Shown piece after piece: positions 1 through 64,000 of a stretch of 64,000 nt of DNA. Position 1 is the first letter of the stretch, and the number at the start of each line of letters is the position of its first letter. The notes under the pieces are model-generated. The model was not told the origin of the DNA. It saw only the letters and a list, made by a program, of their open reading frames with translations, and made no database searches. The DNA comes from Pilatotrama ljubarskyi (lineage: Eukaryota > Basidiomycota > Agaricomycetes > Polyporales > Polyporaceae). Location: the NCBI GenBank assembly GCA_022385805.1, contig MU277690.1, forward strand, positions 86,404 through 150,403, written 5' to 3'. Both the position numbers and the translations under genes were made by a program.

Positions 1-1931
1 TGGCAGCCGCAATACCATAGAACTGACCGCGGACGGCCGTGGGCCCCGACTTCGCTGCAAGCATGCCGAGGCAATTGCCAGGCCCAAGTTCACCGAAGCT
101 AAGGAAGATGCCGTAGACAACCTGCGATAACGGTCAGGTTAAGGGGAAGCGAATGGAGTTCTCTCTGTTGTACTTACTGCGAATGCGGCGATGTGATTTG
201 TCAACCTGGGGCGAGGGTAAGCCCGGTTGAGCAGTCTGAGCGCCAACAACCACATACTGGGTGTAGAGGCCGCTCATGATGAAACCAATGACGGCTTGAC
301 AGAGCAGCCCAGTGATCTGAAGTGGTTTGAGTCAGAAACTAAGTCGGACAGTATGGTGCAAATGCTTGCCATTGTGTTCTTGGGACCAAGCCAGTCTACA
401 ACGAAGGCACCCCCGACGGTGCCAGGGATGTAGAACAAGCTGCCAAGGATTCAGCGCAACCCCTGAACACGACGTCATGTGAACTCACTTGATCACGACA
501 GACCAGCCAAAGACGACCGTGAGCGAGTCGTTGCCACCAGTGATGCTGCGGTATTGTTAATGGACGTTATCAAACAGGCGAGCGTAGCGCGTGACGTACG
601 TGTTCGTGACCGTCGACGAGTAGAGTCCAAACTGGAGGTTTGTGGAGGATCAGTCGTCGGATCGCTTATAGGCATCCGAGATTCACGTACGGGGTAGCTA
701 TACATTCGACAATTGTTAGTAATGCTGTCTCTAAACAAGATAGAGATAGACATACGTGATGAAGTCGTAGATAAACCACGTGATCGAGATTGCGGCGAGC
801 CTTACCCAGTACCGCCGAATAATCAACAAGTATGGGACCTTGGCATGGGCCATGGAGTCCTTCTTGTACCGCGTAGGCTCCTCCATCCTCAGTCGCCAAA
901 TGAGTACAGCCAGTGCAGGGATCATACCAAGGCCCAGCGACAGGCGCCAGACCGCGCGGAGGTGGTTCTCGCCGAAGATCCAAAAGAGCACTAGCGGCAC
1001 GAATGCAGCGACGACAAAGCCGACATCGATCATTGTGTCTGTCGGTGAAAGTCAGGAAATATGCGCATATATGTCTATTGTGGAGTCAACCTACTGGTGG
1101 CAAGAGCGAACCAACGGTGTTGCGCATTTTTGTTGATACCAGGCTCTTCCGACTGTTCTGATGCCGCTACTGAACCGCAAGGATACTCTGCCCCGATACC
1201 GATACCGAGCAAGAAACTGTAGGAGCCTTCAGGATGCCAGTCTGGATATGGACATAAAGAATTCACGTACCGGCACGCGCTGAGCATCGCAAGCAGACCG
1301 TGGACGCTTTGGTTCGCTCCACTGGATGCTGCCGACAAGCCAGAGAAGAGAGCCACGATGCCGGTTGCCAACATCTGTATACGTCATGCACGAGTTCAGC
1401 CTTCAACAAAGTACAAGGAGCGGATGAGACACGCACCATCCCAAACTTGCGGCCCAGCTTATCTGACAAGTATCCGAAGACGAGCATTCCCAGTACTGTG
1501 CCAGCAAAGGCGAGACTGGTGATGGTATCGCTGTAATTCTTGTCGATAATATCTGTGCCGTATATACGCTTGAGCACTGGTCAATGGGTCAGCAGATGGC
1601 ATTGGAGGCAAAGTCTGTGCGACCTACAGGTATTCACTGTAGAGATGCGCCAGGAGGGTCAGCCTACAGTCCAAGTCACTCGTTTAGACGCATATATACC
1701 GGCTCCAATGACACCATTAGCATAACCTGTATAAGAGCAATCAGCTCCAAAACTCCCGCAACATATCCAGGAGGTACTCACCATCAGAGAACAGTGCCGT
1801 CCCACAGCTGATCCAACGCGCCTGAATGTCAGTCGACTGGCAGAACGCAGGTGGCTAAAGACGTACGCGAAGATGAGGGACACCTGGGAGAGGCGGGGCT
1901 TCCTGTACGGCTGCGACTGGTCAACGCTCAT
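1..1931 (-). CDS. Git1-like MFS phosphate/glycerophosphodiester permease (3' end cut by window edge)
   Basis: Multi-exon minus-strand gene starting at the ATG at 1931-1929 and still open at base 1, so the C-terminus is missing. Spliced exons read [16 protein letters not shown], then ...[32 protein letters not shown], and the MFS loop signature [12 protein letters not shown]. Later exons give [62 protein letters not shown] and [11 protein letters not shown]. This set of motifs is typical of the fungal Git1-type subgroup of the major facilitator superfamily: plasma-membrane H+ symporters for glycerophosphoinositol or inorganic phosphate. Most introns are ordinary GT-AG and 50-70 nt. A TATATA sequence lies about 70 bp upstream of the ATG (near 2000-2007). 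The substrate is inferred from the family only; phosphate versus glycerophosphodiester cannot be told apart here. Confidence 0.85.
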
Positions 1932-3146
1932 GGCGATGATGGAGCAGACGGAGACGGAGGGGACGGGGCGTCGAGCGTGGGCCGGAGCATGGTGCGCGGT
2001 ATATAAGGACGGTGATCGAGCGCGTCTGTGAGGTTGAGATAGCGTTTCCCCGCGTGTGGCATGCCACACCTGTGATCCCTCCTCTGATGGCGATCCATAT
2101 CGGGGCGGCGCTGTCCCTGGCCACACTCCCTTATCCGGAAAACAGCGCACGTTCGTCCACCGAGCCCCGCCTCACTGGCTCCCGCCACACGCCGCTCCAG
2201 CCCTGCGACGTACAGAACAGCCTCCGTGGCCTGTCTTCGCTCCTACGTTGTCGTCTTCTCTCCTCGTCGGCACCCTCATCGCAGTGCTATTCTCGTTGTC
2301 CGTGCCACTATCGCCCGAAATCTGCACTCGCAACGATCGTACAATTTGCCCGACGCCGAACTTTGTGGAACTCTTATCGAACATAATGCCGTCCTCGACC
2401 GGCGGGCCGCCGACGTCGGCGCGCCCCGTGCCGAGAGGACATCACTGTCAAACGGCGAATGTCGACGAGCGGTAAGCTACGGCCAGGCATGAGGCTCACC
2501 CGACCAACGTTCGCTGCGTGCACATCTCCCCGGCAGCGCCGCACAGGCTCATTCGAAGGTTCTACGATGGTATCGTAGCATATATGCGTGCGATGCGCGA
2601 CCCATCGACCTGTTACTCCTGGACTCAGGAACGACCCTTTTGCAGCTACCTCAGGCCAGCTGCAACCTGAGTGGGACGCGTAGACTCTGGCCACTCCAGT
2701 CGTGGTGAAAGTTCCGACCTGGGGGAAAGCATGCCTCATCGCTGCAGGAAAGTCCACATCTTCAAATGCTGACTCCATGAACTTTCTCCTTTCGCGAAAC
2801 TCCATCCGTCCGCAGCGAGGAGCAAGTCCACGGGGGCCGAGAGCTTGTGACACAACCTAGCAATAAATTCTTCTCACGGGTGTCGTGAACTGATCGGGAC
2901 CTACCTCCTCCGGTGATACAATGTAAATGTTCGATGTGGTAGTCGAAGAGCAGACTGAGGATGTGGAGGGCGATTCACCTCCTAGGTGAGTCCAAGGGAA
3001 GTAGAGGGAGTTCGGAAAAGCCCCGCGAGCGACGCGGCATACTTCCTGAGTTCGCGAGACCACGCGTTCAATGATGTAAAGGAAAATGGAGTACACGAAA
3101 ATGGTCCAAAGGAGACGACGCGGTGGCGTTAGTGGCCATAGTACAG
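1932..3146. other. Intergenic stretch with one possible unrecognised minus-strand fragment
   Basis: No convincing complete gene lies between the permease start and Sem1. On the minus strand, near 2890-3110, an open stretch begins with a hydrophobic segment (LLWTIFVYSIFLYIIERVV) and ends ...YIVSPEE. A well-formed 52-nt intron (GTAGGT...TTGCTAG, about 2858-2909) would join it to VVSQALGPRGLAPRCG..., which stays open to about 2390. No ATG or family was recognised. It may be the remnant of a membrane-anchored enzyme or chance. Confidence 0.3.
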
Positions 3147-3607
3147 TCAGTGCTGCATTGCCTCGGCGCCGCCACCGTTGCCCTTCTTCTTCGCCAGCTC
3201 ATTCCTGCAGCAGCAAAAGGTCAGCCATCCGTCATATGGAGCAACAAAGATGCCATGGCGCGCCTCAGTTGTACACTGAAATCGTCCTCGATGTCATCAT
3301 CGTCCCAGTTGTCCTCCCACAGTTTGTCGCCGCCGGACTTCGCAGCGCCTGGTGCAGTACCGGCCAAATGTGCCAAGTCTGTTTGCGAATCGTCCCAGTC
3401 TGCGAAGCAACGCGTCAGACATTATCTTCAGGCCGCGCCAGCCCCAATGGCCATAGGCAAGCACGACGTACCTGCTACTGCGAACTCCTCGAACTCATCA
3501 TCCTCCTCGAGCACGCCGAGGTGGGGAACGTCGTCGTCTTTCGTGTGCTCTACTGCAGCAGAGGTGCTCTGAACAGGCTGAGACGTAGATGCGGCGGATG
3601 CAGACAT
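3147..3607 (-). CDS. SEM1: Sem1/Dss1, small acidic 26S proteasome lid subunit
   Basis: Three exons (3607-3472, 3399-3264, 3204-3147) give a protein of about 109 residues. The diagnostic parts are two acidic/aromatic blocks: LGVLEEDDEFEEFAVADWDD, and DKLWEDNWDDDDIEDDF followed by SVQLRNELAKKK. These are the conserved binding segments of Sem1/Dss1, an intrinsically disordered subunit of the proteasome lid. In other systems it also serves in BRCA2, TREX-2 and COP9-like PCI complexes. The start chosen is the ATG opening MSASAASTSQP; the frame is open further upstream but without an ATG. The protein is slightly longer than the yeast one owing to a Ser/Thr-rich N-terminus. The last intron needs a GC donor (GCGCGC...CTGCAG); without it the protein would stop 16 codons after the acidic block. 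Confidence 0.9.
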
Positions 3608-3847
3608 GGCAGCGGTCGTAACGGTGAGGGCAGGGTCGGGGTCGAGAGCAGATGGGGGATGCGATCCGGACGCGTCAGTGAGCGGGTGAGCGTGGGAAAG
3701 GAGAGACGCGTGCTCGCGTGTCACGGCGCCTACAGACTTGTTTTCGCGCCAGTAAATGCTGTATCATACTTGGTAGACTATGTGTGACCTATGGATACAT
3801 TCACCGAGCCTCTGCGACTGAAATGGCCCCCTTCCAATAGGTTCGTA

Positions 3848-4850
3848 TGAAAACCATCCCTCGTGCCACTGTGACGCAGCTCGCCGAGCATCCCGACATA
3901 CAGCAGAAGCTGCGGGAGGAAATCACTTAGCCGGCGCTGGCCAGGGCTTGACTAGTACGATGATCTCATGGCCTTTCACTGCTCGAAGCATTAGCAGTCA
4001 TTCGCAAGACAGTGCGGGTGTACGTTCCTGCAGTTCTACATACGTGGCTTGAGCTCTTGCGCCTCCCGCTGCGGGCACTAACAGCGACTGCAGGGTCCGC
4101 AAGGACGTGGTCCTCCCGCTCGCGGAACCTATCATGGGCCTATAGACGGGACGATGATGAATGAAATACACGTGCCGAAGAATGCTCCGGTCTATGTAGG
4201 TCTCCTCAACTGTAACCGCAACAAGGCCCTTTGGGGAGAAGATGTGTACGAGTGGAAGCCTGAGCGTTGGCTCTCTCCGCTGCCCAGCACTGTGACAGAG
4301 GCGAGGATACCCAGTGCAGTGCACTCCAACCTGTGAGTTGGAACAGAAACGCGCTACGTTGAGTTCGAGTACGGCAGCTCATATGACCTCCAGGATGACA
4401 TTCTTAGGCGGAGCGCGCGCCTGCATGTTTGTCTTGTTCGCTGTTCACGAATCCACGCTTGTTCTGACACAGATTTGCCCACAGCGGCTTCAAGTTCGCA
4501 GAGCTCGAAATGAGTGAATCTGACAGTAATCAAGCGACCGAGCCCGCCTAACGTGGTCACAGAGGTCACCTTGTCCGTCCTGCTCCCCAATTTCACCTTC
4601 GAGAAGTCCGAGCAACCAATCATCTGGAACATGGGAGTCATCCGGTATCCCTCTGTCGGGAATTTCGGTGACGAGGCGGCGCTTCCCATGAAGGTCAGCC
4701 TCTACAAGCATATGCAAACGAGCCGAGCACTGCTCCCGTACTCGTCTGTCACAACTGAGCCGTTCCAGACCTGCGATGATTCTGAAGCGTCGATCGTATT
4801 GCAGTTGTGGAGAACCTCGTATGATATATCCGTGATCCGTTAGCTATGCG
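3848..4850 (+). pseudogene. Truncated, frameshifted cytochrome P450 pseudogene
   Basis: The piece corresponds to the C-terminal half of the P450 at 21132-23512. It starts within the I/J helix region (QLAEHPDIQQKLREEI) and immediately hits a stop (about 3928). It then shows decayed ExxR-region sequence, followed by a good block from 4150: MNEIHVPKNAPVYVGLLNCN, ALWGEDVYEWKPERWLSPLP. The haem motif MTFLGGARACI(G) is at about 4396, and the end block TFEKSEQPIIWNMGVIRYPS at about 4590-4650. Introns are retained at the same places as in the intact copies, so it arose by DNA duplication and not from mRNA. Resemblance continues past the lost stop codon into the 3' flank, to about 4790-4850. The N-terminal half, including the membrane anchor, is absent, so no working enzyme is expected. 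Confidence 0.85.
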
Positions 4851-5228
4851 CGAGGTATGTGCAGTGCTCTTCCTGGAGTCGTCAATATTTGCGCTACGTT
4901 CCGCCCCTTGTAGAGTGGCTCATCAACCACATGAATCGTTCACGAGCAGCAGGAAGTATCCTGGGTCATGCTCTGCAATTGGACGCTTCAAGGAGATGGG
5001 CCCGTGGCGATGGACAGCCGCCTAGCTGGCATCTTCAGTGACATCCACTGGCAGATACAGACTCGACCTTTATCAGAATATGTTCTCCGCCACTTCGCTA
5101 GCGCACAGTCATCGTCTACCGAGGGAAGACAAGATGCGGAGCCCCTTGACGTCTTCATGGCCGCCGGTAATTCAATGCTCTGGAATTTGTTCCACTGATA
5201 CTAATGTAAAGATGTTCGAAACGAACAT
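4851..5228. other. Intergenic, unrecognised coding-like remnants
   Basis: Short open stretches (for example YLRYVPPLVEWLINHMN and MDSRLAGIFSDIHWQIQ, the latter about 5013-5165) look coding-like but belong to no family recognised here and are interrupted. They may be gene remnants next to the P450 pseudogene. Confidence 0.25.
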
Positions 5229-5546
5229 GGCGAGATGGCCGAGCGGTCTAAGGCGCCAGACTAAGGCAGTTGCGGTAATCTGGTCCTCACGGGCGTCACA
5301 ACAGGCTTTGTGATATTCACGACCCCGGAATAGTCACTGAAAAGGCCGGATATCCTCGTAAAAGTGGCCGAAAAGGTCTTCTTTGAAAGCCTTTTGCGAG
5401 CCTTTGCTGGGCCTTTTCCGCCACTTTCACCCGCATCGGAGCAACACCTGAAAAGGTTTCCATACGCCCAGGCTTTTCCGAGAATGTTCGGGGGTCACGT
5501 ATCTAGCTATGCCCGTCGTGCGTGGGTTCGAATCCCACTCTCGTCA
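5229..5546 (+). tRNA. tRNA-Leu(AAG), interrupted in the variable arm
   Basis: The acceptor 5' strand GGCGAGA (5229-5235) pairs with TCTCGTC (5539-5545). The D-arm region GGCCGAGCGGTCTAAGGC follows. The anticodon stem CCAGA/TCTGG (5256-5260, 5279-5283) encloses loop CTAAGG...A, with an 11-nt intron directly after position 37 (5267-5277), giving anticodon AAG. The T arm GTGGG-TTCGAAT-CCCAC is at 5522-5538. The interval between the anticodon stem and the T arm is 238 nt instead of about 13, so the class II variable arm holds an insertion. ACGGGC (5289-5294) and GCCCGT (5511-5516) could still pair to close it. Whether the RNA is functional is unknown. Confidence 0.75.
5284..5521. repeat. Insertion with internal inverted repeat inside tRNA-Leu
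   Basis: This AT/CT-rich segment occupies the tRNA variable loop. An 18-nt arm AAAGTGGCCGAAAAGGTC at 5361-5378 is matched in inverted orientation at 5410-5427 with two mismatches. The ends also show a weak inverted similarity (TCACGACCCC near 5320 versus GGGGGTCACG near 5490). It resembles a small MITE-like insertion. No target duplication could be fixed with certainty. Confidence 0.5.
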
Positions 5547-5863
5547 TTTGTCTTTTGTTCGCCTTAAGTGCACGCTGATTGGAAGCATAGATCTCAGTCA
5601 TTCCATCGATAGAAGCCTCAGAAAGGGTAACTAGACGAAGAACCCCACAGGTGACTCGCCGGTGGGCTGTAATGCTAGCGCTATCGGGCCTTTTGCGAGC
5701 TCGAGGACCTGCAGCCACTTTCTTCTTACCCTCGATCTCGCGAGTCGCAACAGCTCGTTTTCCCTCGAGAAGGCAACGGGCTGACCCGATTGCACACTTA
5801 TCGCACGGAAGACCTGAAGTACTGTTACAGAGCAGCAGACGGTACAGCTCGAGGCGCACAAAC

Positions 5864-7647
<1,784 letters not shown>

Positions 7648-8983
7648 ATGGCCGAAGAAGACACAGGGCACTGGGGTTGAAGCTTGTTGGGGTGAACGTG
7701 ATATTCAGTTGACGAGCGTGGGCATGTGCTGACTGATGAGTGCGTTGTACGCTATACCAGTATGATGAGAATGCATCCGTGTGCTTCAGCAGGCTGTGCG
7801 TCGCCGGGCTGACTGTCGCTGTGGAGTCCTCAGGCTGTCCGCGGTGGGTTCTGTGGGCAGTGCGGTCGCGTACAGTACTCGCATATATCGTCATATGATT
7901 CCCAGCGAAGCCATCGGTACCCCTTCCGCAATTTTCGCGTTCGCATATCCCGCGCTTCGACTTCTCCCGGAGCGTCATAGGTACCCATTGGAACCGGCGG
8001 CCACCACTGCGCTGGGTCGACGAGTATAGCAACGAGCCAATCGAGCCCGACAGCACATCGCAGTTTCTGGAGACCCCTGCGAGACCATGCAGCGGACGTT
8101 CTCCCATGGCGCTGGTAGACGCTGCAGACGCCAAGTCTGTAGTGGGAGTGAGCACGGATATGGAATGATCGAGGCGGTGACGTACTGCGACTCAGCGCGC
8201 CCCATGCGCAAGAGCACAGGACACAACGCTGCTTGTCTTCCCACCGCCGTCTCCGTCCTCCTGGTCGTTTGTCCATGGGTCAACCGCCGGCGAAGAGCCC
8301 CTGGCCCGCTCCAGCGCAATCGACAGGAGCCCCGTTCATCCCGGCAGGAAGCAACGGACGGCCCTAGAGCGACGTCGTGCCAGGAAGGCACCGCCGTATC
8401 TGCGTCTGGACCATGCGGGACTGTCAACAATAGCCAGCATCGTACGATGCAGCGGGAGGTGCGTGCTCGTCAGGTTGTACGTTGTGATCTGACATGCTCA
8501 ACATGCATCAGGCGGTGCCCGTGTGTCGGCATGTCCGGCCGCAACTAGGCCTTCGGTATGAGGCCGGAGGCATTCATCGACGCCATCTCCCGTTGGCCTG
8601 GTACGCCAAGGACGCTCATGCGATGTGTCTCGAGGCCCTTGGTGCACAGTAATAGCACAAGGACGACTGGAAGGACCTGGACGTTGATGAAGAGGCGTGG
8701 TGTGGGTGTGGATGGCCGTGCGGGGAAACTGCGGAGACCGGCGGGGCCGAGATAAGATAAGATTGAGGTGAGATCTAATCTGATCACATGGAAAAGCGGG
8801 AGACCCTGAATGCCTGATGTGTCAAAATTCGAGTGAGGTGGGACGACTTTGAGGTGCGCGCTTGGAATATAAGCACTCCTCGCCGCTCCCTGCGTTCCGC
8901 CGCGTACCATCGTCGCTTCCCACCTCTCAACCTTCAAAAAGTCCAGCGAGGCCGCCGCCACCGCCCGCCTCCCCGCCGACGCC
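7648..8983. other. Intergenic region, no gene recognised
   Basis: About 1.3 kb between the proline iminopeptidase and ERG3. Open frames are short, arginine/serine-rich and overlapping, with no recognisable domain on either strand. The right end is the ERG3 promoter. Confidence 0.5.
8867..8873 (+). promoter_or_regulatory. Probable TATA box of ERG3
   Basis: ATATAAG lies about 115 bp before the ERG3 ATG, in an otherwise GC-rich leader. Confidence 0.45.
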
Positions 8984-10180
8984 ATGGACATCGTCCTCAC
9001 CCTCGCAGACGACTGGGTTCTCGACCGTGCATGGGCTGCCCTTCTGCCGGTCTCTGCGTTCACGACTGCCAGCGCAAATGCGCCCAGCCTATACAACGTC
9101 TCTTCCCACGTCCCTATTGTCGCCTCCCATTCTTCGGCCTGGTCTCAGCTCATCTCACACATACCTCATCCGCCGCTCCCAGACGATCTGCTTACCTCAC
9201 CGCTCGTCGCTTCTCAGACCATCGCGTCTGCCTGGCCGCGGGACTACTTTCCCCGACAAGTAATATCTCTCCTCGTCCTCACCCTTATCGGCATCCACCT
9301 ACTCTACTTCGTCTTCGCCGGTCTCTCCTACCAGTATATCTTTAACCATGAGATGATGAAGCACCCGCGCTTCCTCCCAAACCAGGTCAAGCTCGAGATC
9401 CAGGCGAGCTTGAAGGCGTTCCCCATGATGACCCTCTATACCTTGCCGTGGTTCGTAGCCGAGGTCCGCGGTCACTCGAAGCTGTATGACAACGTCAGTG
9501 ATTACGGCTGGCCATACTTCTTCTTTTCCATCCTCTTGTGAGTGCTTCGCGCATTGGCCGCCGCTCAAATCTGACGGTATCCTCAGCTTCTTGGTCTTCA
9601 CCGACTACTGCATCTACTGGATCCATCGCGGCGAGCACCATCCAGCCTGTTACAAGTGGTTGCACAAACCGCACCACAAGTGGCTAAGTGCGTCTCCATC
9701 TATGCTCCTTATTGCGTCAATAGTGCTGACCCAGTTTGATTTTGCAGTTCCCACTCCCTTCGCGTCGCATGCGTTCCACCCGCTCGATGGCTACCTCCAG
9801 TCCATCCCGTACCACCTGTTCATCTTCCTCTTCCCGCTGCACCGCCCACTATATCTCGCGCTCTTCGTCTTCGTCAACTTCTGGTCAATCCTCATCCATG
9901 ACTCTGACATGATCACCGGTCATCCGCTTGAGAAGATAATCAACGGCCCTGCGCACCACACCCTGCACCACCTTTACTTCACTGTGAACTACGGTCAGGT
10001 CAGTCTATTTCCGTCTCACTCCCGTCTCCATGCAGATCACTCACCTACCCTCAGTACTTCACATGGGCAGATCGCATGGGCAAGTCATACCGTCAGCCAC
10101 GATCTGAGCTTGACCCTATGCTCGAGGTCAAAGCCGCCGAAGCCGCGAAGGCCAAGGCCGCGATCGGGAAGGACCTATGA
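8984..10180 (+). CDS. ERG3: Sterol C-5 desaturase (Delta7-sterol 5(6)-desaturase)
   Basis: Four exons encode an ER membrane protein of the fatty-acid hydroxylase superfamily that introduces the C5-C6 double bond in ergosterol synthesis. Three histidine clusters that bind the di-iron centre are visible: IHRGEHH, HKPHHKW (just before intron 2) and HHTLHH. Hydrophobic segments include [37 protein letters not shown] and [20 protein letters not shown]. The C-terminus [16 protein letters not shown] is typical of the family. Introns at about 9539-9586, 9688-9746 and 10000-10053 are GT-AG. The ATG at 8984 follows a TATA-like box. The N-terminus of about 100 residues before the first membrane span is variable in fungi. 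No defects were seen. Confidence 0.95.
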
Positions 10181-10755
10181 GCGCTTCCTCCCTGCTCCCA
10201 TCTGCTCTGTTGACACTTGCGTTTTCTATGGATGTTCACATGACGACCTACGCCACGACTCAGACCCAATGTACATTATTATTCATTCCCGGGCCTTGCC
10301 TAGCGGGCCGCGGGTCACCATAGATACTTGTAAAGGGGTTGTCTACCTAATTACCACCTGCGTCGTGTATACCGGAATATAATGCATGCGTCCTCGACCT
10401 GACCCCGCATACAATCCCGAATATCAATATCCTTGTCGCCCGACTAATAGTCCTCTCTCAACATGGCGACGTCGAACTCTCAGCGGGCGGCGATATGTAA
10501 GGCAAGACGAAGGCATTGCGACAACAAGCAGGACAGCACAAACACAGCACTGGCGTACACGAATGACGACGCTTCGGTGACATGGCAGCGCAGACAATAT
10601 GTAGTAGTTACAACGATTCACAGAACCTGCCACCTCGGACCCGACCATCATAGAAGGCTGTGTTCTCAGCCTCGCAATACAGGACGGCCACGCGCGCATG
10701 CACGCATCCCTGCCGTTGTGCGTGCGGCGCGGAGAGCAAAGCGCCGGCGGGAGTC
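10181..10755. other. 3' flanks of convergent ERG3 and RAE1
   Basis: The interval between the two stop codons holds only short overlapping frames. It presumably contains both terminators and 3' UTRs. Confidence 0.5.
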
Positions 10756-12311
10756 TCACCGCTTCGTCGGCTTGCGCTTGACTTCCTCGTCCTTGCACGC
10801 GTGCAGCATGAGCTTGTTGGGGTGGCCGGGCGTCATGCCTGAGTGGCCCTTGGACCAGTCGTAGGAGATGGCATAGGCAAAGATCGTGCCGGAGCGATTA
10901 AAGGTCGTGCAGGGCACTGGGCCGGGCGCGGGCTCGAAGGCTGGTCGGGAAAGGCGTCAGCAAATAGCCGTAGTCCGGGATGGAGACGAGAACTTACATT
11001 TGAGGCGCGTACGGGCATCTTTGTCCCAGAAGTTGATGGTACCATCTGATCCTACGGGACATGTGAGTTGCTCGAACATACTCCGGACCGGATGATACAT
11101 ACCACAGGTAGAGAAGGTGCCGTGTACGGGGTGGAAAGATATGTCGTTCACGGCATAGACTAGTGATTGGTCTTTGGTAGTCGGCGACTGATCGCGGCGG
11201 TGGCACTTGAACGAGAAGTTGTTCCTGTACGGGCAAAGCTCTGTCAGGACTCGTTAACTTCACACGTACACCAAAACATAGCGTACGAGGCATCCTTCTC
11301 CTCAACGTATCTGAGTAGCAGTGACGGTCAGTTTCAGATATGCATGAAAGATGCGTTTCACGCACTGAATGGCAACACGACCTTCGATACTTCCAACAGC
11401 AAAGCCATTTGCTGAGGGGAAGCACGATACTACGCGCGTCTGCCACTTCAAGGGCGAGACAAGCGTCTGTCACAGGACGCCCGATCCAGTTAGGACTGCG
11501 GTGGCGTACGGCACAGGAAGTTCACATACTTTGAACGGCGTGGTTGGGTTGGCGAGGTTGAATACTTGGATGTGCCTCTCGGCCGTACCGACGACCATCA
11601 GGGGGTATACAACATCCATAGTGTAGCATCGCTCGGGAAGCTGCACCGTCGACACGGGGTTCGGTTGGCGCAAGTCCCAGTACTGCAGCAAGTCAAATCC
11701 CTTAGATTGTTACCGAAGTGCGCCAACGACACTCGACTGACCTTGACCGTCTTATCCCAACTACCCGTGGCGAGCACGCCACCTTGAGGCGACTCGATCC
11801 AACGCACGACACGGATCGGCGCGTCGTGTTGCGCGACCTGAGAGGCTTGGCCAGTAGTCACGTCGAACATGCGTCCTGCGTTGTCTGCACCCCCGGAGAG
11901 AATCTTGGTGCCATCCTGGCGTTCACGGAAGGCGCGCGATGTCGCGAATCAGGGTGGCGGCGTTTCGATGGACAAGCAGAGATAGCGCACCTTGTTCCAG
12001 CATACACTCAGCACGGGGCCTTGGTGAGGGTACATCGCCTTGCCCTGCGTCTGCCCGTTTGCTCCAACCTCGTAGATGCGAACCTGACCACGCAGGAAGC
12101 GAGAAGTGAGTGCTTATGGCAGCCTGGACGCGTCGCTGAAAAGCCATCCACTCACATTGTTATCCCAGGATCCGACAGCGAGGTAGTCGGCGGTTGGCGA
12201 GAAGGACAGAGATGAGATAGAGTCAGTCGGGGGATCCGCGACTTCGATATCTTTGTCCGCGGGTGCGTTGTTCACCAGAGTATTCGACGACGACGCGGAG
12301 AAGAAAGACAT
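10756..12311 (-). CDS. RAE1: mRNA export factor Rae1/Gle2 (WD40 propeller)
   Basis: The protein begins MSFFSASSSNTLVNNA at the ATG at 12311. WD40 repeats are read across the exons: SISSLSFSPTADYLAVGSWD, ILSGGADNAGRMFDVTTGQ, IRVVRWIESPQGGVLATGSW, TVQLPERCYTMDVVYPLMVV, GTAERHIQVFNLANP, and the final blade ending YAISYDWSKGHSG. The tail KRKPTKR-stop closes the gene. Rae1/Gle2 binds the nucleoporin Nup98/Nup100 (GLEBS motif) at nuclear pores, acts in poly(A) RNA export, and has a spindle-checkpoint role in several eukaryotes. The gene has many introns, as usual in basidiomycetes. The 5' leader, about 12360-12410, contains three near-copies of CAGAGACAAGG. Confidence 0.95.
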
Positions 12312-12632
12312 TTTGCGTCCAGGAGCTCAGAGGGCAGGTTGACCGTCTGAACGAAACACACCAGAGACGAGGTGCAGAGACAAGGTGTAGCCGGACAGAG
12401 ACAAGGCCGTAGACGCAACCTAGCGCTCAGCTTCGCATGCGCTCACCTGCCACAACGCGTGACTGCTTCCGCTTCCGGGCACGCGAAGGCTGTCACACTA
12501 GGATTGTGGCGGTGTGGCCTAGTCTCCCTTCACAGTCAGAGCCCATCCAGTTACCGCTGTCCGGTACGATTGCGTTCATAAGATGCCCTGCAACGAACAT
12601 GAGGAGACTTGAGACCCACGGGGGACAAAAAG
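12312..12632. other. RAE1 5' flank
   Basis: No gene seen. The stretch carries short repeats of CAGAGAC(G/A)AGG near 12362-12406 in the RAE1 leader/promoter. Confidence 0.4.
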
Positions 12633-12721
12633 CGACCAACCTGGGAGTCGAACCCAGAATCTTCAGCTGTTTACGTTAACCACACCGGAAACTGACGCCT
12701 TAACCATTAGGCCAGTCGGCC
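12633..12721 (-). tRNA. tRNA-Arg(CCG), intron-containing
   Basis: Read on the minus strand, acceptor GGCCGAC pairs with GTTGGTC (two G-U). The D arm is GGCCTAATGGTTAAGGC, the anticodon stem TCAGT/GCTGA, and the loop TTCCGG... with anticodon CCG. An intron of about 16 nt follows position 37. The T arm is CTGGG-TTCGACT-CCCAG, and the discriminator base is G. Total length is 89 nt. The fold is complete, so the gene should be functional. Confidence 0.88.
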
Positions 12722-13273
12722 GACATCCACCTCGGTCCTAACAGCTTGTATACGGGCGTTGTGCGGTGTCTGTATGCCTCTGCCCAACTACTTCACCTGA
12801 GCCTCGTCCATGCCCTCGTCAGAACATTCGCGATCTCCTTACGGCAAGGTGGGTCCGTCGTCTGAGAGACTCCGACTCGCTTCGACGCTACAGTATGTGG
12901 GTCCAACGGCCCATGGTTATAGGCCAAGCCCGCTCCAACTCCCACTCTCCATGATCTCCGCTACACTACCCAACGTCATCTTGCGATCACCGCCTTTCAC
13001 ATCTCGTCACTCCTAGGAGATGGAGGCGGCCTTTGCTTCTTATAGTAGGTATCTTACTGCAAGTGGTAAGTGTAGTGTACTGACCGATGCTCTGACCCAC
13101 CGTGACGTCGAGATGAAGTCAACAGTCGGGTTGCGAGTCGGCCGTTGCGGAGACCTGGTCCTGTACTGGTATATATAGCGTCTGAGTTTATGAGACCCGC
13201 CCTAACTCGCACATCGAACCTATCTTTGCCAGACGCTATCACATACGCACCGTCCTCTCAATCCTCATTCGCA
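12722..13273. other. Intergenic region upstream of the small unknown gene
   Basis: No coding region recognised. The right end holds a strong TATA sequence for the following gene. Confidence 0.45.
13170..13178 (+). promoter_or_regulatory. TATA box
   Basis: TATATATAG lies 96 bp before the ATG of the small protein gene at 13274. It is a good match to a canonical TATA element. Confidence 0.55.
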
Positions 13274-13749
13274 ATGGTCAACCAGTCGCGCGGCCCTTAC
13301 AACATGCCCCCGGCCAACCGGGACGTCGATGACCTGACGTACAACCCTCAGGCCGACGCACGCCCTGACAACGCGCCGTTCGACGACAACACCGACCCCG
13401 GCACGCAGCCGGTTGGTGCTCGTGGTGCGGACAACCAACCCACTTACCGCGACTACAAGAAGGAGGATATGGAGACCGAGCGGTCAGAACAGACTGGCCA
13501 GATCCCGAGATGTGAGTGCCAATATTACTGTCATGCGTCTGGGCATAGCACGTACTGACATCATCTCCAGCCGAGGTCGATGAGCTCCTGTCGTCCACTT
13601 CTCCGGAGGAGAGGGACGTTTCTGGACGCACGCGCGGCAAGAAGGTCGACGCGTTCAAGCAAGAACGCGACGTCGACCGATTCCTTGACGAAACCGGCAT
13701 CAGCAGTGCTGAGCAGGATGTCGAGATCGGCCGCGCTACCGGTCGGTAG
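13274..13749 (+). CDS. Small hydrophilic protein of unknown function
   Basis: Two exons (13274-13511, 13571-13749) joined by a GT-AG intron give 138 residues. The N-terminal half is Asn/Pro/Asp-rich and disorder-like (MVNQSRGPYNMPPANRDVDD, APFDDNTDPGTQPVGARGAD). The second half is charged and probably helical (KKVDAFKQERDVDRFLDETG). There is no signal peptide or membrane segment, and no family was recognised. The TATA box, canonical intron and clean stop make it a likely real gene. Its strong promoter and hydrophilic, disordered composition would suit a stress-type protein, but that is only a guess. Confidence 0.7.
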
Positions 13750-14630
13750 AGAGTTCGCAATTGCAAGGATGTCAGCAGAAGTGTGGTCCTTGGGATTGTA
13801 TTTGTATCTCCGACTCTGTAATATTGAATCCGATTTGTTGGGCACTGTCCACGTTCTGGTGATTATGGGCCTTCCACGTTCGAAGCTGGCTTGTGCGCAA
13901 GCGTCTCCGAACGTGTGTTGGGACATCTGCTGGGCACGCCGTGTAAGCGTAAGTGAGTGTCAGAGCGTCACGCGTCAGCAATGGATGCGTTCTCCAGACA
14001 TATTCCTGTAGAACCTTTGACAGGGGGGCCTTTACGGACGCGCCGAGCACTGGTTCACACATGCCTGGACGAGCGACATTCTCATCTGTCAGCAATAGTA
14101 TCGGCATTTTCGAGCGGGGACTCGCCATGGACCTGAGACGGCATTGCGGAGGCCGGCTGCCGTCATTCACTGAAGTAAACAGAACGCGCACCGAGAAGTG
14201 TGGATGGTGCGCGATAACATGGTGCTGCACCCTGCACGCATGGATTGACTTATCGTCGCTTTCTATTATGATCAGCAACGGAGAGTGGTACTCAGGCAGA
14301 TTGCGAGGAGCACAGGAACGGGGTTCGCGGAAGAGCAGTGCCTGCTCGGAGAGTTGTACATATCAGTACTCAGTATTTAGTGTCCGGTAAGGATAATTAC
14401 AGTGGGTATAATCTGCGACAAGCTTCCGTTGAAAGCCGGAGTATAGACGACGATCTATTGAAGCAGGCGTCCCGAACCGCCCGGCGCGCCACCGCGTCAA
14501 GTGCCAGGAAATCGAACCGGGCGCACTCAACGCCTCCCTCTTCCTGCACTCACCTCCTGTCGCTGCGCAGCCCTCTCTCGCTTTCTCGCCCTCGCGCCCG
14601 TCACGCTCGCCATCCAGCCGTCATCTTGTG
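13750..14630. other. Intergenic region, nothing recognised
   Basis: About 880 bp without a supportable gene on either strand. It includes the sirtuin promoter at its right end. Confidence 0.45.
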
Positions 14631-17477
14631 ATGACGGCGTTCCTCCCGCTGGACGCGGCCGGGCCATTCCCGCCGTCGCCGTCGTTTCTCGTGCCCACGC
14701 CCGACCCCGCCAGCCATGTGAAGCGGGTCATCAAGACCATCCTCAAGGCGCGCCGCATTGCGGTTGTATGCGGTCGGTGGCGATCAATGGCTCTGAGATG
14801 CTGCCATGCTAATTTGTACGAGTACGATAGGTGCGGGTATCTCTGTCCAGGCCGGCATACCAGACTTCAGGTCTTCGGAGGGGCTTTTCCAGACACTGAA
14901 GAAGGACCACCCCACGTTGAGTTCTGGCAAGGACCTCTTCGACGCATCGGTCTTCAACGTGAGTCTGCGCTCTGAACCTCCCCATCTGCGTCGGCAGCCT
15001 AGGACGTAATGGTGTCCAGGCGGTGCTCTCTTGGCGACGACGCTGCGCGTAGACCCTTCGTGACCTTGTCTCTTCTTACTGGATGGGTTGAACAATGCTA
15101 CGAATCCGATCGAATCCTCGCGGGGGAGAGACTGCTCGTCAAAATTGGGCGGCACAGTGCAGCGTTTCGCCCGCCCGTGTTGCGCATGGTGTATGGAGAG
15201 CGTGGCGGGGCCTCTTTTCGGCCGTCGCGATTGACTGGTACATCAGTGAGAGTGCCTCTTTTCAATGTAGCCGTTCCCAACGAATCCCTGGCATGCTCTC
15301 GCTACGGGTGTAGCTAACGGTTGCTCTGGCATTGCGATGGTCATGACTATATGCGCTATATGCGTGCTTCGCTGTTCGCTTCCATTCGATACAACATTGC
15401 TCCTTCTATCCTGGGCTTTCGTTGCTCTCAGGGGCTCGCTCTTCCCGCTCTCTTGCTCCGCATCGGGCGCGTACTCACTCATTCACCCTGTTCGCAGTCG
15501 GAAGAGACGACTTCACTCTTCTGTCAAATGATCGCCCAACTGTCTAAGCTCTCGGACGCTGCGGAACCCACTCCATTCCATCGTTTTCTACGTGTCCTGG
15601 ACGAACGCAGGCGTCTTCTCCGAGTGTACACGCAGAATATCGACGCCCTAGAAGAGAAGTCTGGCCTCACCTTTGGTGTCCCGGAGCTCGAAGATAGGCG
15701 TTACGGGCCACGAGCATCGAGAGGAAAGGCTGGCCCTGCCATTGTTACTCCTCCGGAGGAGCCATCAACGGCTCGTCTGCCCTCACCACCTGCGGAAACG
15801 CCGAAGTGCATTCCGCTCCACGGCACTTTACAGTTGATGCACTGTCAGACGTGCAGACACTCGTACCCTCTACGCAACTACATCGATTCCCTGACCTCCG
15901 GTACTCCCCCTATATGCCCGCAGTGCGCTGCCCTCGAGGAGACCCGACAACTCGTGGGCAAGCGTTCGAGAGGAGTGGGGCGACTACGGCCGAGCGTCGT
16001 TCTGTACAACGAAGACCACAAGAACGGCGAGGAGGTAGGCAACGTCGTGCGGAAGGATCTGATCGGCAGCTCGAAGGGCAAGGGACGTGCCGGAGCGGAC
16101 CTCCTTCTGGTCGTGGGCACCAGCCTACGCGTCCCGGGAACGAAGCGCATCGTGCGCGAATTTTCCAAAGCCGTTCGCTCGCGATACGCTGCACTAAATG
16201 CGCCCAGTGAGGAAGCGTCGACGTCCTCCCACGGCCTCGCGACTCCCACGCCGTCTCCGCGCCGCTCGCCCGCCGAGGAAGAGGAGCCCCCGGTGCGGAC
16301 TATCTATCTCAACCTCGACTTCCCGGTGCCAACGAGAGAATGGGAGGGCGTCTTTGACGTGTGGATAAGGGGGGACGCACAGAGCTTTGCGCAGATGGTC
16401 CACGATGAGCTCGAGAGGGAGGAGCAGGCGAAGGAGGCTGCGCAGGAGCGAAGGAGAAGGAGAGAGGAGGCTGCAGCGGAGATGGCCAAGCAGGCAGAGG
16501 AAAGGGAGAAGGCGGAGGTGGTCCAAGCCGCCCAAGGTCCCTCCCCTGTGAAGAAGGGCAAGAAGCGCAAAGAGCAGTCACACTCGGAAAACGATGGTCA
16601 ATCTCACCCCGCAAAGAAGCGCAAGACAGGTGCCCCACCTCTATCACCCGTTTCTCCTGCGAAGAAAGCACGGAAGGAGAAGGCGAAGCAGCAGAAGCAG
16701 CAGAGACAGGATGTTAATAGCATCCCCAGCCCTCCTGTGTCGCGCGATGACACGAAGCGTCTCACTATCAAGTTACCACCGCGTTCGCAATTCATGGCTG
16801 AGGTAGTGATTGAGCGGCCTCCGCCTTCCCGTCCACCTGTTGATCCACAACCACCGTCATCCCCTCTCTCCTCACCACCTGCCTCGGAAGTGGACGTTGC
16901 CTGTCCTCCCCTTCGGTCACAGGCCTGTAGTACGGCCTTTGAGCCGTCGTCGCCTCTTTCTAGCCCTCCACACTCAGTACACCTGTCATCGCCGTACGAC
17001 ATGTCTCGCGTGAGCAGGAGCTTGACTCAGATCTCCTCCCCGCTATCCTCTCCACCTTCGTCCATCCATCTGCCCTCTCCTCCTCGGATATCCCGCACTA
17101 TCAGTGGAAACACGCAACTCTCTTCCCCTCTCTCCTCTGTGCCTTCTTCGCCATATCGTGAGGAGCCTCCTCCATCCCTTGGTGCGGCCTCTCCCTATCG
17201 CAAGGACATGTCGCCGCCGGTGACGCCTTCTCCTTTACGTAGAAAGGGAGCCGCGAGCAGGACGGGAAGCATGATTGGCGGTTGGCTCGGGAAGAAACCG
17301 GGGATGAGGTCATTTCCTGCATACGAATACCGACCGGCAGCGCCGGCGGACGATGATGTTGACATTCTCGGGTTCAGCGACGAGGAATCCAACGTGCCTC
17401 CTTCGGAGAGCCGTCTCCCAGAGTCATACGTACGAACCATACCGCCATCGTCTCGCCGGCGCGGACGTGTACGATGA
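14631..17477 (+). CDS. Sir2-family NAD-dependent deacetylase (Hst3/Hst4-like) with long C-terminal tail
   Basis: The ATG at 14631 opens MTAFLPLDAAGP. Exons 1 and 2 join to form the NAD-binding motif VVCGAGISVQAGIPDFRSSE. The last exon continues with YTQNIDALEEKSGL, the catalytic-His segment IPLHGTLQL, and two Cys pairs for zinc (CQTC...CPQC). Then come VVLYNEDH and the second NAD motif LLLVVGTSLRVPG. The domain layout fits fungal Hst3/Hst4 sirtuins, which deacetylate histone H3 K56. Beyond the catalytic domain is a tail of about 370 residues. It holds a charged coiled-coil-like stretch (about 16390-16530), Lys-rich possible nuclear signals (KKGKKRK, AKKRK) and many SSPLSSPP repeats. The second intron is 539 nt (14959-15497), unusually long for this window. 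Confidence 0.9.
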
Positions 17478-17872
17478 AGGACTTCCTTGTCCCGCTGACT
17501 GCATAGCCGCACTACGCCATCCCTGGTGTAGCGGCGCCAACATATCTATCCCGCAAGTATATATTCTCATTGCCGACGTGACTTATTGCCTATTTGTACG
17601 ATAAGGAGTACGATACAAGCAGCAGGCATACTTTGCTCGCCCCCTTCGGCCGCGTACTGGACATTTGTTAGAAGTACGTGATCCGCATAATACACACCCG
17701 GGTGCCCGTCTTCCGTCAGCGTTTGTGCTCCCTAGCGGGACGTCCAAGCTCGTGGTCGCTCGAAGCTCCTGAGGGAAGCAGTATGGTGCCAGGTCAACTG
17801 CATATTCAACGGCACAGATGCTACAATACACAACCCCGCCAGCGCATCCGAAGCACAACCCCCCGCGATTTT
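17478..17872. other. Convergent 3' flanks of sirtuin and P450 copy A
   Basis: No gene seen between the two stop codons. Confidence 0.5.
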
Positions 17873-20296
17873 CTACTCGTCGTGCTTGTAGAGACCGACC
17901 CTCATGGGGAGGGAAGCCGTCTCACCTGTTCGTCCGACGGAAGGGTATCGTACGCCGCTCAAATTCCATACGATTGGCTTGTCCGAGAGCTCGAACGTGA
18001 ACTTGGCGAGCAGGAGTGAGAGTATGACCTCTGGCGCAGAAGTCAGTTGCTGATGTCAGGGAAGCGCCACGGCCGCCCAGCTATATCTCACTCATCTCGA
18101 GCTGCGAAAACTTGAAGCCGCTGTGACGAGGAAGTGGTTAGTACACCATCGCGCTCGGTAGCTCACTGAACGAGTGGCTTTACGAACATGCAGGCGCGGC
18201 CACCGGCCAGGAAGGTCATCCTGTAGCACGTAGTGGTCGTCAGCCTGCGGGCCCACTACTCGCAGCACAATGTTGTCAAAGCTCACAGATTCGAGTACAC
18301 GCCGGGGATCTTCGCATCGGTAACGGTGGCGGGGAGCGGGGCTAGCCAGCGCTCGGGCTTCCACTCGTATGCGTCTTCACCCCAGAGAGCCTTGTTACGG
18401 TTGCAGTTCATGAGCCCTGCGACAATTGTAGTGTTCTTAGGGACTAGAATCTCGTGGATCATCGATCCATCCAAGCCTTTGATGGGTTCTGACAGGGGAA
18501 GAACGACATCTTTGCGGGCCCTAAGGAGCAGTTCAGCGCGCTCAAACTTCAAGGTGTCTTGTAGGGAGGAGAAATGGCGTACTCTCGAAACACTTGGGTA
18601 AGAGGAGCATAGCTGCAGAAGGGGGTTGTCATGAGTGCACAGCGTGTAAGAGGAACTGCGAAATGTCTCACACTCTCAACGTCTCGCGACAGACCGCTTC
18701 GAGGTATGGTAGACTCATGAGAGTGTCGAAGTCGATATCCTTGTCTGCCCCGGCCTGTATGATCTCCGCACGGAGCTTCTCCTGGACTTCAGGACGCTCA
18801 GCTAAACATGTCAGTGTGATAGAGAGAGCATTGGAGGTTGTGTCTACAGCGGCCATGATAAGAGTGCTGTTCAGCGAGTAGTAATCGGGTCAGATGCTTC
18901 GGGCAAACTAGGTATATGATTCTCGTGACGAACCTGATTTGACCTATCAGCTCCTCCTCGTCGAGCCTATTCTCTCCTTGTGTTTCCACATTGGCTTTCA
19001 CTGTTCATTGCTTTATCATCAGCGAGAGACAGAGCGTCACGCTTCCATACGCACATAGGATACTCATAATGTCCTTTCCTCCACCAATCTGCCTGGAGAC
19101 GGCCTCGTCGCCCTCCTCGAGAGCACGCTTCTTGGCTGTGTAAATGGCAGTCGCACGGGCCCAAGAAATATCCGAAAACTTGACCAGTTCCCTCACGCCA
19201 TCATGGGGGAAAAGCCTGAGCATCGCGCGTCCTATGCCGGCAAAGCGGATTGTCGGCAAATATGGCAACATTCTCCTGGGCAGGCCGGCGTGTCCGATGG
19301 CAAGACTGTCGAGGATAATTCATCGTAGGTTGCCTCTGCAAGGCAACAGTAGCATTATTGAACGTACCCAAAGCTCTTCAGAGCGGTCGCGTACTCCGCT
19401 GGCTCGTCTCCTACGAGGGGGTCGAAGGAATATCCGAGCCCTGCCTGACCTATTATTTCTAGAGCAGTACGGCCAGCCCATGTTGCCATGTCTAGCTCAG
19501 CTGGGCCTTCTTGGACTCTCACCCCGATAGCTTGTACAAGCTACTGCACCCGTATGAGACAACACAGTTCTATATTTGACTAGGTATGCGCACCAGGCGT
19601 CCGACATCATAGACAATCGGGCTCATGTGTCGCATATGTTTGAGTGAGAATACTGGGTTGAGCATCTTCCGCTGCTTCTTGTGGTGGTCACCTAGATAGT
19701 TTGCATGTGCGCATGAGATCCATCCAGCGTGAGGGACGCAACACGCGATCCACTCACCAAGCGTAGCAAGAAGGCCCTTTCCGAAGACGAGTTCATGAGT
19801 CCTGCTTGGTGTTGAGGTTCAAAAGCTTCGATGCCGTCATACAAAGACTTACATCGAGAAAAACCGCGCTTCCTCGTATATGTACTGGTCTTTCACCAAG
19901 ATCTGGTGGAGGGCCGCGGGGTCGGTAACGTATAAGATCCTGGCCTTTACCGAAGCCATCAGCATCGACATCGTGGACGCGAGGTCAACGGCCACCGTGA
20001 CAACACTTACGCCCAACGGTCCTCGTAACCTCACTATGCCGGGGAAGTTTTCCACCAAGAGGTCGTGGAATGGCCAGGAGTCCAATGCAATCAGGTCTTT
20101 GAGATTCCCTGGAGATCGGCCCTTGAGTGCGACGACGACGATGGAGTTCGAACTGCGACGCACCGTAGATGAATGAGCTCCACGAAGGTCCAGGGATATT
20201 GTCTAGGGGGGATCGCACGACGAGGGTCTGGACGATGATCCATACTAGCCATGTCGAGGCGCAGACGAACACTGCTTGCAAAAGGGAGTGGACCAT
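17873..20296 (-). CDS. Cytochrome P450 monooxygenase (copy A)
   Basis: The N-terminal anchor MVHSLLQAVFVCASTWLVWI is followed by the proline hinge NIPGPSWSSFIYG. Further exons give HQILVKDQYIYEEARFF, MLNPVFSLKHMRHM and QAGLGYSFDPLVGDEPAEYA. The I-helix MAAVDTTSNALS follows, then the ExxR helix EAVCRETLRV and the PERW region YEWKPERWLAPLP. The haem-ligand motif MTFLAGGRACIGFKFSQLEM is completed across an intron. The CDS ends VGLYKHDE-stop. All the motifs needed for a working ER-bound P450 are present and in frame when the short introns are removed. A CTATAAAG box lies about 125 bp upstream (near 20418-20425). It is a paralogue of the gene at 21132-23512 and of the pseudogene at about 4 kb. The substrate cannot be deduced. 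Confidence 0.92.
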
Positions 20297-21131
20297 GGAT
20301 ATATCACGGTGGTGACGAGGGGTCAGTATGCGGTGCTTAGATGGTACTGCGTGGTATATGGTGAAGGAACCTGGTTTGGAGAAGGTCGGACATTCGATGC
20401 TTGAAAGGACAGTCCGACTTTATAGATATGAGATGGATGACGAGAGTGTACCTGGAACGTTTTGACAGCGTCACTGCTGGAGAATAGCAGGAGGTCATAG
20501 GATACATTTGTGCGCTATGAGTCGCTGGGTGCCGGTCCCGCTCGCAGCACACTACTCGCAGTCAGGGTTCCGTAAGGCGGTTTGTAGCCCCGGAGTGATC
20601 GGATTCCTACTATTGCCCACCGACCTGAAGCGGGAAACCTATACTACGTCTGAGTCAGTGCCAACGAACAAGACGAGGTGGGTGTACAACATACGGATGA
20701 ATAAGCTTGGGCTCAGGCTGCTCTCCGGATCTAGGAAGCACGCAGCAGACACTCTCACAGCCCGACTGCCATAAGAAGAGGCGCACCACTGACGTACTGT
20801 GATAAGGTTCGAGTTTGACTGGCAGCGGAGGTCACTGGAGATGCTATTATGCTTTCGATCGCAACGCCATCGTTGAGCTGTCAAACGTGGACCATCATGC
20901 ATCGCCTTCCGCCATATTCCCGGCTCGTGCACGGCTCATGTGGTTGATGTAGCACTCTACAAGGGGGCGGAACCTATTGCATTTGCGACTCGAGGAAGAG
21001 TACACACACCTCTTCCATGGGGTTCACGGTTCACGGATACAAGGCTCTCCCCAACTGAAGTACAGCATCATACTTCATCGCAGACCTCGGATAGCTCAGT
21101 GGTGACGAACAGGCACGAGAGCAGCGCTCGG
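20297..21131. other. Intergenic between the two P450 copies
   Basis: It holds the copy A promoter, with a TATA-like box near 20418-20425, and the copy B 3' flank. Part of the 3' flank (about 21060-21131) resembles sequence following the P450 pseudogene at 4720-4790. Confidence 0.5.
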
Positions 21132-23512
21132 CTAGCCCGCAGTAGGCTTGTAAAGGCCAACCTTCATGGGCAGCGCTGCTCTGCCGCCGACTTTCCCGAC
21201 GGAGGGATATCGAACGACCCCCATGTTCCAGACGATTGCTTCTCCGGTCTTCTCGAAGGTGAACTTGGGGAGTAGGACGGACAAGATGACCTCTGTGACC
21301 ACGTTAGGCGGGCTCAGTCCCTTGACTAATGTCAAACTCACTCATCTCGAGCTCTGCGAACTTGAAGCCGCTGTGGGAGAATCTGAGTCAGAACAAGCGT
21401 GAATTCGTGAACAGCGAACAAGACAAACATGCAGGCGCGCGCTCCACCTAAGAATGTCATCCTGGAGGTCATATGAGCTGCCGTACTCGAACTCAACAGT
21501 TTAGACTCACAGGTTTGAGTACACGCCGGGTATCCTCGCTTCTGTCACGGTGCTGGGCAGCGGAGAGAGCCAACGCTCAGGCTTCCACTCGTACGCATCT
21601 TCTCCCCATATGGCCTTATTGCGATTACAGTTGAGGAGACCTACGACGACCGTAGTATTCTTCGGCACGAAGATTTCATGAATCATCGTCCCGTCGAGGC
21701 CCATGATAGATTCCGCAAGCGGGAGGACCACGTCCTTGCGGACCCTGCAGTCACTGTCAGTCCACGCAGCCAGGAACGCGCCAGAGCCCAAGCCACATAC
21801 TCTCGAAACACCTGGGTGGCCGGGGCGTTGCTGCGTCGTATATGTCAGGTGGTGAGAAGTCTCTTATAATAGCTACCGGAACTTACATCCGCAGTGTCTC
21901 GCGACACACCGCTTCGAGCAGCGGAAGGGCCTTAAGAGCGTCAAAGTCGAGGCCCTTGTCAGCGCCGGCTTGAATAATCTCCTCCCGCAGCTTCTGCTGT
22001 ATGTCGGGGTGCTCGGCCAGCTGCATAAGTATGAGACCGAGCGCGTTTGAGGTTGTGTCCAAAGCGGCCAAGATGACGGTGCTGGATGACGGCAACGACA
22101 GAGTGTGAGGGGCCAAACCGGATGCGAGATGCGAACGGCGAGCACGTACCTCATCTGCGCGATCAGTTCTTCTTCGGTGAGTTTGTCCTCTCCAGAGGCT
22201 TCCATGTTCGCCTTCACTAATTTGGCATCAGCGCCGTCAGTGGACGCATGAATGTCTGGCGGAACGCACGCAGGATGCTCATGATGTCCTTGCCGTCGCC
22301 TATCTGCTGGGCCACAGCAGCATCTCCTCGCTCAAGCGCCTTCTTCTTCTCCGAGTATATCGCCGTGGAGCGCGACCACATGACATCTGCGATGTTCACC
22401 AAGGCCTTGACGCCCTCATGCGGGAAGATACTGAGGAGCCTGTGCCCTATGCCAGCGATGCGGACGGTGGGCAGATAAGGCAGGAAGCGTCTAGGGATCG
22501 CAGATTTGCCGATCGCGAAGCTATTTGCGATGTGAGAGTCCGTGGGACGGATGGCAGCATGCAAGCGAAGGCGAAATATACCTGAACGTCTTGAGAGCCA
22601 CGGCGTATTCGTCCGGCTTGTCGCGGACGAGCGGGTCAAACGAGTACCCCAGCCCGGCCTGGCCCATGATCTCCAGAGAAGTGCGACCCAACCAAGCGCT
22701 CATGTCCATCTCAGTCGGGCCGTCGCAGAGTCGAGTCTCCATGGCTTGAATGAGCTTGGGAGAAACATCATAAGCTCATCGTGTGAGAAGAAAAGGAGGG
22801 ATAAAGACATACAAGGCGAGAGACATCGTAGAAAATGGGTATCATGTGCCGCATGTGTCTCGGCGAGAAGACTGGGTTGAGCATCTTGCGTTGCTTCCGG
22901 TGATGATCACCTACGAAGACCGATCAGCATATGGTCAGGCAGGGTTCTAAGCCGCACTGACCCATAGTGGCGAGTAGGCCCTTACCGAATACTAGCTCGT
23001 TGCCTCTATCGGGTGATGTTGGTGTTGGGTCAGGAGAATGCGTGTTCAAAATGGGTTATACACGTACTTGATAAAGTATCGTCCTTCTTCGTAGATGTAC
23101 TGGTCCTTCACCAGTATTTGATGCAGTGCCCTTGGCTCAAAGACGTACAGAAGCCTGGCCTGGGGATATACCGACAAACCACCGGTCAGAGAGCGCAGTC
23201 CATAACGTGATGCGAGACTCACACCCAAGGGACCCCGGAGGGTTGCTATTCCCGGGTAGTTCTCGACGATGTGTTGGTGAAAGCTCCAGGAATCCAAAGC
23301 GACGAGCTGCCGAAGGTTGCCTGATTGTTTGCTCAGTAAGCATGGGGATTTCGTAGACAGCGATGAACAGCAGACGAACCGTAGAGGAAGGACTTCGACG
23401 GTGGGCCGGGAATGTTGTCCAGAGGCGACTTACGTATCCACTGGCAGAAGAATTTCCAGAGGATCCATGTCGCGCCGGAGATGACAATGGCTTGCAACAG
23501 AGATGCCAACAT
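21132..23512 (-). CDS. Cytochrome P450 monooxygenase (copy B)
   Basis: Starts MLASLLQAIVISGATWILWK with hinge NIPGPPSKSFLYG. Exons carry HQHIVENYPGIATLRGPLG, HQILVKDQYIYEEGRYF, QAGLGYSFDPLVRDKPDEYA and PYLPTVRIAGIGHRLLSIFP. These are followed by LAALDTTSNALGL (I helix), EAVCRETLRM (ExxR), YEWKPERWLSPLP, and the haem motif MTFLGGARACIGFKFAELEM split by an intron. The C-terminus is MKVGLYKPTAG-stop. TATAAG on the minus strand lies about 105 bp upstream (23615-23620). The exon-intron plan matches copy A nearly point for point, showing tandem duplication. This copy is the closer relative of the pseudogene at about 4 kb. It appears intact; the substrate is unknown. Confidence 0.92.
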
Positions 23513-24711
23513 GCTTGTTTCGCGCAGACGTCCGGTGAGGTGAGGAAGGCGGTATAGAGTCTCAGAGAGAGATATAGCGTGAACTCGAGCTGGCACGGCA
23601 GCGTCACTGCAAATCTTATACCTCCCTCGACCGCGCCGCGATCAAGAACTTCGACCGCAACCATCCGCGCAATAGCGGCCAATGTCGGCCAACTTGATCC
23701 CAAAACAGCTTCTTAGAAGCGAAGGTGAGCGTCACGGGGCATACGCAGCCTGTACATTTGGACGGCAACTCACGGATGCCTCGTTTGGACCATCGATAGC
23801 CATGGGAGTGTCGGGAGAAGACTGATACAAGATGGCTGTCGCGAACAACCCCCTCCGATTTCTCCGTGTCGGTTTCTTGAAGAAGGTATGGTAGTGACGT
23901 TCCCATGCGCTACGATGTTCTAAAATCTGCGGAGATGGTCCATAGATGAAGGAGGCCGGCTGGGCACGTGAACTACAGATAAGCCGGATTCTGTCGGGCA
24001 GACGAGGTGGGGCGGACGCTGTGAGAGCGTGTATATCGGGACTAGGACTCGCAGCCAGTAAGTGCCGCTGACCATGCTGAACTCACCATCCTCATGCTCT
24101 CGCCCTGCAGTGGCCCCAGTTCCGTCAGGATGGCATACAAGCAGCACGGTAGGTGCAGATTGCCCTCAAGTACGTGGAGTCACAAACTTGAAACCAGGGC
24201 ATGGAGTCACAAATTTGAAACCAACCATACGGCATATTTGCAGTGTCAAGCTGTCGTCCACTGCCCTCGCCCGCGATTTCATTTGTTAGCTGTTGGTTCT
24301 CAGGGTGGCGACCTGACAACAGAGAAGAAAACATGGTCAGTTCTGCTGAGTGTACGCAGGATACGGCGGCATACATATGTCCTCATTTGTTCCTGCAATC
24401 TACGAAGGGTCTTCGGTCTCTCCGGCGGAAATCTCCTGCTAAAGCTAAGAGGAACCACTGTCTTCAGCTGAACTACACACAAATTTGCGACGGTATGTCT
24501 GGCTTTGAGGTTTATGCGAACATGTTAGGAAAGGGCCAGTTTAGTTGCAGGTCTTTGAATATCTGTACTGGCATGATCACAAATCTGTAAGCGCCGCGCC
24601 GTGACGTACGGCACGAGCACGCATCTCCTTCCCCACGATCACGCGTCCCATCTGTCAATGGTCACTCACATCTGCTCTTACGTGCGTTACCACCGCTACG
24701 ATGGCCGCATC
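23513..24711. other. Intergenic region upstream of P450 copy B
   Basis: No gene was recognised in about 1.2 kb. It contains a two-copy direct repeat at 24175-24223 and ends at the left terminus of the Tc1-like element. Confidence 0.45.
24175..24223. repeat. Two-copy direct repeat, 27-bp period
   Basis: A 22-bp unit starting TGGAGTCACAAA(C/T)TTGAA occurs at 24175-24196 and 24202-24223 with one mismatch. Confidence 0.8.
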
Positions 24712-24713
24712 TA

Positions 24714-25620
24714 CAGTGCCGGACAACCAAAGTCGACAATTTTGGTCGACATTTTTTGCCGGCCTCCCGAACCACCAGAATAGATGCGCATTGAGTGTGC
24801 GATTCGTTTGCACCTTGTCCGAACGAAATTCACCGACTGGTTCTCCCGCAATTCCCGATTTAGTAGGTTTTGNNNNNNNNNNNNNNNNNNNNNNNNNNNN
24901 NNNNNNNNNNNNNNNNNNNNNNNNNNNNNNNNNNNNNNNNNNNNNNNNNNNNNNNNNNNNNNNNNNNNNNNNNNNNNNNNNNNNNNNNNNNNNNNNNNNN
25001 NNNNNNNNNNNNNNNNNNNNNNNNNNNNNNNNNNNNNNNNNNNNNNNNNNNNNNNNNNNNNNNNNNNNNNNNNNNNNNNNNNNNNNNNNNNNNNNNNNNN
25101 NNNNNNNNNNNNNNNNNNNNNNNNNNNNNNNNNNNNNNNNNNNNNNNNNNNNNNNNNNNNNNNNNNNNNNNNNNNNNNNNNNNNNNNNNNNNNNNNNNNN
25201 NNNNNNNNNNNNNNNNNNNNNNNNNNNNNNNNNNNNNNNNNNNNNNNNNNNNGGCGCTTCTGCCCGGATTGATCACGCTTCGACTGGGCACTGTTGTGCA
25301 GGCACAACGGATGAAAACTCTTGCCATCCCCCGCTTCAGATGTGGTGACCTTCTATGAGAGCTAGTGACCCACAAACTATGGTTGAGGTTCTCAGGCTGT
25401 CCAAGACGTCCTCAGCCTCCCACCATCGCCCTAAGCGCCCCAAATAAGCGCGCAAATTTGGCTCAAAATATTGGCCAACCCCAAAAACGCGTGGGAAAAA
25501 CGTCGGAGGTGTGTTTTTGGACGTCTTCGACCTCCCTGAGCATGATTCCGAAGTCAGAATTGCCAAAATAAATTCCGTTCAAGCGCTAGCCCACTTGTCG
25601 ACTTTGGTTGTCCGGCACTG
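24714..25620. mobile_element. Tc1/mariner-like element with 26-bp inverted ends and TA target duplication; interior has N gap
   Basis: Positions 24714-24739 (CAGTGCCGGACAACCAAAGT... ) are repeated exactly in inverted orientation at 25595-25620. Both ends are flanked by TA (24712-24713 and 25621-25622), the target duplication of the Tc1/mariner superfamily, and the terminal CAGTG fits that superfamily. The element spans 907 positions, of which 380 are N. The readable interior shows no transposase sequence with a DDE/D signature. It is therefore either a short non-autonomous element or its true length is hidden by the gap. Confidence 0.82.
24873..25252. other. Assembly gap (380 N)
   Basis: Run of N inside the Tc1-like element. 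Reading frames drawn across it are meaningless. Confidence 1.
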
Positions 25621-25858
25621 TACGTCCCAGCCTGTCCAGGGCCAGAGCACATGTGCTGCAGCAGAGCACACGAGAGACGACCACGACACCACGTTCCGGA
25701 GTGGTCCGCTGAAGATAACCGTCCAAAGACGGCAGGAGACTTGCCTGATTCTGCGCACACAACGTGATGATGTCACCGGGGCCGTCAATGATCCGTCATA
25801 CGAAAGTCGTGGATTAAGTGCTTGATTGGAGTTGGCAGAAGACGCGGCAGGGGGAGAG

Positions 25859-25867
25859 TATATATAC
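25859..25867 (+). promoter_or_regulatory. TATA box of phosphomannose isomerase gene
   Basis: TATATATAC lies 57 bp upstream of the ATG at 25916. Confidence 0.55.
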
Positions 25868-25915
25868 CCCACCAAGGTCAGCCACGGGCGACCAGCACCT
25901 CGTACTACACTCACC

Positions 25916-27404
25916 ATGTCTACTCACAAGAACCTCATCCGTCTCAAGGCTGCCACCCAGGAATACGAGTGGGGAAAGACTGGCAGTGCCTCCCTCGCAG
26001 CGCGGCTCGGAAAGAACGCTATTGGTCATGGGTTCCAGATAGATGAGAGCAAGTCGTATGCAGAGGTATGTGCTCACCCCCTTCATATGTACACGAAAGT
26101 GGGGTTCATGTCATGAGCATGTATTGTAGGTTTGGATGGGTACGCATCCGAACGGCCCGGCTCACCTATACGACGACCCGTCAACGTCTTTACTCTCCTT
26201 GATATCCTCTGACCCGACCTTTTACCTCGGCGAGACCCTCGTGCGGAAATGGCCCTCCACGACACATGTTCCGTATCTCTTCAAAGTGCTCTCCATCAAG
26301 AAGGCGCTTCCTCTCCAGGCCCACCCCGACAAAGGCCTCGCGGAACAGCTGCAACTCAAAGACCCGTCCAACTTCGTGGACGCGAATCACAAACCCGAGA
26401 TAGCTGTAGCGATCGGAGAGCCCCTCGCCATGACGAGCTCAGGTACCGAAGGTGGCGACGTTCACGTCGGCGACGAGGATACCGCTTTCACCGGCTTCGT
26501 GGGATTCCGCCCGCTCGAGGATATCAAGACGTACCTCCAGAAGGTCCCGGAGATTGCTAACGCGATCGGTGATGCGATGCTAGTGGCTTCGTTCGCTCAA
26601 AGTCCGTCGACGGACCTCCTCAAGCAGTTGTATGGCAAGCTCCTCAAGCGCGGGGTGGAAGCTCGTGAGGAGGTCGCCGCTGCCATCGCAAAACTCGAGC
26701 AGCGCATAAAGAAGGGCGGAAGCCTTGGCGTGCCCAATGGTGAAGAGCTTGCACGCCTGGTCCTCAAGGTCAACAGCCAGTACCCCGGCGACGCCGGCGT
26801 CCTTGCCACTACATTTTTCATGAACTTCGCGAAGCTGAAGAAGGGAGAGGGCATCTACATCGGTGCTGATGATATTCATGCGTATCTTGAAGGAGGTATG
26901 TCGGCTGCACCACTGAGAATTCAACAGTACTCATGTCTTGTGATAGATATCATCGAGTGCATGGCGATCTCTGACAACGTCGTCAATGCCGCGTTCGATG
27001 CGCCGGAATCGCTCGCCTCGCAAGTTAGCACTTTCGTCGACATGCTCACTTATACCGCTCGCCCGGTCTCGCACTGGTCTTTGCCGCGTGAGGCGTATCC
27101 GCACTCGCGTGAAGGTCGCACCTCGAAGTATGATCCACCGATGGAGGAGTTCGTCGTTCTCGGCACCATGCTCAACGGCAAGAGCGCGAAGACGGAGCAT
27201 TTGACCGCGGTCAAAGGCCCGACGATTGGTATCGTCACCAAGGGCCGTGCCAGGATTGCGGTGAGCAGGGGTAATGAGCAGTTGGATTTGGATGAGGGTG
27301 GTGTAGTCTTCATCCCGCCGGGCAACGACATTCGCGTCGAGCTGCTGGAGGGCCGTGGTGCAGAGGGCGCAGGAGAGATATGGTGGTCATGCTTCGGAGT
27401 TTGA
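25916..27404 (+). CDS. Mannose-6-phosphate isomerase, type I
   Basis: Interconverts fructose-6-phosphate and mannose-6-phosphate in the cytosol, feeding GDP-mannose for glycosylation and cell-wall synthesis. The ATG at 25916 opens MSTHKNLIRLKAATQEYEWG, a typical PMI start. Zinc-site motifs are LPLQAHPDK (Gln, His), DANHKPE (Glu) and GADDIHAYLEGD (His; split by intron 2). The active-site region PIGIVTKGRARI and C-terminus GEIWWSCFGV-stop are also as expected. Two GT-AG introns are present, at about 26067-26129 and 26896-26946. Length is about 450 residues, normal for fungal PMI. The gene is convergent with the lyase/mevalonate kinase gene, with only about 170 bp between stop codons. Confidence 0.96.
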
Positions 27405-27575
27405 GCTAGAGCATAAAGGAAGACAGCATCGCATTGTACCACACTCACCATCCCATGTAGCATACCAGTATTCCTCTCCGTTGTCACAATGTATACTCCT
27501 AACCGCAGCAGCCTATCCATTGCCATAGTACATACATCTCTACAAATCGCCCTCCACAGAGCAAGACTCGGGCTA

Positions 27576-30500
27576 TCAAACATAAAGCCACTTCCCGCGT
27601 CCCGATGCCCATTTGGACAACTCCTCCACATCAACGGTCTCGAAGCGGCGACGGATGGAAGGTCGCGGGGGCTCTTCCCCGCCATTCAGTGCGGGGGTCA
27701 TCGGGGGCGAAAGCGGCGGTGAAGCCTCGTCTTCTGTGTCGACCGCGATGGGGTCGTACGGCGAGAGGATGCCTAGACCGGATCCGCCGACTGCCGTCAC
27801 GTACGGCCTATAGCCCTCTGCTTCCAGTGCGGAGATGAGAGACTGCAGGGCGTCGTCCGAGAAGTCTGCAGAGGTGGAACAGTAAGCACGGGCAGTACCG
27901 AAAAAGTCGCCGCAGGGACATACCATCCGGGACAAGAGTGACGGCACAGCCGCCACCTCCAGCGCCAGTGAGCTTCGTGCTGAGGCGGTAGGGCGGGGCT
28001 GCGGTCATGGCACGAATGGCCTCCAGGGCCGGGTGTGACACGCCAAGGGACACTAGGTGCGCGTGGTTCTCGTCGATCAGAGCCTGTGTGTGGGGATCAT
28101 ATCAGCATCGATGCTGAGCTGAACGATACGCTAGAGGACATACCGCGAGACCAGACAGGAGAGCACCGCGCGGCAACTCGGGATCTGCGAGCGCACGCCG
28201 CGCCTCGGTGCTGATAACTTGAATAGCGTCCAGCAGTCGACCCACAAACTCGGGCTCCGCGATCTTCTTGCGCCCGACGCCCGCCACGAGCGCCTTCGTA
28301 TCGCGCGGAACCTTCGAGTCGACGAGCAAGAACCGCAGCGAGCGGAAGCCCTGGATCTGGTCCATCCCGCTGCGCTTCCCAAACCCGGGACGCACGTACG
28401 CGAGCGCACCGCCAAAGACCGCGACGGAGTTGTCGACGCCGCTCGGGTTGCCGTGCAGCACCTTCTCGGCGACGAAGGCCCACCGGTTCACCTCCTCCGC
28501 GATCTCCGGCGGAATGGCGCGACGGCCCTTGTGGGATAGGTGCACGTGACCGGGGTCTCCAGGCGCCGTGGGCGGTCGGGTAGGGGGCGGGACGGTGGGC
28601 AGCTCGATGCGCTGGTGGAGGATGAGCAGCGCAGTTGCGATGCAGACGGAGAAGGAGGCAGAGGAGCCCAGTCCGGCGCCGATGGGGAGGGTCGAACGAC
28701 AGACGAAGTGGAAAGACGGCCTGCCCAAGCTGGTTAGTCGTTGGCCGAGGTGATGACACGAAATGCGGCTCACCTATGGCTACTGTAGGTCATCATCATG
28801 TACAGGTAGAGAAAAGCGACTGAAGCCGCATGAGTCTTCGGCGGCATTTGCGACTCCGGAGGGAGGGCGCGAGCTTTAATTGCATCCACTACTCGTATAT
28901 CTAAGGACTCTGGGTGCTCGTCTCCCTTGGGTACGGGTACGACTGCGTCCCAAGGCAGGTCGTCTATGTCCCATTCGTGCTGGTAATCGTTGATGTCCTT
29001 GAAGTGCACAGAGACTTTGTTATCGTAGCGAGGGGATGTCAGGCCGTAGCATCGTAGGTCTACAGAAGCTGCAACAGCCGTCTTTGTCGAACGTTAGAGC
29101 TCACTTCTCATCAGATAATGCCCAGAGCCTTACCACACCATGAACCACGGCATGCTCGCCGAACAAGATGACCTTGCCAGGAGCGCTGATGAACCACTCC
29201 CTGGTCTCCCGCTGGGGGGCAGTCCTTGGCTCGCCAAGCGCAAGCTTCTCGACGGCACGGCTGATAGGGTTCGGAATCCTCACGTAGTCATTCGCAGCGT
29301 ACGTGATAGCACCGGCTTCGATTAAGGCGTGACGGAGATCGTCGAGCAAATCCGCCGGGTCCTCAATACCGACACAGAGGCGGATCAAATCCTCCGGGAG
29401 GCCACGGGCTGCGCGGACAGCAGGATCGATGGACGCATGACTAGAGAGCAGTGAGTATCTATAGACGCGGGAGACTGCTCAGATACATACGACATGACAC
29501 AGGGCATACTGATCAAGCTGTTCACACAACCGAAGCTGACGCTGATGCCCCAAAGGCGAGTAGCGGCGACAATGCGTTCGCTCAACTCCTTGTCGCCGGT
29601 CTCAAAGGAGAGGACGGCGCCGTAGCCTATTGATGCGATCAGCTACGCCACAACCGTCAAATAATTGAACTGACCGTCTGAGATACGATCATGAATCTCC
29701 TTCCCGGGGTGGTTGGGCAAGCCGGGGTAGTGAGTAACGAACCCAAGCTTCGACAGCATCTGGGCAACCAGCATGGAGGTAGACTGCTGACGATCCATGC
29801 GGATAGCCAGGGTCTTCATGCCTCGCAAGAGGAGGAAGGAATCGAACGGGGAAAGAGCGTTCCCGACGGAGTTGATGATGAACGCCATTTCCTGCATCAC
29901 CCGTCAGCTACTAGATACCCAGTAGAAGGGAAGTAAGCAAGTGTACCTTCGCTATATCGTCGCGGTTGCAAGTGATCACACCTGCCATGAGATCGTGGTG
30001 ACCGCTGAGGTACTTGGTAGCACTGTCGTATACAATGTCTGCTCCGTGTTCGAGAGGCCTCTGCAAGTACGGGCTCATCATGGTGTTATCCACCACGACG
30101 ATGGCGTCCTCGCACTTCTCCTTCACAAGAGCGCTGATTCTGGCAATATCTACGATCTTGAGTAGCGGGTTCGTGGGCGACTCCAGGAGTACCATGGCCG
30201 TTTTCCCGGGATTCAGCACAGGAATGACCGACTCCGCTTTAGTTGTGTCGACATGATGGACGGTCACGCCCATGTGGGTCCGCAGGTAGGTGAGAAGGCG
30301 GTTCGTGCCGCCATAGAGATCGTCGCCCGCGATGACTTCAGAGCCAGGCTTGAGTAGGCGGGTGATCACGTCCAGAGCGGCCATGCCGCTGGACACAGCG
30401 AAGGCATGCGCGGCAGACGAGATTTTGGCAATATGGTGTTCTGCGGCATGTCTGTGAGCACTTCTGGCGCAATAAAAAACCGCAGGGAGCGCCTAGATAG

Positions 30501-30929
30501 ATTGGGCGATGCCCTTTCCAACGCCGTCCAAATTGACTCGTCCTCCGGGGGACGGCGATCGACCCACTCTCACGTTGAGCCAGAGTCGGCCCCCCTCGTA
30601 CGAGAAACACCCGCGCATGCGAGATGGAGGTGCGCATTCTCCCCGCCGACGCACTAGCAGACTGGGCACCTACCTAGATGACTCCTCGTCGGGTTGCCGC
30701 TCCGGGTGTAATCATATCGGTTTCCGACGCCTTTGAAGGTCGCGCTCTGGTAGATAGGCACGCTCGAGCTGCCATGCTGATCCTTGTGGTCGGCATCCGG
30801 GGAGTCGACGGTAGCACAGAGGGTCGAAAAGCGGTAGGGCTGTCTAGGACGAGTCAGAGAAGGAGAGTCCGGCTCTGGGGTCGGGAGGTCATGCGCGGGC
30901 GCTTTCTTCAGCGAGCTGACCGACGCCAT
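27576..30929 (-). CDS. Cystathionine beta-lyase fused to mevalonate kinase
   Basis: The ATG at 30929 opens MASVSSLKKAPAHDLPTPEP. The first part is a Cys/Met-metabolism PLP enzyme: SVPIYQSATFKGVGNRYDYT, RSGNPTRSHLEHHIAKISSA, SGMAALDVITRLLKPG, and PLP-lysine motif SATKYLSGHHDLMAG. It ends SHASIDPAVRAARGLPEDLI and RLCVGIEDPADLLDDLRHAL. The same exon (about 29437-29131) then runs, with no stop and no Met, through a linker of about 40 residues into FISAPGKVILFGEHAVVHG, the first motif of mevalonate kinase. GHMP-kinase motifs follow: LPIGAGLGSSASFSVCIATA and KLTGAGGGGCAVTLVPD. The CDS ends GRGKWLYV-stop. Known roles are cystathionine cleavage to homocysteine, and ATP-dependent mevalonate phosphorylation toward ergosterol. 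The lyase may instead be a gamma-lyase by sequence, but conserved features fit the beta-lyase branch better. Estimated total is 900-1000 residues. Confidence 0.85.
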
Positions 30930-32049
30930 GGCCGATGAGAACAGAAAGAGATGAGATGGGCGACCTAGAAGCTGGCCAGACGAGGAGGAAGGCGCGAGGA
31001 CGTCGTCAGGCGAGCCGTTTGGTTTTTGGCAAGACGGGAGCAGTGTCGGGCCACCGCAGAGCGACAATATCCCCGCATCACGTGCGGGAGCCATCGCTTG
31101 TAAAGATCGCGCAATGGGAGCGTCTAGGCGCTCATGCCACACCACGGCTCGCCGAGCACACACACCGGGGCTTCGCTTTTGCTTTGTACCTCAGAACAAG
31201 TTAGAGAATTGGGTCGAAAATTGGATATTCTGGGCTCATGATAATATCTATTATCTTATACATTCTCGGAAGGGGAGAACGCGATACATAATTTGAAATT
31301 TTCTTTCCTATTCTGTGGTCCAGAAAATAGCAGCGCCCACCGTAAAACAGCGGGCGATGAGCGGGCGACGTGCCAGAAAAGAGCGGGCACTCTTATTATC
31401 TGGCCCACAGAACAAGAAAGAAAAGTAGAAATTCTGTGTCCCAGAGAATACCTATTGTCTAACACGTTCTCGTGACCGTAGAATCGGATAGATAATATAT
31501 CATTTTCGTTCCGTTTCTCTGACCCCTTCTTGGGTACGAAGAAAAGGCGAGACCCCGGTGTGACACTTCCGAGCCCGAGATTCCCATGGCCAGTCGCTCG
31601 ATAGTCGAGTGTCGACTGACATGGGACATGGCTTATAACTACGATTCGCCTATGCCAAACAGAGGGGAAGACAGCAGTGAAGAAATACAATTAGTTTCAG
31701 TCTATGTAGGGAAATAAGTGTCCGCAACGATAAACAGCGTGAGAGGTACGAGGTGGGACTACAAAGCTACAGTTGATGCGACAGGGTAAGCTGCAATTGA
31801 CACACACGATAGAGAAGAGGGATATTATGGCCAGGGTAGTAATGACCATCGGCACCGGTAGCGTAGACAGCTGGTCAATGTTCTTCCCGCGTATCCTTGA
31901 GTGCAGTGAGGTCGTGGGATACGTGAGACACAGTCGGATGCAATGGGCGAGAGAAGAGATGGATGTGGCCAGATACGACGGCAGCGGTTGCGGCGGTTTT
32001 CCAGGCTATCCTACATTCTTGTACGATTGCGATCGTCCGAGTCGTGAGG
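30930..32049. other. Intergenic region containing a fold-back element
   Basis: No protein gene was recognised between the lyase/kinase start and the histidine kinase stop. An AT-rich inverted-repeat element lies at 31203-31520. Confidence 0.5.
31203..31520. repeat. Fold-back (MITE-like) element, about 318 bp
   Basis: Much more AT-rich than its surroundings. The two halves are imperfect inverted copies. Outer ends AGAGAATTGGGTCGAAAA and TTTTCGTTCCGTTTCTCT match in inverted orientation. Inner arms 31290-31329 and 31394-31433 are identical at 33 of 40 positions. The central loop (31330-31393) carries three copies of GAGCGGGC-like sequence. No coding capacity. Target duplication not fixed. Confidence 0.65.
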
Positions 32050-35000
32050 TCATGACACCCCCAATTTCTGGAACATGGTATCGAGAGTCTTGAACGCGAC
32101 AGGCTTGACAAGACTGAAGAATCGTCAGCGAAAGATACCACCTCCCTGAGCTTGATGTACTTACTATCCATCAACGCCAGCTTCGAACGCCCTCCGCTTA
32201 TCTTCAAGCGAAGACATGCCGGTCAACGCGAGGATGCGGGCAGGGTGCGTTTTCGAGTTGTTCGCCTCTTGTCGGCGCTTCGACTCTATCTCGCGCATCT
32301 GCGCGGTCGCGCCCACGCCGTCCAGGATAGGCATCGATAAATCCAACAGAACAACACTGAGAAGAGCGGAAATGAGAGGCGCCGCTGATAGGCATGCAGG
32401 AATGTACGTACTCGAAGTGACCGTCGTTCTCGAAGGTCCGGACGCCTTCTAGCCCATCCACGGCCTCGCGATACTCGTAGCCCTATCATGCCATAGATGT
32501 TCATCAGAATGCCCTGTCGGAGAGTGGGCGGACATACCATGTTTCTGAGCCACTTTACGCTGCATATGCTCTGATCAGCGAGAGGATGCAGAAAAGGAGC
32601 CGCAGGACACTCACAGCAAGTTACGCAAGATGCTGTTGTCCTCTACCACCAGCACTCTCAAAGGTCCACTCGGCTCCACTGTCCCGACTGACGACTTCAA
32701 CAACGTCCCACCCGTCCCAACAGAGATCGTCGAGCTGGGCGGCATATGCGACATCTGCGGCGAGCCGGGAGTGGAGTCCGTTTCGGTCTCTTCCTGCTCA
32801 GCCGGAGACGGCATATGCGCCCAACTTGTCAGCGGGTGTGCCGTCACCGCCCTCGGGCCTAATGGCGGCCTTTGCGAGAACGCCGGACTGCTGCCTCCAG
32901 TCGCCTCTTCCGAGTACCTACGCGAGAAGACACCGCTCTCCGGATGGTCGTACGAAGATGATCTGGACGGCGAGTCCGGCCGTTGGCTGTGCTGCACGAG
33001 CACGGGGCTATTGCGAGGTCCCTTGCCGATGTTCAGCGCATGCAACGATAGCTTGAGGGCGGCCACCAGCCGACACGGGCCGACGGGCTTGTACACGATC
33101 CTGCAGAAGCCGCCGATATGTTCGTACTCGTTTACGATGGCCATCAGCCTCGGGTCGCCCCGCGCGGACGAGAGAATGATGAAGGGCCGGGATGCACTCT
33201 TGCGCTCGATCGCGAGAGTGACCGGGGTTGGATCCTCGTTCACGATGACGATGTCGCCCGCCTCTGGATCCTCGGTAATCGTGAAGCCCCAATCCGACAC
33301 GATGTACTGCGTGAGGACTTTTCGGAGGAGGTGCACTCCCCGGATCGTCTCGTCGAACGCAAGCAGTGAGATCGACGGTCGGCGGCCATGATCCAGCACT
33401 TTTGCCAGTTCGGTCGAGAAGCTCGCGGATTCGCCCGGGCTGTCGACGGCTTCTGCATTGAATGTCACCTTGATCTCGGTGCCCACACCCTCGGCGCTCC
33501 AAACATCGACCTTGCCGTCGACGCTGGGCGACCGCACAATGCTGTTGACGATGGCAAGGCCTAGTCCCGTTCCAGTCTGGAGGGGGTTCTCTTGCGAAAA
33601 CGGGTGGAAGAGTTGGTTCTGTAATCATAGACGTAAGCTCGTGTGCGGCCGAAGACCCATCGATCCGCACCTTCAAGAAGTGCTGGCTGATACCCTGATG
33701 AGCAGATCTGAGTGTCAGTGTCAGGTTGATCTACGGATCGTGCTCGGCCGCACCTTGCCCGTGTCGATGACCGACAACTCTATCCTCACTCTGCCGGGCG
33801 GAGTATCGCTCGTGGGAGGCAGCTGACGTAGCATGACGTGAACATAGCCGTCCTTCGTTCAAGGAAACCATCAGCATTTGCCTTTCTTGTCTTCCCACAT
33901 GCCCTAGAGTCAGTGACGTACCGAGGTGAACTTCAGACTGTTCCCAAACACGTTCATGAGTATACGTCGAATGCCGCCCTTCTCGCATCGGAATGTCCAC
34001 CCCTGCCACCAAGCAATCGGTCAGACCACATAAGCCGATCTGAATCGCGCCGAAAGACACGTACAGCTTCACTGTGGCCGACGTCGATCACGGTCTCGAC
34101 GTGCTTGTTCGGCGCTGGGAGCGCCACGGACGACGAGCGGTCCTGCTTCGGCGGCGAGTACACGCTCCCGATCTCGCTCGTGAACATCCGCGCGCGATGG
34201 CCTATCCAGCAGCCCTCCGTCGCCTCCTCCACGAGCTGCATGAGGTTCACTCTGTTGAAACCGCGAGCAATCAGCAAACAGCTCTCGCGGCACAAGCGGC
34301 CGACGCACCTGCTGAGATGAATGACGTTTTCGACGCCGCCGGCCTTCGCGTTCCCGCTGAGCTTCGTGAAGTCCAGCACATGGTTGACCGTCTCGACAAG
34401 GGACGTGCCGCAGGCCTGCACTGTCTGCAGGAACGACGCCTGGCTGTGGTTAAGCGACGTCTCCGAGAGCAGTTCCGCTGATGCGAGGATCTGCACGGAC
34501 GGATGTGAGACACGGTCGTACTGCGCGCCACCAGGACGAAGTGAAGACTTACCCCATGTAAAGGCGTGCGGAGCTCATGCGAGATGCTGCGTTACGGCCG
34601 TCAGCGACGCAAAATACGCCGAAGAGCAAGCGTACGCACTTGGAGATGAACAGACTCTTCGCCTTGTCCGCAAGGATCATGCGGCGCTTGAGGACGGCCG
34701 ACAGGATGATGACACCTGCGGTGACGCATGTGAGCCCTCGGGATGACTGCGCGAACGTCCGCAACACCTACCGATGGCGCGCAAGTATGACAGCTCATGG
34801 CCTTCGAGCTGTCGACGGCGATCTCACATCAGCATCCGTCTGATAGACCTGTCTGACAACAATACTCACGAACGGCGTCGTGCGCTCTCCCGTACTGTAC
34901 GCGCACAGCAGGGCGAACGGCCGCTTGTCGATGTTATAAATCGGCACGGCTATAGCATCCCAACCCATGAGCCTTCCGCCCCCTCCCGCACAAAACCGGA

Positions 35001-38000
35001 ACGCGCGCCACTCACCGAGCACATACTGTATCATCGACGGCAAGAACGGCCTCAAGCTCGGGTGCACGACGCCCTCGCACACCTTCCCCTCGGGGTGCTT
35101 CTCGAAGAACTCGGTCAGCTTTCGGTACTCGTCGCTGTTCAGGCTGCGGCTCGTTGACTCGAGCGCGGGATCCGCGTGGTGCATCGTGAGCGACGTGCTC
35201 GACTCGGCGCCGACGGTCTCGAGCACGTCGACGTGCGAGACGTCCATGATGATCGCGTCCTCGACGTCGAGCGTGCGCTTCACGAGCCGCGCGGCGAGCA
35301 CGTAGATCTGCTCCATCGACGTGCTGCCCACGAGCCGCGTCTCGGGCTTCTCCTCGTCCGCCTGCTTGTCGACCTCGAGGCACTCGCGCGTGAACTGCTC
35401 CATCGAGCTCTGGATGCGGTCCCGTATTCGGATTTGGATCTGTACCGGATGTGTGAGCTGAATTTACAGAGAGGTACGGGGGGGATCGTGCCCACCTTGT
35501 CCTTCCACAGCTCCAATTCTCGTACGGCGATTTGCTGTCGGGTGATCAGCAACTGCAAATGTCTCTATACGCCCAAAGACTTACCGCAAACTCCTTGAGG
35601 GTATGTCGCTGTCGCGGGCTAAACTCTCGTCGCGGCGCATCGTCCATGATCGCGAGCCTAACAGCGCCAAGTCAGCATCGTGTTCAAGTCATCGACCCGA
35701 CTCGGACGGCACTCACGTTCCGATGTTGTACCCCTCTGGTGTCCGCAACGGACAACCGGCGTAGAAGCGGATATGTGGGTGGCCGATGACGAGGGGCTGC
35801 TTCAGGATGAGGGGGGTTCACAGGACATCGTGACGAAGCCAGCACTTACGTTCTGGGCAAATCGCCAGTCCTCCTTCGCATCGAGCACGACCATCGGCTC
35901 GTCGTCTCTGCAAAGGTCATGAGTACGCCGTAAGGGTGAGATCAAGGAGCAACACTGACTGCTGGAGGATAGCGTGGGCGCATAATGAGCTCGTCCTCGT
36001 CAAGTTCAGCACGCCGAATCCCGCTGCAAAGGTTCCCTCTGTCAGCGCCCATGCCGATGCACCCACATGCATGCAGTCGGCGACTCACATTCTGACTTGA
36101 AGAACCTTCACAAACAAATAGAGTCAGCACTTACACGGCCCAAACAAGCCACCCCGACCCCCCTCGCCCAAAGGAAACACTCACTGCTCAGTCCCGTCGA
36201 TCAACGACATCACCACTATCCTCGTGTTAAATACCAGCTTCACCAGATGCGCGATCCGGTCAAAGTTCGGGTCCCGCCCCGTGTTCCAGATGTTGTACTT
36301 GTACAGCGCCCGCCTTCTTTCTAGCTCGTTCGGCGGGTTCGGCGGCGCGAGGTACCCCAGCTCCTGGAACATCTGCTCCTCCTTTGCCGCGCGCCCCGCA
36401 AGGTTGCTCACCGCAACCTCGCCCACCGGCCGCGCGGCGCGGGCGCGGCGCTCGAACAGCGTCCCCGCCGCCGCCGCCGACACGCTCGCGCTCGCGCTAG
36501 CCGTCGGCAGCGGTGCGCTCGTCTGGCGCGTCAGGCATATCCGCCGCGGCAGCGCCGGGACGGTCATCGGCGTCGCTTCAAACGGGGGCGCGCTCGCCTG
36601 CCGTGCGATGTCCGCTATCGCGCGCACGGGCGGAAGTGGCGGCTGGGTCTGGGGCACGGAGGGCGCGGCACCTGGCTGGATGGGGGCGGACTCGGCGCCG
36701 GTCGCGGTGAAGGTGCCGGCGTGGGCTGTCGTCGCCGCGGCGGCGGTGTGGTTCGAGACGCCGACGTTCCCGAAGTAGTCATCGTCGACGGGCCCAGGCG
36801 ATCTTCGCACTGGGGCCGTCGCGAGCGGCAGGGCGTTGCTCGGGACGGGCGCAGGGCCAGGCCTGGGCGCAGGCGTGTCGGGGGCGGGCCTGAGCTTATC
36901 GGGTCTAAAATCGGCCGCTTGAGATGGCTGCTGTTGCTGTTGACTTTGCTGTACCTGTGCCTCGCGTTCGCGTGCCTCGCACTCGACCGACGTAGGGGGG
37001 CTCGCCTCGATAGTCGACAGCGCGGACGACACTGGCGCCTCGTCCACGTCCTGGGTCCCCTGCCAAAAGCTGCTTAGCCGCGACTTGCGCGCAGTGTTAG
37101 GGGAAAGCAGCGGGAGCTCCGACATCGCCGCGGCGCGCGAGAGGAGCTCCGGCGGGTGCGAGCCGGGGATCGTCGCGGTGACGCCCCGCATAGGGTCCGT
37201 GAGCTCGTGCTCGGGCGAGGGGAGCGCGAGGGGCGCGACACTCACGCGCGCAGCGGCGAGGCGAATCGCGGCGGCCGTGGCTGTCGCGTCCGCGGGAGGG
37301 ACGCGCGGGTGCTCGTGGATGGGCTGAGCATGCAGGCTTGAGGTGCGCATGTCCGCGAATGAGTTGCGGAGGCGGTGCGAGAAGTTGAGCGGGATGTTGA
37401 GCGGCTTGGAGGGCCGCCGGGACGCGTAGCTGCTGTCGGTTGCGGCGGCTGGGGTCCCGGGTACGCTCGAGGAGAGCTTGGAAACCGGGAGGGCGGGGAG
37501 AGACGACACGTTAGACGCATTCGAGGACGTACGAGTCCTCTCCGGTTTCTCTACGGCCGGCGTTGAGGGTGCATCGCGCACGTTGGGTTGTTGGCGCATT
37601 CCTGGGGGCTCGAACGGGGTGTCTGCGAGTCTCCAGTCAGACACCGCGTCAAACTCTGGCGAATCGTACATGACATCCGAGTTCACGGTTCCTACGGATG
37701 TGTCTATCGTCGCCGCGCGAGGAAGGCTGGGGGGCTGGAGGTGCGATCGGGGGGGATGGGGGGTCTTGAGGGGGTCCCAGCGGCCCATAGCGTAGGCATG
37801 GATGAAGGTGGCCCAGTCGTAGTCTGGCTCGACCATGCCGTTGTTGCGGGAGGTTGATGCGCTCTGGGAGAGCTGCTCATCTGAGGGAGACGGGTCAAAG
37901 GGGGACGGGAGGACATCTACGCGGAAGGGGGGGTTTGTGGCGGTGAACGGTCTAGGGTGGGGTCGGTAGAACGGGGATTGAGACGCACCTAGGCCTGCGA

Positions 38001-38448
38001 GACGGGAAGCTTCTGCACGGAGACCTGCTACGGCTGCGTTCGCTCTCCTGTTCATCTCCTGGAGGGAAGCCTCGTTGAGGGGGGTGGGGGCGGAGTGGTT
38101 GTGTTGGTGATTGCTGGAGGACGACCAGGCCTGGCCCCCTGCTCCGGAGGAATCGGAGAAGGGGGAGTAGGTAGAGGGCGAGAGATCGCCCATTTGCTGG
38201 ACGGGGGGCAGCAGATGGTGCTTTTCCTCTGCGGAGGACGCGGTGGAGGGGCGTCTTGTGGGCTTGCGAGACTGGTGCCTTGGGTGACGAGACTTGGGGA
38301 TGTGTGGTAGGCTGGGGAGGAGGGTCGTGTGTGGGTTTGCTTCAGCGAGGGAGCGAGAGAGGTCGTCGTGGTTGCGGAAGGGTGGCAGGTTGCCGAGAAT
38401 CTGGTGGGATGTATGCGGGGATGTATGCGGGCGGTCGTCCATGTGCAT
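32050..38448 (-). CDS. Hybrid histidine kinase with GAF-type sensor region and receiver domain
   Basis: Very large protein (estimated about 1900-2000 residues). The N-terminal 650-700 residues are low complexity, rich in Pro, Ser and Ala. The first GAF-like region begins [20 protein letters not shown] and [16 protein letters not shown]. It is followed by a second sensor segment (about 35400-34900; [20 protein letters not shown]). The phospho-accepting H box is [11 protein letters not shown] (at about 34560). The N box is [19 protein letters not shown]1 is DTGKGI, then [10 protein letters not shown] and [11 protein letters not shown]. The receiver domain has [12 protein letters not shown] (phospho-Asp), ILALTGMS and, across the last intron, YLVKPVAFK. 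It should autophosphorylate and pass phosphate to an HPt protein. The start at [11 protein letters not shown] (38448) is the first in-frame ATG; an upstream exon ending CTGCAG is possible. The stimulus is unknown. Confidence 0.9.
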
Positions 38449-38860
38449 CTGCAGGCAGCCGGGGCTGAGATCTGAGAGGGGACGAGGGACGGGGAGATTG
38501 GCAGGCAGCAAGAGCGAGGATGGCGGAGATCAGAGACGGGAGAGAGAGCACATCGGCGGCGGTGGGCGGTGGCTGGGTGGAGTGCGAGGTCTAGGTCCCC
38601 GGTGTACGAGTCTGTGCCAGAGCAGGAGAAGCGAGCACCAGCAGTCGTCCGCTGCACAGTCTCAGTCTGAGAGGAGGAGCACCGCCGGCGCCAATCCCTC
38701 TGCCATTAGACGCCCCGTCCCACTCTGCGTGCAGACGTCATCGCACATCTCCGACTCATCTCTCTCCTCGCTCCATCGTCCGTAGTACTCGTAGTATACG
38801 CACAGCTCAGCCCATTCCAGACAGTGCAAGTAGTCTGTATTGTGATCCCCAGTAGCCTGT
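38449..38860. other. Flank between histidine kinase start and dolichol kinase stop
   Basis: About 410 bp on the same strand as both genes. It carries the histidine kinase promoter, and no gene was seen. Confidence 0.45.
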
Positions 38861-41800
38861 CTACTCTACAACATCGGCAAACACCAGCATCGCCCACATG
38901 TACAACGGCAGCGTCAGATTGTCGTTCTGCACACTGAACGCCTCCAGCCCCGCCGCCAGCGCACCCACCACCGCGTACCGTCCGACCTGCGCAAAAATAC
39001 GTCAGTATGCTCATGCAACAGCGGCGATATCGCCCGGAGAACCACCACCACCGCGCTAGCACAGCTTCTTCTGCCAAGCGCAAAGAGGAGAGGAGGAGCC
39101 CCGGATCACGTACCGAAAAGTTTTCCACCACTCCCACACCGCGTAGCACCCACGCGCACGCGCACACGGACGCGACGAACGCTGCGCTCCCCTCCACCGT
39201 CTTCGGGTTCGCCGCGAACCACCGGTGCCGCCCGAGTCGTTTCCCTGCAATTGATGCCTGCAACAGACCATCAGCCTCGCTGAGAACAGGGTCCAGGGAG
39301 GGTCGAGCGAGCCACCCACCAGGGCGTCACCGACCCCTAGGACGAGCGTCCCCGTGAATTGGAGCAACCGCGAGGGGCTACATATCCCCGTAGTGGTGTC
39401 GAAGTGTGTGGATCAATAGAATTCGAGCCCGGGCAAACCGTCAGAACGCCGATCAGAAAATCCTGAAACACCACATAGGAGTCGAGAAGAAGTGGAGACG
39501 TACCCTTCGAACCAGACCGAGTTCGCACATCCGGTAAGCAGGTAGAAGTGGCTCAGTATGGCGGTCCCGCCGTCCTTCGCGTCCAGGAACTCGTTCATGA
39601 ATAGGTGCACCGCCGCCCCGAACGGATACAGCGCAAAGTACCGCACGTACTCCGTGAACGTAAACAGCGCGAACGCCGCGCTGAACGCCAGGTGTGTGAA
39701 CGCCGGCTGTTGATTCCATTTCGTGTCAGTTCACAGAGTCCCAGCGTATCGTCGGTACGTATAAGATAAGGCAGAAGGTACGCACGTCGACAGCGATCCC
39801 GGGCACGAACATCACCACCGCCAGCGCATGGAAGAACTTGCGCCGCGCGTTCACGCTCAGCGTCGGCACGTGCTTGTCTGCCGCGTCCAACAAATCCGTC
39901 GCCACGTTCGAAAAGTTGGCCCCGTTGGGCAACTCGGGCAGGTTCGGCAGCCGCAGGCCCAGCGGTCCCGCCCCCTCGCCCGTCGGCGTCGCGGGCGCGC
40001 TCGACCCGCTCAAGTCGACCGGGGTGAGGCTCGGGCTTCCCCCGACGCCGCCGAGAGCGATCGCGGTCGCGTTCGCGCCTCCACCCACGGCGGAACTCTG
40101 CTGCTGGTGCGCTAAGGGGGGTGGCTGCTGCTGCTGGGCCCCCGTCGAGCCATAGCCCGGCTGCCCGAACGACGCGCCGTAGCGCGGACTCTGCGGGACG
40201 CCCATTGCCTCGCCTCCCCCCGCGCTGCTGATATGCATGCTCCCCCTCACGTTCCACTGGCGGAACCGCCTGCCACGGGCGAGCTGGCGCGTCCACCCCG
40301 CGACACTGATGCTGATCAGCAGCGCCCAATACACCAATAACGCGGGGCGTGTCCACTTGTTCCTGCCCTCGAGGACCCAGAAGACGACGAAGACCCAGGG
40401 GTTGCGCCCGCCCAAGCACCAGCGCGTCCAGAACCCGACGAGGCCGCCGACGATGAGGAGCGTGCCCGCGTAGAACGCGAGCGCGAGCAGCCGCCGGTGT
40501 TTCTGCTTTTCTTGCGGGAAGCGGAGCCGCCGGACGGGCCGCTGCGCGATGTGCCGCGAGAGGTAGAGGAGGGGCGAGAGGAGGAAGCCGGTGAGTAGCG
40601 AGCCGGGTATGAGCGCGATCTGGTATATGAGGAGCGGGGTGGGTAGCCGGACGGTCTTGATGTAGGGTGTGGACGTGGGTGATAACTGAGGGCAACATTT
40701 CGTGAGTGCTATCAAGACCTAGTCGACATTTCAAGCCGTACCTTTGCAATAGTCAGGTTGACGAGCTCCATGAAAAGGATGGTGGCGCCGAACGCCACCA
40801 AGCCGAGCTCGCCAAAGGTGAACCCGCGGTGTGCCAGCCGCACAGAGATGTACAGCGAGAACTGGAAGAACATCGCGCTCGTCACGACCTCGAAATACGA
40901 CATACCTACACACGCCGTCAGCGATCACATGACCGCGTTCCCATGAACACACAGAACCCCAGCGGAAAGAAATCAAGCATCACTCACTCTGCCATATCCC
41001 CAGCCGCATCTCCTCGAGCGCGATCCTCACGCACAAGATCCATAGTGTCACGCTGATGGTAAAGAGGACGTACAAGTACGTCCTGCGGCCCTGTTTGCGC
41101 GGGACAGAGCTAACCTCGCCCTCAGGCACAACGAGCTTCCGCCGATGTCGCGCTTCCGTCACCCATGACGCGCAGACGTGCACGAGGAGCAGAGTCGCGC
41201 AGAACGTCGACTGGCTCACGAGATATCGCCGCGACTGCACCAGGGCCTGCAGAGGCGTGAGCGCAGGCGCGCCCGGAGAGCCTGGCAGTGTCATGGGGGG
41301 CTCGACGAGCCAGCCCGCGGGGAGCGGGTCCTCTGGAGGGTCCATGGCGGACTTGCAGAGGCTGATGTAGAGGAGTGCGGCGGAGATGAGCGGGCCGCCT
41401 AGAAGCCCTGTGAGGATACCGTCGTCCTGAGCATTTCTGCGAGTGGTGTCAGCGCTGCTGACAGAAAGTGGGACGACAAGGTCGACTCGCCTGTAGTTCT
41501 TTGGGACTGTCATCCATACAAAACCTGTGTCGCGCCTGCGGGCGGTGGCATTGTCTAGGCTGAGCGAGTTAGTCGGGCGTCGGCCATCTCTAGTCTCGGG
41601 GTGACGCGGGGAGGACGGGCGAGAAGGCGGCGTGGGGGGCCGTTCTGGCTGGTTAGGCTGTACTCTCGTCCACGAGACGCGCGTCCATGTGCAGTAGATT
41701 ACGGAAGCAATGACGAGCAGTGCGAGTTCTTGACGCAACACATGAGCGCATGTCTGCACAACGAGTTCAGCGGAAGGGCGGCACCTATGGATATCCACAT

Positions 41801-42325
41801 GTTGGGGTCGAAGGGCCCGGTCGCGAAGGCACGGATCTTGACGGCGCCGTATCCGACTGAGCAGAGCAGCAGGGTGTTTTCGAGGGCTTGTCGAGTGTCA
41901 AACGATGCCTTGCAAACTCCGCTTACGAACGGTAAGCGGAAGGTGATGCATACCGTGCTTGGGAACAACGACCGGATCGCGACCATCGGGGTGTGTCGGT
42001 GTCTGGAGAAGACGGAGGGCGACAACGTACGATGTGCACCATTACCCGTTCCTTCGCCTTGCGGCAGAATGGCAGGAGAGCGAGAGCGCGTGAATGTCCT
42101 TCGCTCGTAGAGCTTCGTGGGACTGCTCCTTCTTGACCCGCTTGAGAGGGACTGCGCGCTGCCTTGACGGGTTATGAACGTCCCATTGTCACGGGCGTTT
42201 TCTACCTGCTGCCCTATCTGTCGTTGTGTCGGAGGTCTTCCACGCGAATCCGGCTTGCCATCGTCTGTGTGGTCATCTTCGCTCGTGAGGTCTTCCGAGT
42301 CGGAGCTGTGCACCAGCCACCACAT
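38861..42325 (-). CDS. Dolichol kinase (Sec59-type), start uncertain
   Basis: The C-terminal half is diagnostic: KFFHALAVVMFVPGIAVDPA, FTEYVRYFALYPFGAAVHLF, DAKDGGTAILSHFYLLTGCA, and the CTP-binding block LGVGDALASIAGKRLGRHRW plus TVEGSAAF. It ends MWAMLVFADVVE-stop. Upstream exons add several membrane spans (YLYVLFTISVTLWILCVRIA, SAMFFQFSLYISVRLAHRGF, IYQIALIPGSLLTGFLLSPL). A Gln/Gly/Pro-rich cytosolic loop lies near 40000-40230. Dolichol kinase is a multi-pass ER enzyme that phosphorylates dolichol with CTP for N-glycosylation. The in-frame ATG at 42325 (MWWLVHSSDSEDL) is the first on this frame. The frame is open further to about 42880 with a Ser/Pro/Gln-rich sequence but without ATG, and a plausible intron (GTGCGT...GCACAG, about 42310-42380) would skip this Met. 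The true start is therefore unresolved. Confidence 0.85.
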
Positions 42326-42963
42326 ATATATCGCTCCGTTCCAGTCATTGAGCGTACACCTAGACACGCACCTTGACGAGCCTGCCTGATAGCTCGTGCT
42401 CCAGCCCTGTTGCTGGCGTTTCTGCTGCTGCTGCTGTTGCTGCTGCGCCGCAAGCTGGGCAGAAGGGAGGTTGCCCGAGGACTGCCTGCGAGTCGAGTGC
42501 ACGCGGGCCTTCCGGGCGGAGTGTTCAGCACGCCCCGCCGGCTTCCTGGCGGGCGGCGACGGGGAGGACGGCGAGCGAGGCAGGATGGGCGAGTGGGAGC
42601 ACCACCTCGGACGGTGGTGGAACAGAAGAGAGTGTTCTGAGCGCGTCGGGTGTAGTCCGCGCAGCGAGTCTCTTCGAATATGTGGGCCGAGATTGGAAGA
42701 CCCCGCCACGAGCGCCGTTGCCGCGGCCAGCGCTCCGGGTCGGGGCACGTAAGCTTGATTTGGGAGGGATCTCGGGGAGGGATCTGTGATCTCGGCCGTC
42801 GCCGAGCTATTGCGTGGCAGGTGATCGCTGCCGCCACTTTCGCGTCGAGACGCGTCTTGCCACTTCACTCCCACCAAGTAGTCCCAATCTCGCTCCGCCC
42901 ACCACGCGCCTCACTCGTCCTGTCCTCGCGGCCTTTCGCAGAACACCAACTCTGCGAAGCAAC
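42326..42963. other. Shared 5' region of dolichol kinase and uracil-DNA glycosylase
   Basis: Divergent promoter/leader zone. The minus strand is open in the dolichol kinase frame from about 42880, including a polyglutamine run (CTG-rich on the plus strand, 42420-42450), but has no in-frame ATG. A short out-of-frame minus-strand ORF starts at 42348 (MTGTERYICGGW). Confidence 0.5.
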
Positions 42964-44547
42964 ATGTTAGAAAAACCCGGCAGCGTGGTCTACCTCGAAG
43001 ATCTTGAAAAGCCCTCGAATTCAGAGGCCAGCAAGGAGAATGTCACGCAGCAACACGCGTCGCAGTCTGCCAAAGCCTCGCCAGTCAAGTCTGACGCGTC
43101 AGAGAAAAAGACTCAAACAGGCTCCACCAAGCGGCAGAGGACACTTATGGATATGATGGGAGGGACCGGAGGGTCGTCTGGGACAAAGGCTCCGGTCGCG
43201 AAGAAAGCCAGGACCAATGCGACGCTCATGGCCAACCCTTCTCTCAACTCCATTCCCTTCTCCCTTTCCGAGTTCCAGAACAGCCTGTCGGAGGAGGAAA
43301 AGACTCTTCTTGCCTTGGAGTGCGAAACAATGGGCAAGAGTTGGTACGGAGTGCTGCGCTCTCCAATGCTAGGCGCTTGCTGAGCACGTGTAGGCTGAAA
43401 CTCCTCAAGGATGAGATCCGGCAGCCGTACTTCCTCAAGCTCAAGAGGTTCTTGCTGGAGCAAGGGGTGAAAGGCGCTGAGGATAGTGCTCCCAACTTGA
43501 AGGTGTACCCTGCACGTAAGCCCTCCGCAACAATCCCTGTATGAGTACGGGGCATTGATAGGGGTTCGTCGTGTAGCAAAGAACATTTACGCCTGGTCAA
43601 GGCTGACACCGCTCGGAAGAGTCAAGGTCGTCATTATAGGCCAAGATCCGTACCACGGTCCAGGTCAAGCTCACGGTAAGTCCGGATATCGCCAACATAT
43701 CCTTTCCCACACTTACTCACCCCGACTTAGGGTTGTGCTTCTCGGTTCCGCCGGGGGTCGCCGTTCCCCCTTCTTTGCGAAACGTAAGTAGGAAGGCTAT
43801 TTGCAATTCAGAGAGAAGCTCACCCACAACCCACAGATCTACGCTGAGATAAAGTCCGAATACCCTTCGTTCGAACCTCCCAAGCACGGGTAAGCAGCGA
43901 CTTCTCTGAGCGTCGGCTATTGGTTTAAATGTGGCTTTTGTAGCACACTGACTTCGTGGGCCGAGAATGGCGTGCTATTGCTCAACACCGCACTCACCGT
44001 GCAGGCGAAGGAGGCTGGCTCCCATTCGGGCAAGGGCTGGGAAGAGTTCACTGATAAAGTGATCGATGTCGTCGACCGCTACGGCGGTGCCAACCTTGGC
44101 GACAAGAGCAGTGCATCTGCTGGACGTGGCCGTGGCATCGTTTTCCTCGCGTGGGGAGCGTGGGCGGCCAAACGAGTTGCGAAGCTTGACAAGGTTCGTC
44201 ATTCGCTAATCAGACAAATTCCGCGAGATTGAGGTTGACGTCGCCCACGCTTCACAATCTCTGCGGCGGCCGTATCTCACAGAAAAAGCACCTCATCTTG
44301 ACCAGCGCTGTGAGTGTCCGTGCATCTCGCTGTTTCGCACCACGCTCACCATGGACGCATCACTGCAATCGCCACTTGGACCACATCCACATCAACGTCT
44401 GCGTACGCCACGGGTAATCTTCCGCAGCACCCCTCACCCTTGAGCGCGCACCGCGGCTTCCTGGGCAACGGCCACTTCAAGAAGGCGAACGAGTGGCTCG
44501 AGGAGAAGTACGGCCCGGATGGCTGTGTCGACTGGACAAAGCTCTAG
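42964..44547 (+). CDS. UNG1: Uracil-DNA glycosylase (family 1)
   Basis: The ATG at 42964 opens [21 protein letters not shown] disordered Lys/Ser-rich N-terminus of about 100 residues probably contains targeting signals; TKRQRTL looks like a nuclear/PCNA-type patch. Catalytic exons give [19 protein letters not shown] (water-activating Asp), [29 protein letters not shown] (uracil pocket Asn), [16 protein letters not shown], and the DNA-intercalation motif [17 protein letters not shown]. The CDS ends CVDWTKL-stop. The enzyme removes uracil from DNA in base-excision repair, in nucleus and mitochondria. There are about eight introns, one falling just after the GQDPYHGP motif. All key residues are present. 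Confidence 0.95.
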
Positions 44548-47300
44548 ATGCGCCTGGAGCTCCTACCGTCGTGCCCGCGACTGATTTTTTATATTTACAA
44601 TGTACATGCTCATCTCGATATACCCATCGGTAAGTATGTGTTCCGAGTTCATACTCGTGTGCACGGCTACGTCGCCGACGCGCCGTGTCTCATCGCTCTC
44701 TCTCCACATCCCATACTGACCGAACCGCTCCGCATCTAGTATCCACGGGGCTTATGACCCTTGTCCATATCGCTCTCGGCATTGCGTCTTCTGCGGAGCG
44801 GATACCAACCCGACCGGGACCGCTATCGCCTCCCGAAGTCGTCAATGGACCGACTGTCTTCTGTGCGGACGCGTTCGAAACGCGTTTCTCCGCGTGGCAG
44901 CTTGATTTGGCCTCCCACGTACACACATATCGATCATTCTACGCCAGGAACCCGTCCGCAGACCGCAGGCAGAAACTCCTCTCACCCCTGCGTGTATATA
45001 ACAGCAGCGCCTCCTTCTGAATCCGACTGCCGCGTTGCAATGTCCATGTGCCTCGGAGTCGTCCGCGCATGCCGGCGCCCTCTCCTCCCCCCTGCTGCCA
45101 AGTCGAATCGTCCGGCTCCCGAGCGACTCCGGCTCAGGCGCGGGTGTATTAGTCCACCGCCCACCGGGTCGATCTCCCCGCCGGTGTCCACCGTCTGTCT
45201 CCGTCAGATTCTTGATCCTCCTCGTACATCTGTCCAGCGGTTCTACCTTGCAACCTAATCGCTTGCACTGCCCTGGCTCCTCAACTCCATCCATTTCCCT
45301 CTCACTTGTTCGCTTTGTGCTGCTGTGCTGCTGTCGATGCGCCATGCTTTCTTGATGCTCCCGTTCAGCACCCGCTGCGCCCCTTGTACCTAGTCAGTAC
45401 GTACCGTGAGTCTGTTGAGCACTGTCCTCTCACGACGCTCATCGCTCCCTCTATTAGGCCACATTCTCCACCAAGATCCTCCCTGCTCAGTATGACGCTA
45501 CGTATACGTCAAATAATCCATCACTTTCTACATATGCAAACCACCAAACTCCATAGACAAGCCGCCAACCACATCACCCGCCAGCCATTTTGCCGGAGCA
45601 GCATCGTGCCTGCGTACCCGCATCACGACGTCTGACAACTGACACGCTTGACACGTCTCCGCTCGCGCAGTAGCGCACCCGCCTTTCTCCGCTTAAAGAC
45701 CGGACGAGGACGCGCTTGAGCGGTCTTCAAGCTCAGTGCCAGCAGCATCTCGGTGCCAGTAGCGGTCGGAGGTCCGACGCTGCCGAGGCTTGAGGCGAGT
45801 TCGACCGTAGTAACAGCGAACGACGCCGCCGGCAGATTGAGCGGAGGTTGGCTCCAACTTCCGCGGATACATCCTTGGCGGCACTGCAGACTCAGGGCTC
45901 TCATATGCACGTACGATGATGCGTACGCAGACGAATGCAGGACGTCGCCATCCACGTCGGCCGCGGTATAGCATTCATGGTAGGCTGTGTGAGAGTAGGC
46001 GACGGTCCATCGTGTCGAGTTCAGTCCTGGATGGACTCGGACCTGACCGCGACGTGCTGCGAGTCTGCCACACTCCACTGTTATTACAGTAGTACGACCA
46101 CGGCTGCGAGCTCAGCGCTCAGCGCTCATCCGACTGCGACTCGCGATCGGGCTGCGTGCGCATTCCTCCTCCGACGAGCACTACTCATGTCTCAATCACG
46201 CACGCGTTCGAGTTGCGCGTGCGCATACACATATCCCGCGCGGCTCGCCCATGGCGATTTACGCCCGTTCCCCCATGCCTAGGCCTGAGGCTGAGCACTA
46301 AACGGATCCACGCGACGCGCGGACCATCACAGCCGTTCCGAGGCTGAGCACTGAACGGGTAGAGCGCTGAGCTTTGGATGTGCGGTCGGCCACGCGCTCC
46401 CAGGCGCTGCGGGCGGTCGCGGGCGGAGTCGATGCCGAAAGAATGGCTGTGGAGGAGCGCATGGGACCATGGGTATATGCGGGATGCGCAGGCCTGGCAG
46501 CGGAGACAGCGGCAGTCGGTCGACTGGACAGCGGTAACGTTAAACGAGTCGACGGCGCATCCGCCCGATGCGGCGGCGGCGTTCTAGTACGTACGCGGTA
46601 GACATGCGCTAATATACAAGAGAGACAGAAGACAGCATGCGAGGTTCCCAATAAGTATAGTTGCACAGCAGCCGTGGCCATCAACCCGCCTCCGCCGCCG
46701 CGTTCCTGATATCCCTCCGGATAGCACGGAGGGTGTGGTAATAGGGCGGAGAGGATGTGGTTGCGTTGCGGTGGATGCGTGGGGTAGATAGACGGTGTCG
46801 TTGGTCGTTAGGGGCGAATTATAGACGAGATGATAAGATGCAGCAGCGAGGAGTAACCGTACAGCAGAGCAATGGGACTTGCGAGGACGAAGCGCGGGAG
46901 GAGAAGGAACCATAGGGCGGCGGTGGGCGGGTAGTGATGGATGGGACTGCAACTTCGGCAGTCGTGTAGTGGTGCGAAAACAGGGGAGCATGCCGAGTTG
47001 CAGGGGGGGAATAGCGATACATACGATACACAGATCGAAAGGCTCCAGTCGAATCCCTAAAGTTAGTAATAGAAGTGGTGGTGTTGGTTGGTGTCGGCGG
47101 AGTCTCTACGACGTTCCATGGGAGGCAGCAGCAGCGGATGGTGGCGGCGAGACGCTGACCCTACCGATCCAAGCGATATTCAGGGGCGCGGGCCGAGCGG
47201 GCGACAGAATATCGCATGGCGCTGGAGCAAACGGACGCCAGATGGGCGTTGGACAGAACATTCTCGGAGTCCACGGTCGCAGAGCTCCAAAACTCCAGGA
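44548..47300. other. Gene-poor stretch of about 2.75 kb
   Basis: Many short overlapping frames exist on both strands but none shows a recognisable domain with a start and splice sites. A minus-strand C-terminal-like frame (about 45623-45870; PRPVFKRRKAGALLRERRRV) is basic and unidentified. A 19-bp direct repeat, GAGGCTGAGCACT(A/G)AACGG, occurs at 46287-46305 and 46340-46358. Confidence 0.4.
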
Positions 47301-48336
47301 CTAGTGCAGCCTGGGATATCGCCGCTCTGCGCCGCCCGGGAGGTCGAACTCGGTCATCGGGCTATCGACGCCGTTGAGGAGCACGGAGCCCGACATGCGC
47401 GGTGCGGGCGTGTGCAGGGCGTTTTGCGAGGACGGGACGTGGGAGATCTGATTGAGGAGGGCACGGAAGTTGTCCGGCTCCGTGAGCGAGCGCCGCTGGA
47501 GGAATCCGGGCACTGACGGCGGGAGCTCGGCGTCGCCGCCCCCGCGACCGTGCGGCTGCAGCGATGACGGCGCAGGGGGATGTTGGCCATGGCCTGAGAG
47601 GAGGGAGTGAGGGTACGAGAACGCTCGCCGCTCGTCCGGCGGCAGGTAGCCAAAGGACTTCTCCTCGGAGCCCGGGTACCCCTGGAACTTGTCGGACATT
47701 TGCGGGGTGAAGAGATCGCTGGTGGTTGAGCGGCCCAGAGACGCAAACGGGGAGCCCTGAGCGGAGGGCGGGGGGAGAGCGTACCCCGATGAGGATAGCG
47801 GTGCGTTCGAGTCTTTGTCGGCGAACATGGGATCGGTCCAGCCAGCGGGATCCAGATCGGGAGCAGAAGGTTGTGGCAGAGGGAGGGAGGCACCGAGAGC
47901 AGGGTCAGGTGACATGGAGTGCGCACTGGTAGATGCCGTTGACAGTGGAGATTCGGTGCGGCTCATCGGGGGCAGGGTACCCGCAGAGGTGAGGGCAGGT
48001 ATTGAGGGCAGCATAGCGGCGATGTTGGCGGTCGCGCTGGGTGCTTTCGTGCTGTTCGTCTTTGGCTTGTCCTTGCCCGTGGGCCCTTTGCCGAGCGGTG
48101 GTCGGTTGGCGGGGGGCAGGGCGAGCGCTGCGCGGAGTGTGTTGTTCTCGTCCTCGAGCTCTGCGACTCGTTGCTCAAGAGCCTTGAGAGGCACATCGGT
48201 GAGCTTTCGGGGCAGGAGGGCGATGCAGACACACCTCGAGATGGGCGGCTCGTCTCGCGCGGAAGGCTCTTTGGACGTCGCGCGCCCTGTTGGGTGGGAG
48301 GTTATCGTTGCGTTTGCGGCCGCGCTTCGAGGACAT
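47301..48336 (-). CDS. bZIP transcription factor with unusual basic region
   Basis: The ATG at 48336 opens MSSKRGRKRNDNLPP. The basic region is NRARDVQRAFRARRAAHLE, followed after a 51-nt intron by the zipper ALEQRVAELEDENNTLRAAL. Compared with the Yap-type core NRAAQRAFR, there are two extra residues between Asn-Arg-Ala and Gln-Arg-Ala-Phe-Arg. The rest (about 275 residues, one exon) is Pro/Ser-rich and disorder-like, with ILR-free activation-type sequence such as GYLPPDERRAFSYPHSLLS. It ends GGAERRYPRLH-stop. It is expected to be a nuclear DNA-binding regulator; targets cannot be inferred. It lies between two gene-poor stretches, which suggests large regulatory regions. Confidence 0.85.
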
Positions 48337-51300
48337 GGCGGGCTGAGATGTGTGCGGGGAAATGTTGAGGAGAGAATGCGGGGAATGGCAGAGGAGAGGG
48401 GGGCCGTGGAGGAGGAGGATGTGGAGGGAGGAGAGGGAGCTATATAGACGCCGCGGAAGGGCGTTGGTGAGGGGGACGGCGTGGCGGAGGAGCCGGCGGG
48501 TGATTATACCTTTGATCGTGCTGCAGTGTCCCGGGCGGGCGCGTCGATCAAGCTCAGGTTCAGCCACGCCCACAGACCTTTGCAGACCTTTGCAGGGCCC
48601 GACTCAGCTGGCTCCGAGTCAGGCTGCCGCAGTCTCCGCCGTGTGCCTCTCCCGCCGTCGCGTCGCGTCTCGAGCACCGGACGCGCACACCACGGGCGTA
48701 ACGATCAGTTGCGATCCCCGGCGATTCATGGCGCATACGGCGTCCATGCGCAGCCATCACTCGACTGCGTTCTCAGCATGTGCGCATGTCGACCGTCGAC
48801 GACTCGGAGTCGCTGAAACGGCCAGTGCCAGGCCCAGTCAGGTTCCGCTCCTCTCCGGCGGTCCGTACCGCCCAGCGTCCTCCTCGTCCCCGCAGACGCC
48901 CGCCTGTGCTTCTTCGCCGCCCAAACGAGCCCTTCTTATCGTCTCTACCGCTCCCCCGGGCCATCGCTGCCCGTCCTGTGCCTTCCCCGGCGTCTGTGAC
49001 GTCGCCGCTCTCGCCCATTCGCCGCATTGCCTGGCCCGCCCGCGGCACCCTTCGCGGCAGTTCAGCAAATCACTGGCCCAGGATAGAACACCGGTCTCCC
49101 CCCAGCCCCTACAAAGTCTCCGAGTGCTCCTCGCATGTCCTCCCGCTGTCTCTTGGGTTCCCGCACCACGTCTGGGCGATGTGTGCCTTCCTCCGAGCAC
49201 ATCGGAGGAACATCCTAGGCGAGCGAATAGCTCCTCCAGGACCGCGCGACCGTCTTCGCACGCCGAAGGCGTCCTGATCTCCCCGCTGGCGCTCTTCTCA
49301 GCCGAAGGTCCAAACCCTGATCCGGGCCTCAAACACTTCTCTCCGGGCAACACGGTCTTCAATTTCCCAAGGCACCGTTGACGCTTATTGTTGTTTTCTG
49401 TCCCCCACAGACCCGCCACCGACGTTTACTCGACCACAGTACCTCCATCACCCATGCGCCGCAGAGTCTACGTTCCACCACCTGGGCCTTACGATCCGGT
49501 CCATCTGTCCCGGTATTATCGTCCATCACGACCGTATCGGCCACCGGCGCACGGCTCCCAAGAAGTACGCCAAACTACACGTTTCTGAAGGTACGAACTG
49601 TCACCTCCACCGTCGACGCGCCCTTGCGGTGGCTGGCGCTGCCTACTTTTGCTCGAGAAGCCGAGTGGCACACGCGTTCATTTGGATGAGCAGCTAATCC
49701 CCTCGTGCGGCGCTCAACTCACCACGACTCACCTCAATACAGCACCGCCTTCGGGGTCTGTCCATCTTCGCGCTGCATCTCTTGAGACATCCAGACGAGC
49801 CCTTGTTCCCGAATTGTCGCTGTCGCCCCGGCACCCGGGTGATCTCATGAAGCTGCTCCTGGTCATCATGAGAAGGACGGCTTCTCGACGCGACGTGCGG
49901 GATGCCCTCAACTGTTCGGAGTACTGTATCCTCTCCGCGGAACAAGCCGTCGTCGCCATCGACTCGCGCTCGGTCGTAGGATATCATCTATTCGGCACCT
50001 TCTCTGATACTGCATCTGCAGCCGCTGAGGGCGCTGTTCAGAAGGCAGCTGTAACCCACCTCGAAGACCGACTCCGGAGCATAGTACTAGCATACTGCCT
50101 TCAAGCGGCCCCCAGATCGTCGGCGATCCGAGTCGTGGCAGCTGTGTACCAGATCGCCCCTGCGTCTTCCTGCAGCCCGGCGGACCTTCTGGTCCGAGCA
50201 CCTGCGCTCCTGTACGTGCAGGTTCTGGCTCCTTGCTCAACTCCGTCGCGCCTCTCGGTGCTTCTGGCGCGTAGCTCCTGCCGCCGACTTTGTCTTCCTC
50301 CGTCCAGGCGTTCTAACTGCGCGACTCGTGACAGTACGGCGACCCACTTACACAGCCAACTTCGTCAGGGCTGACGTCGAGAGGCGTCAGGCAGAGAGGC
50401 TTTAGCTTCTGGCCACGGGCGAGGCTCGATCATGATGATCGCTGCCCACGAATAGTCCGCGAATAGCAGACCGCCCCAACGCGCTCCTCGACTTTGCTCT
50501 GCGTTCTCTATCACGCAGGCCCCTCGCGCGCTGCCACGGGCGCACCACCAAGGCGTCTTGGGATCACCATCCAGAGATGGATGGGATAGAAGCGCACCAC
50601 CCCCACGGACCCGACATCTCAGCGGGTCGTCGGTGGCAAGGTTCGTCACCGCCACCACTTCCGCGTCGCACGCGTACTCGTCGAGATTGTATGCCTGTCG
50701 CCATCAAGGATAGCCGTCGTGTGTGGAGACTAGCAAGAGGAGGCGGATTTGCGATGGAGGACGACCACCTGCCCAGCCACCGCCGGCCGCCAGTGCGCAA
50801 GATCGGGCGGCACCGAACAAGACGGGCGTGCCAGTGCGCTGATAGGGCCCTCGTCCGGTGGGTCCATTGCGCCGGATGATGCGCCTGGCTGACTTTGCGT
50901 CTGAGCGAGCGCGGCCGATGGTCGTTCCTTTCTCGTGACACGCAGATGCAGATGCAGTGTGGGACTTACGACCTGGTGTCAGCCTGAGTGGGTGCATGAT
51001 GAGGTATGCGGACCGCCAAAAATACATGATGCTTACTTTTGTCCGGCGCCCGCCGACCAAGTCGAGACTCGAGCACGCGCGTCAGCTCTCGATACGATTT
51101 ACGACGTTACGTCGTGTTTAGAGGCGGTAGGAGCTTCAAACGTACGCCACTACACCGCCTACGACACCGCGGCGTCAATACTCGACCAGACACTCCCGAG
51201 CACTCGCGAAAGCCGCGGAATGTGAATACTCGAAACACTCAAGCACTCTTTCTTATCGGGATCTCGTTCATTGACCTCGAGGGCCGCGCCCTATGGTAGG

Positions 51301-52826
51301 CGATGAGCGAGGGGTGGCTACGGTAAACGCGCAAGGGGCCGGCAAGACGTAAGTGACTCCAGCACTCTATTAATGTAGAATCGGACACTTTGAGACGGAG
51401 GGATGCTAGTGTTGGTAGAAGGTGCATCGCACTGCTATTACTGATAGGTATGCACTGCGCTGGCTTGCCTTGCATACAATTAATTGTAAATGCGAATCAG
51501 AGTTGCACAGCGAGATCGCCCCGCCGGAAAGCACTACAGATGCCCGACACCTAACAGAGTGCACCATGGGGAAACAGAGTTGTATAGCATCCTCCACGTG
51601 CGATGTTGCCTCCTCACCGCTCGGGATGCGATGCGCGACGTGTACGCCGCCAGAGGCACCGATTCATCGTATGGATCCCTGTGTCATATTCCCGGCAGCC
51701 ACGCGGACGGGACGAGGTCTCACTTGGGGTGCACCGCAAGAGGCAGGAGCAACCGCAGCGGTGAGGGTCCATCATATGCATGATCACTTGCAAAGCCTGA
51801 GGCCTGAGGCCTGGGGGCTCGGGGCAGTGCTGTCCCGCACGCTCAATTCAGGACTGCGCCGCTATCTGCCGCTGCACTTTTTACGACACTGGCACGTCCC
51901 GGTTGCGTCTTACCCTGAGATACTTGAGGTATTCACGTCTGCCGTGGGAACCACCTTACCCGTCCATCGCCGTGACCCACCACCATCGGAGCCTAACAGA
52001 GAGTAGGCCCAACTATTTCGAGGCGGCACGCGTCAAGCCCGGAAACTCGAACCTGAATGTGTGGGAGGTCGGCAGCCATATGCGGGCACGGCGTCAAATG
52101 GGGAACGTAAGCCCTCACAAAGCACCGTCGGGCATCGCTGACGGTCCCCCGAAGGGCGCGTAGGAGGTCCATGCGCATGTCGACATTGCGCGCGCGTCGC
52201 TGTCCTTCTTTGATGGAAGTTGGGCGCGTCGGACGCGGCTGAGTGGACCCACAACCGCTTTGACGCTCGTGCGACTGCGCATGCGGGCTGCCGGGCTGCA
52301 GCGGTCGTGGCTGCCTTCACTGGCGCGCCGCTGTCAATGTATGAGCTAGCCAAGGAGCTAGTAAGCCATAACTAGGCGTCTGGCGTCGAGTAGTCCAGGT
52401 TCGCGGTTCGAGAAGCCACCCTCGAACCGCCCACCTTGCAATACGAGTTTAATGTGTTAAACAGTATTCGGAGTTAGTACAGGCTTCTATGGAGGCTGGC
52501 ACCTGTGTATGAGATGATCGATGATCCCCCGGCGATCCTGCTTTCCCGGTGGCCAGCAACCTTATGCTTGCGGTGTGCCATCATGTCAGAAGGGCATGCA
52601 TCAAACTACCGCCGGCGTCCCACAGTCGTAAAGGCCAGATCAATAGAACGCGGAACGATGATCAACGTCCCAGCGTCCGTGCCATTACTCTTGCTTGCAT
52701 AATGTACAGTGCATGTAGATGACTCCGCCTACCAGCGCCCGCTCAGAATACGGCGCTCTCACCATCAAGCAAACCCACCGCGTCTGATCCGGCTTTCGCC
52801 CTGTCAAAGGGAAGGGCCGGTGACCC
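48337..52826. other. Gene-poor stretch of about 4.5 kb upstream of the bZIP gene
   Basis: The longest frame (plus, 49649-50374, 241 codons) starts at a non-ATG codon, is Ser/Arg/Ala-rich and shows no domain. A minus frame near 50400-50600 (TPWWCARGSARGACVIENAE) is coding-like but unidentified. A perfect 10-bp-stem hairpin lies at 52403-52430. Part of this region may be the bZIP promoter or an untranslated leader, or may hold a non-coding RNA; nothing more can be supported. Confidence 0.4.
52403..52430. repeat. Perfect inverted repeat (hairpin), 10-bp stem, 8-nt loop
   Basis: GCGGTTCGAG (52403-52412) and CTCGAACCGC (52421-52430) are exact reverse complements around AAGCCACC. No full tRNA cloverleaf could be drawn around it. 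Confidence 0.7.
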
Positions 52827-56177
<3,351 letters not shown>

Positions 56178-56328
56178 TTCCAAGGTTCACCCTTTCGGAA
56201 CCCAAGATTATTGTAGCCAAGCTGCTACGGTCAATGGGGTATCTCTCACTCGTCGCCGGTGGTGGTGGTCGAAGTGTATGTAGTCAGCGAAGTGCTAAGA
56301 ACCGCGTGCCACAATGTAAGTTGCCAAA

Positions 56329-56460
56329 TTAGTCATCTTTGAATCGGAGTTCGAAAGGCTTGCCCTTGCCACAGGAGACGCAACGCTTCTTGTCCAGTTC
56401 CTTCACCTCGCACTCCCTCGCCAGACTCTTGCAACATGTGGAGACCAGCCACTCGCGAAG
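56329..56460 (-). other. Short cysteine-rich open frame antisense to the BBP first exon
   Basis: The minus-strand frame reads [18 protein letters not shown], then VKELDKKRCVSCGKGKPFEL and RFKDD-stop. It looks strikingly protein-like (four Cys in zinc-knuckle-like spacing) but has a stop immediately upstream and no ATG. It overlaps the opposite strand of the BBP start exon and 5' leader. It could be the last exon of a gene spliced from further upstream, a duplicated fragment, or chance. No family assigned. Confidence 0.3.
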
Positions 56461-58277
56461 TCACGGGAACGAACGACAGTGCGTACGATGATAATGTGTT
56501 GCATCACAACGTCTGACTTTCGGACAGTCCCGTTGGGCCAACGTCGCCGATTCGGCCCTGCGCCTGTGGAAGATTCTGCACCCCCTCAGCTCGCGCAACC
56601 CTCCCCGTCAGCATATCCTCGTCCCCAGCCTCAGAATGATAGAGAAGGCTCACGGTCGGACCGCGGAGATACGCCCACAGCTGGCACAGGTAAGTTCGTG
56701 CTCCCTTGATTAGGCTCACCAGAATCTCTTGGTGTTTGCTACACGCAGGCTTGCCAGAATGCACTCGTTTCATAACATTCTTGCCGTGTGCACTGACCGG
56801 ATGATGGCGGATCACTAACCCGAATGCTTACACTAAACTAGCCAACGACCCTAACGCTCCGCGCAAGCGTCGTAGCCGTTGGGGTGAAGCCAAGACCGAA
56901 ATACCCGGTTTACCCACAGCTATCAATGCGAACGGTGTTTCGCAAGCCCACCTAGACAACTATGCCATCCACCTTAGGTTGGAGGAGATCAACCGGAAGC
57001 TGCGCTTGAATGACTTCATTCCCCCGGAGCGCGAACGGTGAGTAGTGTCTTCCCTCGTCTTATCGACCTGTTCACCCATTTTGTCTCCCAGGTCTCCCTC
57101 CCCCCCTCCGACATATGATGCTCACGGTCGTCGTACTAACACGCGTGAAGTTCGCTACCGTAAGAAGCTTGAAGAAGAGCGGATCCGACTCGTCGACCGC
57201 GCCATGAAAAATGACCCGAACTTCCGACCCCCCGTGGAGTATCATCAGATGAAGCGTTCACAACGTCCCTCCGAGAAGGTCTACATCCCGGTCAAGGAGT
57301 TCCCGGAGATCAACTTCTTTGGTCTCCTCGTCGGGCCTCGCGGTAACAGCTTGAAGAAGATGGAGCGGGAGAGCGGCGCCAAGATCAGCATTCGGGGGAA
57401 GGGCAGTGTCAAGGAGGGGAAGGCCAGACCAGAACAGTACGCAGAAGATGCCGAAGAAGATCTCCACTGTCTTGTAACTGCTGACTCTGAGGAGAAAGTC
57501 GCTGCTTGTGTCAAGATGATCAACAAGGTCATTGAAACGGTGAGTTGTAGCCGAGTTGCATGTTGTGCAGGCACTTACGCGATATTGTAGGCCGCGTCCA
57601 CACCCGAAGGGCAAAACGACCATAAGCGCAACCAGCTCCGCGAACTCGCCGCCCTGAATGGTACGCTCCGTGATGACGAGAACCAGATCTGCCAGAACTG
57701 CGGAGGCGTCGGTCATCGCAAGTACGACTGTCCAGAACAGCGCAACTTCACAGCGAATATCATCTGCCGCGTCTGCGGTAGTGCTGGTCACATGGCTCGT
57801 GACTGTACCGTCAACAGGGATCCGAACGCGGCGCACGCGGCCAACAACGCCAACGTGATGAAGGGCGGCTTCGACTCCGAGTACGCTAGTCTCATGGCGG
57901 AGCTTGGCGAGACAGGGAAGGGCCCGGGCGGAGATAGCGGGAGGTTGCCCTGGACAGGTTCTGCCGGCCACGACATCACAGCAGGCGGTTCCAACATCCC
58001 TCCATGGCGGCGTCCCGAGGTGTGGCAGAGCGCTATTCCCCCCGCTAACCCTCAGGGCGGCTATCGGCCGCCTCAAGGTTCGTACAGCGGCTACGGCAGC
58101 GCTCCCGGCGGATATGGCGCTGCAGCTCCCGGTGCGGCAGCTCCTGCTTGGGGTGGCCAAGCGGGCTATGGGCAAGGCACTAGCTACTACCCGCAGTCGC
58201 AGGATTACGGCGCTGGCTACGCTCAATACTACCAAAACCAGTACTCGCAGCAGCAAATCAGCACTCCCTCTCACTAA
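56436..58277 (+). CDS. Branchpoint-bridging protein (SF1/BBP/Msl5)
   Basis: The ATG at 56436 opens [14 protein letters not shown]. After an intron come [20 protein letters not shown], then [20 protein letters not shown], with the RSRW motif by which SF1 binds the U2AF large subunit. The helical segment [20 protein letters not shown] and the SPSP region with [20 protein letters not shown] follow. The KH-QUA2 domain contains [20 protein letters not shown]. Two CCHC zinc knuckles are present ([14 protein letters not shown] and [14 protein letters not shown]). The tail is Gly/Tyr/Gln-rich, ending [12 protein letters not shown]. The protein recognises the intron branch site during early spliceosome assembly in the nucleus. 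It has four introns; the second is about 150 nt. Confidence 0.96.
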
Positions 58278-58598
58278 TCTGACGAACACGTTCCGCTTTG
58301 TACCCTCGCTTACGGATTCATGTCGATGTCTCACCCAGCTTCACGCCTCACCTGTTTCGCTTTTCCAGACGCCTCGAGTTAGCCTAACCCCGACGCACTT
58401 GCGACTCTACTCTTCTTCCTGAACGCACTCCTCTCCGGGACGGGTCTGTTTCCGCGCCGCTCGTCTTCGAAGCTGATTTCTGAGGATTCGGGCACTACGT
58501 TGTTTCGCAGTCCATGTTACTCACATAGCTTCTAATTGTCGTGTTGTAGCCCAACGGTGTAGTGATTCGCATGAAAAAAGGACATGACAAAGTCCACA

Positions 58599-60479
58599 TC
58601 ATGAGTGTACGTTTGCTTTACTCTTCTTCCGCCTGCGTTTGGTGGTGCGTTGCTCCCCATTGGCGTCCTCGTCCTCCACCGTTTTCCGTTTGGATGCCTC
58701 CTGAGACTGTGTCGCATCCTTGTCTGTCCTGCGCACGAAAAGGCTCACAAAGAAACCATTTGTTGCGTCTTCGCCTGGTGCACATCGCACCACAGAGTCC
58801 GCCTCCGCTAATTCACACGTCAAACCGTGACACTGCAATAAACCAGACGGTGCATACCTGGATCGTCCATCTCCTCTGGGATCCCTCGACGATTCCATGT
58901 AGGAAGCACCTCATCCCGCCGGCCCAACCGGAATTGGCCTTTCGTCGCTTCCTCGCACCTGATGGCTTGTCGGACGACATGTTCGTTCTCGATGGCATGG
59001 ATGCTACACGTAGAGTAGACGATCCGTTGCACCGAAGGGACTGAGACACGATGAAAGATGAGAGAGAGCAAAGGCGACCAAAATCGGGCGGGAACTCACA
59101 GGTCATGGCGTGGCGGATCATCTTGAGCTGGAATGCAGCGAGCTTGTTCAGCCTCTCGGTGTCCGCGTCATTGTCTTGCTCTGCGCCAATACGTCAGCTC
59201 ATGCGTCTGTGTCGTGAGATACAGGAGATCTGTTCACCGTTGTCGAGCAGATGGTCTAGTCGATTGACTATGCCAGATCCACTACATGATGGGTCAAGAA
59301 GTCTGCGAATACGTCAGGACAGTTGCAGTCGATAGAATTGCAGTCGACCTCACATGTGCGTCACGCCTCTGTATTTAGCATCGTCGGGCGAAGTGGTGAG
59401 GAAGTCTGCGTTGACCGCCTCGACATTGCTGCAGTGAGCTCTTGATAGCATGGTCTTCAGGGTAGAGAACCGCTTGCGATCTCGCTCAAATGCGAAGAGC
59501 TCCCCAACCCGAAGAGTTACGGCGATATCCGGTCGCTCAAGAGCAGGGAAACGCTCACCTTCCCCTTGTTCTGCATGATCGCGCAGAGGTGTGAGGTTTT
59601 GTTGCCGGGGGCCGCCGTGGCGTCGATGACTACTGCTTCGTCGCTCGCAGGAGGGGCGAGTATGTGCGCAGGGAAACAGGAGGCCTTGTCCTGCAAGATG
59701 ATCTTGCCCGATAGATAGAGCGGGTCTTCCGTGAAGCGTGTGCTGGGGTGGAAGGCTAGTAGGTCGGGCATATGTTCGTCCTTCTTGAACGCCTTACTGT
59801 AGCGCAGGAAGCCTAGTGAGTAGAACTATCAACGAGGACACAAAGGACGTTTACCTGGATGAGAGAGGATCCCCCAACTGGTATCCTTGCGCCCGGAAAG
59901 TCTTCAGAGCCTCCTCCATCGTCCAACATGCCCGGTTCACCCTGATGTATCGAGGTATTGATGCTAGCGAATAAGACTTGAATGACACGTCCTCATAGAC
60001 ACAGCCGGACATACCAGCTCTGGCGTCGTCTGTCTGGGCCAATTCTTCATTCGACTTGACACCTCGCTTGACCTTGAGCCTCGTAAACTCGCTTTGTAGC
60101 CGTGTACGATGTCGCAATATGGCCTGCTTGATTGGGCCTTCTCCCGCCTGTATACCGCCCGCAAGCAGGAGATCATGGACTAGCACGAGAGCGAGGTTCC
60201 TCGAGGTGATCTTCCTCTCCTGCTTGAGCAGCTGTGCTGCATCAATGACTTCATTCAAGACCTGCTTGTCTTATGACGTTCGCAGGGTTATCTGGTTCAG
60301 CGTCCACAGCCCACTGGGTCACCGAGGCTTGCAGGAGCCTCACATTTCAAAGTCTCGATGACGAGCGCAGCAGTACGCTTCCTGTTCTTCTCTGGCACAG
60401 AGGCGATGATGCCCTTTATCGAGCCTTTCTTCGCGTCCAACTTATCAAGCACGTTGACAGCTTCGAAGTAGAAGTTCAT
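58599..60479 (-). CDS. 25S/28S rRNA m5C methyltransferase (NSUN5/Rcm1 type)
   Basis: Starts [20 protein letters not shown] at 60479. Exons give [51 protein letters not shown], and the SAM-binding block [20 protein letters not shown]. Next are [14 protein letters not shown], the motif IV cysteine in [13 protein letters not shown], and the catalytic motif VI cysteine in [17 protein letters not shown]. The C-terminus is Lys/Arg-rich ([17 protein letters not shown]), fitting a nucleolar protein. By family, NSUN5/Rcm1 methylates a single cytosine of the large-subunit rRNA. The gene contains about seven introns and no visible defect. It is divergent from the DnaJ gene with about 530 bp between. Confidence 0.93.
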
Positions 60480-61012
60480 AACAATAGATGTGCTACAACA
60501 GGGTATGAGCCGTGTGCCTCCGGTGCGGGTATGACGCGATGGAACGTGCATATGCAACACCACCCAACAGTTCGCAGCGACGCGGGCCCTCACTAGTAGC
60601 GGGTATCGTAAGAGAAATAATCCTGTGAGTCTTGTCAGCCTTCGCCTTCGTGAAGCACATGCGGAGCAAGAGGGGGATCAGGAAGATTGGTTTCGTCAAG
60701 CATGGGGAGACCCATTCCGACAATGTAGATAAGTAGATATGAAACATCATGAAGACATCGCCTGAAACGGAGTAGGACACGTACCAATGCAACGAGTTGT
60801 AGGGGCTGGTTACGAGCTACGACGGGGTGGAAAGCAGGAGGAAAGCAAGGCGCGAAATTTTGACATAAGCGCCCAAAGCGACGCGTCTTTATACGCGTTT
60901 ATGGGCGCTTATATACTGCAGCTTACCCGAGGCGTGCTGTGGCTGCAGCGACTCTCGTCTCTTCTCTCGACGTCCGCTTGCCCCGCTTTCTGAGGCTCGA
61001 ACTTTGGGCAAC
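60480..61012. other. Divergent promoter between the rRNA methyltransferase and DnaJ genes
   Basis: No protein gene seen. It holds the 5' leader of the DnaJ gene, whose coding A at 61013 is the last base before an intron. Confidence 0.5.
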
Positions 61013-62925
61013 AGTGAGGAAGGCAGTCAATGCGCTTGGTGCTGCTTTGCTTACCTTTCGCCAGTGCCGGTTGAAACTGCTCTGTACGAGCTTCTAGGAG
61101 TGCCGCCTACTGCCACCGAGGGTTAGGCTCTTTTCCGCGTCGTCAACTTTGTGGGTATTCATAGACACGCTTCGCACAGATGAGATCAAGAAGGCATATA
61201 GGAAGAAGGTGAGCAGCTGAGGATCATCTCGCGTGCCTATGACTGACCGTTCGATAGGCAAGAGAACATCATCCGGTATGTGCCAAGTAGGGTACCACTG
61301 GGGGCGACAGCTGAACATGATGTTGCTTCTCTGTAGGACAAGGTATTTGCTCTCATGTACTCAAGATGAATGCTCGTGCTGACTCTTTTAGAATCCGGAC
61401 GATCCCTCAGCGCATCAGCGATTCCAAGAGATGGCCGCGGCGTACGTACCTCTGTCATGCCAATCTCGTGACGTCTGTAGACCGCCTTTCCAGGTATGAG
61501 ATCCTTAGCACAGTCGAGACGCGGGAGGCGTACGACCGCTATGGCATGGAAGGGATGTCGCGCGGAGCTGGTAGTGGCCCCGGGTTCAGTGGCATGGACG
61601 GTATGGACCCCGCAGACATCTTCGCCGAGCTCTTCGGGGCAAGCATGAACTTCGGCTTCGACTATGGCCCATCCCGTGGCCCGAGGCGAACGAAAGGACA
61701 AGACTCCCATATCCCGTATGAGGTCACGCTCGAAGACTTGTACAATGGCAAGACGGTTAAGATGAACATGGAGAAGGAGGTGGTCTGTGGCACTTGTAAA
61801 GGGTACCCAGGGCATTTGCTACCATGGGGACGGGGACAAGTAATTGACTGTCCTTCTCTTGACAGGACAGGGGCGAAGGGGAATGCGAAGCCAAAGCCAT
61901 GTGTCAAGTGCGAAGGGAAGGGTTGGACAATAGTCACGACAGCAGTAAGTTCCACGTACTCCAGCTAACCCTTCGTAACCAACTCGCTTAGGTCGGTCCA
62001 CAAAGGCTCGGGACGCACAGAGCTATGTGCACAGAGTGCGGAGGCCATGGCGAAAAGCTAAGAGAGAAAGACCGGTACGTGCTGTCGCCCGTGCTTATAC
62101 TAGAGATATCTTGACGCTGGGCTACGTGCCAACCAGGTGTAAGAAGTGTAAGGGTAACAAGACTGTGAAGGAGAAGACTCGGCAGGAAATTTACATCGAG
62201 CGCGGCATGGCGGATCGGCAACGAATCGTACTCGCGGGTGCTGGTGACGAGGAGGTATGCGTTGTCTGGATATCGAGCTACTTTCTATCTCCTCACATGT
62301 GATTTGCAGCCCGGCATTCCCCCAGGAGACGTCATCTTCACCCTCAAAACGCGGCATCATGAGTCGTTCGAGCGGTCAGGAAACGACCTACTGACCACTG
62401 TACACATCACGCTCTCCGAAGCTCTTCTGGGATTTTCGCGCATCCTCATCACCCACCTCGACGGCCGTGGAGTGCATGTCACTAGCCCTCCAGGCAAGAT
62501 CATCAAGCCGGGCGACAGCATAATACTCCGAGGAGAGGGAATGCCTATATACAAAACCCCGGATCACAAAGGCAATCTCTATGTCATGCTGGAGATTGAT
62601 ATGCCCGACGAGAGTTGGCTGAAGACCATCGATACGAAGGTTAGATATTCGATGCTCTACTCCGCTTCATCCGAATAATCTGTGTGCACCACAGGCTTTG
62701 GCAGGGCTGCTGCCTCCGAAAAAGGATGAAATGGACCCCAAGCCTGCAATTGTGGACGAGGTGCCGTTCGAGGAGAGCGACATCGTGGATGTGCGTGAAA
62801 CGCCTTTCAACGCTGGTTCAAACTTCTTTGATCACGCGTCTGGTTTCCAGTTCGGCGGGGATGACGAGGAAGACTGGGAGGATGAGGACGACGACGGCAT
62901 GGAGCCCGAGTGTCGTACCCAGTGA
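61013..62925 (+). CDS. Class I (type A) J-domain co-chaperone, Ydj1-like
   Basis: The protein is MPVETALYELLGVPPTATED, then EIKKAYRKKAREHHPDKNPD. The start codon is split: A at 61013, intron 61014-61064, TG at 61065. HPD is assembled from an 18-nt exon (61258-61275, AREHHP) and a 6-nt exon (61337-61342, DK). After the J domain come a Gly/Met-rich linker (GAGSGPGFSGMDGMDPADIF) and four zinc-binding repeats (CGTCKGTG, CVKCEGKG, CTECGGHG, CKKCKGNK). The substrate-binding C-terminal domain has PGIPPGDVIFTLKTRHHESF, LLGFSRILITHLDGRGVHV and RGEGMPIYKTPDHKGNLYV. An acidic tail ends ECRTQ-stop, a CaaX-like farnesylation signal as in yeast Ydj1 (CASQ). It stimulates Hsp70 ATPase and protein folding/translocation in the cytosol. 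Confidence 0.95.
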
Positions 62926-64000
62926 TTACCTCCCCCGCGACCACCTTGCGTTAGACTTCGGGATGCTCTTGGGATGCCATGTTGGTTCCTTCTTCGATAT
63001 GTTACAGCTCATCTATTCAACGAATACCCCATTCTCAGCGTTACCATGCCTGCAGCGTACGGCGAGATTATACCCGTTCTCACGGGTGCATGAATGTTAA
63101 ATTCTAAGCAATCACGAAGACACAGACATAGACATCCTTTGCTATCTGAAAGAAGGCTTAGCTGTGCTCAGAATTGCTGCGGCCCCCGCTCAGAGGATTG
63201 AACATCCGTACTTCAAGCCAAGAAGCAAGTCAGTACGAACGCGAGCGCCTACAAGCTATGTACTACGGAGAATGACACACTGGGTGAAGCGCCGGATTTT
63301 GGCGCCAGAGCATTGCCGCGAGATGCCGGGATGCTGATCGGATGCAAGCAACATCTCGCACGCATACTGCAATCCATGTAACCTCCTCGCAATGTACGCA
63401 TCCTCTGGAGATGCTCTTGAGATTCCGTTCAACATGCCACATACGTCATCCATCGTCTGCGCGCGTGAGGCCCCGAGTCCGCAAAGTCCGGAGCGCTTGG
63501 CGCACACTTACGCCCACAACCGCATTCATCCCGCTAAGTCAGCTCGACGTCGCGATTCGACAATCTTTACACCTCTTTGCTCATCTTAACATGCAAACTA
63601 CTCGCTGGCAAACCAACGTCCGGTGCGAATGGGAGACGTACAGATGCGGCAAGAGCAAGCTCGGATACAAGACTCAGTCAAAGCAAGTTGCCGCCATACA
63701 CCGCCGCGCAGACAAGAAGGCCCGCCTCGCTAGCTCGAAAAATTCTGCGTCCTCTAGCGTCGCCCAGCCCACACCTACTACTGCCGAGTCTCGCCCTGCT
63801 TCCGCTCTCTTGCAGTCCCTCGACGACCCAGCTGCTTGTCCTAACGCTGGTGGCCCGTCTAGAGCAGCTGGCGCACTCCCTGACAACACCGCAGCTCGGG
63901 GCAGCTGATGCAAGTTTGGGTTTGGGCGGCAACTGCCGTCGGAGAGTGGCGGAGATGGAACTTTATTGGTAGTGGGAGTTCGGTCGTCCGTCGCCTGTTT
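62926..64000. other. Right-end region, no certain gene
   Basis: After the DnaJ stop no domain is recognised. A plus-strand frame from the ATG at 63591 to 63908 (MQTTRWQTNVRCEWETYRCG..., 105 codons, Ala/Ser-rich C-terminus) is open and could be an exon, but has no family or clear splice context. Confidence 0.35.
63591..63908 (+). CDS. Possible small hypothetical protein
   Basis: 105 codons from ATG to stop. The first 50 residues are basic (KSKLGYKTQSKQVAAIHRRA), the rest Ala/Ser/Pro-rich. The same frame is open for 83 codons upstream without an ATG. No family recognised; it may equally be non-coding. Confidence 0.2.
   Translation: MQTTRWQTNVRCEWETYRCGKSKLGYKTQSKQVAAIHRRADKKARLASSKNSASSSVAQPTPTTAESRPASALLQSLDDPAACPNAGGPSRAAGALPDNTAARGS

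What the first reader, a model, noticed from the sequence alone, without database searches (positions are those of the whole stretch)
27576..30929. Cystathionine beta-lyase fused in frame to mevalonate kinase
The exon at about 29437-29131 (minus) carries the lyase C-terminus (RLCVGIEDPADLLDDLRHAL) and continues, without a stop, through about 40 linker residues into the mevalonate kinase N-terminal motif (SAPGKVILFGEHAVVHG). There is no Met codon in frame between the two, so the kinase has no start of its own in this exon. Both halves keep their catalytic motifs. One polypeptide would join transsulfuration (homocysteine supply) with the first kinase of the isoprenoid pathway, a pairing not expected from known biochemistry.
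Basis: partly seen in the sequence, partly recalled or inferred. Interest (0 to 1): 0.9.

Follow-up and report, generated by a model that had tools for sequence, protein, structure and literature searches.

The report
Known lyase–mevalonate kinase fusion gene
This fungal gene really does join a methionine-pathway enzyme and the mevalonate kinase of sterol synthesis in one protein, but the same fusion was described in mushrooms in 2012; why it exists is still untested as far as we could find.

Summary
Nine exons on the minus strand (30929-27576) give one 914-residue frame: cystathionine beta-lyase (CBL), a loose linker, then mevalonate kinase (MVK). There is no stop, and no methionine between residues 367 and 549, so the kinase has no start of its own in the fusion exon. 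Catalytic residues of both halves are intact. It is not a mis-joined pair: 118 of the 120 homologues listed carry both domain types, and a second search lists the same architecture in Dacrymycetes, smuts, Malassezia, rusts and red yeasts (120 of 120 listed). Seven records hold a 900-925-residue frame on contigs only 95-339 bases longer than the coding sequence, probably spliced transcripts. In the window's own draft genome no other MVK was found, and none of the other lyase-family loci scores best as CBL. The fusion is in print: Liu et al. 2012 (PMC3342255) named it metC-MVK in Ganoderma lucidum and other basidiomycetes. The window holds a new member, probably from a Trametes-like polypore, of a known family. 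A bifunctional protein is well supported; neither activity was tested, and the reason for the coupling is unknown.

The parts
30674..30929 (-). Exon 1, with start ATG 30929-30927; lyase N-terminus
   Evidence: homologue P0001 begins MASASTLKK against MASVSSLKK here
29947..30440 (-). Exon 2; lyase core with the PLP lysine K228 (codon 30015-30013, SATKYLSGHHD; role recalled)
29675..29891 (-). Exon 3; lyase
29491..29626 (-). Exon 4; lyase
29134..29440 (-). Exon 5, the fusion exon: lyase C-terminus, linker and kinase N-terminus in one open frame
29203..29307 (-). Linker, residues 413-447, within exon 5; no Met, no stop; holds AVEKL at 430-434, well conserved among the 120 homologues
   Evidence: pLDDT under 50 at 426-440 in the model of homologue P0001
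29152..29187 (-). Kinase motif SAPGKVILFGEH, residues 453-464
28774..29081 (-). Exon 6; mevalonate kinase
28144..28720 (-). Exon 7; GHMP motif LGSSAS and catalytic E658, D669 (roles recalled)
27924..28083 (-). Exon 8; GHMP C-terminal domain (TGAGGGG)
27576..27865 (-). Exon 9 with stop TGA 27578-27576; variable stretch and conserved C-terminal WLYV
   Evidence: itself ended this exon at 27577, the stop is read

Best explanation
The gene encodes one bifunctional protein, the metC-MVK fusion. The N-terminal half is a PLP-dependent cystathionine beta-lyase (cystathionine to homocysteine, pyruvate and ammonia). The C-terminal half is an ATP-dependent mevalonate kinase (mevalonate to 5-phosphomevalonate). 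A linker of about 35 residues joins the two folded enzymes. Shown here: a single open frame, intact catalytic residues in both halves, the same join in species of three Basidiomycota subphyla, and no second MVK found in the window's draft genome. Inferred: that both halves are active; that the lyase forms a tetramer and the kinase a dimer, as their families do (recalled), so that the fusion makes a joint oligomer; that the fusion fixes the dose of the two enzymes together; and that the join arose once, in a common ancestor of the sampled basidiomycetes, and has been inherited vertically (Liu et al. also infer a basidiomycete ancestor).
For: Gene model. Domains: PF01053 at 48-407, PF00288 at 570-609, PF08544 at 762-825; TIGR01329 over its cut-off; PDB 1ibj and 1kvk. 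By my reading of the tables, 118 of 120 listed proteins and 120 of 120 carry PF01053 plus a GHMP domain. Of 219 distinct proteins (P0001-P0120, P0239-P0337), 214 are 800-1100 aa and 197 pass my strict two-motif filter. In those 197, lyase K228, D203, Y128 and R388 and kinase K457, H464, E658, D669 and G807 are 197 of 197; S593 is 196 S and 1 T. The 17 dropped keep TK..xGHHD and PGK, 17 of 17. Own genome: the other GHMP-type loci match homoserine kinase, diphosphomevalonate decarboxylase and galactokinase best. Seven of 13 hand-picked short-contig records (P0007, P0035, P0046, P0055, P0072, P0086, P0329) hold 900-925 aa with 95-339 spare bases, against 609 bases of introns in the window's gene. 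Published unigene of the fusion in Pleurocybella mycelia (passage, PMC3720577).
Against: No transcript or protein from this organism was examined. Most homologues are predicted proteins. The short records come from other species whose intron content was not checked. No enzyme assay of either half was seen in the papers searched. A Met occurs in the linker of 32 of 111 fusions and 54 of 86 further ones; in the latter it recurs in groups (M-N/D-R/K motif in 16, DEM in 12 of 86), so a separate kinase start is not excluded in those lineages. Three unnamed kinase records (P0155, P0183, P0197) show no clear lyase remnant before the kinase and could be separate kinases or exon-based predictions. The distance correlation of the halves (r = 0.89) would also arise for two separate vertically inherited genes. 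The model of the homologue has pTM 0.57 and also low-confidence stretches inside the lyase half.
Confidence: 0.9

Rival explanations
1. The fusion is translated whole, but a protease cuts the exposed linker, so that two separate enzymes work in the cell and the fusion is only a way of making both.
For: The linker region 426-440 has pLDDT under 50 in the model of homologue P0001 (several other stretches do too), and residues 418-444 are less conserved (mean 0.57) than the lyase (0.88) or kinase (0.77) parts.
Against: Parts of the linker are well conserved in the 120 proteins (AVEKL, and EW before the kinase), which a mere spacer would not need. Linkers in the further groups have other sequences and lengths. 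No search for cleavage motifs was made.
Confidence: 0.07
2. The fusion is a historical accident with no functional coupling: two housekeeping genes merged in an ancestor and cannot easily be parted, because the kinase lost its own promoter and start.
For: No biochemical step links the two reactions directly (established knowledge). The kinase has no start codon in the fusion exon here. The halves evolve at different rates, mean distance 0.25 against 0.43.
Against: Retention in species of three subphyla, with no named, complete, separate basidiomycete MVK among the 120 listed, is also what selection would give; this rival is compatible with the best explanation and differs only in the reason for retention.
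Confidence: 0.5
3. Artefact: two neighbouring genes mis-joined by a wrong exon call or a sequencing error that removed a stop.
For: Fused gene models in draft fungal genomes can be artefacts of this kind (general experience; no call).
Against: The join lies inside one exon, needs no splice choice, and recurs with 52-71 residues between GIEDP and SAPGK in the 120, in other genomes and in short records; published as a unigene.
Confidence: 0.02

Closest known systems
metC-MVK fusion of Ganoderma lucidum and other basidiomycetes (Liu et al. 2012, PMC3342255)
   Same: Same order (lyase then kinase), same length class (914 aa here, ~886 aa average there), only MVK of the genome and only best CBL match; no such protein outside basidiomycetes according to that paper
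   Different: Different species; no difference in architecture was seen. The join is also listed here in named smuts, rusts, Malassezia, red yeasts and Dacrymycetes; which 12 species that paper used was not seen
Lignosus rhinocerotis GME67_g (PMC4129116) and the Pleurocybella porrigens unigene (PMC3720577)
   Same: Same fusion; 918 aa in L. rhinocerotis; unigene found in P. porrigens mycelia (passages)
   Different: Other species
Stand-alone mevalonate kinase (fungal ERG12 type; PDB 1kvk)
   Same: Kinase half aligns to rat MVK over 403 residues with the catalytic motifs
   Different: In relatives listed from P0187 and P0198-P0238, the PGK motif starts within 14 residues of the N-terminus in 36 of 39 with a match (that list held two fragments of fusions, P0218 and P0220); here a lyase precedes it and it has no Met of its own
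Cystathionine beta-lyase (MetC/STR3 type; PDB 1ibj)
   Same: Lyase half scores over the TIGR01329 cut-off
   Different: The TIGR01329 match ends at residue 411 (profile 382 of 383), where the linker begins here

Membership tests
metC-MVK fusion (Liu et al. 2012) | N-terminal half is cystathionine beta-lyase (K01760) | tested here: met
   TIGR01329 536 bits, cut-off 487.5; KEGG itself not searched
metC-MVK fusion (Liu et al. 2012) | C-terminal half is mevalonate kinase (K00869) | tested here: met
   1kvk 221 bits, catalytic motifs aligned; KEGG itself not searched
metC-MVK fusion (Liu et al. 2012) | Single open frame of about 886 aa | tested here: met
   914 aa, nine exons
metC-MVK fusion (Liu et al. 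2012) | Only MVK homologue, and only best CBL match, of the genome | tested here: met
   the genome is a 173-contig draft and only exon frames were compared
metC-MVK fusion (Liu et al. 2012) | 16-residue conserved insertion in the MVK part (7 of the 12 species there) | tested here: inconclusive
   An insertion relative to rat MVK is present, but the published insert is in a figure that was not seen
Cystathionine beta-lyase | PLP lysine and substrate arginine conserved (roles recalled) | tested here: met
   K228 and R388 in the window and in 197 of 197 filtered homologues
Cystathionine beta-lyase | Lyase activity on cystathionine | not testable with these tools
   no assay
Mevalonate kinase | Catalytic Lys, Ser, Glu, Asp and glycine-rich motifs (roles recalled) | tested here: met
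Mevalonate kinase | Phosphorylation of mevalonate | not testable with these tools
   no assay

The most novel reading that the evidence does not exclude
The join is kept by selection because it couples methionine/SAM supply to sterol precursor supply: one polypeptide sets a fixed ratio of homocysteine production (for SAM, which C-24 sterol methylation and other isoprenoid methylations use) and mevalonate phosphorylation, possibly with cross-talk between the two active sites in a joint oligomer, throughout most of Basidiomycota.
Probability: 0.2. Interest if true: 0.6.

Novelty: already known. Interest (0 to 1): 0.27.

Why it matters
If both halves are active, these fungi make two unrelated housekeeping enzymes as one protein, so a mutation in, or engineering of, mevalonate kinase may also touch methionine synthesis; that matters for triterpenoid engineering in Ganoderma and its kin. 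Why such a pairing persists in three subphyla is open and directly testable by splitting the gene. As a discovery it is not new.

Tried and rejected
Artefact of annotation or sequencing: rejected, because the join is in one exon and recurs in other genomes. A second kinase gene in the genome: not found. The two other PF00288 loci match homoserine kinase and diphosphomevalonate decarboxylase over their cut-offs; the weak kinase-side match on C60 (E 7e-4) scores best as galactokinase or N-acetylgalactosamine kinase (a fragment, below cut-off). A second lyase: C48 matches cystathionine gamma-lyase 1n8p best in PDB and cystathionine gamma-synthase best in NCBIfam, with TIGR01329 at 220 bits, below its cut-off. 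Four exon frames of three loci on C41 score best with O-acetylhomoserine sulfhydrylase-type models. One fragment each of C1 and C65 scores best with other family members than CBL, weakly.

Conserved C-terminal WLYV as a fusion-specific feature: rejected, as tails with W plus aromatic residues also occur in unfused fungal MVKs such as P0198 and P0202. A linker Met as hidden kinase start: absent here; in the 120 it occurs in 34 at scattered positions; in 86 fusions it occurs in 54 and recurs in some groups, so it stays open there. The reported exception Laccaria bicolor was not tested. Structure: no support for fixed packing (pTM 0.57); no fold search was run. First reading of L016, L017 and L008 used the wrong strand and was repeated. 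Paper searches without a paper on the fusion other than the three named: (0 papers); PMC11121823 (passages) has nothing on it; PMC3468542 was seen as a listing only.

Full report
What is there. The minus-strand gene at 30929-27576 reads as nine exons with GT..AG introns and one frame of 914 codons plus stop. One search ended the last exon one base short of the stop; the stop TGA at 27578-27576 is read. Pfam gives PF01053 at residues 48-407, PF00288 at 570-609 and PF08544 at 762-825. The lyase half passes the curated cut-off of TIGR01329, cystathionine beta-lyase (536 against 487.5 bits). The kinase half matches rat mevalonate kinase 1kvk with 221 bits over 403 residues. The fusion exon is 29440-29134.

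Is it real. One search scored residues 340-914; 1013 proteins passed E 0.001 among the 7995 candidates scored, and the best 120 are listed. By my reading 118 of the 120 carry PF01053 and a GHMP domain; P0097 lacks the lyase domain and P0110 lists no kinase domain. The named ones are Agaricomycetes as far as I recognise them; only Trametes punicea was looked up. That protein, P0001, is identical to the window at 839 of 914 residues, so the window is probably from a Trametes relative (inference). Two records (P0044, P0112) and one more (P0271) are already named 'cystathionine beta-lyase/mevalonate kinase' by a source. I picked 13 records on short contigs by hand; in seven (P0007, P0035, P0046, P0055, P0072, P0086, P0329) a frame of 900-925 aa sits on a contig only 95-339 bases longer than the coding sequence. 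The other six are shorter proteins (P0070 and P0290, with 336 and 267 spare bases) or have 395-619 spare bases (P0044, P0313, P0274, P0285). The window's gene has 609 bases of introns. I take the seven to be spliced transcripts; the source labels do not say so, and they are from other species.

How far it extends. A profile of nine distant proteins listed the same architecture in Ustilago, Sporisorium, Tilletia, Malassezia, Exobasidium, Puccinia, Phakopsora, Rhodotorula, Sporobolomyces, Microbotryum, Mixia, Dacryopinax and Calocera, among others (4117 passed, 120 listed, all 120 with PF01053 and PF00288 by my reading). Six species were looked up and fall in Agaricomycotina, Ustilaginomycotina and Pucciniomycotina. 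A search with the kinase part alone, which leaves out most whole fusions by its length limits, listed mainly fragments of fusions first. Its first named complete stand-alone kinases are Hesseltinella P0187 and Gryganskiella P0198, followed by other early-diverging fungi and ascomycetes (classification recalled; 7435 passed, 120 listed). Named basidiomycete entries without a lyase domain there are short or partial (P0138, P0142, P0154, P0171, P0194), and P0154 begins in the lyase C-terminus. Of the unnamed long ones without PF01053, P0097, P0123, P0168, P0172 and P0182 begin in lyase C-terminal or linker sequence, while P0155, P0183 and P0197 show no clear lyase remnant and remain open. This is not a census.

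Are both halves kept. Of 219 distinct proteins listed (P0001-P0120 and P0239-P0337), 214 are 800-1100 aa and 197 pass a strict two-motif filter. The 17 dropped differ slightly in a motif, and 17 of 17 keep TK..xGHHD and PGK. In the 197, lyase K228, D203, Y128 and R388 are invariant; Y74 is 191 Y, 1 M and 5 gaps; R76 is 192 R and 5 gaps; kinase K457, H464, E658, D669 and G807 are invariant; S593 is 196 S and 1 T. Site roles are recalled from the two enzyme families. Pairwise distances of the two halves correlate (r = 0.89 over 19,503 pairs; 0 of 200 permutations as high); separate genes inherited vertically would do the same, so this only fails to contradict a shared history.

Linker and model. 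After GIEDP the stretch to SAPGK is 56 residues here and 52-71 in the 120; in the 86 further fusions it is 49-147, the longest in P0269, Tilletiaria. Residues 418-444 are less conserved than the domains (0.57 against 0.88 and 0.77) but AVEKL stands out (A 1.00, V 0.95, E 0.74, K 0.91, L 1.00). The AlphaFold2 model was made for homologue P0001. Mean pLDDT is 83.1 and pTM 0.57; stretches under 50 are the linker part 426-440 and also 1-11, 35-45, 48-68, 229-232 and 349-367 in the lyase half. It gives no support for a fixed packing of the two enzymes.

Own genome. In G000 (33.1 Mb, 173 contigs) no other mevalonate kinase was found. The two other PF00288 loci match homoserine kinase (TIGR00191) and diphosphomevalonate decarboxylase (TIGR01240) over their cut-offs. 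The weak C60 match scores best as galactokinase in NCBIfam and N-acetylgalactosamine kinase in PDB. Among other PF01053 loci, C48 is closest to cystathionine gamma-lyase or gamma-synthase models, C41 frames to O-acetylhomoserine sulfhydrylase models, and one fragment each of C1 and C65 to other members of the family. These are exon frames, not full gene models.

What is known. Liu et al. 2012 (PMC3342255; abstract and passages, section 10 whole) describe exactly this fusion as metC-MVK in 12 basidiomycetes except L. bicolor, as the only MVK homologue and the only gene with K01760 as best hit, infer an origin in the ancestor of Basidiomycota, and say its reason and function are under study. PMC4129116 reports it in Lignosus rhinocerotis (918 aa) and PMC3720577 as a unigene in Pleurocybella mycelia (passages only). 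No functional test of the fusion was seen in the searches, which cover only open-licence PMC papers and of which I opened four papers.

Verdict. Real, conserved, probably bifunctional, and already known. The open point is why the two are joined. Coupling of methionine/SAM supply with sterol precursors is a possible reason; a frozen accident is at least as likely.

Noticed in passing
26130-27404, + strand: A phosphomannose isomerase type I reading frame (PF20511, PF20512) runs towards the fusion gene; 171 bases lie between the two stop codons.
   Followed up: partly
32164-32448, - strand: Exon-like frame with a weak response-regulator receiver match (PF00072, 23.2 bits, below the cut-off 30.2), upstream of the fusion gene.
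   Followed up: no
12632-12721, - strand: A tRNA gene with an uncertain anticodon (ARAGORN 'tccg'; Rfam RF00005 at 12633-12721).
   Followed up: no
Proteins P0144 and P0154 (Lentinula detonsa): The listed fusion P0144 appears to lack stretches of both halves, and the same species has a second record, P0154, whose name includes mevalonate kinase and which begins in the lyase C-terminus; possibly decayed or badly predicted copies.
   Followed up: partly
Proteins P0311 and P0323 (Malassezia psittaci, M. yamatoensis): Records of 1249 and 1210 aa carry extra PF00155 and PF00266 matches besides lyase and kinase: a further fusion or a mis-joined neighbour.
   Followed up: no
Linkers of smut and Malassezia fusions: A Met recurs within the linker in groups of these fusions (M-N/D-R/K motif in 16 and DEM in 12 of 86), unlike the window; whether it serves as a kinase start is unknown.
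   Followed up: partly
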